From: Hondaea fermentalgiana | Taxonomy: Eukaryota > Sar > Bigyra > Thraustochytrida > Thraustochytriidae | Assembly: GCA_014084085.1 (NCBI GenBank) | Contig: NPFB01000038.1 | Span: 1,759-65,758 of the forward strand | DNA length: 64,000 nt | Direction: 5' to 3' | In this document: one piece after another, positions 1 through 64,000 of the stretch | Position numbering within the stretch: the first letter of the stretch is position 1 | How the letters are laid out: every line of letters begins with the position of its first letter | Translations under genes and position numbers: made by a program | Notes under the pieces: model-generated | Told to the model about the DNA's origin: nothing | The model's input: only the letters and a program-made list of their open reading frames with translations | Database searches by the model: none

Positions 1-15
1 GGCGGCGGCAGCAGC

Positions 16-3000
16 ATGGCAGGGCCGGCGGCGATCCACCCCATCGGCACGCGCGTCCGCGTCACACGGGAGAAGTCGCAAAAGCGCGTGGGCCAGCTGG
101 GGGATATCATCACCGCGCCCTCGCAGGCGAACTCGTGGTACCGCATCCGCTTCGCGGACGGCGAGGACACGCGTCTGCGAAGCACACAATTTGAGGTCGT
201 CGAAGGCGCAGACAACGCGGCCCTAGGAGGGAGCTCAGACAATAACATTACGGCCAACGGCGTCATGGCCGCCGGAGGCGAAGCCGCACCCGGAGACACA
301 GCCGCGGCGCCTGCTGACAGCACGTCCGTGCCTAACGCAGCACCTGCTACGAGTGCGGCTGCGACTCCTGCAACGGGTGCCGACGCAGAACACGACGACA
401 ACGGGGCCGCCGCACCCAAAATGAACGAGGAAGGCGATGAACCTCAAGCTCTCTCGCAGAATGCACGCTCGTCGAGCAGCTCGTCCGCATCCAGCAACGT
501 TTCCGTCTTGACCGGGGACGCCAAAAACGTACTTGTCGTGGGCAGAGCTGTACGCATTCGAGAACTCAACGCCGCACGAAGCCGCGTATCCCATCTTGTC
601 GGCCAGACAGGCGTCATTGTCGCGACCCCAATGCACCCTAACACGTGGTTCTCGGTGCGCATGGATGATTCCGGAGAAGTTTTCAAGTTCCAAGGTCCAG
701 GTATGCTGCCTCTAAGCGAAGATGGCAAGGAACTGGAGGTCGCCGAAGACGGGCAAGCCGCCGAGGACGTTGGCGCTGGTGCTGACGCTGACTCTGTCGA
801 GGGAGGCGGAGACACTAGCGCAGCCGTCAATCGTCGCCGCCGCCGCGGGTCCTCTCGCCCACTCGTAGATTGCAAGCGCCCTGGCATGGTCGCCTCTGAT
901 AAATTGCTTGCAGATACAGACCCCAATGTCTGGGTCGGGGCGCAAGTCATCATCAAGTCCGCCCAGTACGAAGGCGAGGTCGCCGTGGTCCAGAGGTCTG
1001 GCAATGGCTGGGTGCAGCTTCGAAGGGACGAGGATGGCCCCGATGCCGAAATCGAGTTTGCAAGACGCGCCACGGAGCTCGTCGTGCCGGCCAACTCGCC
1101 GCTTCTTGACGCCCTCCTTGAGGAAGACGCAACCGCAGATAACACAAAGGATGGTACGACCGGCGGCGCTGCCAGTGGGAATGGCAGCAAGCAGGACGAC
1201 GACGACGACGAAGACGGACATGATGGTGACGACGACCACGATGACGACGACGAAGTAGATGACGAGGCCGACTCGGTCGAGGACCAAGGCGCTTCCAGCC
1301 GCAGGAAAAAGAAATCCAGAGCTGCAGCCAGCAAGAAGGACCAAGCCAGCGGCGGCGGCGGCGGTGGCGGCGGAAGCAGTAGTAGTAGCAGTAGTAGCAC
1401 GAGCAGCAACAAGAGTAGCACCAATGTCAAACCTCTCCGACGCAAACCTTCGCGCCGCACGGCAAGCAGTGGAAATCAAGACAGCAATGGGGGGCTCGTT
1501 GGCCGAAAATGCGTCATCACATATGGCTCCAAACTCGGCACAATTGGCACCATTCTCAGCGGTAATGGCTACTGGTACATTAAAACGTCAGAAAAGCGCG
1601 TGCGCAAGAAACGTGACCAGTTCGAAATTCTCGAGGAGGCTGTACCCGTGCTTGGCGAAATTGTCAAGAGCGAGCGGGATGCCCCGCGTCTTCTTCAAGC
1701 CGAGCTCGTGGGACAAGCCGCTGGCGACATCAAGGATGCCTCCGGACTCCAGGTCACTCACTTTACAAAGAGCTACTTTGTTCTACGCCGCGGGGGCGCG
1801 AACGGAGGAAAAGACGACGACTTTCTCAACGACGCCATCGGCGACAACGGTGACGATGACACAGGCGGCGGCGAAGACGATGACGATGGCGAGGAAGACG
1901 ACGACGACGATGACGACGAAGGTGACGAAAGCGATGCGCAGCAAGGCGCAGGCCGGCCACGGCGGCGAAGAAAGACCACCACCGCCATAATCAACACCAC
2001 TGCTAGCAGCGCGAAAAAGACATCCAACCCTGATGGGCCCTTTGCTCGCCAGCACGACGATGTACAGTTTCCTAACATGCCCAAGGCCATTTTGCGCCAG
2101 TTCTACGTCCATGTTGGGCAAATCACTGCCGAGAGCGAGCAGCGCAAGTCTGTTGATACTTCAACCACCAAGCGCAGGCGAAACGCCGGCGCGGGCGCCT
2201 CGCTGAGTGTTCGCAGCTCCAGCGAGCCGGGCACACGCGGCCGTGCGACGGCCCGGCGCACTGCTTCATCTTCGAACCCAGCGCTCGCCAACAACGACGA
2301 CGACGCCAAGTCCTCTGTTGCAGGGAGCACTTCGGGCGCTGCCGAGAGCTCGCGTCGCCCTGCGCGCAATGTCCGTCGTGCTTCAAACCGCTCGCGCACC
2401 AAGATTCGCGGACCGAGTCGCATCCCTCTTACGGAGGATCCAAAAATTAATCGCTTGCTCCAGGCCAACAAGGAGAGGCAAGATGCTATCCATGCGTGGA
2501 TGACCCATGACCGCGAGCGCATGTTCAAATACAATCAGCATCGCCCCGACCTTAAATTGTGGCGTGATCGCATCTGCGGAGACGACGATGACGCCGCCGG
2601 TGACAAGTACGTGCCCCCCGTCGTCAAGATCCCGCACTGCAACGTGTGCAAGCTTGAAATGCATTCCGATAACGCCTCATGCTGGAACCCAGCATGTTGG
2701 GCTTCCCCTATCTTTCAGGCTGGCGCTGTCCCGCTTGATCATGCCAAGGCCATCCCCGTCACTCGTGATGAGACAGTCTCGGACTACAAATTCGCCGTCG
2801 TCCAATCGCCCCGCAAACCCGGCTTCATCGAAGTCACAGAGGCCTCCTTTCCCTTCATGTACAACGTCGACGTACGAGACTGGTCGGACGCTGCGCGAGA
2901 GGCCAGCAACAGTGCAGAAACCAATGTTGTTGTTAGTACCGAGGCCAAGACGGAGCGCGAAAGTCCGTTTCCCGAGATCAAACGACTCTCTTCCGAGGCG

Positions 3001-4689
3001 CAACGCCGGTACGTGCGCGCCGTGAATCGTGCTACGATGAAGGGTTGGGGTCGCTTTGTCGCAGGCCGTAAGCGTAACGAGGAAGAGACAATCATCTCGC
3101 CCCTGGAAACCTATCACTACCGAGCAGTCCCCATCACCATTGGTTGCCGCAAGCGCCCTCTCGACGAACCGCGCGATCAGGGCCTCAATGGGTACTTTGG
3201 CAAGGGCTGGAATGATGAGCTTGCACGCCCGTACTACGAAAGCCGTAAGAAACGCCGTAAACGCGAGCTTGAGCTGAAAAAGGTTGCCACGGGTGCAAAC
3301 AATGACGACGAGGATGACGAAGAGAACGAAGACAACAGAGATGACGACGGCGATGTCGCCATGGGCGGCACCACGCGGAGCCGCCTCTCGAAGAAGCGTC
3401 AAAAGAGTATGTCTACTGGCGTAAAAAAGGACGACCATAACGATGATGATGACGACGACGATGATGATGATGAAAGCAGTGGTGACGAAGAATGGGCGAC
3501 CGACGATTTGACCGGACTCGATTTCAGGTGGCGCTCTTGGGGATACGTGGAGTCGGCACCGCGCAAAACGGATGCGCATCCTACTTTTGATACAGCAGCC
3601 TCAATCATGTCTCTTGGCACGGGCCAAATCAATGAGAAGCAGCTTCAGTCGCTCAAGGATGGTAAAAAGTCGATTCTTAAAGAGGTTGATCGCAAGTTGG
3701 CGAAAAAGGGAGGCACCGCAGGAAAGGGAGGAGCCAAAAGCCAGTCGGCGGCAGCGGCGCGCAAGGCAAATGCCCGCGGTGGCTCTGGCGGACGGGCAAG
3801 TCCGCAGACGCTTTCCACGCAGAATGGATCGCTCCCCGGAATAGAAGGCCTCACGCCAATCGTTAGCAACGCTCTCCTGGGTGGACCAGGAGCCAGCACG
3901 GGCAGCTCCCCAGCCAGCGTCGGTGGGGCTACCAAGACTGCCAGCAGCGGAAAGTCGACGGCAAAGCGGTCTCGTGCCAAGGGAAAGCGGCGTGCGAGCT
4001 CGAACTCGCCTTCGGGAGGGCCGGTGACGAACTCTTCGCCCGCCGCAGTATCGCCTGCTGCCAATGACACAACGGCGCGTCTACAATCCATTTTCCAGAG
4101 CGTCATGGGCAACCGCACGCCGCCCAATTGGCAGCAAGACTTGCAAGGCTCTTCGCAGTCTGTCCAAGGTCACGGTTCTGGGTCTGGTGAATTCACCCCC
4201 ATGCAGCAGCTTGAACAGCTCCAGCAGCTCCAACAACGTCTTGCAAATGCCACCAGCCCAGCAAGCGGAAATGCTTCTCTCGGTACAAGTGGGATTGCTC
4301 GTCTTATTTCTGAGAATAGTGCCAGTTCTTCGGCGAGCGAATCAGGAAGCGGACGGAATGGCACAAACAATACGAGCAATCCCACCACCACTCTCTTTGC
4401 CAACCTCTTCAACTCGAACGCAGCGCGAAGCACGCAAGCTTCTGGTGCAGGATCCTCGAGCTCTGGCATCCCTGGTGACCTTCTCAACGCTTTGCAGAAC
4501 GGTCAGCTCGCAATGAATCTTCTTTCAAACTTGCAGCAGAACCAGTCTCCTCAGGGCCATCATCCGCAACAACAGCAGCTACCACAACAGCCGTCCACCA
4601 CGGGACAGTCGGCTGAAGGAGCTCAGAATGGATCGAATGGCCACCCGCCACTTCCTGACTGGGCTGGCGCTTTACATCGCGACCGATGA
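16..4689 (+). CDS. Acidic nuclear-type protein with four SH3/KOW-like modules and a Cys4 knuckle
   Basis: I do not recognise a named family. Four related ~50-residue modules, each starting G-x-x-V-x-I and built around G-x-x-G-x-I plus a W-Y/F-x-I-x strand, lie near residues 10-63, 173-235, 305-355 and 496-545; they resemble SH3/KOW/Tudor-like barrels. Long Asp/Glu runs and Lys/Arg clusters separate them, as in chromatin or histone-handling proteins. Cys875, Cys878, Cys889 and Cys894 (C-x2-C-x10-C-x4-C) could bind zinc. The C-terminal third is Ser/Gly/Gln-rich and disordered. The ATG at 16 has A at -3 and G at +4, but the frame is open to base 1, so the true start may lie outside the window. 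A nuclear chromatin-associated role is inference from composition only. Confidence 0.8.
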   Translation: MAGPAAIHPIGTRVRVTREKSQKRVGQLGDIITAPSQANSWYRIRFADGEDTRLRSTQFEVVEGADNAALGGSSDNNITANGVMAAGGEAAPGDTAAAPADSTSVPNAAPATSAAATPATGADAEHDDNGAAAPKMNEEGDEPQALSQNARSSSSSSASSNVSVLTGDAKNVLVVGRAVRIRELNAARSRVSHLVGQTGVIVATPMHPNTWFSVRMDDSGEVFKFQGPGMLPLSEDGKELEVAEDGQAAEDVGAGADADSVEGGGDTSAAVNRRRRRGSSRPLVDCKRPGMVASDKLLADTDPNVWVGAQVIIKSAQYEGEVAVVQRSGNGWVQLRRDEDGPDAEIEFARRATELVVPANSPLLDALLEEDATADNTKDGTTGGAASGNGSKQDDDDDEDGHDGDDDHDDDDEVDDEADSVEDQGASSRRKKKSRAAASKKDQASGGGGGGGGSSSSSSSSTSSNKSSTNVKPLRRKPSRRTASSGNQDSNGGLVGRKCVITYGSKLGTIGTILSGNGYWYIKTSEKRVRKKRDQFEILEEAVPVLGEIVKSERDAPRLLQAELVGQAAGDIKDASGLQVTHFTKSYFVLRRGGANGGKDDDFLNDAIGDNGDDDTGGGEDDDDGEEDDDDDDDEGDESDAQQGAGRPRRRRKTTTAIINTTASSAKKTSNPDGPFARQHDDVQFPNMPKAILRQFYVHVGQITAESEQRKSVDTSTTKRRRNAGAGASLSVRSSSEPGTRGRATARRTASSSNPALANNDDDAKSSVAGSTSGAAESSRRPARNVRRASNRSRTKIRGPSRIPLTEDPKINRLLQANKERQDAIHAWMTHDRERMFKYNQHRPDLKLWRDRICGDDDDAAGDKYVPPVVKIPHCNVCKLEMHSDNASCWNPACWASPIFQAGAVPLDHAKAIPVTRDETVSDYKFAVVQSPRKPGFIEVTEASFPFMYNVDVRDWSDAAREASNSAETNVVVSTEAKTERESPFPEIKRLSSEAQRRYVRAVNRATMKGWGRFVAGRKRNEEETIISPLETYHYRAVPITIGCRKRPLDEPRDQGLNGYFGKGWNDELARPYYESRKKRRKRELELKKVATGANNDDEDDEENEDNRDDDGDVAMGGTTRSRLSKKRQKSMSTGVKKDDHNDDDDDDDDDDESSGDEEWATDDLTGLDFRWRSWGYVESAPRKTDAHPTFDTAASIMSLGTGQINEKQLQSLKDGKKSILKEVDRKLAKKGGTAGKGGAKSQSAAAARKANARGGSGGRASPQTLSTQNGSLPGIEGLTPIVSNALLGGPGASTGSSPASVGGATKTASSGKSTAKRSRAKGKRRASSNSPSGGPVTNSSPAAVSPAANDTTARLQSIFQSVMGNRTPPNWQQDLQGSSQSVQGHGSGSGEFTPMQQLEQLQQLQQRLANATSPASGNASLGTSGIARLISENSASSSASESGSGRNGTNNTSNPTTTLFANLFNSNAARSTQASGAGSSSSGIPGDLLNALQNGQLAMNLLSNLQQNQSPQGHHPQQQQLPQQPSTTGQSAEGAQNGSNGHPPLPDWAGALHRDR

Positions 4690-5540
4690 CGTCACTTTTG
4701 ACCGGCATCTGTCTGTCTGTCTCGTCCTCCACCTCACCTCCTCTTAGCACATTCTAATTACCAATTGCATCAGAATAAGAATCAGCATCAGGATCATTCA
4801 CGGTCAAGTCAGTCGAGTCATTCTATCGCTCAATCATGCATTTTATTCGTTCATCAGTTTGTGTATACCACTGCGTCTTGTGTGATTATCAAGAATGAAA
4901 TCGCATTCATACATTTTTTGTCCAGCGCGCGCCTTCTCGCGGAGAGCGGAGCGAGGAGCCCACGCTTTTATCGTACAAATACCTATCCGTTAGGTACGAT
5001 AATAAATCTACTGTAGACTCGCGGCGACACTCGACCCAAATGAATGTGGAGCATACTGGTACTACAGAGCGTATTGAGTGCAACAGTGTGCGCATGCGAA
5101 GCGCAGCTGTCGCCTCAAGGCACGCAGGCCACTCTCAACGAGCCGCAAAGGGCGTCAGGTTACCCGGCCACAAGGAGAGAGGTGTGCGCTTCTCCTTCTA
5201 TATCATCATCATCTTCTTCTTCTTCTTCGTTTTCTCTCTCTGCTTCCCATTCTTTTCCTTCATTCTGCTCGGTGGGTGGAGGTAACAAAGAAAGGAAAGG
5301 GCAAGAGCAAGAGGACAAGGCCAAGGTCAAGGCCAAGCCAAGGCAGTGCTGGCTTACTCTTCAAGCTTTCCTTCCCCTCCTTGTTGACGGAGGGCGCACT
5401 CGCTGCGAAGGGCAAAAAGTCGCGTGCACAAATTCCCCGAAGGCACAGGCGCAAGACGACGACAGACAGACGTACGCACGTACGGACGAACGTACAGACG
5501 GACGACAGATCGCTGATAAAGACAAATAAAAGAGCCTACG
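4690..5540. other. Intergenic region and DRC1 leader
   Basis: No convincing gene. It holds the 3' flank of the upstream gene (an AATAAA-containing AT-rich patch near 5000), a CT-rich tract at about 5200-5265, and a quasi-repeat of GACA/GTAC units at about 5455-5512 just upstream of the DRC1 ATG. The several overlapping short ORFs here have low-complexity translations and are not supported. Confidence 0.6.
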
Positions 5541-7748
5541 ATGGAGGAAAACGCGGCGTCGACGAACTCGGCCAACCAGGATGATCGCATTCGTGCGCGA
5601 CGACTTCGCATCGAGAAGCGCAATGCCACGCGCTCCGAAAAGGGCACCGCCAAGGCGCACATCGACCCCGAAGAGGAGCAAACAGGCAAACGCAAGAAGC
5701 AAGTTGCAGAGTGCCTTAAAAGGATCGATGTGAAAAAAGAACAGAGTCTTCGCGAGATCACCAGTGTCCGCGTTGAGGCCGACTTTACTGAGAGCAAGCG
5801 TCGCGTACAAGAAGAAGAAAAACGGCAACTCCGCCTGCACAATCTCCAGGGTGAGGCCTTGACGAGCGGCAAGAAAAATGCCAGCGTTGAAATGCGCTGG
5901 GCCGAGCTCATGGAGCACAACATGCCCCTCGAACTTGCCAAGGAAATGGCTAAACAACGCAAAGCATGCGAGGAAATCATCCACAGCAAGAACAGGCTCA
6001 TTGCCGAGTTTCAGCGCGAGCTCAAGATCAAGGACGAGGAGTACGTCAAGGCGCTCAAGCAGCAGGGCTGCGACATCGAAGAGCTTCTCGCGCGCATGGC
6101 CTCCCAATACAAGGAACTTCGCGCGCAGTACGAAGAGGAGCTGAAGAATATCGAGGACGCATTCTTGCAGGAACGCAAAGAGCTCATCGAAACCAATCGA
6201 GGTGAAATTGACGCACTCTTCGAGAAACGTCGCGAAATGGAAATGAATTATATGGACGCCCGTCAGGAGCGCGAAGCCGCCTATCAGAAGGAGCTCGAGG
6301 AATTGCGAACTCGAGATGCCGAAGACTATAACCAGCTCAAGATCAAGCTTGAGACTGACATTCAGGTTCTCGAGCAGCAGCTCGAAGAAATGCGGGCCAC
6401 ATACCAGCTCAACACAGAAAAGCTCGAGTACAACTATCGTGTTCTCACGGAGCGCGACATGGAAAACTCTGCCACACTGGCTCAACAAAAGCGCAAGCTC
6501 GCGCGTCTCAAGGACGCTCTCTCCACGCTGATGAGCAAGTACCACTCCAGCGATACCAAGTACAAGCAGGAGAACATGGAGCTCACCGAAGAGTATCGCC
6601 GCATTACAAAGCAGTACAAGGATCTGCAAAGCAAGTTCCGTCACTTTGAGCTGGCGGATAACAAAAAGTATCGCGAGGTCTGGATGATGCATCAGGACGA
6701 AATTATGGGCGACCTCAACAAGCTGCTCGCCGCGGACAAGATTCTTCAAGAGCAACAGCTTGGCCACAGGTGGCAAGCGCCAAACCCGGACCTGCTTATT
6801 TGCCACTCAGGTGCTTTCTCGAACGCCCAAACCCCGCCTTCACCTCAACAGCAAAATAATCAGCACAATGAAAGCCAAGCAAATTCTACACAAGGTGACA
6901 AGAGTGCGGCGGCGTCTGGCGTCACAGGCCCTCCGTCCGACGCAAGTGATTCGGGTTCCGACTCACAGCCGCGCTCCAAGGTCTTCAATGCCAAGGTAAC
7001 TACCATGCTCGAGATGCTGTCACTCGAGGCGGACTTCCTCATCGATGCCAAGACGCGAAACGAGGCGGAGGCAGCAAAAGATGATGGGTCTTCTGCGGTC
7101 TTGCGCGCAGATGCAATCCTCAAGGCCCTCAACGTGACCAACGAAAGCGAGATCGCGGACCTCCTTGGCCACTTTTTCGAGCGTATCGAAGATGACGAAG
7201 ACGATGCCTTTGCGCTGGAGCAGGCTGAAAATGACGAGGCAAGAAATCGCTTGCTTGGCCTCAAGGTGAAGCAGGACGATGTCGTCAAGGTGGCGCGAGC
7301 CTTTATCGAGCAGAGAAACCGCGAGAATGAGGCGGGTCTTGGTCCGGTCAAGCGCAAGACCAAGCGAGAGACGACAATGCAGGCCGAGCAGGAAGCATCG
7401 GAGGCGCGTCGCGAGCGCGATCGTCTCGAGGAAATCGAATATTGGTCACGTCTTGCCAACCTCGTCCCCGACCGCACCGTGCGCGTATGGGAGGCTCTTG
7501 AGGGTGCAATGGGCAAGTACATTAATGTTCTCAAGAATCGAGCGGAGAGCATCCAAGAAGTACAGTCACTTGAGGCCCAGAACGAAGAGCTCAAAGCCTT
7601 GCTCAACCAGTATCTCGGCTCGCAGGTCGTGCAAGACTTGATCGTGACGCCAATGGAAACCATCATGCCAACGACACCGCAACCCCAGCAGCAGCGTTCG
7701 AGCTCAGGATCCCGATCACCCCAACGCAGATCTCTCTACAGGCCATAA
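5541..7748 (+). CDS. DRC1: Dynein regulatory complex protein 1 (nexin-DRC subunit)
   Basis: DRC1 is a long coiled-coil scaffold of the nexin-dynein regulatory complex, which links outer doublets and regulates dynein arms in motile axonemes. The 735-residue protein starts with a basic R-I-x-A-R-R-L-R-I motif as in animal DRC1. It continues with the family core (residues about 120-400) of near-continuous heptads, including the L-I-x-E-x-Q-x-E-L-K-x-K-D stretch near residues 153-168 and a D-x-x-x-L-E-Q-Q-L stretch near 273. After a Gln/Ser-rich linker (about 425-485), a second conserved C-terminal region ends in a coiled coil with the N-x-x-L-x-x-L-L-N-Q-Y-L-type motif seen at the end of DRC1 proteins. 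Length matches the family. It implies a flagellated (zoospore) stage. The ATG at 5541 is the first in frame. Confidence 0.95.
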   Translation: MEENAASTNSANQDDRIRARRLRIEKRNATRSEKGTAKAHIDPEEEQTGKRKKQVAECLKRIDVKKEQSLREITSVRVEADFTESKRRVQEEEKRQLRLHNLQGEALTSGKKNASVEMRWAELMEHNMPLELAKEMAKQRKACEEIIHSKNRLIAEFQRELKIKDEEYVKALKQQGCDIEELLARMASQYKELRAQYEEELKNIEDAFLQERKELIETNRGEIDALFEKRREMEMNYMDARQEREAAYQKELEELRTRDAEDYNQLKIKLETDIQVLEQQLEEMRATYQLNTEKLEYNYRVLTERDMENSATLAQQKRKLARLKDALSTLMSKYHSSDTKYKQENMELTEEYRRITKQYKDLQSKFRHFELADNKKYREVWMMHQDEIMGDLNKLLAADKILQEQQLGHRWQAPNPDLLICHSGAFSNAQTPPSPQQQNNQHNESQANSTQGDKSAAASGVTGPPSDASDSGSDSQPRSKVFNAKVTTMLEMLSLEADFLIDAKTRNEAEAAKDDGSSAVLRADAILKALNVTNESEIADLLGHFFERIEDDEDDAFALEQAENDEARNRLLGLKVKQDDVVKVARAFIEQRNRENEAGLGPVKRKTKRETTMQAEQEASEARRERDRLEEIEYWSRLANLVPDRTVRVWEALEGAMGKYINVLKNRAESIQEVQSLEAQNEELKALLNQYLGSQVVQDLIVTPMETIMPTTPQPQQQRSSSGSRSPQRRSLYRP

Positions 7749-7779
7749 TATCTAACCTAATGTTCATGCTTACTCTTTT

Positions 7780-10700
7780 CTACTGCGACAGCAGGTTTCC
7801 AATCTCGGACTTGAGATCTGCCATCTTATCTTTGAGGTGGGCATGGAGCGGCAAAACAGCTTCGGCGCATACGCGGCCGTGCACATCTACCGCTTTCTCC
7901 ACAAGATTCACCTGCATACGAACGAGCTCGCGCAAGAAACCGACCCAGGGTTCAGTCGCCAGAGCAGATCCGTAGGCATCCACAATTTCTGGGTACGACG
8001 AAGTGAACGAACCCGAAAGAAGACTGCCGTAATTCTTTGTCACGCCTCCACTAACAGCGGCGTCGACGACGCCGCATAAAAGCATAGTAAATGCTTGTGG
8101 CGCATCTCGTCCCTCGCGACGCGAGTTGTCCGCAATGTGCTCAACAAGCTCGCAGTTCTTGTTCTGTATTGTTTGGATTGCGATCCGCAAGGGGTCAATC
8201 TCGTAAATCACTTGACGTGTCACGGGTAAGCGCCGCGAAAGACACGGAAAGCCTGGAGCATCAAGTTCTATAATGTACTTTCGCGCCCAGGTGTCAAGAA
8301 ATTCGTTGCCGCTCTTTTCTTCACGTTTGCGAAAAGACGAGAGATGTGAGACGCTCTCAATCTTGGCGTGCGCTTGCTGTTGCAGCACCCGTGCTGGAGG
8401 CAACACGCCCTCTGCATCAACAGCTTCCGTGATATGTGCGCCTTGCATTGAGACTCGCATTGCTTGAAGACATCGCTGCATATCATCTGCGCCATCAGCA
8501 AGACGTGTACTGTCGCCTTGTGCGAGAAGTGCAGTTTCGAACCACGTTGATGGCTTCACGGTCTGCACTTCGATCCATCTCTCCGACTCCGTCTGCCTTG
8601 CGCTAGAGTCTATTCTGCCCTGTGCCTGCAAGACGGTGACTCCTTCGAAGCTCGTCCCAAGGCGCACACAAAATTCAGAGAGTCCCTCCATGTCGTTGCC
8701 CTTGTACACAAAGGTGCGGTTCCATACAGAGGAGGCTCCGAGACGATTTTCGTCCTCGAACGAGGCCGGGCCCACGAAGCGGACTCGGTAGTAGCTCGGG
8801 TAGTAGCGATGACGCTGATCACGCGCGAGGCTGTCAAAGAATCCGGCCTGCTGCAGCAACACACGCGAAATCCGAGACGTCTGAAAGGCGCGCTCAAAAA
8901 CATCTCTGAGTTCGTCAAGAACCGTTATGCCTCGCTCCCAAAGCTTGCCACGCTCGCATGTCCTCAGCACGTCCCAAAGCACGGACTCACGATCTTGTCC
9001 ACGGACTTGAAGACGCAAGAGACGCGCATTGACGGCCTCTTCTGCATTTCCAAGCTCCTCGTGCAGACTTACAAGCTCATCAAGGTATCCAAGGAACTGC
9101 TCATCACGCTGCTGGCGTCGGAGATAATTGAGCAGCTCCACGATGGACTCGACCCGGTCGATCTCGAATGCAGCCAAGCGTGGCAGGCGCTCAAGCGCCC
9201 GGAGAAGTGCACATAGCTGGGCCATGTCGTCTAGGAAAAGCGCCACCGCACGATCCTCCTGCATCTCCGCAGGTGCGCTTTGCAGCAAGGTCGTGCCAAA
9301 GAGTTCCGCCGCGCGCTCCAACGCAAGACTATCTTGGGAGCGAGATGCTGCATCCACAAAGGCCGTTGTAACGCGCTCCATGACGCCTGCCATATCCTCG
9401 GTAGCCTTTGTCAACGTCTCGCATACCATATCGAGGTACATTTTGCGAGCGAGCGAGACCAGATCTTCGGACGCGTGCAACGAAATACAAAGCTTGAGCA
9501 CTTTCAATGTCAAATGCTGGGCCATGAGCCACCGCTGGCCACGCAGCGGGCCATCCCAGGCCCCACGCAAAACTCGCGTCAGCCGAACATGCGCCGTGAC
9601 GAGATTCTCTTGTTGGAGTATGTGCCGCTTGTGAGCGTCGTTCGGGGTCTCCTCACCGCACAGGATCGAGTGGTTGCCAAGACAAAGGCCTGCGTGGACA
9701 AAGAGCAGCCACAAGCTCTTGTCGGGACGCGCAAGGTCCGCGCGCGCACTCGCGCCGCGAAAGCAAGCAACAAGCCGCGGCGAAAACCATTCGAGAACGC
9801 TTAACACAGACCTGAGCACTCCCGCCGAGACCGAGAACCAGGAGTCTGGGAAACAGCGATCCGCGTCCGCGGCTTCCTCGTGAAGAAAGGCGTTGCAGCA
9901 AATCAGCGCGTCCTGCATGAAAACATCTGCAGTACGTTGCGTCTCCTCCAACGCAGAAGACATAAAGTACTTGAGTTGCTGAGAGTCAAGATCGAGGACT
10001 ATCGAAAACGCGCACAAGAGGAGTCGCATTCCCACGTCGCGAAGGTCTGCAGAGAGGTGGCTCAACAGAAAGCTCGCATACTTTCGGGGCTGGGAACGAG
10101 CCGTCTCCGGGTATCGAACCGCAATGAAACCGCGAGCGGCGTGAAAAATGTCCGGAAGGAGAAGCGCGGCATTCCAGATATCTTCCCGGCGCTGCACCGA
10201 AGTCAATGCATTGTCGCGTTGCTGCACAGTCGAAAACATGCGCTCAACGCATTCTAAACTTGCGGTTTGCTCCTCAATATCGCCGCGCAAATGGCGCTGC
10301 AAAGACCGTATCACTGAGGCCGAAAGACGCCTGCGCAAGTCCCAGCGCGACAAAAGACCCGGGCTTGCACAAAGGCTCTGGAGGTACACAAGTTTTCCTG
10401 GTCGGAGTTCGGGTGGTGCATCGGCGATGGAATCAAGAAAGCCACGAGCAATCTCGCTGATTGTGTCCACTTCTAAAATGTCGTCGCGGAGGCCGTCGAG
10501 CAAACTAAAGTCGACGACCTCGGCCATGCCGGTCATGGCTGCACGCTTGAGCGCTGTTGCCAGGTTCTCGGTCCCAGAGGAAGACGTCTCGAGCTGTACC
10601 TTTGAGGTCACCAGCTCATCCAGCAAATAAAAGATATCGAGTACATGCTGCTGAAATGTGGGTCCACTCGTGCTTGAGCGTGGCGGTGCCTGTGCTGGAA

Positions 10701-13371
10701 CAGCAGCATTGATTTTGTTGCTGACCTGCGTGACATCGCTCCGTCGGGAGAGCAAAATGAGACGTAGGAGGTATGCGAGGCATCGCAAGACGGCACCACT
10801 CTCTTGAACGTCGGTGCTCATGGCGCGACGGCGAAGGCCTTTCCCGCGCGTCGCTTCTACTTCGGCTTGCACTTCCAAGTTTGACTCTGCGCTCGCCAGG
10901 GGAGATAATTCGAGCCACAGGCGCAGATTTCCCAAGAGAGAAAAGTACACACGCGGTGCAAAGGATTGCAGCATGAAGTGTTCCTCGGCGTACTGCTCGA
11001 AGCGCCGGCGGAACTGCTTTCGGCCCAAAGCAAGCGCAGCTCGCGACAAAAAGGAAACGAGCGCAGAAAATGCTTGTTGCACGAGAAGATCGTCTTCCAC
11101 TGCGTCCATGGTACGAAAAAGTGCGTCAAGAAACTCGCGCATGTGCTGAAGAGCATCATGAACCTCCAATTCGTCCATCGCAAATTCCAGCAGAGGCTCT
11201 ACGGTTGCGCGAAATGTTCTTCCGGGCTTAATGGTCCGGCATGCAAGCAGCAGAGACGCTAAAGTGCGATTTGTGGGCACCTCGGTAGAACACGCTTGAA
11301 TTGAAATGTGAACGCTTTCCTTTGGCCGCAGATTTGGCTCGGCCGTGGCAATGACGCCATCACGAAGGATTGGCTGGAACTTGAGGTACTTGAGATCCTC
11401 CACTTGAGCCTTGACGGATTCCACGCCCGGAAGTGGCGCATAGCACTTGAGCTTGATTGCTCCTTCTTGAGCAATGGCGCTGGATGTAGGATGGAAGAGA
11501 GGAAGAAACGTGAACGCAAAAGGATGCGATTTGGCCACGGTGGTCGACACGTGAGAAAAGACAAAGAGCACATGAAGTCCCGGAGGGCTGGCATTGGCGT
11601 TGCCGACGGGAAGGCGAAGGAGGAGTTGCTCTTCAAAGTGTGGCGTGTTGTCGTGGTAGTAGACAATGGACCGGTATGTGTCGCTAAGGGCTGCACGTTG
11701 CCTGCCAATGACGCCAGGCAAGACTTTTCCATCACCTGCGACCACGTAGACTTTTGCTTCTACGTTGCGCGCCGCGCGTTTCCGATCTTGCTGAAAAACC
11801 CCGTGTTTGAGTCTTATATAATAGTCATTTCGCACAACCAGCGGCGATATGAAGGGATCAATCTGCATGATGCGCACGTTTTGTGGATTGTGAAGATGAT
11901 GTTCTTTGTGGCTTTTGCACTGCGACGTCAGAATGATCGCCTTTGCATTCGCGCCCCCGGTGCTCGAGGAGACACGATTGCCCCCGCGCAGCTTGGTCAA
12001 GATCGCGCTTAATTTATCTTCGAGATGATCCTCACGGCCGCTCGATAGCCACATTTGGATGGGTGGACCGTTGCGCTCTGGATCGGACACGCTTGCGCAG
12101 GGCCACACAGCCACGCCAAAGGGTCGCTTGTATACGGTGTCAACATTTCTCTTTGTATCGGGTGAGGTAACATGATTGTCTCCTTGAGCTGGGGCAGTCG
12201 AAACTCCCTGTCCATTTGCCGATGACGAGAGCAAAGGTCCTTTGCGCGATATTTTGCACGCAATTGCAAGCTTCTTCGCTGAGACCAAAGCGGATGCGAT
12301 CCGTACAAAGGCGAATTCAACAGGCAAATTGTCCTCTTGCGTATCAAACCAGACTGCACTGTCTTCGGAGACTTGCTGTTGCGTCTCGCAGTCGTAGAGG
12401 GAAAAGTACAAAATGAGCGGATCCGATGTGACAAATTCGACCCTTCTCACTTGCACCTGGATATCAAAGAAGACGCCTTGCTCATTTGGCGCCGACGCAG
12501 CGCCGCGGGGTTCGTCTTCTTCTTTGTTTGCCACAAATTGTCGAAGATGCTGCTCGACGAGCTCTGCGCGGTCTTGACTGACGCCCTCCGCAAGCTCAAG
12601 ATTTGCGAGGCGCTGTAGTATTGCCGAGTCAAGCGGATCGATTTTGGAGCTGCTCAAAGGCTCGCCTTCAGCTTTGCGATGCTCCGCAGCAAGGATTACA
12701 AGCGGCATGCTTGCTGTGGTCAAGACGTCGCCTCGGGCATCCCGGAAGATGAGTGTATTTGCCTGAGTTTGAGCGATGGCGTTGAGTAATTTGATGATGG
12801 ACTGTCGTACAAGTGATGCCAAGACTGGTGATGTCGTCACATAAGACGCGCGCCCCCCCGGTGCAGAAGGCCAGAGCGCATGTTTCCAGTCCTCGAGCAC
12901 ATTGCATAGCATCCGAATTGACGCAGCGCGGGAAGATTCTGCTGCTTGGGAAACGTCATGCTCTAACAATTTGAGTGCTCTTTCGAGTTCGACAAAGAGA
13001 TCGTCATGGCGTGGAGAGCGTGCCAGCGGAGATGCTGCCGAGATTTGTCGCGCATCGAAAATGTCGACGAAGGCGGCAGGGAAGATGCCCATCTTTCCCG
13101 TGCGGACCTGAATTCCCTTGAACCATCCACTCGAGAACTCTTGCACATCGACAAGATCGCCTGCCTCGAGCGAGATTTGATATTTTCCTCGCGCTACAAA
13201 CCTAAACTTCGCTCGACCTGTGCCTGGCCGGCGTTGCCAGGAGGAATCGTTGCTACCTGAGGATGATGGAGGCGACGCGGGCGACTGTGCTGGTGCAGGT
13301 GTGGACACTTCTTCGTCGTTTGTGCCTACCATGTTCGGTGCGGGTCGTCCAGCAGGCTCATTGTGTGTCAT
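7780..13371 (-). CDS. DOCK-family guanine nucleotide exchange factor (SH3 - DHR1/C2 - DHR2)
   Basis: DOCK proteins load GTP onto Rac/Cdc42-type GTPases to drive actin remodelling. The 1863-residue product has an N-terminal SH3 domain (about 54-106, with the W-x-K-G-I and G-x-F-P-x-x-F-V motifs), a DHR1/C2 lipid-binding domain (about 500-620, with N-D-Y-Y-I-R-L and V-Y-Y-H-x-x-x-P strands), a long helical ARM-like middle, and a C-terminal DHR2/DOCKER catalytic domain (about 1430-1840). The DHR2 landmark helix with its nucleotide-sensor loop is recognisable as G-V-V-D-A-A-V-S-G-G near residue 1768, preceded by the R-R-L-P-V-x-R and I-x-x-K-N-x-E-L segments. An N-terminal SH3 recalls animal DOCK-A/B proteins, which pair with ELMO; no ELMO gene is visible here. 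The stop lies 31 bp from the convergent DRC1 stop. Confidence 0.92.
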   Translation of the reverse strand: MTHNEPAGRPAPNMVGTNDEEVSTPAPAQSPASPPSSSGSNDSSWQRRPGTGRAKFRFVARGKYQISLEAGDLVDVQEFSSGWFKGIQVRTGKMGIFPAAFVDIFDARQISAASPLARSPRHDDLFVELERALKLLEHDVSQAAESSRAASIRMLCNVLEDWKHALWPSAPGGRASYVTTSPVLASLVRQSIIKLLNAIAQTQANTLIFRDARGDVLTTASMPLVILAAEHRKAEGEPLSSSKIDPLDSAILQRLANLELAEGVSQDRAELVEQHLRQFVANKEEDEPRGAASAPNEQGVFFDIQVQVRRVEFVTSDPLILYFSLYDCETQQQVSEDSAVWFDTQEDNLPVEFAFVRIASALVSAKKLAIACKISRKGPLLSSSANGQGVSTAPAQGDNHVTSPDTKRNVDTVYKRPFGVAVWPCASVSDPERNGPPIQMWLSSGREDHLEDKLSAILTKLRGGNRVSSSTGGANAKAIILTSQCKSHKEHHLHNPQNVRIMQIDPFISPLVVRNDYYIRLKHGVFQQDRKRAARNVEAKVYVVAGDGKVLPGVIGRQRAALSDTYRSIVYYHDNTPHFEEQLLLRLPVGNANASPPGLHVLFVFSHVSTTVAKSHPFAFTFLPLFHPTSSAIAQEGAIKLKCYAPLPGVESVKAQVEDLKYLKFQPILRDGVIATAEPNLRPKESVHISIQACSTEVPTNRTLASLLLACRTIKPGRTFRATVEPLLEFAMDELEVHDALQHMREFLDALFRTMDAVEDDLLVQQAFSALVSFLSRAALALGRKQFRRRFEQYAEEHFMLQSFAPRVYFSLLGNLRLWLELSPLASAESNLEVQAEVEATRGKGLRRRAMSTDVQESGAVLRCLAYLLRLILLSRRSDVTQVSNKINAAVPAQAPPRSSTSGPTFQQHVLDIFYLLDELVTSKVQLETSSSGTENLATALKRAAMTGMAEVVDFSLLDGLRDDILEVDTISEIARGFLDSIADAPPELRPGKLVYLQSLCASPGLLSRWDLRRRLSASVIRSLQRHLRGDIEEQTASLECVERMFSTVQQRDNALTSVQRREDIWNAALLLPDIFHAARGFIAVRYPETARSQPRKYASFLLSHLSADLRDVGMRLLLCAFSIVLDLDSQQLKYFMSSALEETQRTADVFMQDALICCNAFLHEEAADADRCFPDSWFSVSAGVLRSVLSVLEWFSPRLVACFRGASARADLARPDKSLWLLFVHAGLCLGNHSILCGEETPNDAHKRHILQQENLVTAHVRLTRVLRGAWDGPLRGQRWLMAQHLTLKVLKLCISLHASEDLVSLARKMYLDMVCETLTKATEDMAGVMERVTTAFVDAASRSQDSLALERAAELFGTTLLQSAPAEMQEDRAVALFLDDMAQLCALLRALERLPRLAAFEIDRVESIVELLNYLRRQQRDEQFLGYLDELVSLHEELGNAEEAVNARLLRLQVRGQDRESVLWDVLRTCERGKLWERGITVLDELRDVFERAFQTSRISRVLLQQAGFFDSLARDQRHRYYPSYYRVRFVGPASFEDENRLGASSVWNRTFVYKGNDMEGLSEFCVRLGTSFEGVTVLQAQGRIDSSARQTESERWIEVQTVKPSTWFETALLAQGDSTRLADGADDMQRCLQAMRVSMQGAHITEAVDAEGVLPPARVLQQQAHAKIESVSHLSSFRKREEKSGNEFLDTWARKYIIELDAPGFPCLSRRLPVTRQVIYEIDPLRIAIQTIQNKNCELVEHIADNSRREGRDAPQAFTMLLCGVVDAAVSGGVTKNYGSLLSGSFTSSYPEIVDAYGSALATEPWVGFLRELVRMQVNLVEKAVDVHGRVCAEAVLPLHAHLKDKMADLKSEIGNLLSQ

Positions 13372-13953
13372 CCGGGCTCCTGGATTCCAGCTGAGCTTGG
13401 CTAGACTTGGCTGGATTTCGCAGCAACAGCAGCAGCACTAGCCGCAGCAACAAAGCCAAACAACCCCAAGACAGAATCTAGACCTGCGCGTGCGTCGATA
13501 GCCTTCGCGGTTTCCGTCCAAGCGTATGTATCTGCGGTCAGCTCGGCGCAGCACAGCTTTCCTGCTCTGCCCCAGCCTCCCAGCGCGTCCTCGACGTTAC
13601 CCTTTTCCCCTCCTCCTCCTCCTCCCCCGCTTTCTCCGCCCCCAGCAAATCCTCCCGGTCTCCTCCGCTCCATCCGCGCCCGCCTTTTCCGGCTTGCCCT
13701 TCTCCGCGTCCTGCTGCTCGTCCTCCTGCTCGCCCTCCTCCTCCTCCTCCCCCGTTCTTTTTATTTTAATTAGCGCCCCCGGGTCCGGTGCGCGCGGCCC
13801 CAGATACGGGACCCGGCGCGCCCTGGCGCACGCGCGGCGGCAGAATCGCAACGCGAGGGAGCGAGGCATCGCAGGCTGCCCGCGGCGCGCTCGAGCCGCC
13901 GCCCGCGAGCAGGCGCGGAGCCGCAGAGAGCCCGCCCCGCGCCCGCCCCGCGC

Positions 13954-14053
13954 NNNNNNNNNNNNNNNNNNNNNNNNNNNNNNNNNNNNNNNNNNNNNNN
14001 NNNNNNNNNNNNNNNNNNNNNNNNNNNNNNNNNNNNNNNNNNNNNNNNNNNNN
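13954..14053. other. Assembly gap of 100 N inside a C-rich minisatellite
   Basis: Exactly 100 N, a conventional scaffold placeholder. The flanks (about 13924-13953 and 14054-14093) are imperfect repeats of a CCCGC/CCCCG unit, so the true length of the missing sequence is unknown. Confidence 0.95.
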
Positions 14054-14357
14054 GCCCCGCGCCCGCCCCGCCGCCCGCCCCGCCGCCGGCGCGGAGGCGC
14101 AGCTGGATCGCTGGATCGCCGGAGCGGGTTTTACCAAGGGCGAGGACCGCCGCCGTCGGACGCCTCGATCTGGCCCAAGGCCGGCGCTCGACGCGCGCGT
14201 GCTCGCTCGCAAGCTGGCCGCGGGCAGAGGGAGGTTGCCGCTGCGCGGCGCAAGGGGGCGAGCGCGCGAAGCCGCGTCTCCGCGCGCTGTCGCGAGCCGA
14301 CTCGAGCCGGCCGAGGCGACTGACCGATCGGGCGACCGACCTCACATACGTCATACG

Positions 14358-14385
14358 TACATACATACATACATAACATACATAC
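14358..14385. repeat. CATA tetranucleotide microsatellite
   Basis: A short run of TACA/CATA tetranucleotide units with one interruption, about 110 bp upstream of the kelch-RING ATG, probably in its promoter or leader. Confidence 0.8.
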
Positions 14386-14496
14386 GCGCAGAGGTGTGCG
14401 CGAACCCTAGGCCTGGGCCCGTGGACGTCCGGCTGGGCCATCTGGTCACGAACGAGGACGGCGACGAGGACGGCGGCGGCCTGGCGATCAGGCACG

Positions 14497-16815
14497 ATGC
14501 CTGCGCAGCGATGCCATCCTTGCCGCGGGCACCTGAGCCGCTGCTTCTGGCTCATGGTCATGGTCGTCACCGTGCTGGCGCTCTTCCTGCTGTACACTGA
14601 GTTCTCGCTGCTAAGCGCAGAGTTCTGGCAGCAACTCGCCACAAGAGGAAGCCCTCCGGGATATCTCTTCCAGCCCGCCACGGCGTACTGCGGCACTCAG
14701 GACATTATGCTGCTTTTTGGCGGACGGCTGATTTCCGGCCTCGCGACAGACAGCCTCTACATTTATGAGTTTTCCTCGGGAACCTTTCATGATGTCACGA
14801 GTGACGCGGGTGGGGTCATGCAGGCGCGATGGGGGTCCGTGGCGGTGAGCATTGATCCTCACGTTGACCGCGAAGGCACATGTCGCTTTCTTGTGCATGG
14901 TGGAGTCACAGATACTCAGGTCAGGTATGATCGCGCGAGTGATGCTCGCGTATGGGCGATTGAGGTCGAGAACGACCTTTCCGTGGTCGTCTCGGAAATC
15001 GACACCAGCGATGGAGATGAAGTTTTTGGAAGGTACAAGTCAAGTGCAACGGGCTTCAATGATCGAATGATTCTTTATGGTGGCGCGTCTGGAATGAACG
15101 ATGAAGCGATCGCCTCAAAAGGCTTGTGGTGTCTAACGCTGGATGAATACAATACCACCGCCGAAGACCAAATTAAGGGGTCATGGACAACCTTGAGTTC
15201 TCAAGGCCTCTCTGAACGTTTCTCTCAAGGTAGCGTTCTCATGGGAGATGAGCTTTGGGCCCTCCACGGTGGGTACTCGCAACCGGGGGCCGCCTACATG
15301 CAGGGCACGTTGATGTATTTAAATCTTTCGGCCCTCGTGCTAGAAGCCGATGGAAACGCTACTGCCAGCGAGCAGCCCCACCGGGTCGTGGAGATCACGC
15401 AGAGCTCCGAGCTCACACGAGCGAATCACATTGTCGGAACGGCCGCCTCGAGTCGGGTTCTCATGTACGGCGGCGTGCGATCAATTTCGAGTGATAGCTC
15501 GGCGGTCACAAACGTTGACTATGTCGCGGTCACTAATATTGTCGAGGATTCTTCTGTCGAAGATTCTGACGATGACAGCGGCATTGAAACGGACTTTGTC
15601 GTGCGGTGCAACAACGGTCGTTTTTCGTACACGTGGTGCGGCTTTATCGCTCAAAATCCGGGCGTGGCAGCGAGCGCGATTGGCGTGCAGCGCGGCATCA
15701 GCAAAATGGTGGTTGTTATGGCGGGTGTGTCGGGCGTGAGTGTTTTCCAGATGGATAGTGCCTTGGTCATGTCGCGGGGCGGCTTTGTTAACGCGGTTGA
15801 ATATGAGAATTCAAACAGTCTCTTTGCGGGCTTCGCGACCCTGAAATACGCCCTGATTGCGGCTGCTATCTTTGTCCTCGTGTCGCTCTTTGTGCTCTTT
15901 CGCTATCGTGGAAACCAGTTGCAAGTCATGATCCACGAGGAGCGCAAGACCACTGGTGTCTCGCAAGAAGTGGTCGATGGGCTTCCACTTGTACGCTACA
16001 AATCCGATGGCAAACACGTTTATGTCAAGCGTGCAGTTGATGCTTCTGGCGTCGAGGTCACGGAAGACTTGCCTGCAGAGGAACAAGTCTATTTGCATCC
16101 GCGGGCTCAGCGCGATGAGACGCACTCGGCGAGCATCAGCTCGGACAACGAGGCCCTCATGGACGCGCAGGATACCTCGAGCAGCCACGAATCGAGCGCA
16201 ACCAAGACGAGTGTGGCAAATGAGGCTGACATTCAAAAGGCAAGCGAGGTGAGCGTCAGCGTCGCGCAGGCCTTGCCTGTTACGGGCGACACTGCCCCTC
16301 CCGCTTTTGATCCTGCGACCTTTTACGCGCCGGACGATGAGGGTGACCTATGTGCCATTTGTATTTTGCCGTTCGAGGATGACGAAATTTTGCGCGAGCT
16401 TCCGTGCAAGCACTTTTATCACGAGGAATGTATTGACCCATGGCTGTTGCGCAAGGGCAACTGCCCCTTATGTAAATGTCACGTTGTTACGGGCCATCCC
16501 GTGGAGTCTGACGAGGGAGGTGACAGCACCGAAGGAAGCTCAGCCGATGGGGACACGGCGAGTCCTGCCAACGTTGAGGTCCAGGTGCCCGCGGCTGCTG
16601 CAACGCCACGTGAAAGCTTGCACATCGGCCAACAAGCAACGAGTGCGGAGGAGCGCGAGCGCCAGGCAAGTCGAGCGTTCCTCGGGACTCCCATTTTGCA
16701 CACGATAGAATTCTTTCGTGCTCGTCGCGCAGCTCGTGCAGCCCGCGCAGCCCGCGCCACGAGTTTGGCGGCGACCGTTCCGCAGACACAGCAAAATAGC
16801 GATGCGTCGCTATAA
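14497..16815 (+). CDS. Kelch-repeat transmembrane RING-H2 E3 ubiquitin ligase
   Basis: Probably a membrane E3 ligase that senses on the lumenal or outer side and ubiquitinates on the cytosolic side. Residues about 17-36 form a hydrophobic signal or anchor segment. Residues about 60-430 form a kelch-like beta-propeller with Gly-Gly turns near residues 72, 131, 192, 255 and 323. Residues about 451-469 are a second transmembrane helix. The cytosolic tail carries a complete C3H2C3 RING-H2 finger with Cys619, Cys622, Cys637, His639, His642, Cys645, Cys656 and Cys659, and the conserved Trp649 expected at the E2 interface. The layout is that of PA-TM-RING ligases with a kelch propeller in place of the PA domain. 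The extreme C-terminus is Arg/Ala-rich. Substrate and compartment are unknown. Confidence 0.9.
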   Translation: MPAQRCHPCRGHLSRCFWLMVMVVTVLALFLLYTEFSLLSAEFWQQLATRGSPPGYLFQPATAYCGTQDIMLLFGGRLISGLATDSLYIYEFSSGTFHDVTSDAGGVMQARWGSVAVSIDPHVDREGTCRFLVHGGVTDTQVRYDRASDARVWAIEVENDLSVVVSEIDTSDGDEVFGRYKSSATGFNDRMILYGGASGMNDEAIASKGLWCLTLDEYNTTAEDQIKGSWTTLSSQGLSERFSQGSVLMGDELWALHGGYSQPGAAYMQGTLMYLNLSALVLEADGNATASEQPHRVVEITQSSELTRANHIVGTAASSRVLMYGGVRSISSDSSAVTNVDYVAVTNIVEDSSVEDSDDDSGIETDFVVRCNNGRFSYTWCGFIAQNPGVAASAIGVQRGISKMVVVMAGVSGVSVFQMDSALVMSRGGFVNAVEYENSNSLFAGFATLKYALIAAAIFVLVSLFVLFRYRGNQLQVMIHEERKTTGVSQEVVDGLPLVRYKSDGKHVYVKRAVDASGVEVTEDLPAEEQVYLHPRAQRDETHSASISSDNEALMDAQDTSSSHESSATKTSVANEADIQKASEVSVSVAQALPVTGDTAPPAFDPATFYAPDDEGDLCAICILPFEDDEILRELPCKHFYHEECIDPWLLRKGNCPLCKCHVVTGHPVESDEGGDSTEGSSADGDTASPANVEVQVPAAAATPRESLHIGQQATSAEERERQASRAFLGTPILHTIEFFRARRAARAARAARATSLAATVPQTQQNSDASL

Positions 16816-17320
16816 TTCACGTTTGCATTTTTTTCTTTTTGGTAGAGGGGGTGAGGCCGCAAAAGCGTCAATGTGCCGGCGCTCACCTTTGTTCCCACTT
16901 TTGGAACGGACGATACGGTGATTGTGATGGCGATGATGATGACGATGTTGATTGTGATGGATAACAACTTATTGATTACGTATACTGTTAGATTTTAGAT
17001 CTTGGCATGAGGCCAAATGGACGGCTCCGTGATGATCAGAGGCAAAAGACAACTCTTGGTTTGGTGAGATCTATGTCGCAGAGATTAAAGAAAATAGAGA
17101 ACTCTTTGTGACCAACCGGCTGCGAGACGAGCAGAGAAAAGAGAGATATCTTTAAGGGCAGCACACTCTTTGCGACCGAGAGAAGACTAAAATTCCTTGC
17201 GTTTCAGTCTTCTGCCGCGTGAAGCTACGTCTAGTCTCATGGATAAATAGTGATAACTTATCTAACTGGATTGTGATCTGGGACTCGCGGCTCGTCACTA
17301 GCGACAAAGAGACCGCAAGA
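16816..17320. other. Convergent 3' intergenic region with a decayed copy of the glutaminase 3' end
   Basis: No gene is supported. A GATGATG-rich patch lies near 16925-16960. The segment 17161-17220 resembles 17331-17390, which lies inside the end of the glutaminase ORF, at a 170-bp offset. Confidence 0.6.
17161..17220 (-). repeat. Degenerate direct duplicate of the glutaminase C-terminal coding end
   Basis: Compared with 17331-17390, both copies share GCAC near the left end, several internal matches, and a TTTCA(G/A)TCTT(C/T)TGCCGCGT block at the right end. Read on the minus strand, both give a T-R-Q-K-x-E-x-Q peptide. Estimated identity by eye is about 70%. Confidence 0.55.
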
Positions 17321-20300
17321 TCATGGAAATGCACTTTTCGCAGCCGCAGAGGGACTGGGATACTTTTGCTTTTCAATCTTTTGCCGCGTATCAACCTGAT
17401 GGCAGGCGGTGACGGTGACGGGCGTCGGCGGCCGGCGTGGAACCGGAGTTCGCTCGTTGGGGCCGCGCGTGGCATCGACCATATTGAGAAATGCAATGAT
17501 CTCCGTGAGGTCAAGCAAGACCGCATCATCAAGAGGGGTGTGGCCCCAACGGTCGACGGCGTTCATGTTCGCCCCGGCAGCGTGCAGCATTTTAAGAAAC
17601 TGAAGGTTGTTCTCCGACGCAGCCAAATGAGCCGCAGTACGGCCATCATAATCGGCCGTGTCGAGAGAGACGCCCTCGGAAGCGCAGAGCTTGAGAGCCT
17701 TGAGGTCGCCCCGCGTGGCAGCCTCCACCAGTCGCTGGCAGCGTCGTTGCAGGTAAAAGTCCTTGGAAAAGTCTCGTGTATCGAGCTTTTTGCTGACGCC
17801 CCGCAGCAGACTGTAGCGGTGAATAGTGTACTTTTCCTGAAGAAGCTTGCAGAACTGGATACCGCGCGCGGAATTGCCAAGTTTGTCGAGACGAGGAGAC
17901 CAGGTGCATATGCCCATGACGTTCGGGACGACAATGAGGAGCGCGCCCGCGACGCCAGACTTGGCTGGCACGCCAATGGAGAACTGAAATTCGCCTGCGT
18001 AATCATACATGCCCGAAGAAGCCATGATGCTGAGGCAGTTGCGCACGGTTTCAGCACGAAAGACGCGCTTTTGCGAAATCGGGCAGACACCTCCGTTAGC
18101 AAGAGTCGCTGCGACAACGGAGAGCGACTCAGCCGTGGCCTCGAGGCTGCACATTTGAAAATAAAACTCTAGCACCTCTTCGAGCGCTTGCGTCGAGTTC
18201 ACGTGCGCAGGGAAGGCGCCCTTCTCCTTCATGAGATAACCCAGACAGCGATTGCGGTCCGCAGTGAACATTTCGCTGAGAAAAGTCTCATTCGAGTACC
18301 CCGGCTCCTCGCCACCCGCGAGCTTGGTCCACACCGAGGTCACGTAGTCGAAGCGGTCTTCGCTGCTCACCTCGGGAAGAATAAGCGAGGCCGTCATGAT
18401 GGCACCGGCGTTGATGAGCGGATTGTGTGGCAGACCGTACTTGTTGAGTGTAAGCTCGTTGAAGTTGCGGCCGCTCGGCTCATGAGCGACGTGGCGGTGG
18501 ATCACCCCCTCGCCGACGAGTTCGTGCGCAATGCAATAAGAAATGGGCTTGGAGCAAGACTGCACGCAAAAGGGATCGCGCGCATCACCATAGGAGAAGC
18601 GTTGCGCATCGATGGAGCAGACGGCAATACCAAATTTTTCCGGGTCCTGACGCGCGAGCTGCGGAATGTAGTCCGCGACCTTGCCCTCACGGTGACTCTT
18701 GGCCTCCTCGAAGATCTCGATCATGTCTTCGGAAAAGTGTTTGAAATTGCAAATGACCGCTCTACCCTGAAGCACCTTTTCAATATAAGGAAACTTGTCG
18801 CAAAAGTAGAGCAAGCGGCGTGCGGTGAGTTCGCGACCGCGGCCCTCATCGCAGCTGTTGCGTTTTTCAGCCATGCTCTTGCGACGTTCGTGGTGGCGAG
18901 ACGTGGGACCATTTTGGCCATCCACGTTTTCGTGGACAAAGTCAAACGAGGTCGGAGGTACTTCAGTGCGCGCATTGTTGTTGTGATGGTCCGAGGAACA
19001 CTTGGAAAACTCGCGAGCGAGATTGTTATACCGCTCCTCTGTTCCAATACCCTGATGATGCAGCGCATTGAGGAGATCGAGGTCAGTCGGAGGTCTGCAG
19101 TGCTCGACGCCAGCCTCGTCCGTGTAGATTTGAGTGAGGGCCTCAATCATACGCTCCATGCGTTCCTTGTCAAAGGCGCTGTTGGTTGGGCGTTTTGGCG
19201 TCCGCTGACCATCGAGTCCACGCAAGAGAAGGTCGGCAAGGGGTCCGCCTACGTGCGAGGCTTCGGATCCAGCGTCGCCATTCTCGCTTGCGACCTGTTC
19301 CGTGTCGGTGTCCAACTCAAAGTCGCGGTTTTCGGGACTCGCAAGATTCTGCGAAATGGCTTCCATGAGCATGTGGTAGGTGCGAAGGCCACTGGAAAGA
19401 TGCGAACGCGTGGGTTGCAAGGTCGGGCTGTTGCCAAGATCGGGCGAGGCGGCCTGTGGTGACTTGTCGCTATTTTCTCTGCTCCTCAACTTGCCTTCTT
19501 GCGTCTCTTGATGCGAGGCCTCGCCCATCTTCTTTTCATGCTTGCCGACAATGGACGATTCGCTGTTCTCGCTGTTCTCGCGTCGATTCTTCGACGATGT
19601 ATCGCGCGAAAGGCTGATTGTCTTGTTTGCAGCTTGAGGGCTTTCATCGCTTTGGGTCTGGCTTTGATCGTCAAGATCCTCGATGGTTTTCGCGCTCTCG
19701 ATATGACCCAAGTTGGGGCTGTCGGAGCCATCCTTGACATTGACCGGAACGCCTTCAGGAATGTCGTCGACGTTTGCGCATCCGTCGGGAGCCGGGTCCG
19801 CAGCAGGTGCGTGCGGGAAGTCAAGGTCGACATCGGCGGCCGGTCCTTCAGAGTCTGAATCGCATGCACTACCGAGAGAGTCGGCGGCGGAAAACTGCGT
19901 GCCGGCCCCGAGTTTTTCCAAAACATGGTAGTCGTGAGCAGCGGAAGCCTGCGCGTACGCAGGAGGGTTCTCGAGATAGTTGACGACGTCGACATAACCC
20001 TCGGCGCGTGCGTCGTCGAGTGGGGTGTTGCCGAAGCGATCGACGGCAGCAGCATTGGCTCCAAAGAGACAAAGAAGCTTGACGCACTCGAGATGACCCT
20101 CTGAGGCCGCGATGTGCAGACATGTACGCATGTCGTAGTCGGGAAGATTGACATCGACACCTCGAGCAAAGACGCGGCGGAGATGATCAGCGTTGCCATT
20201 GGCAACGCAGTAAAAGAGCTCGTCCGCGAGGAACTCGGCACCTCGGGCGAGACTCGCCGAGTTCGTCGCGTCAGCGTTGGCGCGGGACGTCTGACTCGAG

Positions 20301-21691
20301 GCAGACTGCGTCTTTTTCAGAAGATTGGCTTCCTGAAGGACAGCGCTTCCCTTGTTGACATCAAAGGCAGGGCCTTCAGGGCCGTCGAGATGAACAGCAG
20401 CCTCTGGGATGGCGTCATCGTCGGCATCTTGCGAAGTACCTGGAGATCGAAAGATTTCGCGGTAGACGTGGGCGTCCTGCACCGCAAAGGAGTCAAAGGT
20501 GTGCAAGCCAAAGCGCGACACGAACTCCTCGGCGAAGGCGAGGCCGAACGTGCTAATTTCTGATTGCGGATTGAGACGCGGAGAAAAGGTGCAAAAGCCG
20601 CCGAGGTTGGGAATGACGACCATGGTAAAGCCAGAAAGAGAGCTCTTGCACGGAAAGCCAATGGTGAACTGAAGCGATCCACTGTGTTCACCCATGCCGC
20701 AGGAGCTCATCATTGAGAGACACATTTGCACGTGCTCGGCGCTAAACACGCGCGTATTCGTGGTGGGGCACACACCGCCGCCAGCGAGCGTGGCGGCGAG
20801 GATGGCGAGTTCTTGCGTGCTGGCCTCGATACAGCAGTTCATAAAGTAAAAGTCCATGGTGTCCTGGAGGTTGACGTTTGCGGGAAAGCTGCTGTGTTCC
20901 ATGAGCATATAAGCGAGGCAGTAGGCGTGGTGCGCGTGGCGGCGTTGCGAGAGGTAGTGGGAGTTGGCAAAGGAGATGGACGAATTGCCAGTGGCACGCT
21001 TCCACACGGACTTGATATAGTTGAAGCGGTCCGCAAGACGTTCAGAGTTCTTGACGAGCGCGGAGCTCATGACGACACCGGCGTCGACAAATGGGTTGTA
21101 CGGCAGGTTGGCGCTATCGAGCGAAATGTCGCGCACAGAGCGCCCAGAAGGTTCGCGGCCAATGTACTTGTGCACGGTCTCCATGCCATTAAGCTCGAGG
21201 GCGGTGCAGTAAAGCAGGGGCGCGCACATCTCCGTAACGGTGAACTTGTCTTCATAATCGCCGCGATTCCATTGCTGGCCGTGCAGACTGCAAAAGGAGG
21301 CCGCCAGGCGCTCCGGGTCGACGCGACCGAGTTTCGGTGTGCGATGCGAGACCTTGCCTTTTTTCCAGTCTCGGGACCTCACGGTCTTTTCAAAGCATTG
21401 GTTGAGTTGCTCCGAGACGAGGTGGAAATTGGGGAGGACGAGGTTACCGCTGAGGGCTGTCTCAATGAGAGCGTTGTGCTTTGCAAGGGCCATGAGCTCG
21501 CCAAAGGTGAGTTCCGATTTTTGCAGACACGCCATGATGGCGCTGTCGCTCGACAGCCTTTCGTCGGAGATGCTCAGTCCCGTCTGCTCGAGAATCTCGA
21601 GTAGCTCTGCTGTGCTAATCCCGCGCGAGGCATCGCCCACAAGATTCGCCAGCAAGGTGCTCAGTTCGGGCGAGCTCGGGTGCGAGTTCAT
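17321..21691 (-). CDS. Tandem glutaminase-ankyrin protein: pseudo-glutaminase domain plus active-type glutaminase domain
   Basis: Kidney-type (serine-dependent) glutaminases hydrolyse L-glutamine to glutamate and ammonia. The order is an EF-hand-like helical N-terminus (about 8-85), glutaminase domain 1 (about 91-400), ankyrin repeats (about 480-580), an acidic Ser-rich linker, glutaminase domain 2 (about 975-1290) and ankyrin repeats (about 1315-1405), for 1456 residues in total. Domain 2 keeps the human-GLS-type residues: Tyr1008, Ser1045 and Lys1048 (S-x-x-K), Asn1094, Glu1140, Asn1147, Tyr1177, Tyr1229 and Val1247. Domain 1 has Arg117, Glu154, Ala157, Asp203, Gln250, Ala257 and Gly334 at these places and keeps only Tyr282. 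The start is the first in-frame ATG at 21691; upstream in-frame codons offer only GTG. No mitochondrial presequence is apparent from this start. Catalytic residue identities come from known GLS structures; the alignment was done by eye. Confidence 0.93.
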   Translation of the reverse strand: MNSHPSSPELSTLLANLVGDASRGISTAELLEILEQTGLSISDERLSSDSAIMACLQKSELTFGELMALAKHNALIETALSGNLVLPNFHLVSEQLNQCFEKTVRSRDWKKGKVSHRTPKLGRVDPERLAASFCSLHGQQWNRGDYEDKFTVTEMCAPLLYCTALELNGMETVHKYIGREPSGRSVRDISLDSANLPYNPFVDAGVVMSSALVKNSERLADRFNYIKSVWKRATGNSSISFANSHYLSQRRHAHHAYCLAYMLMEHSSFPANVNLQDTMDFYFMNCCIEASTQELAILAATLAGGGVCPTTNTRVFSAEHVQMCLSMMSSCGMGEHSGSLQFTIGFPCKSSLSGFTMVVIPNLGGFCTFSPRLNPQSEISTFGLAFAEEFVSRFGLHTFDSFAVQDAHVYREIFRSPGTSQDADDDAIPEAAVHLDGPEGPAFDVNKGSAVLQEANLLKKTQSASSQTSRANADATNSASLARGAEFLADELFYCVANGNADHLRRVFARGVDVNLPDYDMRTCLHIAASEGHLECVKLLCLFGANAAAVDRFGNTPLDDARAEGYVDVVNYLENPPAYAQASAAHDYHVLEKLGAGTQFSAADSLGSACDSDSEGPAADVDLDFPHAPAADPAPDGCANVDDIPEGVPVNVKDGSDSPNLGHIESAKTIEDLDDQSQTQSDESPQAANKTISLSRDTSSKNRRENSENSESSIVGKHEKKMGEASHQETQEGKLRSRENSDKSPQAASPDLGNSPTLQPTRSHLSSGLRTYHMLMEAISQNLASPENRDFELDTDTEQVASENGDAGSEASHVGGPLADLLLRGLDGQRTPKRPTNSAFDKERMERMIEALTQIYTDEAGVEHCRPPTDLDLLNALHHQGIGTEERYNNLAREFSKCSSDHHNNNARTEVPPTSFDFVHENVDGQNGPTSRHHERRKSMAEKRNSCDEGRGRELTARRLLYFCDKFPYIEKVLQGRAVICNFKHFSEDMIEIFEEAKSHREGKVADYIPQLARQDPEKFGIAVCSIDAQRFSYGDARDPFCVQSCSKPISYCIAHELVGEGVIHRHVAHEPSGRNFNELTLNKYGLPHNPLINAGAIMTASLILPEVSSEDRFDYVTSVWTKLAGGEEPGYSNETFLSEMFTADRNRCLGYLMKEKGAFPAHVNSTQALEEVLEFYFQMCSLEATAESLSVVAATLANGGVCPISQKRVFRAETVRNCLSIMASSGMYDYAGEFQFSIGVPAKSGVAGALLIVVPNVMGICTWSPRLDKLGNSARGIQFCKLLQEKYTIHRYSLLRGVSKKLDTRDFSKDFYLQRRCQRLVEAATRGDLKALKLCASEGVSLDTADYDGRTAAHLAASENNLQFLKMLHAAGANMNAVDRWGHTPLDDAVLLDLTEIIAFLNMVDATRGPNERTPVPRRPPTPVTVTACHQVDTRQKIEKQKYPSPSAAAKSAFP

Positions 21692-23174
21692 GCTGGCTGG
21701 CCCGCGGCGACTGGAGGACTGCGAGCAGGACCTGAGACGAGACAAGACGAGACGAGGCGGCTGCGCCTCGGCCGGAGCCAAGTGTCTGTGTTTTCCTCTC
21801 TCCCTCACGTCGGGCGCGGCGCCGTTGCGCGGCGTGAAGAAGGCTGCAACGAGACGGTGCGACCTCGAGCTCTAATGAGGCGCTGCGCGGCGCTGCGCGT
21901 CCCCGACTCTCGCGGCGCCGCCAGGAGGGTTTTGGCTGGCTTTGCGATCGCGTTTTGAAATCGAATTTCGTGGAGCAACGACCGACCGGCCGGCCGACCA
22001 GACTTTCAACTCTGGAGACGAGGGCGCGGAGCCAAGCGCCCGCAAACAACGCCCGCGCGAGGATGGGCGGCCGCCCTGAGCGCAGCGGGCAGACGCGCTC
22101 CGCCTCGCGCCGACGCAGGCAGGCAGGCAGACGAGCCTGCGAACGTTTCCACGCCGGCAGGACTCGACGCCTCCGCCCGTGATGAATGAATGGCGCGAGA
22201 AAAAGCGTGGCTCGGCCGACGGGCTCGGTGCGGCTTGAGATTCTGTCGCGGTCCGTGCCGTTTGGATTCGATGGCTGCTGCTGCGTGCGGCAACGCGGAG
22301 GGCTTTTCGTGTGTCACCAGCCAGGTAGGTGCTGGTGCCGGTGCCAGCTCAACGATGCCTTGCCGGGGAGTTGGCCACGATTTGGAACGGGGTCTACTGA
22401 ATCTGTGCTCTGGGGCAGCAGCAGTGGCAGGTGCACTGCAGATGCATGGTCGATCTTGCGATGCCAATGGGACCGACCAGGGCTGCGACTGGGATTGCGA
22501 CTCCAACTGGAACTACGAGAGCAGGCAGGTAAGCATTGCACCGCATCGCTTGCAGGCGGTGGCGCGGAGTCTGTGATGATAGATAAGGGAGTATACTACA
22601 GTAGTGGACGTAAAAGGCCCCCCCACCCGCGGAATCTAGATGCCCCAGAATCTAGACACGGGAAGAGCCATGAAAACGGCCAGTTAGCTTCCTCGTGTCT
22701 CATGAGGCACTTTTGACTGGAGTCATTTTAGAAGGGTCATGAGAGGACGTATATACGTAAAGTGGCAGACAAATTGGTGAAAAGGGATTTTTGGCACTTT
22801 CTTCTGTCTAGGCCTACCTCAAGACTCTCCCGCGCTCATCAAGCGTGCAACAACCCTGATCATTAACCACAAGTAAAAAAGACGATATTGTCTGGCATAA
22901 ATTCCTTTTTCTGGCATGTTGCATCGCGAACCGGATGGTGTAAACCGCTGCTGCGCAGTTCAATACAAGCGCGGGGGTGGATAAGGCACTTGAATCCTTG
23001 GCACAAGCTGAATGGAAACATACGTAGAATAAAGATAAGACGACTACTTTTACAGGAAGTGTGCGAGACAAATTACAGAATATGATCGCGCTGGCCGCAA
23101 GACAGTGAAAGAAAGAGGGGAAGAAGGAGGAAGTGAAGATACAGGGAGAGCAAAAGAAGGCGAGACAAGTCACT
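21692..23174. other. Glutaminase 5' flank and intergenic DNA
   Basis: No gene is supported. The part next to the glutaminase is a GC-rich leader or promoter with a GAGAC microsatellite (21734-21757). The region around 22190-22580 has short ORFs of biased composition that I do not accept. From about 22600 to 23170 it is AT-richer and holds the 3' flank of the small gene at 23175. Confidence 0.55.
21734..21757. repeat. GAGAC/GACGA pentanucleotide repeat in the glutaminase leader
   Basis: Four to five imperfect 5-bp units. In the sense of the glutaminase mRNA this is a TCTCG-type pyrimidine-rich tract 43-66 nt upstream of the chosen ATG. A longer version lies upstream of the kinesin gene at 48046-48091. 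Confidence 0.75.
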
Positions 23175-23831
23175 TTACTTTTCCTCCTCGTCCCTGTCTC
23201 TGCGCTCCTGCGAGGACAGCAGAGGTTGCTCGGCGCAGGCCTCAACAAAGACCCAATCGGCCCCTTGGCCTTCCTTGCGTGTCCACGCATAGGTTGTGGT
23301 GTCGGCACTGAGATCGTGCGTAAGTGTAAGCCGGACACGGAATCGCTCTTTTGGTGCGGCAGGGCCATTGAAATCGACAACTCGAAATGGTTTGGTGATC
23401 GTGATGCTCTGAACAGCATGCGGCGGGTCCTTTCCGAGATGGATCTCTGTGCGTTGGCGGCCGCCATCTAGAAAATGGGCTTCGTGTTCCGAGCCCTCCA
23501 TCCAGCGTTTCTGCCCCATGATAAACCAGGAAACGAGCTCCGACTGCGAGCAGAGCCGGATGACTCTTGCTGCGCGACGCTTGCTTGAGTTTTGCTCGCG
23601 TAGACGTTGCCAAAGGTCCATGAAAAGAAGCGTGGGGTGGCCGCTCCACGGTTGATCGCCGAAGACCACGTCCATGCGGGGAACGTCAACGATGAATTGC
23701 CGATAGACGCTTTCCACGGTGTCATCTTTGGCGTCGACCTCTGCGCGCGGGGTCGTCGTGCTCGCGTCTTCGACAGCCGTACCGAGTTCGAGCGTTTCCC
23801 AGCCACTTGCTAGATCTGTCTCGTCCTGCAT
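23175..23831 (-). CDS. Hypothetical protein, 218 residues
   Basis: Not recognised. The 218-residue product has an acidic N-terminus (1-40), then mixed alpha/beta sequence with aromatic residues and a run of alternating hydrophobic residues (about 125-190) suggesting a beta-rich domain, ending in a charged E-R-R-D-R-D-E-E-E-K tail. It has no signal peptide, transmembrane helix or obvious catalytic motif. ATG at 23831 and TAA at 23175 are both present. Balanced composition compared with the low-complexity ORFs around it argues for a real gene. Confidence 0.7.
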   Translation of the reverse strand: MQDETDLASGWETLELGTAVEDASTTTPRAEVDAKDDTVESVYRQFIVDVPRMDVVFGDQPWSGHPTLLFMDLWQRLREQNSSKRRAARVIRLCSQSELVSWFIMGQKRWMEGSEHEAHFLDGGRQRTEIHLGKDPPHAVQSITITKPFRVVDFNGPAAPKERFRVRLTLTHDLSADTTTYAWTRKEGQGADWVFVEACAEQPLLSSQERRDRDEEEK

Positions 23832-24392
23832 GATGTCTTTGCGGTTTTGCAGAACTGGACAAGTCTAAAGAATCGCGCTTGACGCGGCGGCGTTGTGGCT
23901 TTAGCTTTAAAATTGGTCGAAGCGTGTCCGAGCCACCAAGCTAGGTAGACTAGACAGACAGACACACAGACACCTTTGCCAAGTTCTCGCGGATGTTTCC
24001 GCACGACCGGGAAGTTCCGCCGCGGTGGCCTTTCTTTCTACAGCGGAAAGGGTGAACAACAAGACCGGCGGGTGGAGTCTCTGCCGAGCGGTGGCGCCTG
24101 CGCGGCCCGCCTTCCTGCCGCCTCGCGCGGCGCGCGCTGTCTCGTCTCCGACCAACTTGCCGGTCTCCCTGCCCGTGGGCGCCGGGACGATGGACGACCC
24201 TAGACTCGCCCTATGCCCCCCTCTTAATTCTACCGGTATGGTGTTTCATCTCACCGAAGCGGGCATCTTCGCACTCTCCACGTGTTTCACCTCCCTGGGA
24301 TCTAAGGCACATATCCATGCAACCGCCTCCGTGCGCGCTGCACGCTTCGTCCCAGAATCCCCGATTCCACCGGCGGTGTCTTGGGTCCACAA

Positions 24393-24758
24393 ATGTGCCA
24401 ATTGGCGCTCATGCCGCTCTTCTCTCTTGGGCTGCGCTTCTTCCTTCCAACTCTGACCCTTCGTTCGCGAGGTCTCGCATCACTCCGCCGCACCGCGGGC
24501 TTCTCCAGCTCAGCTAGCAAGCAGCTGCCGGCGTTCCGCTTTTGCGAGCTCCGCCGCGACCGTCGTCCATCATCCCAAGCGCTCCATCCCTCATCAATAC
24601 CTTCCTCACCCGCGTCCAAGACCCGAACAGCAACAACCTCTACATTTTGCCCACGAGTTGGCGCCAGTTGGCGCTCCCTCGCCCTCTACGTTCCAACTAT
24701 TTCATCCCGCTCCCATTTCATTGCCGCGCCCCTGCCGACAGTGTATAGTTATAAATAG
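24393..24758 (+). CDS. Doubtful small ORF with a mitochondrial-presequence-like start
   Basis: The ORF encodes 121 residues from the first ATG; an internal ATG at 24411 is also possible. Its first ~45 residues are rich in Leu, Arg and Ser with no acidic residues, like a mitochondrial targeting peptide. The rest is Ser/Pro/Arg-rich with no recognisable domain. An overlapping ORF in another frame (about 24542-24748) has a more protein-like composition, so a frameshift or intron is conceivable. It may equally be leader or non-coding DNA. Confidence 0.2.
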   Translation: MCQLALMPLFSLGLRFFLPTLTLRSRGLASLRRTAGFSSSASKQLPAFRFCELRRDRRPSSQALHPSSIPSSPASKTRTATTSTFCPRVGASWRSLALYVPTISSRSHFIAAPLPTVYSYK

Positions 24759-25137
24759 TATAAATAAGTCCAACAAAGCTATCTTCCATCGAGGTCCTGC
24801 GCGAACCGGCCTCGCTCGCGCTGTCGCCCAAGTTGTTTTGCGTGCTCGTGACACGCCTTCCTCCACTTTACATTACTTTCGTACACACAACACTATAACA
24901 CCAACAATAGCTATAGCAAGCAAAGCAAAGCAAGCAAGCGCAGGCCCGCGCGCGTCACCTTGCTTGCGCACAGCCGGCCTCTCCCGGCCCGACTGACCTC
25001 CTCGCGGCCTCGGTCCGCGGCCTCCCGCGCCGCCGCTGCGCGCGTCGCGTCGCGCCGGGGCGGCTTCTCGGGCGCGGGCGCGGCGAGGTCGCGGTCGCTG
25101 GAGCCCGGGTGCACCGGAGGGACGTAACGCCCCGCGG

Positions 25138-25370
25138 CATGTAATGCAGTGCACCGCGAGGGCCGTCCACTTGCGCCCCCGCGCTACAGTGGGCTATGCG
25201 CGCGCTACAGTGCGGCAAACGCGGGCGGCAAGTGCGGCCGCGCGGCGCGATGCAATGCGCGCGTCGCATTGCATTGTGGGAGTGGGTGAGGGAGGCGCAA
25301 GAAGCGGGGCATTACATTACGTTGCATTACAGACATCGCGACCGTCGCCCGCCTGGATTGCATTGCATTC
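25138..25370. promoter_or_regulatory. Cluster of ATTGCAT / CATTAC motifs upstream of the acyl-CoA dehydrogenase
   Basis: Within a very GC-rich promoter, AT-containing TGCATT/AATGCA motifs recur: 25138-25153, 25249-25258, 25265-25277, 25310-25330 (three CATTAC units) and 25356-25370. They occur on both strands within 410 bp of the ATG. A role as binding sites is inference from clustering. Confidence 0.45.
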
Positions 25371-25545
25371 ATTTCGCCTCTGCGCGCAGGCAAACTCCGA
25401 TCCCCGTCGCGCCCGGACCGACTGTGAGCGACGCACGAGCGCAGCGGCAGAAGAAGACCACGAGTCCGAGCGGGCGAGCGAGAGAGAGAGCGAGGGCGCA
25501 GGGAAGCGGGCGAGCGAGGCGCGAACGAGGAGGATACAGTTGAAG

Positions 25546-26805
25546 ATGATGCTCACACGACAGACCGCGGGCAAGGTGGCCAAGGTGACGCGGGCCGCCG
25601 CCGGCGTGCAGGCGCGCAGCCTCTCGCACGCCGTGGCCGGAGGGCCGACCCTGACGCTGACCGAGGACCAGAAGAGCTTTCAGGAGCTGGCCCGCAAGTT
25701 CGCCAAGGAGGAGATCGCGCCCAAGGCCGCGGAACTGGACCGCACCATGGAGTACCCGTTTGAGCTCTTCAAGCAGGCCCACGAGCTCGGCCTCGTCAAC
25801 ACGCACGTGTCGACCGACTACGGTGGCATGGGCCTCGGATGCCTCGACAACTGCATCATCCAGGAGGAGCTCGCCTGGGGCTGCACCGGCGTCATGACGG
25901 CCATCGAGGCCAACTCGCTGGCCTCGATGCCGCTCATCGTTGCCGGCAGCGACGAGCAAAAGAAGGAGTACCTCGGCCGCCTCGTCAACGAGCCCTTGCA
26001 GGCCTCGTACGGCGTGACCGAGCCGGGTGCCGGCAGTGATGTGGCCGGAATCAGCACGACCGCTGTCAAGAAGGGCGACAAGTACATTCTCAATGGCCAG
26101 AAGATGTGGATCACCAACGGTGGCCACGCCAACTGGTTCTTCGTGCTGGCCAAGACCGACCCGGAGGCCGGCCCCAAGGGCATGACGGGCTTCATCGTCG
26201 ACGGTGACTCGCCGGGTATCACCCGCGGCCGCAAGGAGATTAACATGGGCCAGCGCTGCTCGGACACCCGCGGCATCACCTTTGAGGACGTCGAGGTCCC
26301 GGCGGCCAACGTGCTCGGCTCCGAGGGCCAGGGCTTTCGCATTGCCATGCAGGCCTTTGACCACACGCGTCCCCCCGTGGCCATTGGCGCCGTTGGTCTT
26401 GCCCGCCGCGCCATGGAGGAGGCCATCGCCTATGCGACGGAGCGCAAGACCTTTGGCAAGCCGATCGCGACGCACCAGTCTGTTGCCTTTAGCATCGCCG
26501 AGATGGCCATGAACATTGAGGCTGCCCGTCTGCTTACCTACAAGTCTGCCATGATCATGGACGAGGGCAAGCAGCGTAACACCATGTTCGCCTCCATGGC
26601 CAAGGCTTTTGCCAGCGAGGTCGCCAACAAGGTTGCCTCTGACGCCGTGCAGGTCTTTGGCGGCAACGGCTTCAACACCGAATACCCCGTCGAGAAGCTC
26701 ATGCGCGACGCCAAGATCTACACCATCTACGAGGGCACCTCGCAGATCCAGCGCCTCATTGTCTCGCGCGAGCTCTTTAGCGACCCCAGCAAACTTGAGC
26801 CGTAA
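25546..26805 (+). CDS. ACADM: Medium-chain acyl-CoA dehydrogenase, mitochondrial
   Basis: This FAD enzyme performs the first step of mitochondrial beta-oxidation of medium-chain acyl-CoAs, passing electrons to ETF. The product is 419 residues, close to the 421 of human MCAD precursor. Residues 1-30 form a basic, acid-free mitochondrial presequence. The acyl-CoA dehydrogenase signatures follow: [40 protein letters not shown], and the catalytic base Glu396 within [10 protein letters not shown]. The wording of these motifs matches MCAD better than short-chain or isovaleryl enzymes. Two adjacent ATGs (25546 and 25549) mark the start. Isolated gene. Confidence 0.95.
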
Positions 26806-29079
26806 GTATACTATACTAAACATTTGCCTGTCTTGCGATCATTGCTTGTAAAATCATTGCTTGCACTCGATCATTGCTTGCGATGCACGAAGTAAAGAAA
26901 AGAGGAAAGAAACTGTCTGCTCTGCTGCAGCGTCACGGCACTCGTGCTGGGATTCAGGTTGCCGAGATCTCGATGAAAATTAGTCCTATTGGCAGCCAAC
27001 TTTGAGCTGGTGGTGGCTGGTCCGAGCGAGCCGTCGCCGATCCGCAACTGTCAGCGACAGCGAGCTGCGTTTGTCCTGCCGGCGCGGGTGCCTTGCGATG
27101 CTACTGGTATGGCTACTACTTCTATACTATAATAATCTTTGGTTAAGTTAAAAGTGAGCCGCGGCCGTCCTCGAGCGACGAAAACACGCAAATCTTGTAA
27201 AACCGCGTGCAAGATGTTGGGGGGAAATTATCATGCGCGACAACGAGTATACGCGAATGGAGCTCCATAATGGACAAAGAATGATAGAGACATTTTAGAT
27301 GCTGCTTGCTTTTCGCCCCTTTGTGTGCCCGCGCCGTGATTGGCGGCGCCTCGTTCGGCAGCTCTCGTCAGTCTCGCAAAGGCCGCAGGCTTCAGCGCTG
27401 CGATCATCGGCACGGTTCACCGCCGCGGCCACGTCTACCAACGCGTGCAGTGCAGACAGCTGCGGCGGCCTCGACTGTGACCGCTCTCACGCTCTCCACT
27501 GCCACGCGCCCTCCTCACGAACGCTCGCGCTCACCGTCGCACATCCAGCCAGCTTCCCGGTCCGCGACATTGCGAGCGTTTCGGGCCCGCCATTTCCGTT
27601 CCGCCAAGCAAGACAAGCATCAAGCGCATAGACTGGTCCGAGTGACCTCTCGCTTGCGGTGCGATTGCGGCTGCAGCAGCAGCATCACGAGGACAAGGTC
27701 CTCTAGCGTCACGAGACTCCATCCATGCCACTGTCAATCATTCGTTCACGCATGCATGCCCTTCCTTCCGCCGTGGTTGCCTCGCCTTGCGCGCCTACGA
27801 GTAGAGATTTTGCAGCGGCAGCTGCAGATGCAGCTGCAGCTTGCTGTTGCAGTTGCAATCAGCCAGCCATTCAGTGAGCCAGCTTTGGTCAGTCTTGTGA
27901 CCGGTCAACGTGTGTGGCGGTATGGCGCCCCATCGTTGCGGCGAGATCGCAACCCTTACAAATTAACCCGCCCCCGCATCGAACGCACGCTCGCACGAGA
28001 CGCTCGGACGGTCTTGCAAGCGCCATGCATGGCATCCATCTTGCCGCGCCTGCTGCTGCTGCTGCTGTGCTGCTGCACCTGGTCGCAGTCACGGGGCCGC
28101 CATGCCGTTTCGGCGTCGTGAGCCTTAGCCGCACGCCCTCCTCCATCTGACCGCCGCTGCTTTCGCACGGACCGCCGCACGTCGCGCCCTGCGCCGTCGC
28201 TGCGGCCCCGCCCGCGACGCCCGCCCGCCCCTCCGGTCTGCCAAGGCTCTGCGCGCCGCTGTCGCGCGTCGTGTCGCCGCTCTCGACGCGCCATCGATCA
28301 TCCATGCCCTCGCCACACCGTTCTGGTCACCCGTCCGCGACGAGGACTGTGAGGAGGAGGAGAGGCTTGCTCTCCTCGCCGTTTCCCCCGTTTCCCCCGG
28401 CCAGAGGCGCGCTAGTCAGCCGCCCGCCGCGCCCTCTTCGGTTTCCCCCTCGATTCCAGGCCTCTCTCCGCCGCCTCGTTCTCCCCGTCGCTCTCCCTCC
28501 GGCTCTCCTCCTCTTCGTTCCCGTTCTCGCGATCGTCCCCGCCTTGCCACGTTACGCCCTGCCCTCCCTCCCTCCCTCGTTCCCGCCGCGCGCACGCGCA
28601 CGCCGCGGCAGCCATGTGCACGGCCTCTCCGCTCCGCCGCCGCTCGCTCGCTCTCCATCTTTCCAGCCAGGCCGCGGCCGTCGTCGTTCGTCATTCACCC
28701 TCTCTCGCAGCCGCCGCGATCGCTCCCTCGCTCGGCGTTCTCCGCCGCTGCGGACCGGGCTGGCCGCGATCCTGATCCTGGGGCGGCGGCCAACTAGCCA
28801 GCTCCGGCCCGGCCTGACTCCCGCGCCGCCGGTCTCTTCCGAGCCGCGACCGGGCTCGCTTCCCGCTCTCTGCTGACGCGTGGTAGTGTAGCTGGCGTCG
28901 CACACGTGTCGTCGCCTCGTGCGATACTTAGTACTGCCTGCCTGCTGCACTCACTTCCTCGGGGCGGGCTCGGAGCCCGGGGCGGCGGGCGAGCGAGCAA
29001 ACCTGAAACGAAGCGAGCGAGCGAGCAAGAACTTGAACTTGAGCGAGAAGCGAGAAGCGAGAGAGACGAGGCGAGGAGC
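26806..29079. other. Long gene-free region
   Basis: About 2.3 kb with no acceptable gene. It begins with the acyl-CoA dehydrogenase 3' flank carrying three copies of an 11-bp repeat. From about 27300 it becomes GC/CT-rich, with GCTGCT runs near 28048-28075, PvuII/PstI-like palindromic CAGCTGCAG repeats near 27815-27842, and C/T-rich tracts near 28370-28580. It ends with a GAGCGA-rich purine leader (about 28985-29079). Long ORFs here are compositional artefacts. Confidence 0.6.
26838..26880 (+). repeat. Three copies of ATCATTGCTTG in the ACADM 3' flank
   Basis: Perfect 11-bp copies begin at 26838, 26853 and 26870 (spacing 15 and 17 bp), starting about 30 bp after the stop codon and so probably inside the 3' UTR. 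Confidence 0.85.
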
Positions 29080-30165
29080 ATGACCAAGATGATGGCCTCG
29101 ATGCTGGTCGCGGCGACGGCCGTGCTGGCGACCATGAGCGAACCGGCACTCGCAGGACCGACCGCCAAGCAGTACAAGAACAAAGGAATTCTCGTGCAGA
29201 TGCTTGAGAGTGACGCCATTGAGCAGATGCTCAACACGTCCGAGTTCGAGGCCGTGACCACCTGTGGACCCATGTGCGCCTCGTGGTCCTACAGCGTCAA
29301 GGGCCTGCCCCTTGTTCTGCCCCAGGACGGATCCGGCATCGGCCTCGCCATCAAGCGCTCTGGCGCCTTTGTCAACAAATATGCGCAAGCCATGGCGCCC
29401 TACTACTTTTCACCCGAGAGCCGCCAGTTCTGCGCCGAGCCCAGTTCCAGTGTCCCGACCCTCGAAGAGATCCCGGCCAACAACACCCCCGCCGACTTTG
29501 ACGTTGCCGGCTGCGGCAGCGACTCCACCTGCCAAATGATCGCGGCCGGCGGCGGCGTCGACTACGCTCTCTTCGAGAACGAGGCCTTTGCCAACGAGAC
29601 CTGCGCGCAGGACACCCTCGACTCGGGCGACTGTGAAATTTGCCAAGAGTCGTACACCTGCAGCGAGTACTTTGGCAACAACAAGTTCAGCGGCGGCGAC
29701 ATCGTCGACACCTTCGTCGCCCCCTGGTTCGACTCCAACTCGAGCACCTTGTCCGAGACCAACGCCGGCGTCGCCTCGACCATGTGCGTGCTCGAGGCCT
29801 CGAGGAGCAGCAACTGGAACAAGCTCGAGGACGCCTACACGAGCGTCCTTAGCGTCCTCTCCGACTATGATGTCACTGACTACACCTACGCCTACCCCGA
29901 GGTCACCACTTATGTGCCCATCGATGAGGACGAGCTCACCACCGCCTCGAACCGCCTTTCGGACGCTGTTCTTGCACTCATTTACCGTGTCCCCGAGTCG
30001 CCCACTGCTGCCGACAACGAAGAGTATCTCACGGCCTACCAGCTCGCGGAGCAGTACAATGACGCGCACAAATCTTCCATTGAGATGTTTAACTGCACCG
30101 GAACCTTTGAGGACGGCGACGACTTTTCGGACAGCCTTCCCGTTGGCTGCACCAAGGTCCTCTAA
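29080..30165 (+). CDS. Secreted cysteine-rich protein
   Basis: Not assigned to a known family. The 361-residue product has a clear signal peptide (Met1 to about Ala25, hydrophobic core followed by A-L-A). The mature part has 12 cysteines, an even number that fits disulfides, including a C-x2-C-x5-C cluster near the middle and a C-G-P-M-C pair near the N-terminus, plus several N-x-S/T sequons. It is acidic and rich in Ala, Ser, Asn and Tyr, with no transmembrane segment after the signal. It is likely secreted, cell-wall-associated or lumenal. The ATG at 29080 is chosen because upstream in-frame codons read through a purine-rich leader. The strongly C-ending codons suggest high expression. Confidence 0.85.
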   Translation: MTKMMASMLVAATAVLATMSEPALAGPTAKQYKNKGILVQMLESDAIEQMLNTSEFEAVTTCGPMCASWSYSVKGLPLVLPQDGSGIGLAIKRSGAFVNKYAQAMAPYYFSPESRQFCAEPSSSVPTLEEIPANNTPADFDVAGCGSDSTCQMIAAGGGVDYALFENEAFANETCAQDTLDSGDCEICQESYTCSEYFGNNKFSGGDIVDTFVAPWFDSNSSTLSETNAGVASTMCVLEASRSSNWNKLEDAYTSVLSVLSDYDVTDYTYAYPEVTTYVPIDEDELTTASNRLSDAVLALIYRVPESPTAADNEEYLTAYQLAEQYNDAHKSSIEMFNCTGTFEDGDDFSDSLPVGCTKVL

Positions 30166-30934
30166 GTGAAACGAGAGCGTTGCTTTTCCCTGAGCAAGCG
30201 AGCGATCGTGCGAGCGCCCAAAAGGTTCGCGATCGGTGTCGCGCCGTCCTTTTCTTGCAAGTAGAAACGAACTGCCGCTAATAGATCCGTCTGCATCCCC
30301 ATCGACGGACTGGATCGGTTCACGTTCGACCTGATTTGACCTGACCTGACCTGCTCGCGTTTTGATTGATGCACATTTGACATACGCTTTGTCTGACCCA
30401 ACCGCGCTGGCGGTCGCATTCCCAAGTATATCGGAGCGGCCCATGCATTAGCTTTCACCTCACTTTTCTGACATTCCACGCTCTGACATGACATACCTCA
30501 CCTCACTTGCTTTGTCCGCGCACGGCGTGCTCGCGACGCACATGACAGCCTTTAAACTTCAAAAGTTTTACCTAAAAATTAGAAATACTACTTCTCGTCC
30601 ATTTTGTTCGAAACGAATCAGCTTTTGCAGGTCACTCCAATGTGGTGTTGTAGTACTCGTGATCCCGATGTGTTCACGGTTCAAGACCAAAATCTGAACT
30701 TGCGAATCATGAGTGAAAGCCATGCAAAAGGGAAATGGCCTTCCTGGCCGATTGCCCTCATAGCCTAAATCAACGACATTCAAAATGATGAGCCTAGGAG
30801 TGCAGCTAGCTGCTGCGCGATCAAGAAAAGCGTGAGCACCTTAAGAGCCAAGCAATGACTGAATGGACCGAGGTCAGCTGTCTCGATGACAATGATCAAA
30901 ACCTCAACGAGGCACATGAACAGCGCTTCTAGGT
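30166..30934. other. Intergenic region, nothing recognised
   Basis: It is AT-richer than its surroundings. It contains GACCT repeats near 30329-30352 and a sequence matching a Pol III B-box consensus at 30678-30688 with no matching tRNA fold. No gene seen. Confidence 0.5.
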
Positions 30935-31496
30935 TTGTTGACCAGGGCAAAAAACGCTTTTCGACCTTGCTGCCCGGGCCGCAGCGTAGAATTCGCCTTT
31001 GCAGCCGAGCCGTCAGCTCATCTAGATTGGATGCGCGACTCGGGCGATGCGCTCTACTACGAGGGGTGCGTGTATGAGAAGCTGCGAGACTTGCAGGGTC
31101 ATGCAATCCCCGAGGTCAGTGCGTTCGGCAAGGATCCGTATCTGGAGCTGACAGCACTTGCAACCAGTCAGCGTGAGGACACGCTCGCTCACTTGCGACG
31201 GTCGCGGTTTGAAGCATATGGCGGCGCAAAGGCGCTGTGCTACAAGGCGGCAGAAGCGCTGATGAAGATTCACAATGCTAGCTTCACGCATGGCGATATT
31301 GCGCTGCGCAACATGGATGTCGCGGAGCGGCAGTTGTGCGCGTATGATTAACTTGGAGCTTGCACGGAAAACGCGCAACGAGTTGAAGAGGATAGTTGAA
31401 CTGGACACCCTTGCGTATATTTTCAACATCAAAGCGAAGGACGACGTGCGTGCATCTGGTCAAGAATGGATTTTCATAACGACGACTGTTGGCTGA
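30935..31496 (+). pseudogene. Broken protein-kinase-like fold remnant
   Basis: The frame from 30935 to 31351 gives kinase-like features: an alpha-C-like Y-E-K-L segment followed by a G-x-x-I-P-E-V strand, then A-L-x-K-I-H, then the catalytic-loop motif H-G-D-I-x-L-R-N (an HxDxxxxN type). It stops right where the metal-binding D-F-G/D-L-E segment should come. The continuation (L-E-L-A-R-K and on) is found one frame over, in 31353-31496. There is no ATP-binding glycine loop, and no intact N-terminus is seen. A frameshift with loss of both ends fits a decayed gene of the HGDxxxxN kinase-like type. A missed intron at the break is the alternative. Confidence 0.6.
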
Positions 31497-32209
31497 TGAT
31501 GAGATGTTTGCAAGTTCAAATAAAACTACATTTCGTCGAAACGAGGTCTCTCTGGACAAGTACGCTTCGGCTCGAATTTCTGAGAGTAATAGCGATTCCA
31601 AAAAAGAAAACAACAGCCTTCAATGAGATCCTCCAAAATCTTCCAGCAACCCCGCCCCCGAATGATCAGCTCCACATTCACGCAACTACATTTCAGTCCA
31701 TCCGTCCTAAAGGCCATCCACTCGCTCAACTTCTCTCTCCCGCTCTCAGACGGTTGGCATCCAGTTACGTGGCTGTCGGTAAACGTCAATATTCGGGCGC
31801 TAACATGGGCGGTTCGGGCGCGCTCTCAGGCCGGCACAACAGAACCCGTTCAAGAGGTGCCTTGGCCCAGCATAGCTTGCGAGCGCGGCGCGGGCGGCGG
31901 CGAGGCGCGCCAGAGCGCGGGTCGGCGCGACGCTGCGCTGCGCGAACGGCGGCNNNNNNNNNNNNNNNNNNNNNNNNNNNNNNNNNNNNNNNNNNNNNNN
32001 NNNNNNNNNNNNNNNNNNNNNNNNNNNNNNNNNNNNNNNNNNNNNNNNNNNNNCCGCGAGCCGGGAGCGGCAGGCGCGGCAGGCGCCGCCGCGGCGAGGC
32101 AGACCTCTAACCACCGTCGCGGATCCGGCGGATCCGCGGCAAGGATCGCAGAGCGCGGCATCTACGAGCTCGACTCCGTCTGCACGGCACAGCCGCCCGC
32201 TTGAGCGAG
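31497..32209. other. Intergenic region with assembly gap, RAD54B upstream region
   Basis: No gene is supported. It is AT-rich up to about 31800, then extremely GC-rich around the N run. ORFs through the N run are artefacts. Confidence 0.6.
31954..32053. other. Assembly gap of 100 N
   Basis: Exactly 100 N, flanked by GCG/GGC-rich sequence; the real length is unknown. Confidence 0.95.
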
Positions 32210-35017
32210 ATGCGGCGCAGCCGAGGCTTCAAGGCGCCGCGCCGCGTGGGCGCGCCCGCCGCTCCTCCCGGTGCTGCCGGTGCTCCTCGTGCCCCAGGAA
32301 ACGGAGCCATCGCGCGGAACGCGACGACCAAAGCGACAGGGCTTCCTGCTTCTCGGGCTGTGCGAGGGCCGCAGCCGCAAGAAGCGAAGCAAGCGACAGC
32401 AGAGAATGGAACAAAGCAAGTCTACACGGCGCTGCACACGAAGAGGTCCAACAAAAAGCGTAAAGTCTGGGACGACGGCATTCTTTTGCTTGAAAAGAAC
32501 AAGGCCATCCTTTATGAGATGGACGGCAAAGTTCTGGGACGCACCTCTTACAAGCACGCAAATGAGGACGCCTTGCCAGAAGGCTGCACCCTCGCAGTCG
32601 CAGGACGTGAGGTCGAAGTCGGAACGCGTGTCACGGTTGCAGACTTTGATTCGGGCCGCCTCTTTATCGGTGCCAAATCCACTCCTCTGGCCACTTCAAA
32701 TCCAAATCTCCCCTTGACATCTGCTACTGCTGCCACGGGCGGCGCACGCAAGCCATTCAAAAGAGTTGGGCTTGGCGCTGGCCCTGGTCGCCCAGGTCCC
32801 AGTCTTTCACGGACTGTGGCGGCCGCCTCACCTCTTCACCCGGATACCTCGCCGAATGCCCTTGTTCTCTTGCGTGGCGATGAGTCCAAGGGCACTGCCT
32901 CGACAGTGGTTGACCCCAAACTTGGCAAACTTCTTCGTCCTCATCAACGCGAGGGCGTCCAGTTCCTCTTTGACAACATCGCCAAGTCCAAGGGCGCAAT
33001 TTTGGCCGATGAAATGGGACTTGGCAAGACACTCCAATGCATTACGCTCATCTGGACCGTACTTCGCCAGGGCCCGCGGGGCGCAACGGGCGATCCGTGG
33101 TGTCACCGGGTCGTCGTCGTCACCCCGAGTTCTCTGGTCAAGAACTGGGATGCGGAATTTCGCAAGTGGCTCGGCATCGAGCGTATTCAGCCCTTTGCCG
33201 TCTCGGGGACGGCCAAGGAATCTCTAGCAATCATCGAGGAGTTCTCGCGTTCGAAGATGCGCCGCGTTCTCATTGTCAGCTATGAAAGCTTCCGCAAGCA
33301 TGCGACTACGCTCAACGCGATCCGCGGCATCGACTTGGTCATTTGCGACGAGGGACACAGACTCAAGTCGGCCAGCGGCAATCAAACAATCTCTGCTCTC
33401 CAGGGCTGCAAGACGCGCCGCCGCATCCTCCTCACTGGCACGCCCGTGCAGAACGATCTTGCAGAATTCTATGCCATGGTCGATTTCGTCGCACCTAGCG
33501 CGCTTGGAACGGACGTACGCTCCTTTCAGCGGATTTTTCAGACGCCCATTGAGCGCGGGACCGATCGCGGGGCCTCTGCGGATGACCGCGAGCTTGCCGC
33601 GGCGCGCTCGAAAGAACTTCAAGCTCTCACCGCCGGTCTCATCTTGCGTCGCACCGCTGCCGTCAATGAGCGCTTTCTGCCACCGCGGACCGACGTCAAC
33701 GTTTTTGTGCGCCTCTCTCCCGACCAAGCAACGTCTTATCAAGAGTACGTGCGCACACATCTCTACGGATCTTCTTCTTCGGCGTCCGGAACCGATGCAC
33801 TAAAGCTCATTCACTACTTGCGTCAGCTTTGCACGCACCCGCGCCTTGTTGCGGAAATGCAGGCAGCGTCCGACCGTTCGACGTCCTCCTCGTCGGCCTC
33901 GTCCCCGTCTTCTGCTGTTGGCGCTACTTCGGCAGAGTCTACGCTGTCGCCGCTCACCAAAACATCAGCTGTCAACGATGCCAAAGTGCCTCTCTGCTTT
34001 TCGCCCATGGTGAGCGCCAAGTTTGGACTGCTTGAAAACTTTCTGGTCCAAATTCGCAAAGCGCAGCCGTTGGACCGCATCGTTTTGGTGTCCAATTCGA
34101 CCAAAACGCTGAATCTTGTCGAAGCAATGCTTGACAGACGCACGTATGGCTTTTTGCGCCTCGACGGCTCGACCACTGCAGCGGACCGTCAGGGGCTCGT
34201 CAATCGTTTCAACGCGCCTTACCGTGGGGATCCGATGCAGCGGGGCTTTCCGTTTGCATTTTTATTGTCGGCACGTGCGGGCGGTTGCGGGCTCAATCTT
34301 GTGGGTGCAAGTCGACTTGTACTCCTCGATCTCGATTGGAATCCTGCAACAGACCAACAAGCTGCCGCGCGCATTTGGCGCGACGGACAAAAGTCACAAG
34401 TCTTCATTTACCGCTTCATCGCCACGGGAACGATCGAAGAGCGCATCTTTCAGCGTCAAGAAGTGAAACTCAACTCTGCTCAAGGCATCCTCCATCAGGG
34501 TGCGACCACGGCCAAAAGTGGCGCCGCGAGCAAGTCGGCAAAGTTCTCTCGCGCTGAACTCAAGCAGCTTTTCGAGTACAATGCCAACACTGACTGCGAC
34601 ACGTACGACCTCATGACGAAAAAGGCCACTGAAGAAGAGTCCAAGCACCTGTGGCAGCCCTACATTGGACCTCTCGACATTCCCGACCCAGCGATGCGCG
34701 CTGCGGCAACAGAACTCGGTAATGATGTGGTCACCTGGGTCCACGCTCAGTCGCACAAAACAAGTTTGGCTCTCGAAGACGCGGACAAGGTTGCTGAGGA
34801 GAGCGACGATGGAGACCAAAGCAAGGATTCTCCGAACCGCATCGAGAGCGACCTGACGTCCGACAGTGAACATGAACTCGACGATGCCATGTCGACTTCC
34901 AAAACAGCCACGGGCGTTGATCCTGATGCTGTATCCGCGCCTCGAGGAAGGAAGAAAAGGCGGGTGCTTGAAAGTCCAGATCACGACAATGACGATGACT
35001 ATGACTTTGACTTTTGA
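32210..35017 (+). CDS. RAD54B: RAD54B-like SNF2 family DNA translocase
   Basis: RAD54/RAD54B proteins use ATP to translocate on duplex DNA and help RAD51 in homologous recombination. The 935-residue product has a disordered Ala/Pro-rich N-terminus, then a small domain near residues 70-150 (K-V-W-x-D-G-x-L followed by L-Y-x-x-x-G-K) of the kind found at the N-terminus of RAD54B. The SNF2 ATPase follows: Walker A D-E-M-G-L-G-K-T at 267-274, D-E-G-H at 380-383, G-T-P-V-Q-N-D, and the C-lobe with D-x-D-W-N-P-A-x-D-x-Q and R-x-W-R-D-G-Q. The tail is acidic with a K-K-R-R nuclear signal. The in-frame ATG at 32210 is used; the TTG three codons earlier is not a plausible eukaryotic start. Confidence 0.92.
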   Translation: MRRSRGFKAPRRVGAPAAPPGAAGAPRAPGNGAIARNATTKATGLPASRAVRGPQPQEAKQATAENGTKQVYTALHTKRSNKKRKVWDDGILLLEKNKAILYEMDGKVLGRTSYKHANEDALPEGCTLAVAGREVEVGTRVTVADFDSGRLFIGAKSTPLATSNPNLPLTSATAATGGARKPFKRVGLGAGPGRPGPSLSRTVAAASPLHPDTSPNALVLLRGDESKGTASTVVDPKLGKLLRPHQREGVQFLFDNIAKSKGAILADEMGLGKTLQCITLIWTVLRQGPRGATGDPWCHRVVVVTPSSLVKNWDAEFRKWLGIERIQPFAVSGTAKESLAIIEEFSRSKMRRVLIVSYESFRKHATTLNAIRGIDLVICDEGHRLKSASGNQTISALQGCKTRRRILLTGTPVQNDLAEFYAMVDFVAPSALGTDVRSFQRIFQTPIERGTDRGASADDRELAAARSKELQALTAGLILRRTAAVNERFLPPRTDVNVFVRLSPDQATSYQEYVRTHLYGSSSSASGTDALKLIHYLRQLCTHPRLVAEMQAASDRSTSSSSASSPSSAVGATSAESTLSPLTKTSAVNDAKVPLCFSPMVSAKFGLLENFLVQIRKAQPLDRIVLVSNSTKTLNLVEAMLDRRTYGFLRLDGSTTAADRQGLVNRFNAPYRGDPMQRGFPFAFLLSARAGGCGLNLVGASRLVLLDLDWNPATDQQAAARIWRDGQKSQVFIYRFIATGTIEERIFQRQEVKLNSAQGILHQGATTAKSGAASKSAKFSRAELKQLFEYNANTDCDTYDLMTKKATEEESKHLWQPYIGPLDIPDPAMRAAATELGNDVVTWVHAQSHKTSLALEDADKVAEESDDGDQSKDSPNRIESDLTSDSEHELDDAMSTSKTATGVDPDAVSAPRGRKKRRVLESPDHDNDDDYDFDF

Positions 35018-35180
35018 CGTAACACCTGCAGAACGAGGAGAAAGATGGAAAATTATTAATGTTGTCGCTTGAGGTATAAAAAGAAGAAGAGATGAAACAG
35101 TTGGGTAGAATACTGTGTGCGAAAAGGTCAAAACAATGTGCAATACAAAAGAAGGGGGAAAAGGGCCAAGGACGCTTGCT

Positions 35181-36359
35181 TTACCAGAGCATCACTCCGG
35201 CCATGAGACAGGCGACGGCCTGCGCACCCTGCACGGGGTCCAGCATGCTAGAACCGCCTTCCTCGGCCGCAGCCTTGGCTGCGGTGCTTCCCACCGCCTC
35301 CTCCAAACGCGCGGTGAGTTCGCGATTGTGTTCCAAGGCGCGCTCGAGATCTCCAACGACACTGGCGTGCTGCTCGCGATCCTTGAGCGCAGCTTCCTGC
35401 GCCTCCCGGAGCGCCAACTCAAGCTGGCTCACTACGAGATACCGCGTGCGGAGCTCCTCAATCGAAGCATCCTGGTTCAAAGTCGGGCCATTGGCGTTCA
35501 GCTTGGCGCGCAATGCCTCCACCTCTTCTCGCAGCGATGACTCTGCAGTGCGATGCTGGTACAGCTTATCCTGCAACGCCTCGACACATGCGGCCGCCTC
35601 AGCATCATGCGCGGCCGTCGTGGCCCGCGCCTCCTCGAGAGCCTGCTCAAGCGCAATGACTCGATCGAGGGCTGCCTCCTCGCGCGCCAATGCAGCCTCC
35701 AGGAGCGGCTCCGTGGCAACAGGAGCAGCGACGGGCCCTGCACCGAAAGAGACACGCACGCGAGCACCGGACGATTGCTCGAGCTGCTCGCATGCGAGGA
35801 TCTTCTCGTGGTATGCGTCCTCCAAGATCTCGAGTCTCTCCTGCGCAGCGTCGAGCTCCGCCTGCAGACGAGCGCTCTCCTGCGTAGCGGCCTCGAGCCG
35901 TGCCTCAAGGTCGGCACGAGCCGACTCGTTCTCGGCGGTCCGCGTGGAATCGTTGGCGGCTGCACGGGCCTCGTCCTCGATGATCTTACGAAGTCTGCAT
36001 TCCCTCGCCAGGGCTGCGCGGGCCTCGTCGCGCTCCACCAGCGCGCGCTCCGTCTCCTCCAGGCGCGCCTGCGCGGCCTCGAGCTCGCGGCTCACGCGCA
36101 CACGCTCTTCGCGCTCAAGCTCGAGCTGCGCCTCCGCGTTCCGGACGCTGCCGACGCTGGTGCTCTCCACAGACACGCCGGCCTCCGTCTCCCCGTCGTG
36201 GCCGCCCTGCCGCGCCTCGCGCGCCGCGCCGTCCTCGCCCGCGCCCGCGCCCGCGCCGCGCAGCTTGGCCGCCTCGCGCCGCCGCCAAAACGCGCGCTGC
36301 CGCGCCGCCGCCACCAGCACCACGCTCGACGCCGCGCACCCGAACGCCGCCGCCTCCAT
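35181..36359 (-). CDS. Coiled-coil protein with hydrophobic N- and C-terminal segments
   Basis: The 392-residue product has a short hydrophobic segment (about 5-20) followed by a basic patch (R-A-F-W-R-R-R), like a signal anchor. A Gly/Ala-rich linker follows, then almost continuous Ala/Glu/Leu heptads from about 85 to 365, then a hydrophobic C-terminal end (A-V-A-C-L-M-A-G-V-M-L-W) that could be a tail anchor. It has no enzyme motif. It could be a membrane tether or golgin-like protein. The ATG at 36359 is the first in-frame ATG. A 513-residue Ser-rich ORF on the other strand is its shadow. The stop faces the RAD54B stop across 163 bp. Confidence 0.75.
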   Translation of the reverse strand: MEAAAFGCAASSVVLVAAARQRAFWRRREAAKLRGAGAGAGEDGAAREARQGGHDGETEAGVSVESTSVGSVRNAEAQLELEREERVRVSRELEAAQARLEETERALVERDEARAALARECRLRKIIEDEARAAANDSTRTAENESARADLEARLEAATQESARLQAELDAAQERLEILEDAYHEKILACEQLEQSSGARVRVSFGAGPVAAPVATEPLLEAALAREEAALDRVIALEQALEEARATTAAHDAEAAACVEALQDKLYQHRTAESSLREEVEALRAKLNANGPTLNQDASIEELRTRYLVVSQLELALREAQEAALKDREQHASVVGDLERALEHNRELTARLEEAVGSTAAKAAAEEGGSSMLDPVQGAQAVACLMAGVMLW

Positions 36360-37213
36360 CCTGCCGCGCCCGCCTGCCTGCCTGCCTCCTCGCCCCGCCC
36401 CGCGCTGCCCTGCCCTGCCTTGCACGGCTTTCTCTCTGCCGATGTTTGCGCTCTGCCGCGCCGTCTCCGCGTTGTCGGCGGCAATGATCGCCTTCCCCCC
36501 TCGGGCCCCCGATTCTGGAAAAGGGGTTGCTCAGAACACTAATTTTAGCGAGCTAGGGCTCCAGATTTTGGGGGCAAACACGTTAAACTTGCGGACCAGA
36601 GACTTGGATCTGGCACGGGCTAACAGTAAATGACTTGCGCGTGAGTCTGGGCATCCTAATTCAGGACATGTCGTTGCTAATTCGGATTTCAGAGCTGGTC
36701 GTGACGACCCGCCGGCATCATTTCTAGAACAGGCCGGACATTGATTTATTTTTGGTCTCGATGTGCTGCCCACAAAGTATGCAAATACTTGGTCACATTT
36801 CAAAAAAAAGAATAGGCGCTTCATTAAAATTGATACGTTTCGTTGGCAGCTGTTTCGTTGTTTACTTCGCCTTGCTTTCTTTTGTTTTTGGAGGCTAATG
36901 TAGGCTTCTGGCGACGATCGAATATTGGGCTTTGCAACTGCGAACCATGCGTCCTTCAAAAGTCGACTATCTCACTCTACGCATACGCCAACTGCGCCGA
37001 GGTATACCCAACTGTTACACTTGACCGGATGTTGCGTCCAACACCAATACTCAAGGTGATCGCCAAAATCATCGTGATCCCGCAGTCTTCTTCTTCTTCT
37101 TTTTCAAGTGCCTCTCGGTCCCGCGAAAAGACGAAGCAGCAGACTTGGTTGGAGTGCTTGGCGTCGTGCGCGAGAGACAAGGTCTGCGCTGCGCAGCGCT
37201 GCGTGTGGCAAGG
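36360..37213. other. Divergent intergenic region
   Basis: It lies between two divergent genes. It starts with a CCTG/CCCG-rich tract (about 36360-36425), the likely leader of the coiled-coil gene. The middle (36540-36960) is AT-richer with no accepted ORF. A run of TTCTTC lies near 37085-37100, before the small mitochondrial-type gene. Confidence 0.55.
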
Positions 37214-37669
37214 ATGCTTGCGCTTGGGCTGCGTGCCGCCGGCGTCACGGCGAGGCGAACGGCTGCGCCGAGCGGTGCACGACTCTTGAGCGCGGCAAGC
37301 GGCGGGAAACATCATGCCGTGGAGCGCGAGTTGCTGGACAGGGAGCAGCTGCGCAGACAACACAACACGCTGAGCGCACAGGACGCGGATGACGTGCCCT
37401 TTGCGGAATCGATTGATGACTACTTTGCCTCGCTCGAATGCAACGACAATGAAAAGAAGCTCATCACTGACTTCAAGGGCGCTGTCGAGAAGGCCGACAT
37501 TGAGGGCGCCGACCAAATCGCCAATGACTATGCGCTGTTGCTTGCGGCCACTCGCGAAAAGCTGCGTCTTACTGTCGAATGGAACGACACTGCAAAGCTT
37601 ACCGAGAAGGAACGCGTCAAGGCGACCGCCTCGCGTGTCGGTCTTGACGTCCCGAAGGAACTCGCCTGA
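37214..37669 (+). CDS. Small mitochondrial-type protein, function unknown
   Basis: The 151-residue product has a typical mitochondrial presequence: residues 1-31 are rich in Ala, Leu and Arg with no acidic residues, ending near A-R-L-L-S-A-A-S. The mature part is a compact, charged, mostly helical domain of about 115 residues without cysteines, containing D-D-V-P-F-A-E-S-I-D-D-Y-F and W-N-D-T-A-K-L-T-E-K-E. It resembles in size and composition small accessory subunits of mitochondrial complexes, but I cannot name it. The ATG at 37214 is the first in frame; the track extends upstream only through a TTG. Confidence 0.7.
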   Translation: MLALGLRAAGVTARRTAAPSGARLLSAASGGKHHAVERELLDREQLRRQHNTLSAQDADDVPFAESIDDYFASLECNDNEKKLITDFKGAVEKADIEGADQIANDYALLLAATREKLRLTVEWNDTAKLTEKERVKATASRVGLDVPKELA

Positions 37670-37997
37670 GCCGCGTGCAAGTCGAGAGCTTGAAACCAGT
37701 TTCTGGCTGTCGAACATCTCGCGACATCAATGGACGCAGATGTACATCTGCCCTGCGAATAGGGCGTTATGACTTTTTGTGTCTTACTATGCTGTGACCC
37801 ACTTTCCATTCTATCTCGCATGCGAGAAATAATCAACGAAAATTTTGCAGAAACATCCCTCTTCTAGAGGACCCTGCAGTTCTAGTGAAAAGTTTTCGCC
37901 GTGAAGCTTATCAGATATCGTTCACTCTCACTCACACTCAGTATTTTACACTCTCTCGCTGACTTGCATGCATGCTTCTTATTCATCCTAGCTAGGC
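37670..37997. other. Convergent 3' intergenic region
   Basis: About 330 bp between two convergent stops. It is AT-richer, with TCTCACTCACACTC-type short repeats near 37921-37955. No gene seen. Confidence 0.6.
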
Positions 37998-40900
37998 CTA
38001 CAGCTGGTTCTCAGCAATCGTGTCTTTGATCCTCTGTGCAAGTTCGGCAATCTCCGCATCAGTGGGCTCGACCTCGCTATGCATTGGGACGAAAAGTGGT
38101 TCTCCATTCCAACGAAGAAGAAATGGCCCCTTCCATTCGCTCGAGTCCGCCATGTCCTTGTCAAGCACGCATGGAATCACACGAACAGGTTTTTGACGGT
38201 TCATCGCGTAGTGGAACTCCATGCGACAATAGTCATCCTTCGAAAGCTCCACGTTCACCTTTTCCATGTATTCGCGCGTCACGAAGATGACGGTGGTCCG
38301 GGACTTGTCGATGCCATCCGTTATGGACCGATAAATTTCTGACCCGATGTCATTCGCATCAATCCAACACCGAATGCCACGCTCCGCCAGCTTTCGTTCG
38401 ACGGCCTTTACCTTATCATGTGATATATTTGCGGGACCCCACGCGTGAGAAAGAAAAGCATCATACTGGTATCCAGCGCACGCGACTGACTCTGAGTTCC
38501 CTCGAGCTTGAGACTCACTGAGCATTTGAGCCTGAGAAGTTCCATTCACGAACGGCGCAAAATCTTCAAGTGGTTTACATGACGATCGCGTTCGAATCGT
38601 GTTGCCCGCCAGAGGGTCTGCGAGGGATTCCGCAAGAGCACAAGACTCGTCGCTCTCGGTTCCGTCGGAGCTGACGAATAACTTCGGTCCTAACTTGCCC
38701 CTCATGAACGTTTCGTCAATTTCCTTCAGCTCCTTGCTCAACAATGCGAGAAGTGATGCCAGCGGGCGATCACGTCTGGCACTGCCAAAGCGAAAGATAG
38801 TTCGTCTCTGAGACACCTCCATGAGGCACTTCATACCGCCAAAATCAGCTCTCGCCACGTCCGCGAAGAGCTTTTCACTCACGGTCGCCACACCCTGAAA
38901 TTCCTGGAAAAGAAGAGCCACGAGACGCTGGAAGAAGCCCTTTGGCAAAAATTCGAAGTCGACGTAGGCAAGAGCAGAGTCACCGACCCATCTTCGTCCA
39001 TCTTCCTTGTCGTGTTCCGATGCAGCGCGCAAAAGACTCGGCACCAAAATTGTGTCCTTCTTGCCAGCGTCATCGCTGACCCAAGGGCTCGGACATGCCA
39101 ACAGTGTCGTCTCCATCAGTGATACCAAAAAGTCAACGGGATTGCCTTCCCACAAGAACTCCAGGAAAGCACGACTGGCGACGGCGTGAGATTTCCACCG
39201 ACGAAGTGCAGCATCGAGATGGGGAGGAAGGGCCGTGCGTTCTCCGGCTCCCGATCGTAACTTATTCATGTGCCTTCTCATGTGCTTTGCGCTTGGATCG
39301 CAAATGACGCGTGACAGATTTTTCAATAGCCACTGCGGTTGAATCACAACGACTTTGCACAGAGCCTCATTCTTGGAAAAGTACAAAAGCACGCCGAGCT
39401 CATGCAGATACTCGAGCATCTTCCTGACGTCCTTCTTGGCAACGAAACATTTCGTCACAGCAAGCGCCTCAACATCGTCAAATTGCATGTATGGATCGCT
39501 TTGTTGGAGCAATTGGTCCAGGCAGTAAGACCAACGAAGAGGAACCTTCTCCTTCACAAACGCCTTGTCGGCCACGGATCTTGTCAACTGATCCTTGAGA
39601 CGCGCAACGTGTCCGTCTACATCCTCGCGATCTTGATTGTTGATGGGAAAGAATTGAAGGAACTCCTCTTTCCAAATGTTCCTGTGAATCTTAGGGTCGC
39701 CATCCATTTCGTCAAAGATCCTCTCTTCCAGAGTCTCTTGGATTTCATGATGTTGATCAAGCTCTGGAACCTGGTCCAGGAATGTCCCAATCAGAGCAAC
39801 CTCGACGCCTGGCGCGTGCAATCGGATAGAGTCAAGCCAGAAACGAAGCGTCTGAATCGCGTCGTCTTGCGAGGCGAGCTTGGCAAGCCCTTCCTCGTCA
39901 AGCTTTTCTTTGAAGCGCTCCTTACCCAGCACCTCGCGCATGTCAAAAACCACAACATAGACGCCATACTGGGTCAGGAACAGGTGATGTAGCGCGTAAA
40001 AGACCTCCTGACCACCGTAGTCCCATATCGTAAAGCTGATCTCTTTTTCCTCCTTTCCGGCTTGCTCCTTGACACGAATGCGAAGCGGGGTGTTCACAGC
40101 TTTCGCAATTACCTCCTTGTCAAACTGGACTGATGGAGACTGCGGTGGAGGTGAAGGCACAGCGGAAGCACTATTGGCTGAATCCGCAGGTGGAGCAGCG
40201 CGTGGCGCCTTGGGAACGCTTCGCGCTGCGTCTTTCGATGACTGGGCCTCAGACTGATCCAGCTCTTCATGCTTTCGTTTGTTTCGGTACTTATGCTTTG
40301 CAAGTTGTTCGCCGAGATCGGCATCGCCAATGTTCTTTCGCTCCTTCCAGTCTCGTGTGTGCATGAGCATCAAATCTATTCCAATCGTTGAGACATGCTC
40401 GGGTACGAATGGCTGGTCCAGGAGCGTGCGGATCGTCGACGTCTTGCCTGCGGCTGCCTTGCCCACAACCATGAGCTTGGCACGCCCCCAGCGTACCTTT
40501 TGATCTGTCTTAAGCGCCTGAGCAGCTGTTTCGCTTAGCTCATTCAGCTCATCCTTGACAAGCTTAAGGCGAGAGCCAATACGATCAAAAATATCGGGAG
40601 ATGCATAGGGATAATGGCCAAGACTGTTCATCAATCACGTGAGTCGTCCTTGCATGATATTGACATCCTCCAGCCGAAAAGTGGGGAACGAACTTACGCT
40701 AGCTCCTGCAAGATGTTGTTGCTCTCGAGCGCTACGGCAAGAGCTTCAGCGCCTTCGTTTCCAATCCTACATCCAGTGAGACTATTTTCACGTGAAATAG
40801 TCAGCAATTGCATGGTACAATGACTCTGAGTCTGAGGTGTTGTCGGCAAACGTACTCGAGGGACTGAAGAGATGACTTGTTCTGCTCAAGCGCCTCTGCC

Positions 40901-43900
40901 AGCTTTTCGGCGCCTTCATCGTCGATAATGTTGTCCACAAGACTGAGAAAGATGAAAGATGACAATGCCGATCATTGCGTGATGGTGCGCACGTGTGTTA
41001 GAGAATTCATTTTGTCTTCGACCATTCTTGCATCCTGGCAATAACGTACTCAAGCTCCTCGAGTGTACTATTCTTAACGAGCGCCCCAGCCATGGCTTCA
41101 GCGCCATGTGGACCGATAAGGTTCTCAGAGAGTCTGCAGTCATTTGCAAAGAACCAAATTGGCAAAATCACGGAAAATTGAACGTTTTCAACGCCGTCTT
41201 CGTAAGTTACAATTTGCCTCTGATGCAAGGGCCTTTCCGAATCCAACGTACTTTAGCGACTGCAGAGAATTGTTCGCCGCGAGCGCTTTCGCAATCTCAT
41301 TCGCGCCGTCGTCCCCAATCGCATTGTCTTGAAGACTGTACGCGATAAGGGTTTTTTGTGAAATTATTGAACAGATGAGCAAGTGCTGGTCAGTTGTACA
41401 CAGTACCGACACCCTGACCCCGCCATGCGAACGTACTGTAGCGTCACGAGGGACTTGATCTGAGCGAGTGCCCCTGCCAGCGCAGAAGCGCCATCATCTC
41501 CGATGTTGTTGTTAGATATGCTGTGAATTGCGACACCAAGCGCGGGCCGGGAAATTATAGTTGATGCCCATGCTCGTCAGCTAAGCTCATCTTGCTCCTT
41601 TGGCCACGATAATAAGTACTTACTCCAGAAAGTGCAGCGTCGTGTTCCCCGTGAGAGCGCCCGCCAGCGATCTTGCGCCAGCCATACCGACTCTGTTCTT
41701 TGCGAGACTATGAAGATGAGGAGTGTTTTGATCGACATAGAGAGCCCACGAACATCCACAGTAGATCATATTACGACGAGTATCGAGCAATCGTTAGTCA
41801 TACTCGCTTGTTGAAAACCGCCATGACAATATAACTTACTCTAGCGCCTTTAGTGATTCGCTCTCGGCAAGCGCATTTGCTAGCTGCTTAGCGCCATCCC
41901 CCGTGATGTCGTTGCCACGAAATCTGCGTGTTTTTGCGTGATACGGATTCATGAATACGCGAGGAAAACCCACAAAGAGTCGTGAATGCATCTTCGTTAG
42001 TCCATGCTACTCCTTTCTTGCGCAATGCTCTCTCGCCAATACTTACTTCAGTGTGTGCAGCGACTTGTTCTTCAGAAGTGCGCCCGCCACCGCAACAGCG
42101 CCTACGTTGCCAATCCTGTTTCTTGCAATACTGCGTACCACAACAGGAGTTCGCATTTAATTTGGAAAGTGTTAGTCTCCTCACCCTCAACGTGCACCCG
42201 ATTGTTTTGGGTTCACTTACTCTAGGAACAACAGCGACTTATTCTCCTCAAGCGCTTTGGCCACATGCACAGCGCCATCATCACCAATAGCATTCCATCC
42301 CAGCCTGCGCTTGCAATTCGAGAAAACGCCACCAAAGTGCGCATGTTCAAAAAAGCCGTTTTGCCATACAAACTTGTCAGCCTTCTTCGAATCATACACG
42401 CCTCATTTTCGATACTGTAGTTCTTACTTTAGCATCTCCAGCACTTGAGACTTCACGAAAGCCTCCGCAATCTCCTTGGCGCCATCAGTGCTGATTCCAT
42501 TCTTCTGAAGACTGCGTTGGTTCGTAAAGAAAGATCGAAATACGAAGCACCGCGAGGAAGCCTGGTGGTTAGTCTCCTTGCTCAACTACAACGCTCTGTT
42601 TCTACGTACTCGAGAGAACACAGCATTGTATTCGCCGCGAGCGACCTCGCCATTGCCGCGGCGCCACCGTCACCGATACGGTTCCAGCCAAGACTGTGTT
42701 TGTGTAACAACGAGCAGCAAGTTACAAAGTACAGTGCCATGAGTTGCTTCATCGTCAGTTGTCGGAATTTCGCGCACTTTCCCGCCTCTCATGATCACCT
42801 ACTTGAGCGTCAATAGGGACTCGTTCTTCTCGAGCATATCCGCTACAGCCTTGGCGCCAAGGGGACCTATTTCGTCAGCCCCAAGACTGCGCTCATTGAA
42901 CCAATTGCGATTTCATGGCAAGTACGGAGCACCGCAATAACCCAGGTCAGTCTTTCTTTGTCTTTTGCAAAACGCTTTTAACCTTTCTCACCACATACTT
43001 TAAGTTCTGCAGCGACTTGTGCTCGGCAAGCGCGCATGCCACGGCCTCAGCACCACTATCGCCGATGCCATTCTTGGAAAGACTGTGAGGATGAAAGTGA
43101 TCACATCATATTGCGTAAGTTTGGTTTGTTCAAACAACAGGAACACTGTCTCTGTTATTCATCGTAGCTTTGAAAACGTACTTCAAAGAATGGAGCTGCG
43201 TATATTTCGCGAGGCTCTCCGCCATCTCCTTGGCGCCTCGTGGTCCAATGCCATCACCGGATCGACTATACTCATCGAAATAAAATATTTGAGTCAAAGG
43301 GAAGCAAGCACCAATGTCGACGATGGTGATTACGTGAAATTTCGCAGGACATCAGTTCACTTCAGTCGTACTTATGCGAAAATCTCAGCTCAACGTACTC
43401 CAATTCTTTCACAGCCTCAGGTTCGTTTTGCTTGGCAGTTCTGTAAGATTCGCAGACGTTGATGACAAGTTGGGCATAATTCCAATGGCGCATCGTTAAT
43501 TAATTGTTTCTGACTTCTCCTCCATGTTGAAACTATACATACCTGTTTTTCTTCAGCAGTGCGTCTATTTCACGCATTTTGTGTCTGCTGACATTGTTGC
43601 GATCAAGACTGCTCTCGTTTCAAAAATGGTGCAAACGTGTACGTAAATGACGAAGAGGGAGGATGCCATAGAGAATTGTTCGCGTTTTAATTAGTTCTCC
43701 TCGCTTCCCACATGCGGTTTTTCTTCCCTCGCTCCCAACTTACTTGAGCTTTTGCAGTGACGTGTTCTCCTTGAGCGCATTTGCCAGCGCTGTCGCGCCA
43801 TCATCGCCAACTTCGTTCCACTGGAGACTGCGATTGTGCATTTTATGTGGAAAGTGAAACAAAAAACATTCATGGCAGCATGATCGAAGGAAGAGAAGAA

Positions 43901-44970
43901 CAATCATAGCATCATGTATCGGGTTGGATGATNNNNNNNNNNNNNNNNNNNNNNNNNNNNNNNNNNNNNNNNNNNNNNNNNNNNNNNNNNNNNNNNNNNN
44001 NNNNNNNNNNNNNNNNNNNNNNNNNNNNNNNNTTGCGAGCTGGTCAGTCGTCTTCGTTCTTTGCAAGCTTTCTTTGCCTCACCATCACGCTACTCACTCA
44101 AGTTCCTGCAGCGACTTATTCTCCTTGAGCGCATTCGCCAGCGCTGTCGCGCCATCATCGCCAATTCGGTTGTCCCGAAGGCTGCGGTTGTGCATTTTAT
44201 GTGCAAAGTGAAACATAAAACATGCATGACAGCATGATCGATGGAAGAGAAGAACAATCATAGCATCATGTATCGGGTTGGATGATTTGTACCATTGCGA
44301 GCTGGTCAGTCGTCTTCGTTCTTTGCAAGCTTTCTTTGCCTCACCATTACACTACTTACGCAAGATCCTGCAGCGACGTGTTTTCCTTGAGCGCATTCGC
44401 CAGCGCTGTCGCGCCATGATCGCCAATTAGGTTCCTCGAAAGTCTGCGATTGTGCATTTCATGGACATAATGGGGAATCGGAAACCATGCATGGCAGCAT
44501 GATCGCATGTTCGAAGAAAGAGATGAAACAATCATAGCATCAGGTATCGGGTTGGGTGATTTGTACCATTGCAAGCTGGTCAGTCGTCTTCGTTCTTTGC
44601 AAGCTTTCTTTGCCTCACCATCACACTACTTACGCAAGCTTTTGCAGCGACGTGTTCTCCTTGAGCGCATTCGCCAGCGCTGTCACGCCATCGTCGCCAA
44701 ATTTGTTCCTCTGAAGACTGCGATTGTTCATTTCATGGGCAATGTGATCGGAAGAACGAGATCGTAAAGACATGACAAGGTTCGGGTCAGAATAATAACA
44801 ATGCATTGCAACGAACGCCAGATCTGGGCGTATCGGCAATTCGGAGTTGCTCGCTCAACTTACCTCAGCCAGGTTTCTCCATCTGACATTGCTCGAATTG
44901 CGTCGGCAATCGAATATGCCAGGTAGTTGAATCGGGACTGTTCCCATGATCGTGGAAAGGACTCGGCCAT
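37998..44970 (-). CDS. LRR - Roc - COR - TIR protein (Roco family), 22 exons
   Basis: Exons in transcript order: 44864-44970, 44634-44717, 44360-44443, 44098-44181, 43744-43827, 43543-43608, 43399-43440, 43182-43265, 42999-43082, 42803-42886, 42610-42693, 42428-42511, 42221-42304, 42047-42130, 41840-41923, 41624-41707, 41437-41520, 41252-41335, 41050-41133, 40856-40942, 40698-40781, 37998-40623. All introns are GT-AG and phase 2. Exons sum to 4356 nt, an exact 1451 codons plus stop. Exon 1 gives a 35-residue start from ATG 44970. Exons 2-21 give 19 ribonuclease-inhibitor-type LRRs (I/V-G-D-x-G-A core). The last exon encodes Roc (P-loop G-K-A-A-A-G-K-T 631-638, W-D-Y-G-G-Q 777-782, a ~60-residue Pro/charged insertion between them), COR, and a C-terminal TIR (from Y-D-A-F-L-S-H-A-W at 1297). 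The place of the NADase glutamate appears to be Gly1337. Function is unknown; a sensor or GTPase-switch role is inference. A gap lies in intron 4. Confidence 0.9.
43744..44717 (-). repeat. Recent tandem duplications of an LRR exon plus its intron (~262-bp unit)
   Basis: Exons at 43744, 44098, 44360 and 44634 are near-identical, and so are the introns between them (shared landmarks AACAATCATAGCATCA, GTATCGGGTTGG, GCTGGTCAGTCGTCTTCG). The unit is 262 bp from 44098 to 44360 and 274 bp from 44360 to 44634. The interval 43744-44098 is 354 bp including the 100 N, which becomes 262 if the N run stands for about 8 bases. Confidence 0.92.
43933..44032. other. Assembly gap of 100 N inside the tandem LRR exon array
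   Basis: The left flank ends in GGGTTGGATGAT and the right flank starts TTGCGAGCTGG. In the intact neighbouring intron these same words (near 44275-44303) are separated by only TTGTACCA or so. The gap therefore replaces either ~8 bases or those 8 bases plus whole 262-bp repeat units collapsed in assembly. Confidence 0.92.
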
Positions 44971-45658
44971 TTGTAGCGAACAGGAAGTGAGTGAATGAAA
45001 GGCAGGCAAGCGTCTGGCCTGCAACTCGCGGGCTCTGCAAGTCGTTTGAGTAAGTCTGCAGGCTTTTTGGCAAGGTGAGTTCGAGCTCGTATACTACTTG
45101 TCTTCCGTGTGCACGTGGAGTCGCGCCTTGGTTCACGATCACGTGTGTATAGGCTTAAACGCCGCGGAGCTAGACGCGGAAGAGTGTGAGCGTCGGACGA
45201 CAGCCCGGCGGGCGATCCGGTGAGCCCCCGTCAATCTCGCGCGCGCAAGAGGGCTGCTTGATGAACGCCGCTGCCGCCGCGAACGCTGCAGCTTTGCGAG
45301 TCCGATTTGATCGCTGATTGCGTCGGCAGGTTGTCTGATTTTGCCTATTTCGCCGATTTCTCCGGGAGAAAGCATACTAGTATATATAAAGAAAATTCGC
45401 AAACACCCACAGAAAGCAGCCCGCCATGGCCGGTTTGTGTAATATCCGAGAAATTGGCATCTGAAGAGCAAGGAGATTGTCTGGAGAGCCTTGACATCGT
45501 CACAAGGAATGAAGATTTTGCAGAGAGCGCCATCAGGAGACGCGATGTCTCTGAGTTATAAAGCTTCCACGGCTTTGGGCCTGTATTTTTGGAATCGCCG
45601 CGGAAACGATAAAGAACGTAGCCCCAAATCTAAACATGGAAAAATCATTTTTTCTCTT
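44971..45658. other. Upstream region of the LRR-Roc-COR-TIR gene
   Basis: Between the kinesin stop and the LRR-Roc ATG. It contains GC-rich DNA at 45160-45300 and, on the plus strand, TATATATAAA at 45381-45390, which has no credible gene behind it. No gene seen. Confidence 0.55.
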
Positions 45659-47977
45659 TTATGAGTCCTGGGGTGTAGGGCTCAATCGATCCGCATTGGA
45701 AGGCGCATCCGCTACGCGTGCTCTATTTTTCATGTTGCGTAGCTTTTGCTTGACAAAGGAGGCGTGTTTTCGAAATTTGGCGTCCCGTGCGACCTGGTCT
45801 TTGTCGTCCTCCTCATCTCGTTTTCGGTCCTCCTCGAGACGCTCGAGCTCGCGTTGCGCCTTGGCCGCAATCCATTGTTGCAGCTTTTTGTGTTTCGCCA
45901 GCTCCTTTTGCTTCTCACGTAGACTTGACGCAAGACTTCGTGTTCCATTCGTGGACCCATCCACGCCGCCGCCAGCACCAAGGCCAAGGCCAACGCCGCT
46001 GCCGACATTTCTCTCCTCTTGTGCGAGGCTACGCCCTTGTGCGGTCATAGACTTCGTCTTTTTCTTGTTGGACTTATTCGGAGAAGCACATTCATTCGGC
46101 GTCTTGCTTCCGAGAGGCCCCGAGTGCTCTACTCGATCTCCCATGCCTCGCAAGCGATACGTCGCAGGGGCACCCGTTGCAGGCGCTCGAGGCGAGAGAG
46201 AAATAGGGCCATTGTATGCGGGCCCGCCATTGTTGTTTCCAGAACCACCGCTGCCGCCACCAAGAGTCGAGCAACTTGCGAGATGTCGCTTGAACTCGGT
46301 CTGAAACTCTTCCTCCTCCACTTCAAAGGCAAAAAACTTGTCAGCACAGTGTTTCAAGCTTGCAAGTGTCGCGCGTAGCCTTTTATTCTCCGATTTGACA
46401 CCTGCAGAGGCCGCTGCTGCCTCATTTTTGGCTACTGCTATTGCAGCTTGCATCTTGCGAGGGGTCGCTCCGGCCTCCATTTCATCCCGTAGCCTTCGAT
46501 TCTCCTGCTCCAGACGAGCGATGCTCTCTTTCGCGTCAAAGAGTTCCTTTGCGATCGCAAACGAGGTCGAAGCATTGCCCTTTGCAGCCGCGCTCGGCAG
46601 CGCTAATGCGTGCGAGTTTGTTCCTGGCGAGGGCACTGCGGAGCCATCCATGAGAGCTAATGGCGTCGCTACCTGGGCGGAGGCCTGCCAATCCTGGTCT
46701 TGAAGATGCGAAACGACGAGCGCCCCCTGAGCAGCGAGATTGCTCTTGTTATCATAGGGGATTCCATTGGCATCCAGAAGCTGACGCAGGTGTCCAATCT
46801 CAGCCTCAAGACGGAGAACAAGTTCAAGCGATACTTCGCGCGTCTCCACGACGTGGGCATGTTGCATGACGCGTTTGGCGCGATCGGCAAACTTTAACGT
46901 TGAGATCGACTCCTCTACATATGCTTCTGATGGGGACAAAGTCGCAATGATGCACGTTCGCGAATTGCCACCAAGCGCGTCCTGCAAAATACGCGTGAGT
47001 TTTGAGTCGCGGAACGGCACATGCGTAGCCTTGGGGTTTGTGAGCGCTGCGATGCATCGTCCCAGCGTGTGCAGGCTTGTGTTGATGTTTGTCAGCTCTG
47101 AGACATGGCCTTTGTCGAGCTGCTCCATTGTGCCCCACTTTTCTGAACCTGCCAAATCTACGAGATTGAGCTTGGCACGCACGACTCGACCGCTTCGTTT
47201 CTTGCGCCGCTCCACGCACATTTGAAAAATGGAATGACTTCGACTACTTACGTCATTCATTTGCGTTTGCCGACATGCGCGTTGCTCATCGCCCTGCTCG
47301 AGCAGAGCCATGCACTCGTGTAAAGAGGTTACGGCGTATTCGCTCAACCCGACCACGTAAATCTCCTTTGTTTCTGTGTTCTCGTGCACCTGTAGCGGAC
47401 GCTCTCGACCGGGGTCGCGTAACAGGTCGAATGGTTGGTCGTTGTAAATCTGCATAAAGCTACAGTAAATGGAAACCTCCTCGTCCTCCTGGTCTTCGCT
47501 CTGGCTTCTCCCGCTACGCGAACGTTCCGACTCTGCGATAGCAAGAACTTCCCGCACGGCGCGAGGAATCACGCCCATGCTGCGTGAGGTTTCTTCAGCA
47601 CCATAAATGGAAAGGTCATCTTCAGGACCAAACATGGTGAATGACTTGCCTGATCCAGTCTGTCCATACGCAAAGATGGTGCTGTTGAATCCCTGAACAA
47701 CGGATTCTGCTGCGAAGCGGACTTTGGCATAAACTTCTTCCTGGCTGCTATCCAAGTCAAAGACGTGGTCAAAACGCGCATTGACATTGTGAAGATCAGT
47801 TTCTACGCGGACGGTCGACCCATCTTCGCTCACCTCTGTCACTGCGGGCGCGGCAATCTCTCTGCCCAGCAATGGTCGAATCCGAATAAAGACCTTTATG
47901 TTCTCATGACATGCGCCATTGCTTAGTGCTGCGTTGCCTTCGGCACGCACGACGAGCGCGTCTTCGCCCGTCGCCAT
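45659..47977 (-). CDS. Kinesin with N-terminal motor
   Basis: A microtubule motor of 772 residues. The motor domain spans about 26-375: I-K-V-F-I-R-I-R-P near the start, P-loop G-Q-T-G-S-G-K-S at 105-112, switch I N-D-V-S-S-R-S-H-S, switch II D-L-A-G-S-E, then N-I-N-x-S-L and R-D-S-K-L-T-R-I-L. It is followed by a neck and short coiled coils (about 395-420 and 500-545), Gly/Ser-rich linkers, and a charged helical C-terminus (about 690-755). A G-R-C-I-A-A-L-T motif replaces the usual G-N-V-I-x-A-L; I cannot assign the subfamily. The ATG at 47977 is followed by a short Ala-rich head. It has the same orientation as the LRR-Roc gene but lies 689 bp away and is independent. Confidence 0.93.
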   Translation of the reverse strand: MATGEDALVVRAEGNAALSNGACHENIKVFIRIRPLLGREIAAPAVTEVSEDGSTVRVETDLHNVNARFDHVFDLDSSQEEVYAKVRFAAESVVQGFNSTIFAYGQTGSGKSFTMFGPEDDLSIYGAEETSRSMGVIPRAVREVLAIAESERSRSGRSQSEDQEDEEVSIYCSFMQIYNDQPFDLLRDPGRERPLQVHENTETKEIYVVGLSEYAVTSLHECMALLEQGDEQRACRQTQMNDVSSRSHSIFQMCVERRKKRSGRVVRAKLNLVDLAGSEKWGTMEQLDKGHVSELTNINTSLHTLGRCIAALTNPKATHVPFRDSKLTRILQDALGGNSRTCIIATLSPSEAYVEESISTLKFADRAKRVMQHAHVVETREVSLELVLRLEAEIGHLRQLLDANGIPYDNKSNLAAQGALVVSHLQDQDWQASAQVATPLALMDGSAVPSPGTNSHALALPSAAAKGNASTSFAIAKELFDAKESIARLEQENRRLRDEMEAGATPRKMQAAIAVAKNEAAAASAGVKSENKRLRATLASLKHCADKFFAFEVEEEEFQTEFKRHLASCSTLGGGSGGSGNNNGGPAYNGPISLSPRAPATGAPATYRLRGMGDRVEHSGPLGSKTPNECASPNKSNKKKTKSMTAQGRSLAQEERNVGSGVGLGLGAGGGVDGSTNGTRSLASSLREKQKELAKHKKLQQWIAAKAQRELERLEEDRKRDEEDDKDQVARDAKFRKHASFVKQKLRNMKNRARVADAPSNADRLSPTPQDS

Positions 47978-48577
47978 TGCCCCTTCGGCCCACCGTCACA
48001 GGCTGGCCGTACGCAAGGAAACAAAACCTTGGCCTACAGCGTCACGAGACGAGATTAGACGAGACGAGACGAGACGAGACGAGACGAGACGTTGGGGTCT
48101 GTGACGAAGCCGCCACCGCGGCGCCAAACAACACGAGGCGAACGGAGAGGCGCAGCAAGCCTCACCCAAGTACTCTTGGCACCCGAGGTCACCTCTTGCT
48201 GGCCTTTTACCAACGTTTTGGTCTCGTGCGTGTACAACAAAAAAGTCTATTTCTGGCCCGAGCGTGCAGATTTGAGTCGACGGCGAACCCAACGGCTATC
48301 GTATTGGATATTACTCGATTTTGCTTGTCTTCTTTTCGGAAGGCCTGACAGAAAGCTAACATTGTGTCGCGAGGTTCTGGGATTGGTCGCAGAGCAGTGT
48401 TGTGTCACAGGGTGCGAGTTATTTTTACACAAGAAAAATATTCGAGAGGGAGAGAAAAAAGGAAAGGCGAGGAAAGGAAAGAAATAGGAAAGAAAAAGGC
48501 TGATGTGATTTCTTGTATACCGAAAAATGTAAATGGCAACGCAAAACAAGGTGACTTGAAAAGGACAAACTTCCTTC
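47978..48577. other. Intergenic: kinesin leader and MTIP-MtaD 3' flank
   Basis: No gene. It contains a GAGAC microsatellite (48046-48091) near the kinesin start and a purine-rich patch (AAAGGAAAGG-type) at about 48440-48500 on the plus strand. Confidence 0.6.
48046..48091. repeat. GAGAC pentanucleotide microsatellite in the kinesin leader
   Basis: Nine 5-bp units, one of them degenerate (GATTA). It lies 69-114 nt upstream of the kinesin ATG and reads as TCTCG units in the mRNA sense. The same unit occurs in the same position class upstream of the glutaminase gene. Confidence 0.9.
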
Positions 48578-50830
48578 TTACTGGTACGTGCCGTCGTGAT
48601 TGCTGTCAACCTCGGCGATAATGGCCTGCCACTTTTCCGCAACGCGGCGAAGCTTGCCAGCGTCAATCGTGAGCAGCTGACGACTGCGCATGAGACACTT
48701 GCCTTGAACCCAGACGTCACTGACTTGGTGACGGTTGCACGCATACACCAAATGAGACACCACGTGATAGGTAGGCAGGCAAGACAAGTCCGAAAGGTCG
48801 ACGGCGATCATGTCGGCCTGCTTGCCGACCTCGAGCGATCCCACCTGGTCGGCGATGCCGAGGGCCTTGGCGCCGTTAATTGTGGCCATGCGAAGCGCCT
48901 GAGTGGCAGGAATAGCGCAGGGTTCCTTGGCGACGCCCTTGGCCATGATAGCGGCCAGCTTCATTTCCTGAAACATGTCGAGCGAATTGTTCGACGAGGC
49001 GCCGTCCGTGCCAATCGCAACATTGATTCCGGCGTCCACAATCTTTTGCACAGGGCAAAAGCCGCTCGCCAGCTTGAGGTTCGAAGTCGGGCAGTGCACG
49101 ACATGGGCCCCAGCAGCTGCGTATTCCTTAATCTCATCGTCCTTGATGTGAACCATGTGGGCCGCCACAAAGTGTTCATCGACAATACCATTGTCCAAAA
49201 GGTTGCGCAGAGGGCGGCACTTCTTGTCGCACTGATGGCAAAAGGAAGACGACCGGTCACCACGCTCGCTGTCATCGACCTCACGCTCCGTCTCGTGCAG
49301 ATGCGTGTGGAAGGGTAGGTTAAACTCGCGCGCCATCTTGTGCGCCTTGATCAGGTCCTCCTCGGACACCGCGTAGGTGCTGTGCGGCGCAACGCAGAAC
49401 TTGAGACGGTCCGTGCGTCCGCTGTAGTCCTCAATCATCTTGCGGCCCTTCTCCAGGTACTCTGCCGGTCCCTGAGCATAATTCGACGGGAAGCCGATAA
49501 CGATGCTGCCAGGAAATCCACGAATACCCGTCTCCTCAATGATTTCCGCAGTGGACTCTGGGAAAAAGTACATGTCCGAGAAGCAGGTCACGCCACCGCG
49601 AATAAACTCTGCGCACGCAAGGCGCGAGCCGTCGCGAACAAAGTCCTTGGAAACGGTGCGCACCTCTGTGGGCCAAATCTTTTCCGTAAGCCACTTGTCA
49701 AGGGGCAAGTCGTCGGAAAAGCCGCGCATGAAAACCATCGGGGTATGTGTATGCGCGTTGATGAGACCCGGCATGAGCACGCTGTCTGGAAGGCGCACGA
49801 CCTTGGTCGTGGTCGAAGAAAAGGCGCCGTACTTGACGTCCGCATCGTGAGACGGCAAAATGTCGACAATCTTGCCGTCCTTGATGGCCACGGCGTGGTT
49901 CTCCAAAACGCGCTCCTCGGCATCAACGGTGACGACGCTCTTGGCGTGCACTACCTCATCGCAGACCTCCTTGGGAGACGCCGGGGTCGACGGAGCCTTG
50001 TCGTCTGCGGAAGCGTCTGCGCCATCGCCGTCGAGGCTGAGAAGCACCTCTGGGTAGGCCTTGAAGTGATTGAGGACAACGTGCACGGCGTTCTCGATTT
50101 TGGGCTGATTCTTGTGCTGGACAGCGAAAAACTCCTCGAGCGTGAGCTGCGGCCCAATGCCGTTGGCCATGTTGTCGACAATGGCGAGCATAGCGTAGGG
50201 AATGCCAAGCTCCTTTGCAAGCGTCGCCTCGTGGGCACCGGTCATGCCAATGATTTCACCGCACTGCGACATGAAGCGGATCTCGGCCTTGGTCTCGAAG
50301 CGCGGGCCATTCGAGTTGACATAGACGCCGCCATCGAGCGGGCGCTCCCCGCTGCGAAAGAGAGCCGTGAGGATCTCGGTGCGCAGGGCATCGTTGAAGC
50401 CAGGCACGTTGTGGCCTCGCGCATCGTCAAAGGTGGTGAGAATATGCTGGGGACAGAAAAAGTCGTCCGGAAGCACGAGCGCACCCATGCCAATGTGATG
50501 GCGCATCGATCCTACGGAGCAGACGGCCAGAATGGCGTTGACACCGACTTGCTTCATGGCCGAGAGGAGGCCTCGAAAGTTGACCAGGTGCGGGGGGGAG
50601 TAATCCTTCTCGACGTCGCAAGCGTGTCTCTGCGCAAAGACAATGTCGAGCTCCTCGTTGAGCTCCTTGCGCATCAGCTTGATCTTGCCAAAGCCGGCCT
50701 CGGTCTCCACCACCTCCTCCTTCATGGTCTCCGGCGCGAACATGGCGCTTTTCAGCAGCCCGCTCCCGCCAATCACCCCAAGCACCACCTTGCGGGCATC
50801 CTCCTCGCCATTTCCACCCGCGCTCGCCAT
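48578..50830 (-). CDS. Bifunctional methylthioinosine phosphorylase / MTA-SAH deaminase fusion
   Basis: It probably salvages 5'-methylthioadenosine: deamination to methylthioinosine (C-terminal half), then phosphorolysis to hypoxanthine and methylthioribose-1-phosphate (N-terminal half). Residues about 15-260 are an MTAP/PNP-type phosphorylase (V-I-G-G-S-G, a Q-R-H phosphate-site segment, C-S-V-G-S, G-M-T-G-A-H-E). Asn220 and Ala222 stand roughly where 6-aminopurine-specific MTAP has two Asp, which fits a 6-oxopurine substrate. Residues about 290-750 are an amidohydrolase of the MTA/SAH deaminase type: H-T-H at 360-362, F-S-D-D-L-P-L-x-K-W-L-x-E-x-I-W-P, H510 with catalytic Glu513, H-M-V-H near 558-561, and Asp609 in G-T-D-G. 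A short insertion holds Cys531, Cys534 and Cys538. The ATG at 50830 has a good context; ATG 50986 (52 residues longer) is possible. Confidence 0.88.
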   Translation of the reverse strand: MASAGGNGEEDARKVVLGVIGGSGLLKSAMFAPETMKEEVVETEAGFGKIKLMRKELNEELDIVFAQRHACDVEKDYSPPHLVNFRGLLSAMKQVGVNAILAVCSVGSMRHHIGMGALVLPDDFFCPQHILTTFDDARGHNVPGFNDALRTEILTALFRSGERPLDGGVYVNSNGPRFETKAEIRFMSQCGEIIGMTGAHEATLAKELGIPYAMLAIVDNMANGIGPQLTLEEFFAVQHKNQPKIENAVHVVLNHFKAYPEVLLSLDGDGADASADDKAPSTPASPKEVCDEVVHAKSVVTVDAEERVLENHAVAIKDGKIVDILPSHDADVKYGAFSSTTTKVVRLPDSVLMPGLINAHTHTPMVFMRGFSDDLPLDKWLTEKIWPTEVRTVSKDFVRDGSRLACAEFIRGGVTCFSDMYFFPESTAEIIEETGIRGFPGSIVIGFPSNYAQGPAEYLEKGRKMIEDYSGRTDRLKFCVAPHSTYAVSEEDLIKAHKMAREFNLPFHTHLHETEREVDDSERGDRSSSFCHQCDKKCRPLRNLLDNGIVDEHFVAAHMVHIKDDEIKEYAAAGAHVVHCPTSNLKLASGFCPVQKIVDAGINVAIGTDGASSNNSLDMFQEMKLAAIMAKGVAKEPCAIPATQALRMATINGAKALGIADQVGSLEVGKQADMIAVDLSDLSCLPTYHVVSHLVYACNRHQVSDVWVQGKCLMRSRQLLTIDAGKLRRVAEKWQAIIAEVDSNHDGTYQ

Positions 50831-51369
50831 CTTGCTCTCCGCCCTTCCCGCGTCGCGTCTGCTCTCCGCCCCCGCTCCGCGGGTCCTCGGCGCCTTGGCC
50901 GCCTCGCGGGTCTCCCTCCAGGTCGCCGCTGTCGCCGCTGTCGCCGCAGCCGCTCGTTGCTGTTGGCGCTCTGCTACTTCGTTCATCGATTTATCATCGC
51001 CATCACAAAGGCTCCCGGCCTGGTCTCTCTCTCTGGACCGCTTTGGGACCTCTTTGGAGGAGGCGAGGCGCGGCGACCCGACCGAGAGCGCCGCGCGACG
51101 CGCGTCGCGCCGCGCTGCGCCGCCTCGCGCGGAGCGAGCGCACAAAAGGGAGACGAAACGCAGACGTGCGACAGGAATGGATGGGCGGAGAGGATTAGAT
51201 TTGATTAGTACAACAGTCTTGGGGCGGGACCAGGTGGACGGAGCCAGGGGCCCGACACGGGCCGGGGGACGAGGCTTCTCGCCTTTGGGCGGAGAGGGCA
51301 GAGACGCTGCCACGCCAGGGGGGGGCTTCTCGGAGGTTCTGAAGCGTTGACAAACGAAAGGGCCGCAGG
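50831..51369. promoter_or_regulatory. Shared divergent promoter region between MTIP-MtaD and USB1
   Basis: The two starts lie 539 bp apart, head to head. The segment is GC-rich with CGCTGTCGC repeats near 50920-50945. The minus-strand ORF stays open across all of it and into USB1, but the translation is low-complexity and is best read as leader. Confidence 0.6.
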
Positions 51370-52107
51370 ATGTCATCCGAGAAGAGAAAACTCAAAGATC
51401 TGAACGCGTCCGATGGCGACAATCTTCGCAGCGCCAAGTCAGCGAGGAAATCTGACGTTGCTGTTGACAACCACATTGCTAAAGACAATGAAAACGATAA
51501 CGAAGAAATTGAAGCGAGTGATCGTCCGCGCGTAGAACGATTGTTTCCTCACGTGGAAGGGAACTGGGCCACATCTGTCTCTATCCCAGTCCACATCTCG
51601 GAGGATCTCGTTACAGAAGCCGTCGAGGCCCTTGAAGATGCACGCCCAGAGGCTGAGGTATCTACGATTCAGGAACCGCACTTGAGCCTTTCGAAAACCT
51701 TTCCTCTGAGAGAGCACCAGATTCAACCATTTGTGGATGCAATACGTGACGCCATTGCTCCAACGACCAGCTTTCAGGTAACGGGCCAGCACATTCGTTT
51801 TTTTCGGAGTGAAAATCGCTCACGCATCTTCGCTTCGTTGCTCACCCTGCGCGGCACGGACCGCGTGCTAGCCCTGATTGGTGCAATTAGCAGCGTCACG
51901 ACTGCTTTCAAGGGACCATCATATTATGAGAATCCAGAGCCTCACATTTCGCTCGCCTCTGCCGCCGAGCCAGCGGCCCTCGCCAATAGTCCTCGGGATC
52001 GCGATGTGCCTCTCTCGGGTCCGCCGACTGTGGTGCACGCGCGCACGGTCGTTGTATTGAGTGGAGACAAGCGGTTCTCTCTGTCTTTACAAGCGCCATA
52101 TTCATGA
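51370..52107 (+). CDS. USB1: U6 snRNA phosphodiesterase USB1
   Basis: USB1/Mpn1 trims the 3' oligo(U) end of U6 snRNA and leaves a protective terminal phosphate; it acts in the nucleus. The 245-residue product has a basic disordered N-terminus (1-50) and then the 2H-phosphoesterase fold. The family motif R-x-F-P-H-V-E-G-N-W-A-T lies at residues 57-68, the first catalytic H-x-S at His104-Ser106 (P-H-L-S-L-S-K-T), the R-x-H-Q-I-x-P-F-V segment just after, and the second H-x-S at His192-Ser194 (Y-Y-E-N-P-x-P-H-I-S-L-A). Length is close to the human protein (265). ATG 51370 is the first in frame, with A at -3. Confidence 0.95.
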   Translation: MSSEKRKLKDLNASDGDNLRSAKSARKSDVAVDNHIAKDNENDNEEIEASDRPRVERLFPHVEGNWATSVSIPVHISEDLVTEAVEALEDARPEAEVSTIQEPHLSLSKTFPLREHQIQPFVDAIRDAIAPTTSFQVTGQHIRFFRSENRSRIFASLLTLRGTDRVLALIGAISSVTTAFKGPSYYENPEPHISLASAAEPAALANSPRDRDVPLSGPPTVVHARTVVVLSGDKRFSLSLQAPYS

Positions 52108-52582
52108 CCCAATGAAAAGATCCGTTAATAGGAACGCGAGCCTGAGAACTCTGGATGACATTGACGCCGCACCTTGACCTGGATGGAGAGCGGAAGGGCG
52201 CGCGGGCGAGCGGGCTGGGTGGCTCGCTGGTCAGCTGTGTTATGCTGATCCTACGGTCTTGGCGACGATCGCAATAGAAGTCGATCCCCTCATTCATAGT
52301 CGGTGTTTCGTGCGCTGAATGCGCGTAACAAGAAGGCACGTGCGAACTTACAAGCAAAGCAGAGGAAAGGAAATCAAAGCAGAGCAAAGCAGAGCAAATC
52401 AGCAAGCGAAAAGGCCGAGACAGAGAACGTAGAAATCGTGTGGCGAACGCGAGCAAACGCGAGATCTATTTCCGGCAGAGGAGAAGAACGAGCGAAGCCA
52501 GACCCAGGCTCGCAGCGTCAACACTGATTCGCTTCGAAGCGGAACCCTGGCAACCAGGCCGTAAAGAGGCCAAACAGTCAGG
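52108..52582. other. Intergenic region with AAAGCAGAGC repeats
   Basis: No gene. A purine-rich patch of repeated AAGCAGAG(C/G)AAA units lies at about 52354-52402, probably in the leader of the next gene. Confidence 0.6.
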
Positions 52583-53458
52583 ATGGTTAAAGCTGCAATG
52601 CTGCGCGCCAAGTCGCAGATCGGAGCCAAGTCAATGCGTATGAACTTTTCTGCCTCTGAAAAAGCGCTGCCCAACACACCCGAGTACGAGGAAAAACGGA
52701 AATTAAAGCGAGAGGTGAAACGCGCCTCCAAGGCAGACATCCTTGGTACGCGCAAGACGGATTGGAACCAGAGCGTGCACGTCACCCCTTCCTGCACGGA
52801 GCGCACCAGTTGCCAGGTTCCAAAGCACGATCCAACGTTATTTCAATACAACTATCGCGCAGAGACCTTGCCACGACCAAACATGCGCTTCGTCGCAACG
52901 CCTGGCCTGCACAACTTTGACCACACACGTCTGCACCCAGGCTACAAGCCCGAGGACTCTCAGATTCCCCCCGCTGCGCGCTGTGCTGAGATTCCCGTGC
53001 ACGCGAGTCTTGAGAGCAAGGCAAGTTGGCAGCCCTCTACAGAAATCGATCGCCGAGCGCTCGACAAGGCTTCACGCGTGAATGACGCGCGATGCGTACG
53101 CAACAGTCGTCGCAAGAACGCCGTCATTGTCCGAGAGGGCTATGTTGGTCCTGTGGAACGTGAGAGCATGCGTATGGAACGTTTGCGCGAAGAGCGAGAG
53201 GCCAAACGCAACGGGACGTGGCAGGAACCTCCTGCACCCTCGCCCAATGCCAATAATGCCGCAGAAGATGCGACGTCCGAGCCTCCTCGCAGAAGCAAAT
53301 CCCGCAAGTACAAGGAGTACTACAATGATGGTGTCTACGAGTATTCACAAATCGCTGGGGGCTACGTGTGGTCGTGTTCCATGAACCCGAATCCCGAGTT
53401 TCGTGGATCCTGCTACAAGATTCGCAACCCCGACGCATGGAACTTTGCAAGTCCATAA
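52583..53458 (+). CDS. Hypothetical basic protein, 291 residues
   Basis: Not recognised. It has no signal peptide or membrane helix. The N-terminal 55 residues are Lys/Arg-rich and helical. Residues about 75-150 are rich in Pro, Asn, His and Tyr with no repeats. The C-terminal 55 residues contain a Lys/Tyr-rich Y-K-E-Y-Y-N-D-G-V-Y-E-Y segment followed by a compact W-S-C-S-M-N-P-N-P-E-F-R-G-S-C-Y motif that looks conserved. Composition and even codon use support a real gene. A role in the cytoskeleton or flagellum is possible, but this is a guess from basic/Tyr-rich character only. Confidence 0.75.
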   Translation: MVKAAMLRAKSQIGAKSMRMNFSASEKALPNTPEYEEKRKLKREVKRASKADILGTRKTDWNQSVHVTPSCTERTSCQVPKHDPTLFQYNYRAETLPRPNMRFVATPGLHNFDHTRLHPGYKPEDSQIPPAARCAEIPVHASLESKASWQPSTEIDRRALDKASRVNDARCVRNSRRKNAVIVREGYVGPVERESMRMERLREEREAKRNGTWQEPPAPSPNANNAAEDATSEPPRRSKSRKYKEYYNDGVYEYSQIAGGYVWSCSMNPNPEFRGSCYKIRNPDAWNFASP

Positions 53459-53709
53459 AGCTATCGATTTTCTTTTCCTTTTCTCTTTTCTTCGTAAAGT
53501 CCGTCATGTCTTTTGGATTGACTGATCGTGAGCCAGATTAGGCTGGACTTTGCGGCAGTGGCGTTTCGAGGCTTCACTAGCACTTGTAAAGTAGAAGTAA
53601 AAGAGGCACACACAAGCACTTACACACAAACGCTAGGAGTCCTCGAGGACACGAGCATCTCTTCCCTTCTCTTCTTTCTCTGTTGAGCAAAGAGCAATGA
53701 CCAAACGCG

Positions 53710-55296
53710 ATGTCCGTGACCATCGGCGTGGACTCTGCAACCTCGCGACGCGCGCGCGGGGCGCGGTGGGCGGCGGGAGCTGCCGCGGCGCGTGGCGCGC
53801 GGCCCTCGGACTCGTACGCGGCGGTGCGCACCTCGTGCCTGCGGCCGCAGGAGCGTGCTGCTGACGTCCATCAGGTCCACGACGACTGCCGCCTCCAGGA
53901 CGACAACACCGCGGAGCCTGAGCAGGAGCGCGCCAACGAGGAGGAGGTCGATGTCAACAAGGAACAGGCCCAGGGCCAGCACGAGAAAGAGGCCGTGGCT
54001 ACAGCGCAAGCAAGAGGGCGTCTGCGCCAGCGCCAGCAATGCTGCGAAAGCGACGAGGAAGAAGAGAAGATGCGAGAAACACACAAGCACGAACGCCGAC
54101 GATGGCAAGAGACGGCGAACGCAAATTCTCCGTGGTGCGAAAACTGCGGAGCCTGTCGCGCGTGCCTACCTATGGAGGTGATACAAGGATCAATACCGGA
54201 CGAGATCGTCGACGTGATCGCTCGCGACGTGCCACGATCCTTTGGTGCCAATCTGGCTTGTTTCAATACAGCACGTATGAGAGCAGACCTCGCCGAGGTC
54301 CTTTTCGTGTTTTGTCGATACAAGCCCGACGTGGGCTACACGCAAGGCATGAACTTTTTCACAGTAATTTTACTCGCGCACATGAACACAGAAGACGCCT
54401 TTTGGTTTTTGGTCGACCTTGTCGACAGCCTTCCTGACGGATTTTTGCAAAGGGCCACGCTCGACGAGGTCGAGCTTTTCGAAGACATTGTATCTTTTCA
54501 TGCTCCCCTCATTCGCGAGCATCTCGAAGCAGGTGACGCCTGCCCTGGCGATGTACAGCGGGCAATGAGCTATCTCTTGGTTCAGTGGATGATGCCGCTC
54601 TTTGCTCACGTGCTCCCGCTTGTGTCCACGCTTGCCATCTGGGACTTTCTCTTCGACGTAAAGACTCACCATCATTCAGACAGTCTCATTTTGAACATGC
54701 ATCGCATCGCATTTGCTTTGCTCGAGGTGCATGCTGGACCGCTTCTCTCTCGCCATCGAGCTGCAGCACAGGCTATTGCTGCACTCTCCAACCATGACCA
54801 ACGCAAGGAACCTGTCCAGGAAGAAAATGTGATGAGACTTAACGAAACGCTCGATCGAACCACGGGCATTAGTTTCATTCAACTCATTCTTCGAAGCGCG
54901 GCGAGCGATCATAACCCTTCGCGTATAATTCGCCTTGCTCACGAAGTTACGATTCGGCGAGACTGGCTCGCTGCCACGCGCGAACAGAAAACACTCGAGC
55001 GATCGCAGTCATTGCTATCGCCACAATCGTTGGGGTCCGGCCCGCCTCTTCCTACGAAAGAAAGTCCAGAAGTTTGTTCACCGAGCAGGAGGGAGCAACA
55101 ACTTGGACGACCGTCTTTGGTACCTATCCATGTCAAGGACAAGGTTGACATCAAGCGCGACTTGAAGCTTGAATCCGAGAATTCTTCTTTGACGTTTTTG
55201 GCCTGTGTTGGTCGCCAAGCAAAGCCACCGGCTGAATCTTCTGGTGACACCATTTTACATCCAACGGAGGATGTCACTTCGTGCGCTGTTCAATAG
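53710..55296 (+). CDS. TBC-domain Rab GTPase-activating protein
   Basis: TBC proteins accelerate GTP hydrolysis by Rab GTPases using a dual finger. The 528-residue product has a low-complexity N-terminus (Ala/Arg-rich, then Gln/Glu-rich, about 1-150). The TBC domain spans about 155-370. The arginine finger is Arg176 in I-A-R-D-V-P-R-S-F and the glutamine finger is Gln212 in G-Y-T-Q-G-M-N. Later helices include A-F-W-F-L-V-D-L and L-A-I-W-D-F-L-F-D. The C-terminal 130 residues are Ser/Pro-rich. A C-x2-C-x2-C-x2-C-like stretch (C-E-N-C-G-A-C-R-A-C) lies just before the TBC domain. The target Rab is unknown. Confidence 0.92.
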   Translation: MSVTIGVDSATSRRARGARWAAGAAAARGARPSDSYAAVRTSCLRPQERAADVHQVHDDCRLQDDNTAEPEQERANEEEVDVNKEQAQGQHEKEAVATAQARGRLRQRQQCCESDEEEEKMRETHKHERRRWQETANANSPWCENCGACRACLPMEVIQGSIPDEIVDVIARDVPRSFGANLACFNTARMRADLAEVLFVFCRYKPDVGYTQGMNFFTVILLAHMNTEDAFWFLVDLVDSLPDGFLQRATLDEVELFEDIVSFHAPLIREHLEAGDACPGDVQRAMSYLLVQWMMPLFAHVLPLVSTLAIWDFLFDVKTHHHSDSLILNMHRIAFALLEVHAGPLLSRHRAAAQAIAALSNHDQRKEPVQEENVMRLNETLDRTTGISFIQLILRSAASDHNPSRIIRLAHEVTIRRDWLAATREQKTLERSQSLLSPQSLGSGPPLPTKESPEVCSPSRREQQLGRPSLVPIHVKDKVDIKRDLKLESENSSLTFLACVGRQAKPPAESSGDTILHPTEDVTSCAVQ

Positions 55297-55445
55297 AAAC
55301 TTCCTCCCTCTCTGCTGAAGAGCAACCAATCAATTTTGGTTCTCTCCCGAGCGCTGCGTGCGACGCTCACAATGTTCAAAAGAGACGCGCTTTGTATATA
55401 CAATGAAGACAAAAGGAATGTCGAAACGTTCTTGTTCTTCTAAAG

Positions 55446-58400
55446 TTACGAATTTTCTTGATTGATATCCTTGGCATCAGATGCAGCTCCGTCGGATTCC
55501 ATGTCCGCCGGAAAGGAGTCGTCTCCGAGCTGGTCAAGCATATCAATGTAAGCGTCATAGGCAAATCCGTCACCCATGACTTGCACGAGGTCATTGGGCG
55601 GAAGCTCCTCGGTATCTTCATCACTCAAAAAGTCCGCTACATTCTCAATGCCCTGGTCGGCCATAGCTCTCTTGCGGGCGAGCTTCCAGATTTCAAAATC
55701 TTGTCCGTTGTCTCCATCCCACGGCCTGCGCAAATCCTCCGTGAGCGCACGCATTCGATAGGAATGCGTTTGCAACACTTTGGCCCTCTCGTCCACAATG
55801 ACCATAACTTCCTCACGCGTTGCGATAATGACCTGTTTCAATCGAAGCTTTTTGCGACCCTTTGCTCGATTGAGCAATTTTTCCAAACGCTCAAGTGGAC
55901 CCGTACATTCCTCGACCTCTGCCTCCGCCTCGCGAATGAGCTTATCGCCCTTCCGCCTGCTCTTTATGTGGTGCAAGTATTCTGGTTCACCATTTTCAAA
56001 CATATCGACGCGTCGATTGATTTCTTGGAGGTGTTCGCGAGCAACGTCCAAGGCCATGCGGGCATCTTCGTAGTCGTTCTTCAGGTTCTCCAAAACCTCT
56101 GCAACGCGCCCAATTCGATCCACAGCCACGCTCGAAAGTCGCTCCCGTCCTTCTGGGAGCTCGCACCACGCCTCAAACGTCCTTGTTGCGCATTTTACCA
56201 CCTTTGCAATTTCCGTTTCCTCACGTTCTCTGCGTGCTGCCTCCTCGAGCGTGTAGAACAGCTGGGAGAACACGACCACGTCCGCATGCACTTCCTTTGT
56301 GGAAGCTGGAAAAGTGAATTTTCGGTCGACCACAATCGGCCCGTTCGGCGATTTGGGTCGCCAAAGCCTGGCCAATTTGTTTCGTGCGATTTCGAAGAAC
56401 GCGCGCGGTTGCCTCGTTTTTGACCGTTCTCTCTTTTTATGAGTGTCCACGTGCGAGATTGGCTCATTGAACGATTCAGCCCTCTTGTCTTCACGCAAAG
56501 CAGAAGTCTTTTCATCGGAGCCTACAATTTCAATGTACTCCGGAAACTCGAGTCTGCCGCCATCGCTATCAAACGACACAGGAGCGCGCATCCAGGCGAT
56601 CTGGCCGTACGGGCCGCGGTACGTAGTGAGGGCCAGGTCGACCAGCTCACGACTATGTTCAAAGACGAATTGATGTTCTCTGCGTAAAAGCCCAACTGCC
56701 TCAATGAGATTTGGCGCACGCTCTGCCTCGGAGAGATTGTCGTCATCATCATCGTCTGAGTCTTCGCCATCCGTTGACTTGTTCTCATTTCCATAGGACT
56801 CGAGCGATGACAGCGAGTTCACCTCGTCGTCGTCGTCAGCCGCCTCATTTTCGGCGTCACTATCTTCGTAGTCCTCTGCAATCTCGCGATAGAGCGCAGA
56901 AAGACGCACCGCATATGTTCTCACAGTTTCGTTTCCACGACCAAATCCAATCCTCAGCTCGCTTGTAAAGTCTACTGGAGAAATGAGCCCATACTCTTTG
57001 CCAATCTCAACCAGCTTGAGCAGGTCGTCGAGAACAATGCGAAGCTTGGCATTCCGACGTAACTCAAAGAGGTCTGAAAGTCGCTCGATCGTGTCAAAAG
57101 CGGAGATTTCGTGGTCGTAAAATGCGCAGTTCATGAAGCGATCGACCAGATCGTTCACGACAAGATCATCACCAGCGCGAAGATATGAATGCTTGTCTAC
57201 GATCGCACCCTTGCAACGTGGCATGAGCAAGGCGTCGTCGAGTGCAAAGTGGTTGTTCTTGGACATAGCCGCTTGAAGCAAATCGATGAGCAGCGTGCGT
57301 CGTCGTTGTCGCTCCTCGCAGTACTCGAGAACCTGCGGTGCAGTCCATGCGTTTCCTCGAAACGAGACCGGAGGCGACTCGAGCGGGTTTCCATCCATGA
57401 CAATTTCCCGCAGAGCTCGCAGCTCGCACAGTGCAGGAGGGAGTTCGCGCAACGCGTTGCTCTGCACATGCAGTGTTTCAAGGACGTGACAGAGTGGTCC
57501 CGCGAAAAGAGCAGGCTGCAAATGCTCGATTGTGTTGCACGCGAGCTGCAGGACTCTCAGCCGTGCAAGCTGACCGAGCGAGTCGGGTAGTTTGTGCAGG
57601 CAATTGCGGCTTAGGTGCAGCCGTTCGAGCCCTTTCAGACCGCTAAGGTCAAAAGGTAGCTCCTTCAATTCGTTGTACGTAAGTTGCAGCACCCTTAGCC
57701 GCCAAAGCGAATTGATTTCGGGCGGAAGCTCCTCTAGACGGTTGCTGTTCACGTGCAGGCGTTCAAGTGAATCTGCAATCGGTCCTGTGAAGCAGTTGCC
57801 AGCAAGGTGAGTAATGCGATTCCCACTCAACGATAAGAGCTTGAGCTTTGGGAGCACCGATAAGGCTGCGGGGAGACTTTCAATTTCATTGTCGCAGAGG
57901 TCAACTTCTTTGAGTTCCTTGAGCTCGCTCCAGAATGCAAGAGAGTGCGGAATCTCGCGCAAAGCATTGGCCGTAAAACTCAACACCTCAAGACTGCGCA
58001 GGCGCATCACGTGCTTTGGAATGACAGTGATAGACTTGTGGCCCGCGATGCGTAGCTCGCGAAGGCGACGAAGACTAAAGACCTGGTCGGGAAGGGCTCG
58101 AAGACCGAAAAAGTGCATTTTGAGAATGCCAGTTTGTCGCGCACGCTCAATCGCCTGTGCTACCGTTTTGTGATACATGCCTTCCACAACGACATGCTCT
58201 CCTGCAACGCCAACATTTTCGCGTCGTGCTTGTGGCGGAGGTGGACCGAGAGCACGCAGCTTTTCACGATTTCGGCAGTCCCAGAGGACTGCAGCGAGAC
58301 CTCGACGCACCGTTTCAGGTTTAGGACGCTGCAGCGTGGGATTTCCTGCGAGTCCAAGGACCTCAAGCTCGGTCAAGGCCCCAAGATCGGCGCAAACCTC

Positions 58401-60449
58401 TTCGAGGCAGTTGGAAGACAGGTCAAGCACTCGCAAGGCGCGACAAAAGCGTACTGATCCAGGAAGACAAACTATACGGTTTCCCGACAGCTCAAGACGC
58501 TCCAATGCCTCGAGCTTGCCCAGCTCGTCTGGAAGCTTCTCGATGCGGTTCTCTCGCAGTGCTAGCACGCGCAAGCATGCTAGGTTTGAGAGTTCCTCTG
58601 GTACAAAGACGATGCGATTTTGCGAGGCCTCGAGACGCTCGAGACGAGGCAGTGTGCTTAGACTTGCAGGAAGCTCGGTGAGATGATTACAGTTCACCAA
58701 GAGCTCGCGCAGTCCGTGAAGGGTGTTCCATCGATCCAGCGCCGGCGGTATGCCTTGTCGAACAACTTCTCGCGTCACAATGTTGCCGAATTCAGTGGCG
58801 CCCGTCTTATCATTGATCCAGTAGCGCCACTCGAGCTTACCAGCACGTGCGAGTGCAACGCGTTGCTTCACGCGAAGCTTTCCGGCCCTCGTTTTGTCAT
58901 TTAATTTGCTCAGATCGAGGCGAGTTACATTTGTTTCTGCAGCAGACGCCATTGGTTTGATGCTCTTCTCTTTGGGAGTTGCATTCACTCCAGCGATAAA
59001 GTCCGCAACAAGTTGTTCGGCATCGACGTCAAAGTCCGCGAGATCGGGATCTGTGTCGAGAGAGAGCTGGTCGTGAAGGGGCACGAGGGTGCGCCTGCCC
59101 TCACCCGTGAGTTCATGAATGTATCCAGATTCGCCCTTGGCCGGCAGCTCGACCCGTTTCCAATGTTTCATATCCTCTTGGAGCTCCTTGGCTGTCATGC
59201 ACGAGTATGCAGCTGGCGGAAAGAGCGCGAGGGTCTCGAGCCCATTGTGATTGAGATTCAGGCGCTCGCATTTGGCGAGCTCTGAAAGCGCCAGTGGAAG
59301 CGTCACAATGTTGTTGTTATCGAGCGAAATGCTGCAAAGCTCGGAGGCTTGGGCAATGCGGTGGTGCAATCCAAGAAAGGTGTTGCCGCCAGCAACGAGT
59401 ACTTGGAGAGCCGGTAGCTCATAAACTGTCGTCGGGATTTCCTCTAGCTTGTTGTACTGAATGTTGAGCTCTTGGAGGCTCCTTAGGAGTGCAATATCAG
59501 AAGGGAGTTTCTCGAGACGATTCTGCGAGAGATCCAAGACGCGCAACTGCCTAAAATGTAAGTGCAGGCCATTCGGGATGGAGCGGAGTCCATTGCGGGC
59601 AAATCGCGCTTCAGTGACGCGGAGGACGCGTTCATCCTCAATCAAACTCTCAAACAGCTCAATGTTATTGTCATGCAGCTTGCCTTGCAGGTCGAGTCGT
59701 TCTGTGAATGGTGCTTGTCGTACGAGAATATCAACGTCGTGGCGATCCGACATGCGTAATTCGAGGCGCTCGAGTTTTTTTAGTCGCTGCATGCGGGCAG
59801 CCTCAGCGACAGTCCGGGGCAGCTGGGCCGGCCCTCGGGTCCATCTGCGCTCGCGCTCTCGAGCGGCCTCGCGATCCATGAAAAGGTCATACTCAGTTTT
59901 GCGTGCCAGCCACTCGCGATGTTCGACGCGAGCTTCCTCATTGGCGCGAAGCTGGCGCGACGCAGCCTTGTAGGACCCGAGCCGGTCCACCCAGTCTGTG
60001 AAAGACACGTTTGCGTGCGTCTCAGGCTCCGCTTGAACAAAGTTATCGACATCGGCACATGTGAGATGGTACTGCATCGGTAGGTCACCTTCTCGTGCTC
60101 GAGGTGGGCGTGTTTTCACTGAAGGGACACACTCTCGCTCGTCAATGCGTGGGCTTTCTGACATGATCTCTGGCTTCATGTACGCTCTCCCTCGGACACC
60201 CCCAAAGTAGGGTTTGCTTGCGCGGCGATTTGTACAATTCTGCACGTCTTGCACGTAGGGCGTAGAGATGCCAAGCATTGAGCTTCTCCCGCATCCCTGC
60301 AGCGTGCTATTTGCTTGTTCGTCTCCAACTTGATCTCGGCCTCGCTTCATAGGTTTGGCGGGCCCGATAAAAGTTTGCACCGAGCTACGACGTCGCGTAC
60401 TACTCTCGGCACCGAGGCTACTGTGTCGCTTTCGTCTTGTTGAGTGCAT
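55446..60449 (-). CDS. Giant leucine-rich-repeat protein with WW-like motifs and C-terminal coiled coil
   Basis: The 1667-residue product has a disordered basic N-terminus (1-130) and a helical region (about 150-250). Three blocks of LP-type leucine-rich repeats follow (about 253-396, 576-706 and 780-1026) with L-x-x-L-P-x-x-L periodicity, as in Ras-binding-type LRR proteins. Between blocks 1 and 2, two short WW-like motifs occur (near 446 and near 540, the latter W-R-Y-W-I-N-D-K-T-G). After the LRRs come a helical domain, an Asp/Glu-rich linker (about 1193-1236) and a coiled coil (about 1400-1550). It has no kinase, GTPase or membrane segment. The likely role is a scaffold, perhaps cytoskeletal; this is inference. 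The stop lies 150 bp from the TBC stop (convergent). Confidence 0.85.
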   Translation of the reverse strand: MHSTRRKRHSSLGAESSTRRRSSVQTFIGPAKPMKRGRDQVGDEQANSTLQGCGRSSMLGISTPYVQDVQNCTNRRASKPYFGGVRGRAYMKPEIMSESPRIDERECVPSVKTRPPRAREGDLPMQYHLTCADVDNFVQAEPETHANVSFTDWVDRLGSYKAASRQLRANEEARVEHREWLARKTEYDLFMDREAARERERRWTRGPAQLPRTVAEAARMQRLKKLERLELRMSDRHDVDILVRQAPFTERLDLQGKLHDNNIELFESLIEDERVLRVTEARFARNGLRSIPNGLHLHFRQLRVLDLSQNRLEKLPSDIALLRSLQELNIQYNKLEEIPTTVYELPALQVLVAGGNTFLGLHHRIAQASELCSISLDNNNIVTLPLALSELAKCERLNLNHNGLETLALFPPAAYSCMTAKELQEDMKHWKRVELPAKGESGYIHELTGEGRRTLVPLHDQLSLDTDPDLADFDVDAEQLVADFIAGVNATPKEKSIKPMASAAETNVTRLDLSKLNDKTRAGKLRVKQRVALARAGKLEWRYWINDKTGATEFGNIVTREVVRQGIPPALDRWNTLHGLRELLVNCNHLTELPASLSTLPRLERLEASQNRIVFVPEELSNLACLRVLALRENRIEKLPDELGKLEALERLELSGNRIVCLPGSVRFCRALRVLDLSSNCLEEVCADLGALTELEVLGLAGNPTLQRPKPETVRRGLAAVLWDCRNREKLRALGPPPPQARRENVGVAGEHVVVEGMYHKTVAQAIERARQTGILKMHFFGLRALPDQVFSLRRLRELRIAGHKSITVIPKHVMRLRSLEVLSFTANALREIPHSLAFWSELKELKEVDLCDNEIESLPAALSVLPKLKLLSLSGNRITHLAGNCFTGPIADSLERLHVNSNRLEELPPEINSLWRLRVLQLTYNELKELPFDLSGLKGLERLHLSRNCLHKLPDSLGQLARLRVLQLACNTIEHLQPALFAGPLCHVLETLHVQSNALRELPPALCELRALREIVMDGNPLESPPVSFRGNAWTAPQVLEYCEERQRRRTLLIDLLQAAMSKNNHFALDDALLMPRCKGAIVDKHSYLRAGDDLVVNDLVDRFMNCAFYDHEISAFDTIERLSDLFELRRNAKLRIVLDDLLKLVEIGKEYGLISPVDFTSELRIGFGRGNETVRTYAVRLSALYREIAEDYEDSDAENEAADDDDEVNSLSSLESYGNENKSTDGEDSDDDDDDNLSEAERAPNLIEAVGLLRREHQFVFEHSRELVDLALTTYRGPYGQIAWMRAPVSFDSDGGRLEFPEYIEIVGSDEKTSALREDKRAESFNEPISHVDTHKKRERSKTRQPRAFFEIARNKLARLWRPKSPNGPIVVDRKFTFPASTKEVHADVVVFSQLFYTLEEAARREREETEIAKVVKCATRTFEAWCELPEGRERLSSVAVDRIGRVAEVLENLKNDYEDARMALDVAREHLQEINRRVDMFENGEPEYLHHIKSRRKGDKLIREAEAEVEECTGPLERLEKLLNRAKGRKKLRLKQVIIATREEVMVIVDERAKVLQTHSYRMRALTEDLRRPWDGDNGQDFEIWKLARKRAMADQGIENVADFLSDEDTEELPPNDLVQVMGDGFAYDAYIDMLDQLGDDSFPADMESDGAASDAKDINQENS

Positions 60450-61009
60450 GATCTGCTTGCTTGCGTATAGCTAGCAAGCTAGCCAACTTCAGCTTTGACG
60501 CCTCAACGTTGTGCTTTCTTTCCCCAGCTCTGATCAGCTTTCAAGACTCAGGGTCAGCGGTCAGGTCGCCTGTTCTCAGGCTTCCTTGTCCGTCTCCAGC
60601 CAACCTGTCTCGGCCAAGCTGCCGTTCTCTATTGCTCTCGGCCTCAAACAGACACAAGGACGGCAGGCCCAGCAAAAGAAGCCAAGGTCCTCGTCTCTTC
60701 TTGCCCTCGCCGCGCGGGCTCGAAGGCCCCAAGTCCATTCCTGTGTTCCCGTGCGCGGCCTTGCACACACCTTCAGGTTCGCTCGCGCGCGAGCAAGCAC
60801 TATCCAGAGCGACCACTTTTTCATTTCTTTTTACGCGCACTTAGCAGCATCAACAGCAGAACTGCTTTGACGCAGCCGAGACGAGAGGTCTGCACCACGC
60901 ACCAGCCGGACGGGGCCGCGCAGGCGAACCTTGTTGATGCATAGTTGACCTGAAGAGTTCCTTCCGAGCCAACTGTTTGCAGGACAGAAGCGAGGCGACG
61001 GTGAGGACG
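60450..61009. other. Divergent intergenic region
   Basis: 560 bp between two head-to-head starts. It is moderately GC-rich, with short ORFs of no merit. It presumably contains both promoters; I see no clear TATA element. Confidence 0.55.
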
Positions 61010-62353
61010 ATGGCGACGCCGCCACGACCCTTTTGGCACACGCTCTTGCCGGACGGCAAGCCCGTGGCGGTGAATGACCTTGCCGACGATGAAAGTTGTC
61101 GTCGCGTTGGTGTTCTCGTGATTGGGTGCGGGCTGACAGGAGCGTCAGCTGCGTACCATCTTTCACAGAAACTTGGGTCCGAGGTGCTTGTGGTGGACGC
61201 GCGGGATCTCGCCGACGGCGCCACGGGCCGTAATGGAGGCCATCAATGGGCTGAGGTCGCAGAAAGCGGAGATGAGGTGGGCGCAAGGCACGCACGGATC
61301 GAGGCCGCAGATATCACTGCCGTGGAAGCCTTTGTCAATACATTGAACGAAACTGAACGCTCCCCTCTGGAGCTGCATCGTACAGGAGGCGTCCACTTTT
61401 CCATGGACGAGAAGGAAGCGCCGTTCTTGCGTGACTTTGCAGAAAAAAGCGCGCAAGACTTTCTTGATGGAAAAGCCATGCGCGAACAAGAAGTTATCAG
61501 TCCGCTGTGCAAGGAAGCTCACGTGAACGGTTTCGTGGTGCCGGGGGCTGGACAGCTTGTTCCCGGACACCTCGTCCTTGCTCTCGTCTCGAAAGCGAGA
61601 GCGCATGGTGTTCGCGTGCAAACGAAATGTAAAGTAACATCCATTGCTCGGAATGAAGCCTCTAACTCCGGCTGGATAGTCGAACTTGAGAGCCCGAAGG
61701 GTCCCATCAAGATCGAGGCGGAGCAAATCATTCATGCGTCGAATGCGTATGGACACGAGTTACTTCCTGAGCGCCTTCGTGGATTCTGCAGAGGTGTTCG
61801 CGGTCAATGCATTGCAGCTGTAGCAACAGACGAGGGTGCGCGCGGCCCTGTTGTGGCGCCGCGCTCCCTTACATTTGAAAGCTGCGCGGGAAGTCACGAA
61901 GAGTATCTGATTCAGCGCGCTGGGGATGACAAGATGATCATTTTTGGCGGATGCCGTCACGTGGCGACTGACGAAGGCGAGCCATTTTCTCACGAGGGCG
62001 AACCCGAAGAGCAGGTGACGGAGGCCCTCGTCAAAGGCTTGGAGCGCATTTTTCCAGATGCTTGTTTTCGCGTTTGTCATGCGTGGACGGGACTCATGTG
62101 TTTTACTCAGGACGGACGTCCACTTGTGGGCCCGCTGCAAGAATCCGCGGGTCAATTTGTGGCACTCGGTTTTGGTGGACATGGTATGGTTCGTACCTTT
62201 ACCTGCGGGCGAGCAATCAGTTCCCTCGTTCTGCAGGCAAGAGAGGGGACCAAGAAGAGCTCGATTTCGCCCGAGGACACTGAGATTTTAGATTTTTTTG
62301 CAGTTGACCGCGTTTCAGGTGCTCCGACCTGCAGCTCAAGCACGAACGACTAA
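61010..62353 (+). CDS. FAD-dependent amine/amino-acid oxidoreductase (DAO family)
   Basis: A flavoenzyme of the D-amino-acid-oxidase/glycine-oxidase fold, probably oxidising a secondary or primary amine. The 447-residue product has the dinucleotide-binding motif G-C-G-L-T-G (39-44), the V-V-D-A end of the second strand (Asp63 for the ribose), and the T-G-R-N-G-G-H motif at 73-79, seen in gamma-glutamylputrescine-oxidase-like and fungal FAD oxidoreductases. A C-terminal F-T-Q-D-G-R-P-L-V-G-P strand and a G-F-G-G-H-G-M motif close the FAD site. It has no obvious targeting signal. ATG 61010 is chosen (G at +4); the longer reading begins only at a TTG. The substrate cannot be told from sequence. 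Confidence 0.88.
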   Translation: MATPPRPFWHTLLPDGKPVAVNDLADDESCRRVGVLVIGCGLTGASAAYHLSQKLGSEVLVVDARDLADGATGRNGGHQWAEVAESGDEVGARHARIEAADITAVEAFVNTLNETERSPLELHRTGGVHFSMDEKEAPFLRDFAEKSAQDFLDGKAMREQEVISPLCKEAHVNGFVVPGAGQLVPGHLVLALVSKARAHGVRVQTKCKVTSIARNEASNSGWIVELESPKGPIKIEAEQIIHASNAYGHELLPERLRGFCRGVRGQCIAAVATDEGARGPVVAPRSLTFESCAGSHEEYLIQRAGDDKMIIFGGCRHVATDEGEPFSHEGEPEEQVTEALVKGLERIFPDACFRVCHAWTGLMCFTQDGRPLVGPLQESAGQFVALGFGGHGMVRTFTCGRAISSLVLQAREGTKKSSISPEDTEILDFFAVDRVSGAPTCSSSTND

Positions 62354-62733
62354 TTTTTCACCTTCTCACTCTTTCCGTTTTCTTTCTTTCTTCTTTGGCA
62401 AGGCTCGCGTGGTCAAAAGGCTCGGAAGAGCGCACAAGTTTTTGCCTTGAGAGCTCGTGACGCTTTCGTTTTCGTCATAGAGGCCCGCTCTCACGCATTG
62501 CGTCAAGGTATGGTTGATACGACGAACTCGGTGGGGAGGCGAGTTCGGAGAAGCGAAAATGTAAAATTGACGAGTCCTGCGCAATCGTAGAACGTGGTGC
62601 ATTTCTCTAATTTAAAAACCATTATTGTGCTCCACGCGGCTTGACCAAGGTTTATGAACGAATGAACGAAGTAAGGAAAGGTAGGCAAATAAACAAAGAT
62701 AAAGAATCAGGCTGCTACAATATGCTGTCGAAA
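62354..62733. other. Convergent 3' intergenic region
   Basis: 380 bp between two convergent stops. TTTCTTTCTTTC-type tract near 62375-62395. No gene seen. Confidence 0.6.
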
Positions 62734-64000
62734 TCAAATACTGTCAGGATCAACGTCGTGTTCACTGTCATCATCTTTGCTTGCGTTCTGCACCTTGCGA
62801 AAGGCGCCCAACGTCAAAGGAGTCTCTGGCGGCGGAGTGATTTGAAGCGTGTCAGGCGGCGGGCTGATTTGAAGCGTTTCGCTGGAAACGTTGGCACTCG
62901 GGCCGGGATTAAAGGAGGTTTTGGAGCTTGGCGGGTTAAAGGATGCCAGCGCGCGACCGCTGCCCGACTGCGAAGTGCGACCCTTGCTGAGGCCTGAAAG
63001 CTGGCTCGTAGAGGCGCCATTGGCTCGCGAGGAGATGGACGTCTTGAGCATGCGTTCGTACAGAATGTGCATCGCCATCCAACTAATAGGTGTAAAGTAG
63101 TCGTGCTTGTTGAAGAGGTAAGGCATTCCAACAAAGAGAACGTAAAAGGAGCCCTGGACCAAGGACTGCATGTACGCTTCACGCTGCATGCGATAGACGC
63201 GCGTTTTGATGTCAGCCCACCGCGTACTGTTCTGAGTGTTCAGGTTGGCACGACCTTGTACGGGGCCGCTTGTATCGCTCTCCTTTGACCGACTGCTCGT
63301 CTTCCGAGCCTCACCGTCTTTAATGAGGGCCTCAAAGCGTCTGTTGATGACAAAGGCCTGAACTCCAAGCATGAACATTGTGAACCAGGCGCCGGCCATG
63401 TAGACAAAGTAAACGATTTGCGCCACACGATCGCGGCCGTCCGAGGACAGGGCTACAGTAATGAATGGGACGTACGAAAGGGTTATGGAGACGATGGCGT
63501 TGCTGATGCCCCAGGCCTTGGCAAGACGAACGAGTCGGTCTTGCACACGATGCAGCTTGGAACCGCGGAGAATGGTAGCAAGGAGCTGAGGCTGGAAAAG
63601 GTAGGCGGCCGTGTAGAATCCGGTTTTGCTGAGAGCGAAGAAAATGGTCACGGGCCAGGTGAGACCAACGCGCTCATAGTTGGAGACCATACGGATGATG
63701 GCTACGCCGAGCGTTCCTGGAAACGAGACGAGCAGGCCGACGACGATCGCGCAAAAGCCTTTATTGTCGTAGAGCGTGTAGCGCTTTCCCCGTGCATTAC
63801 TTTGCTCGACGAGTTGAAGGTGTTGCGCGTGCTTGGCATAGAGAAGGTGGCGCGTGCCGATGATCTTGAACAGCCCGAGGAGGACGTTGGCGGCCCAGAG
63901 ACCCTTGATGACGTTGTTGTTGATGTCGCACGTGATCCCCTCGGTGTTGAGCAGGTCGCTGCGGCCTGTCCAGCCGCTCTCGCAGACACATACGCCAGCC
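62734..64000 (-). CDS. Multi-pass membrane protein with an EGF-like segment (5' end outside the window)
   Basis: The frame is open from the TGA at 62734 to the right edge, so the Met at 63690 is internal and at least 103 more codons precede it. The visible 421 residues begin with C-V-C-E-S-G-W-T-G, the usual end of an EGF-like module. About seven hydrophobic segments follow (near visible residues 38-58, 82-103, 113-135, 156-178, 191-214, 268-287 and 292-310), then a cytosolic Ser/Pro-rich tail with three repeats of a T-L-Q-I-(S/T)-P-P-P-like motif. An extracellular EGF-like region plus a 7-helix bundle suggests a receptor-like surface protein; no G-protein-coupled-receptor family motif was recognised. 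Confidence 0.75.
   Translation of the reverse strand, partial: AGVCVCESGWTGRSDLLNTEGITCDINNNVIKGLWAANVLLGLFKIIGTRHLLYAKHAQHLQLVEQSNARGKRYTLYDNKGFCAIVVGLLVSFPGTLGVAIIRMVSNYERVGLTWPVTIFFALSKTGFYTAAYLFQPQLLATILRGSKLHRVQDRLVRLAKAWGISNAIVSITLSYVPFITVALSSDGRDRVAQIVYFVYMAGAWFTMFMLGVQAFVINRRFEALIKDGEARKTSSRSKESDTSGPVQGRANLNTQNSTRWADIKTRVYRMQREAYMQSLVQGSFYVLFVGMPYLFNKHDYFTPISWMAMHILYERMLKTSISSRANGASTSQLSGLSKGRTSQSGSGRALASFNPPSSKTSFNPGPSANVSSETLQISPPPDTLQITPPPETPLTLGAFRKVQNASKDDDSEHDVDPDSI

What the first reader, a model, noticed from the sequence alone, without database searches (positions are those of the whole stretch)
37998..44970. A 22-exon LRR-Roc-COR-TIR gene hidden as one ORF plus thousands of bases of apparent non-coding DNA
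ORF calling sees only the last exon (Roc-COR-TIR). Splice sites read by eye add 21 upstream exons, all GT-AG and all phase 2, that encode 19 ribonuclease-inhibitor-type LRRs and a start exon. The exon sum is exactly 1451 codons plus stop, a strong internal check. Roco proteins with LRRs are known (LRRK-type, bacterial Roco), and TIR domains are known in immune receptors. Their union in one protist protein looks like an NLR-analogue: LRR sensor, Roc-COR switch, TIR output. The immune role is inference.
Basis: partly seen in the sequence, partly recalled or inferred. Interest (0 to 1): 0.92.

Follow-up and report, generated by a model that had tools for sequence, protein, structure and literature searches.

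The report
LRR-ROCO-TIR receptor-like gene, thraustochytrid
In a single-celled marine protist, a gene made of about twenty small interchangeable exons encodes a protein that joins a recognition horseshoe, a GTPase switch and a TIR signalling domain; it belongs to a family of about thirty related genes and looks like an immune-type sensor.

Summary
On the minus strand, 44970-37998, 22 exons join into one 1451-codon frame; every intron is GT-AG and phase 2. The organism is the thraustochytrid Hondaea fermentalgiana (a deposited protein is 100% identical over 78% of the last exon). That deposited model already joins 10 of the 20 inner exons to Roc-COR, but drops or truncates the rest and the TIR domain.

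Independent support comes from paralogs. A profile built only from window exons finds 110 LRR segments at 13 other COR loci; 98 have AG and GT at the exact predicted positions (0.13% at shifted positions). At 8 of 12 loci the terminal exon also opens with an LRR-cap-like sequence in the same phase (by eye).

The genome holds 33 COR matches, 30 followed by TIR. Sixteen genes carry LRRs, at least 6 WD40 repeats, one actin. The presumed TIR catalytic glutamate is present in 25 of 27 aligned rows, the window's included.

The architecture is not unique: eight of eight bacterial ORFs scanned are LRR-Roc-COR-TIR, and brown-algal ROCOs are published with one LRR per phase-2 exon. The repeat count is uncertain (100-N gap in the array). 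One gene across exons 7-8 is likely, not proven. Immune function and NAD+ cleavage are inference. No transcript or structure evidence was obtained.

The parts
44864..44970 (-). Exon 1 (107 nt, ATG at 44970, phase out 2): short N-terminal module ..IADAIRAMSDGETWLR
   Evidence: similar start exon in paralog C133 (MTTSNEDVIADAIRRMSEGETYLR) and in P0002; same start in deposited P0001
44634..44717 (-). Exon 2, LRR (84 nt)
44360..44443 (-). Exon 3, LRR (84 nt)
44098..44181 (-). Exon 4, LRR (84 nt); absent from deposited model
43933..44032 (.). Assembly gap of exactly 100 N in intron 4, inside near-identical repeat units; may hide whole LRR exons
   Evidence: N runs; units e3 and e4 match on both sides of the gap
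43744..43827 (-). Exon 5, LRR (84 nt)
43543..43608 (-). Exon 6, irregular LRR resembling a solenoid cap (66 nt: LDRNNVSRHKMREIDALLKKN)
   Evidence: homologous stretch in C133 and C28; resembles, by eye, caps at the start of terminal exons
43399..43440 (-). Exon 7, irregular (42 nt); if not spliced the frame meets a stop 12 codons on, about 43363
   Evidence: homologous exon is longer in C133 and C28
43182..43265 (-). Exon 8, LRR (84 nt), first repeat of the second array
42999..43082 (-). Exon 9, LRR (84 nt)
42803..42886 (-). Exon 10, LRR (84 nt)
42610..42693 (-). Exon 11, LRR (84 nt)
42428..42511 (-). Exon 12, LRR (84 nt)
42221..42304 (-). Exon 13, LRR (84 nt)
42047..42130 (-). Exon 14, LRR (84 nt)
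41840..41923 (-). Exon 15, LRR (84 nt)
41624..41707 (-). Exon 16, LRR (84 nt)
41437..41520 (-). Exon 17, LRR (84 nt)
41252..41335 (-). Exon 18, LRR (84 nt)
41050..41133 (-). Exon 19, LRR (84 nt)
40856..40942 (-). Exon 20, LRR (87 nt)
40698..40781 (-). Exon 21, LRR (84 nt), last repeat
37998..40623 (-). Exon 22, terminal exon: LRR cap, Roc, COR, TIR, stop
   Evidence: LRR-cap-like opening in the same phase at 8 of 12 paralogous loci examined (by eye)
40440..40463 (-). Roc P-loop GKAAAGKT
   Evidence: Lys present in 48 of 53 aligned rows; coordinates by arithmetic from the translation
40005..40022 (-). Roc G3 motif DYGGQE
   Evidence: Asp in 53 of 53 rows; coordinates by arithmetic from the translation
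39273..39542 (-). COR-A domain (Pfam match, residues 361-450 of the terminal exon)
38154..38456 (-). TIR_2 domain (Pfam match, residues 723-823 of the terminal exon)
38217..38219 (-). Presumed TIR catalytic glutamate (CRMEF), residue 802 of the terminal exon
   Evidence: Conserved column; catalytic role recalled from TIR NADases and assigned by motif spacing, register against solved TIRs uncertain

Best explanation
The locus is one intron-rich gene for a ROCO-family protein with the order (N to C): short leader, LRR array 1 (4 or more repeats plus cap-like segment), LRR array 2 (14 repeats plus cap), Roc GTPase, COR, TIR. It most likely works as a cytosolic sensor. The LRR horseshoe binds a microbial or damage ligand and releases restraint on Roc-COR. 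Roc-COR changes nucleotide or dimer state and brings the C-terminal TIR domains together. The assembled TIRs then cleave NAD+ and signal or kill the cell. The repertoire diversifies because each LRR is a symmetric phase-2 exon that can be duplicated, lost or perhaps skipped without shifting the frame. Shown here (from sequence): exon structure, domain order, intact Roc and TIR motifs, family size, LRR copy-number variation, sensor swap. Inferred: ligand sensing, GTP-controlled switching, NADase activity, immune purpose.
For: Exon chain without stops and Pfam matches. 98 of 110 LRR segments (15 bits or more) at 13 other COR loci have AG|exon|GT at the exact predicted positions, against 0.13% at shifted positions. 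LRR-cap-like openings of the terminal exon in the same phase at 8 of 12 other loci examined, judged by eye. A single uninterrupted ORF with LRR, Roc, COR (weak) and TIR in the same genome (L029). 30 of 33 COR matches are followed by TIR on the same strand within 2.5 kb. TIR Glu in 25 of 27 aligned genome rows and in 23 of 27 non-gap rows of the database alignment (the two sets share Hondaea members). Sensor swap on the same core: WD40 in 6 genes (5 by Pfam, 1 by pattern), actin in 1. N-terminal array length differs between copies: 4 plus gap in the window, 9 in C133. No NB-ARC match in the genome at E 0.001; 8 NACHT matches (6 over cut-off), none within 6 kb of a TIR match. Weak TIR matches to PADLOC models PDC-S66 (36 bits) and ThsB (26 bits).
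Against: No transcript evidence was available, and the deposited gene model disagrees on ten inner exons and on the 3' end. Relatives P0032 (named Aplanochytrium stocchinoi) and P0038 (an MMETSP transcript product, organism not shown) have LRR-Roc-COR with no TIR listed, and P0013 has LRR-Roc-COR without a TIR match. Concave-face LRR positions are variable (mean entropy 3.34 bits against 1.66 for all other positions), but other positions such as 5 and 16 reach 3.5, so this is no proof of ligand-driven selection. The closest solved TIRs by sequence are weak matches (E 0.004 to 0.25), and the phmmer alignment to Cat1 has a two-residue insertion just before the glutamate, so its register is uncertain. 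ROCO proteins elsewhere do non-immune work (established knowledge). No structure model could be made (queue full at every try).
Confidence: 0.6

Rival explanations
1. Two neighbouring genes: exons 1-7 form an LRR-only gene ending in its own cap (stop at about 43363), and exons 8-22 form a separate LRR-Roc-COR-TIR gene.
For: Exon 6 looks, by eye, like the solenoid caps that open the terminal exons; reading through the exon 7 donor gives a stop 12 codons on.
Against: Donor GTACGTT at exon 7 and an AG acceptor at exon 8 are kept in the copies at C133 and C28. In C133 the same intron is 132 nt with no in-frame stop, so an LRR-only gene would not end there. The exon 8 frame has no ATG between its last upstream stop and exon 8 in the window. 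The deposited model also joins across this point, though it skips exons 6-8. Both copies run out soon after exon 9 (C133 at its contig end, C28 in N), so they do not show the whole gene.
Confidence: 0.2
2. The terminal ORF is expressed alone, from the ATG near 40631, as a Roc-COR-TIR protein; the LRR exons are relics.
For: That ATG is in frame with the 878-aa ORF.
Against: The ORF would begin at the acceptor and within an LRR cap. 18 LRR exons stay open with intact splice sites; the paralogs show the same arrangement, and P0002, P0003, P0004 and P0006 list all four domains.
Confidence: 0.05
3. The TIR domain is a non-enzymatic assembly module, and the protein signals through scaffolding, possibly in stress or development rather than immunity.
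For: Many animal TIRs are adaptors (established knowledge). Teng et al. report that many brown-algal ROCO genes respond to stresses other than infection (PMC11378527 abstract).
Against: The presumed catalytic Glu is kept in most family members. The sequence matches to solved TIRs include Cat1 (weak), recalled as an NADase.
Confidence: 0.3
4. The gene is a decaying pseudogene of an expanding family.
For: The family has damaged members (C38:50404 loses frame in the TIR, C13 has Gln for Glu).
Against: 1451 codons open, all splice sites and G motifs intact.
Confidence: 0.07

Closest known systems
Brown-algal LRR-ROCO genes (Teng et al. 2024, PMC11378527; Zambounis et al. 2012, known here only through citations)
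   Same: Stramenopile ROCO genes; one LRR per small exon; exons in phase 2; exon shuffling and varying repeat number; proposed immune receptors.
   Different: Brown-algal exons are 72 bp (23-residue LRR) and the only architecture reported is LRR-ROC-COR, without TIR. Here exons are 84 nt (28-residue ribonuclease-inhibitor-like LRR) with a C-terminal TIR, in a unicellular species with 33 COR matches, where that paper gives four or fewer ROCOs for the unicellular SAR relatives it surveyed.
Bacterial LRR-Roc-COR-TIR proteins (Nostoc, Rufibacter, MAGs of Planctomycetota and others)
   Same: Same domain order.
   Different: Mainly another LRR class (LRR_8/LRR_4/LRR_14 rather than LRR_6), clear COR-B match, uninterrupted ORFs; the bacterial group lies on one side of a 100/97 branch, away from the Hondaea rows. 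I saw no description of this architecture in the listings, though Teng et al. note TIR domains in ROCOs of various organisms.
Plant TIR-NB-ARC-LRR receptors
   Same: LRR sensor, nucleotide switch and TIR output in one cytosolic protein (recalled).
   Different: Roc-COR GTPase instead of NB-ARC; reversed order (LRR N-terminal, TIR C-terminal); no NB-ARC match in this genome at E 0.001 in a six-frame search.
LRRK/Roco proteins (LRRK2, bacterial Roco)
   Same: LRR followed by Roc-COR; best PDB sequence matches are 3dpu ('Rab family protein', recalled as a bacterial Roco) and, lower, LRRK2.
   Different: TIR in place of a kinase or nothing after COR.

Membership tests
ROCO family | Roc GTPase domain with P-loop and G3 | tested here: met
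   Pfam Roc 63.4 bits over cut-off 27; GKAAAGKT, DYGGQE
ROCO family | COR domain directly after Roc | tested here: met
   COR-A 55.7 bits over cut-off 35.3, residues 361-450; COR-B not matched by Pfam
Enzymatic TIR domains (NADases) | TIR domain by profile | tested here: met
   TIR_2 56.9 bits over cut-off 28
Enzymatic TIR domains (NADases) | Conserved catalytic glutamate | tested here: inconclusive
   E802 in CRMEF is a conserved column, 25 of 27 genome rows aligned; but its identity with the catalytic Glu rests on motif spacing and recall, and the register in the Cat1 alignment is uncertain
Enzymatic TIR domains (NADases) | NAD+ cleavage | not testable with these tools
   Needs protein
NLR receptors (NB-ARC/NACHT STAND ATPases) | NB-ARC or NACHT switch | tested here: not met
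   Pfam scan shows Roc-COR and lists no NB-ARC or NACHT at E 0.01; works like, but is not, an NLR
Brown-algal-type shuffling LRR-ROCO | One LRR per symmetric phase-2 exon | tested here: met
Brown-algal-type shuffling LRR-ROCO | 72-bp exons, LRR-ROC-COR only | tested here: not met
   84-nt exons and a TIR against PMC11378527 section text
Brown-algal-type shuffling LRR-ROCO | Alternative splicing of LRR exons | not testable with these tools
   No transcripts held
Bacterial LRR-Roc-COR-TIR | Same clade of Roc-COR | tested here: not met
   Tree of 61 rows: bacterial group (8 titled loci plus 4 database proteins that I grouped with them by resemblance) on one side of a 100/97 branch, Hondaea rows outside it; the Hondaea C75 gene sits apart on a long branch

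The most novel reading that the evidence does not exclude
A single-celled stramenopile has an NLR-like receptor repertoire built on ROCO GTPases instead of NB-ARC: about thirty genes share a Roc-COR-TIR signalling core while the N-terminal sensor is swapped between exon-shuffled LRR arrays, WD40 propellers and an actin-like domain. LRR diversity is created by gain and loss of frame-neutral one-repeat exons, and possibly by splicing choice, in parallel with brown algae.
Probability: 0.4. Interest if true: 0.82.

Novelty: new variant of a known kind. Interest (0 to 1): 0.66.

Why it matters
It suggests that receptor repertoires with swappable sensors and TIR output can be built on a GTPase switch in a unicellular eukaryote, which bears on how such receptors arose. 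It departs from the published picture that unicellular SAR species hold four or fewer ROCO genes (those surveyed in PMC11378527). The one-repeat-per-exon design, seen in brown algae with a different repeat length, makes it testable whether receptor diversity arises by exon duplication or by splicing. The deposited genome annotation hides much of this: this gene is cut off from its TIR domain and named as an NLRP protein.

Tried and rejected
TIR-only protein search (residues 712-874): 285 candidates, nothing at E 1e-5 or better; odd, since paralogs carry related TIRs, so it says little. Genome-contig scan with P0020: 13 stretches matched a pattern, no relative. Two-gene reading: kept as a rival (20%). 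Terminal ORF alone and pseudogene: judged unlikely. Idea that the architecture is unique to this protist: rejected after bacterial LRR-Roc-COR-TIR ORFs were found. Idea that concave LRR sites show positive selection: only an entropy ranking was done, not claimed. Loose motif patterns over 32 genome ORFs found a P-loop in 26, G3 in 27 and G4 in 10; some ORFs are cut by contig ends, gaps or introns and the patterns were narrow. NCBIfam gave only sub-cut-off matches. Papers searched for ROCO passages without useful text: PMC7075850, PMC7159879, PMC8195603, PMC13142454.

Results against the reading: of 30 fetched genome stretches, 16 gave no LRR segment of 15 bits; some of these carry WD40 or actin, one (L030) is only an extension of L016, others are cut by contig ends or unresolved. 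12 of 110 LRR segments lacked AG/GT at the predicted place; intronless L029 (3 segments, 0 exact) was set aside before that count (98 of 113 with it). Of the 13 LRR-exon loci, L003 was left out of the cap check; of the 12 examined, L004, L007 and L026 were unclear and L002 showed none. Tree: three rows gave no core (C15, C198, P0060) and one more of 65 was removed by the script's filter.
Full report
What was checked. The region 37500-45300 was read and the ORFs of 36000-47000 listed in six frames. The chain exists as described: 22 exons, start at 44970, stop ending at 37998, 21 GT-AG introns of 74-270 nt (the longest includes 100 N), all in phase 2, 1451 codons. Pfam finds LRR_6 in the joined upstream part (281 bits) and Roc, COR-A and TIR_2 in the terminal exon, all over cut-off.

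Is it more than chance? A profile built from 17 of the window's LRR exons scores 18 segments in this gene at 23.2 bits or more, while the best score elsewhere in the 64-kb window is 7.4. As the profile was trained on this gene, the independent test is elsewhere. The genome has 33 COR-A matches. I fetched 30 stretches holding 31 of the 32 COR matches outside the window; the C14 match (82-aa frame) was not fetched. With the intronless L029 set aside, the profile found 110 LRR segments of 15 bits or more in 13 of these stretches, and 98 of them have AG and GT at exactly the predicted exon ends; the rate at positions shifted by 1-60 bases is 0.13%. At 8 of 12 loci examined, one of the in-phase acceptors after the last LRR exon (the first listed in seven, the second in L025) is followed by an LRR-cap-like sequence, judged by eye (for example ..ISPDILARI....ITDNALVDQI..), as in the window (..ASPDIFDRI..). 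So the LRR solenoid's cap appears to be encoded by the Roc exon, which fits splicing between them and argues against separate genes.

Organism and annotation. Protein P0001 of Hondaea fermentalgiana is 100% identical to the terminal exon over 78% of its length. P0001 starts at the same ATG and holds inner exons 2, 3, 5, 9, 12, 13, 15, 17, 18 and 19 intact, part of exon 21, and exon 22 up to ..NTIRTRSS, without TIR. Paralogs P0002, P0003, P0004 and P0006 list LRR_6, Roc, COR and TIR.

Anatomy of the array. Exons 2-5 are young repeats: the exon-plus-intron units e2, e3 and e4 align at 85% (e2-e3, 268 bases) and 93-94% (e3-e4, 139 and 105 bases); e5 is similar over its exon only. Two related loci, C133 and C28, repeat the array, the irregular exons 6-7 and exons 8-9 in the same order, and the start exon (whole in C133, its second half matched in C28). 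C133 ends at its contig end and C28 runs into N soon after exon 9. C133 has nine LRR exons before exon 6 at a period of about 264 bases, two of them with identical peptides; the window has four plus a 100-N gap. The gap falls within intron 4 where 8 bases of the neighbouring unit are missing, so extra units may be hidden there. Exon 6 resembles the caps seen at terminal exons, so the gene may carry two LRR solenoids in tandem, perhaps from an old fusion or internal duplication (inference).

Family. 30 of 33 COR matches have a TIR match downstream on the same strand within 2.5 kb; 43 of 73 TIR matches lie elsewhere (counts are lower bounds by the tool's note). LRR exons precede COR at 15 genes counting the window (L003 holds two), and one further gene (L029) carries LRR, Roc, weak COR and TIR in one frame. 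WD40 repeats lie in the COR frame in 6 genes, five confirmed by Pfam and one by pattern, and an actin domain in one, whose TIR match is below cut-off. In a tree of 61 Roc-COR cores, LRR-exon genes fall into two clades and 13 rows, including the WD40 genes, form a third. The bacterial group is on one side of a branch of support 100/97. In the genome rows that could be aligned, the glutamate at the CRMEF position is E in 25 of 27, Q in one (C13, which has no TIR_2 match), lost by a broken frame in one (C38:50404). Five further ORFs were not caught by the pattern; in four of them an E at the like place is visible in the printed sequence, the fifth reads N. The nearest solved TIRs by sequence are 3h16 and Cat1 (E 0.004 and 0.016); in the Cat1 alignment a two-residue insertion precedes the glutamate, so the register is uncertain.

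Elsewhere. A database protein without a named source (P0064) led to 32 loci with bacterial record titles. I listed ORFs for the 11 whose match runs well into the TIR part and scanned eight of these; all eight have LRR, Roc, COR-A, COR-B and TIR: Nostoc foliaceum, Rufibacter latericius, and MAGs of Planctomycetota (two), Calditrichia, SAR324, Anammoxibacter and Bacteroidetes. In the other 21 loci the match does not show a TIR. PADLOC models PDC-S66 and ThsB match the window's TIR weakly (36 and 26 bits). The genome has no NB-ARC match at E 0.001 and eight NACHT matches, none within 6 kb of a TIR match; these are six-frame searches that ignore introns.

Literature. In PMC11378527 I read the abstract, two results sections and the first of two parts of the discussion: brown-algal ROCO genes have one LRR per 72-bp phase-2 exon, shuffling and alternative splicing, only LRR-ROC-COR, and unicellular SAR relatives are said to have four or fewer ROCOs; it mentions TPR-ROCO-TIR in Chondrus. 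From PMC9334734 I saw passages on Aplysia proteins with ROC, COR and TIR; from PMC4104024 a figure legend naming TIR among domains of Trichoplax ROC-COR proteins; from PMC4053784 one passage on an Acanthamoeba LRR-ROCO. Searches for thraustochytrid plus TIR domain, and Aurantiochytrium plus leucine-rich repeat plus innate immunity, gave no paper; a search for Hondaea fermentalgiana listed 30 of 32 papers, none with a title on ROCO, TIR or immunity (listing only). Zambounis et al. 2012 was not held.

Conclusion. The gene model is well supported (my estimate: about 0.9 for LRR exons spliced to Roc-COR-TIR, about 0.75 for a single gene from exon 1 to 22). A receptor-like role by analogy with NLRs is the best explanation; NAD+ cleavage and immunity are inferred. 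It is a new variant of a known kind.

Noticed in passing
G000 (own genome), e.g. L011, L016, L019, L023, L024: A second branch of the same family carries WD40 repeats in front of Roc-COR-TIR within one ORF.
   Followed up: partly
L020:957-6227: A 1757-aa ORF joins an actin domain (283 bits) to Roc-COR and a TIR match below cut-off.
   Followed up: no
L029:904-5247: An intronless 1448-aa LRR-Roc-COR-TIR ORF on a long separate branch with P0056 and P0057.
   Followed up: partly
G000, 43 of 73 TIR matches: Most TIR matches of this genome lie outside COR genes; their architectures were not examined.
   Followed up: no
L016 (C38:50404) and L005 (C13): A ROCO-TIR copy whose frame is lost inside the TIR domain, and one with Gln at the presumed catalytic position: possibly decaying members.
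   Followed up: no
window 13954-14053, 31954-32053, 43933-44032: Three runs of exactly 100 N: assembly gaps of nominal size.
   Followed up: partly
window 45659-47977 (-): Neighbouring 772-aa ORF looks like a kinesin motor (by eye, no search).
   Followed up: no
L033-L064: Bacterial LRR-Roc-COR proteins, at least eight with TIR, appear in several phyla and are candidates for defence genes; neighbourhoods were not examined.
   Followed up: partly
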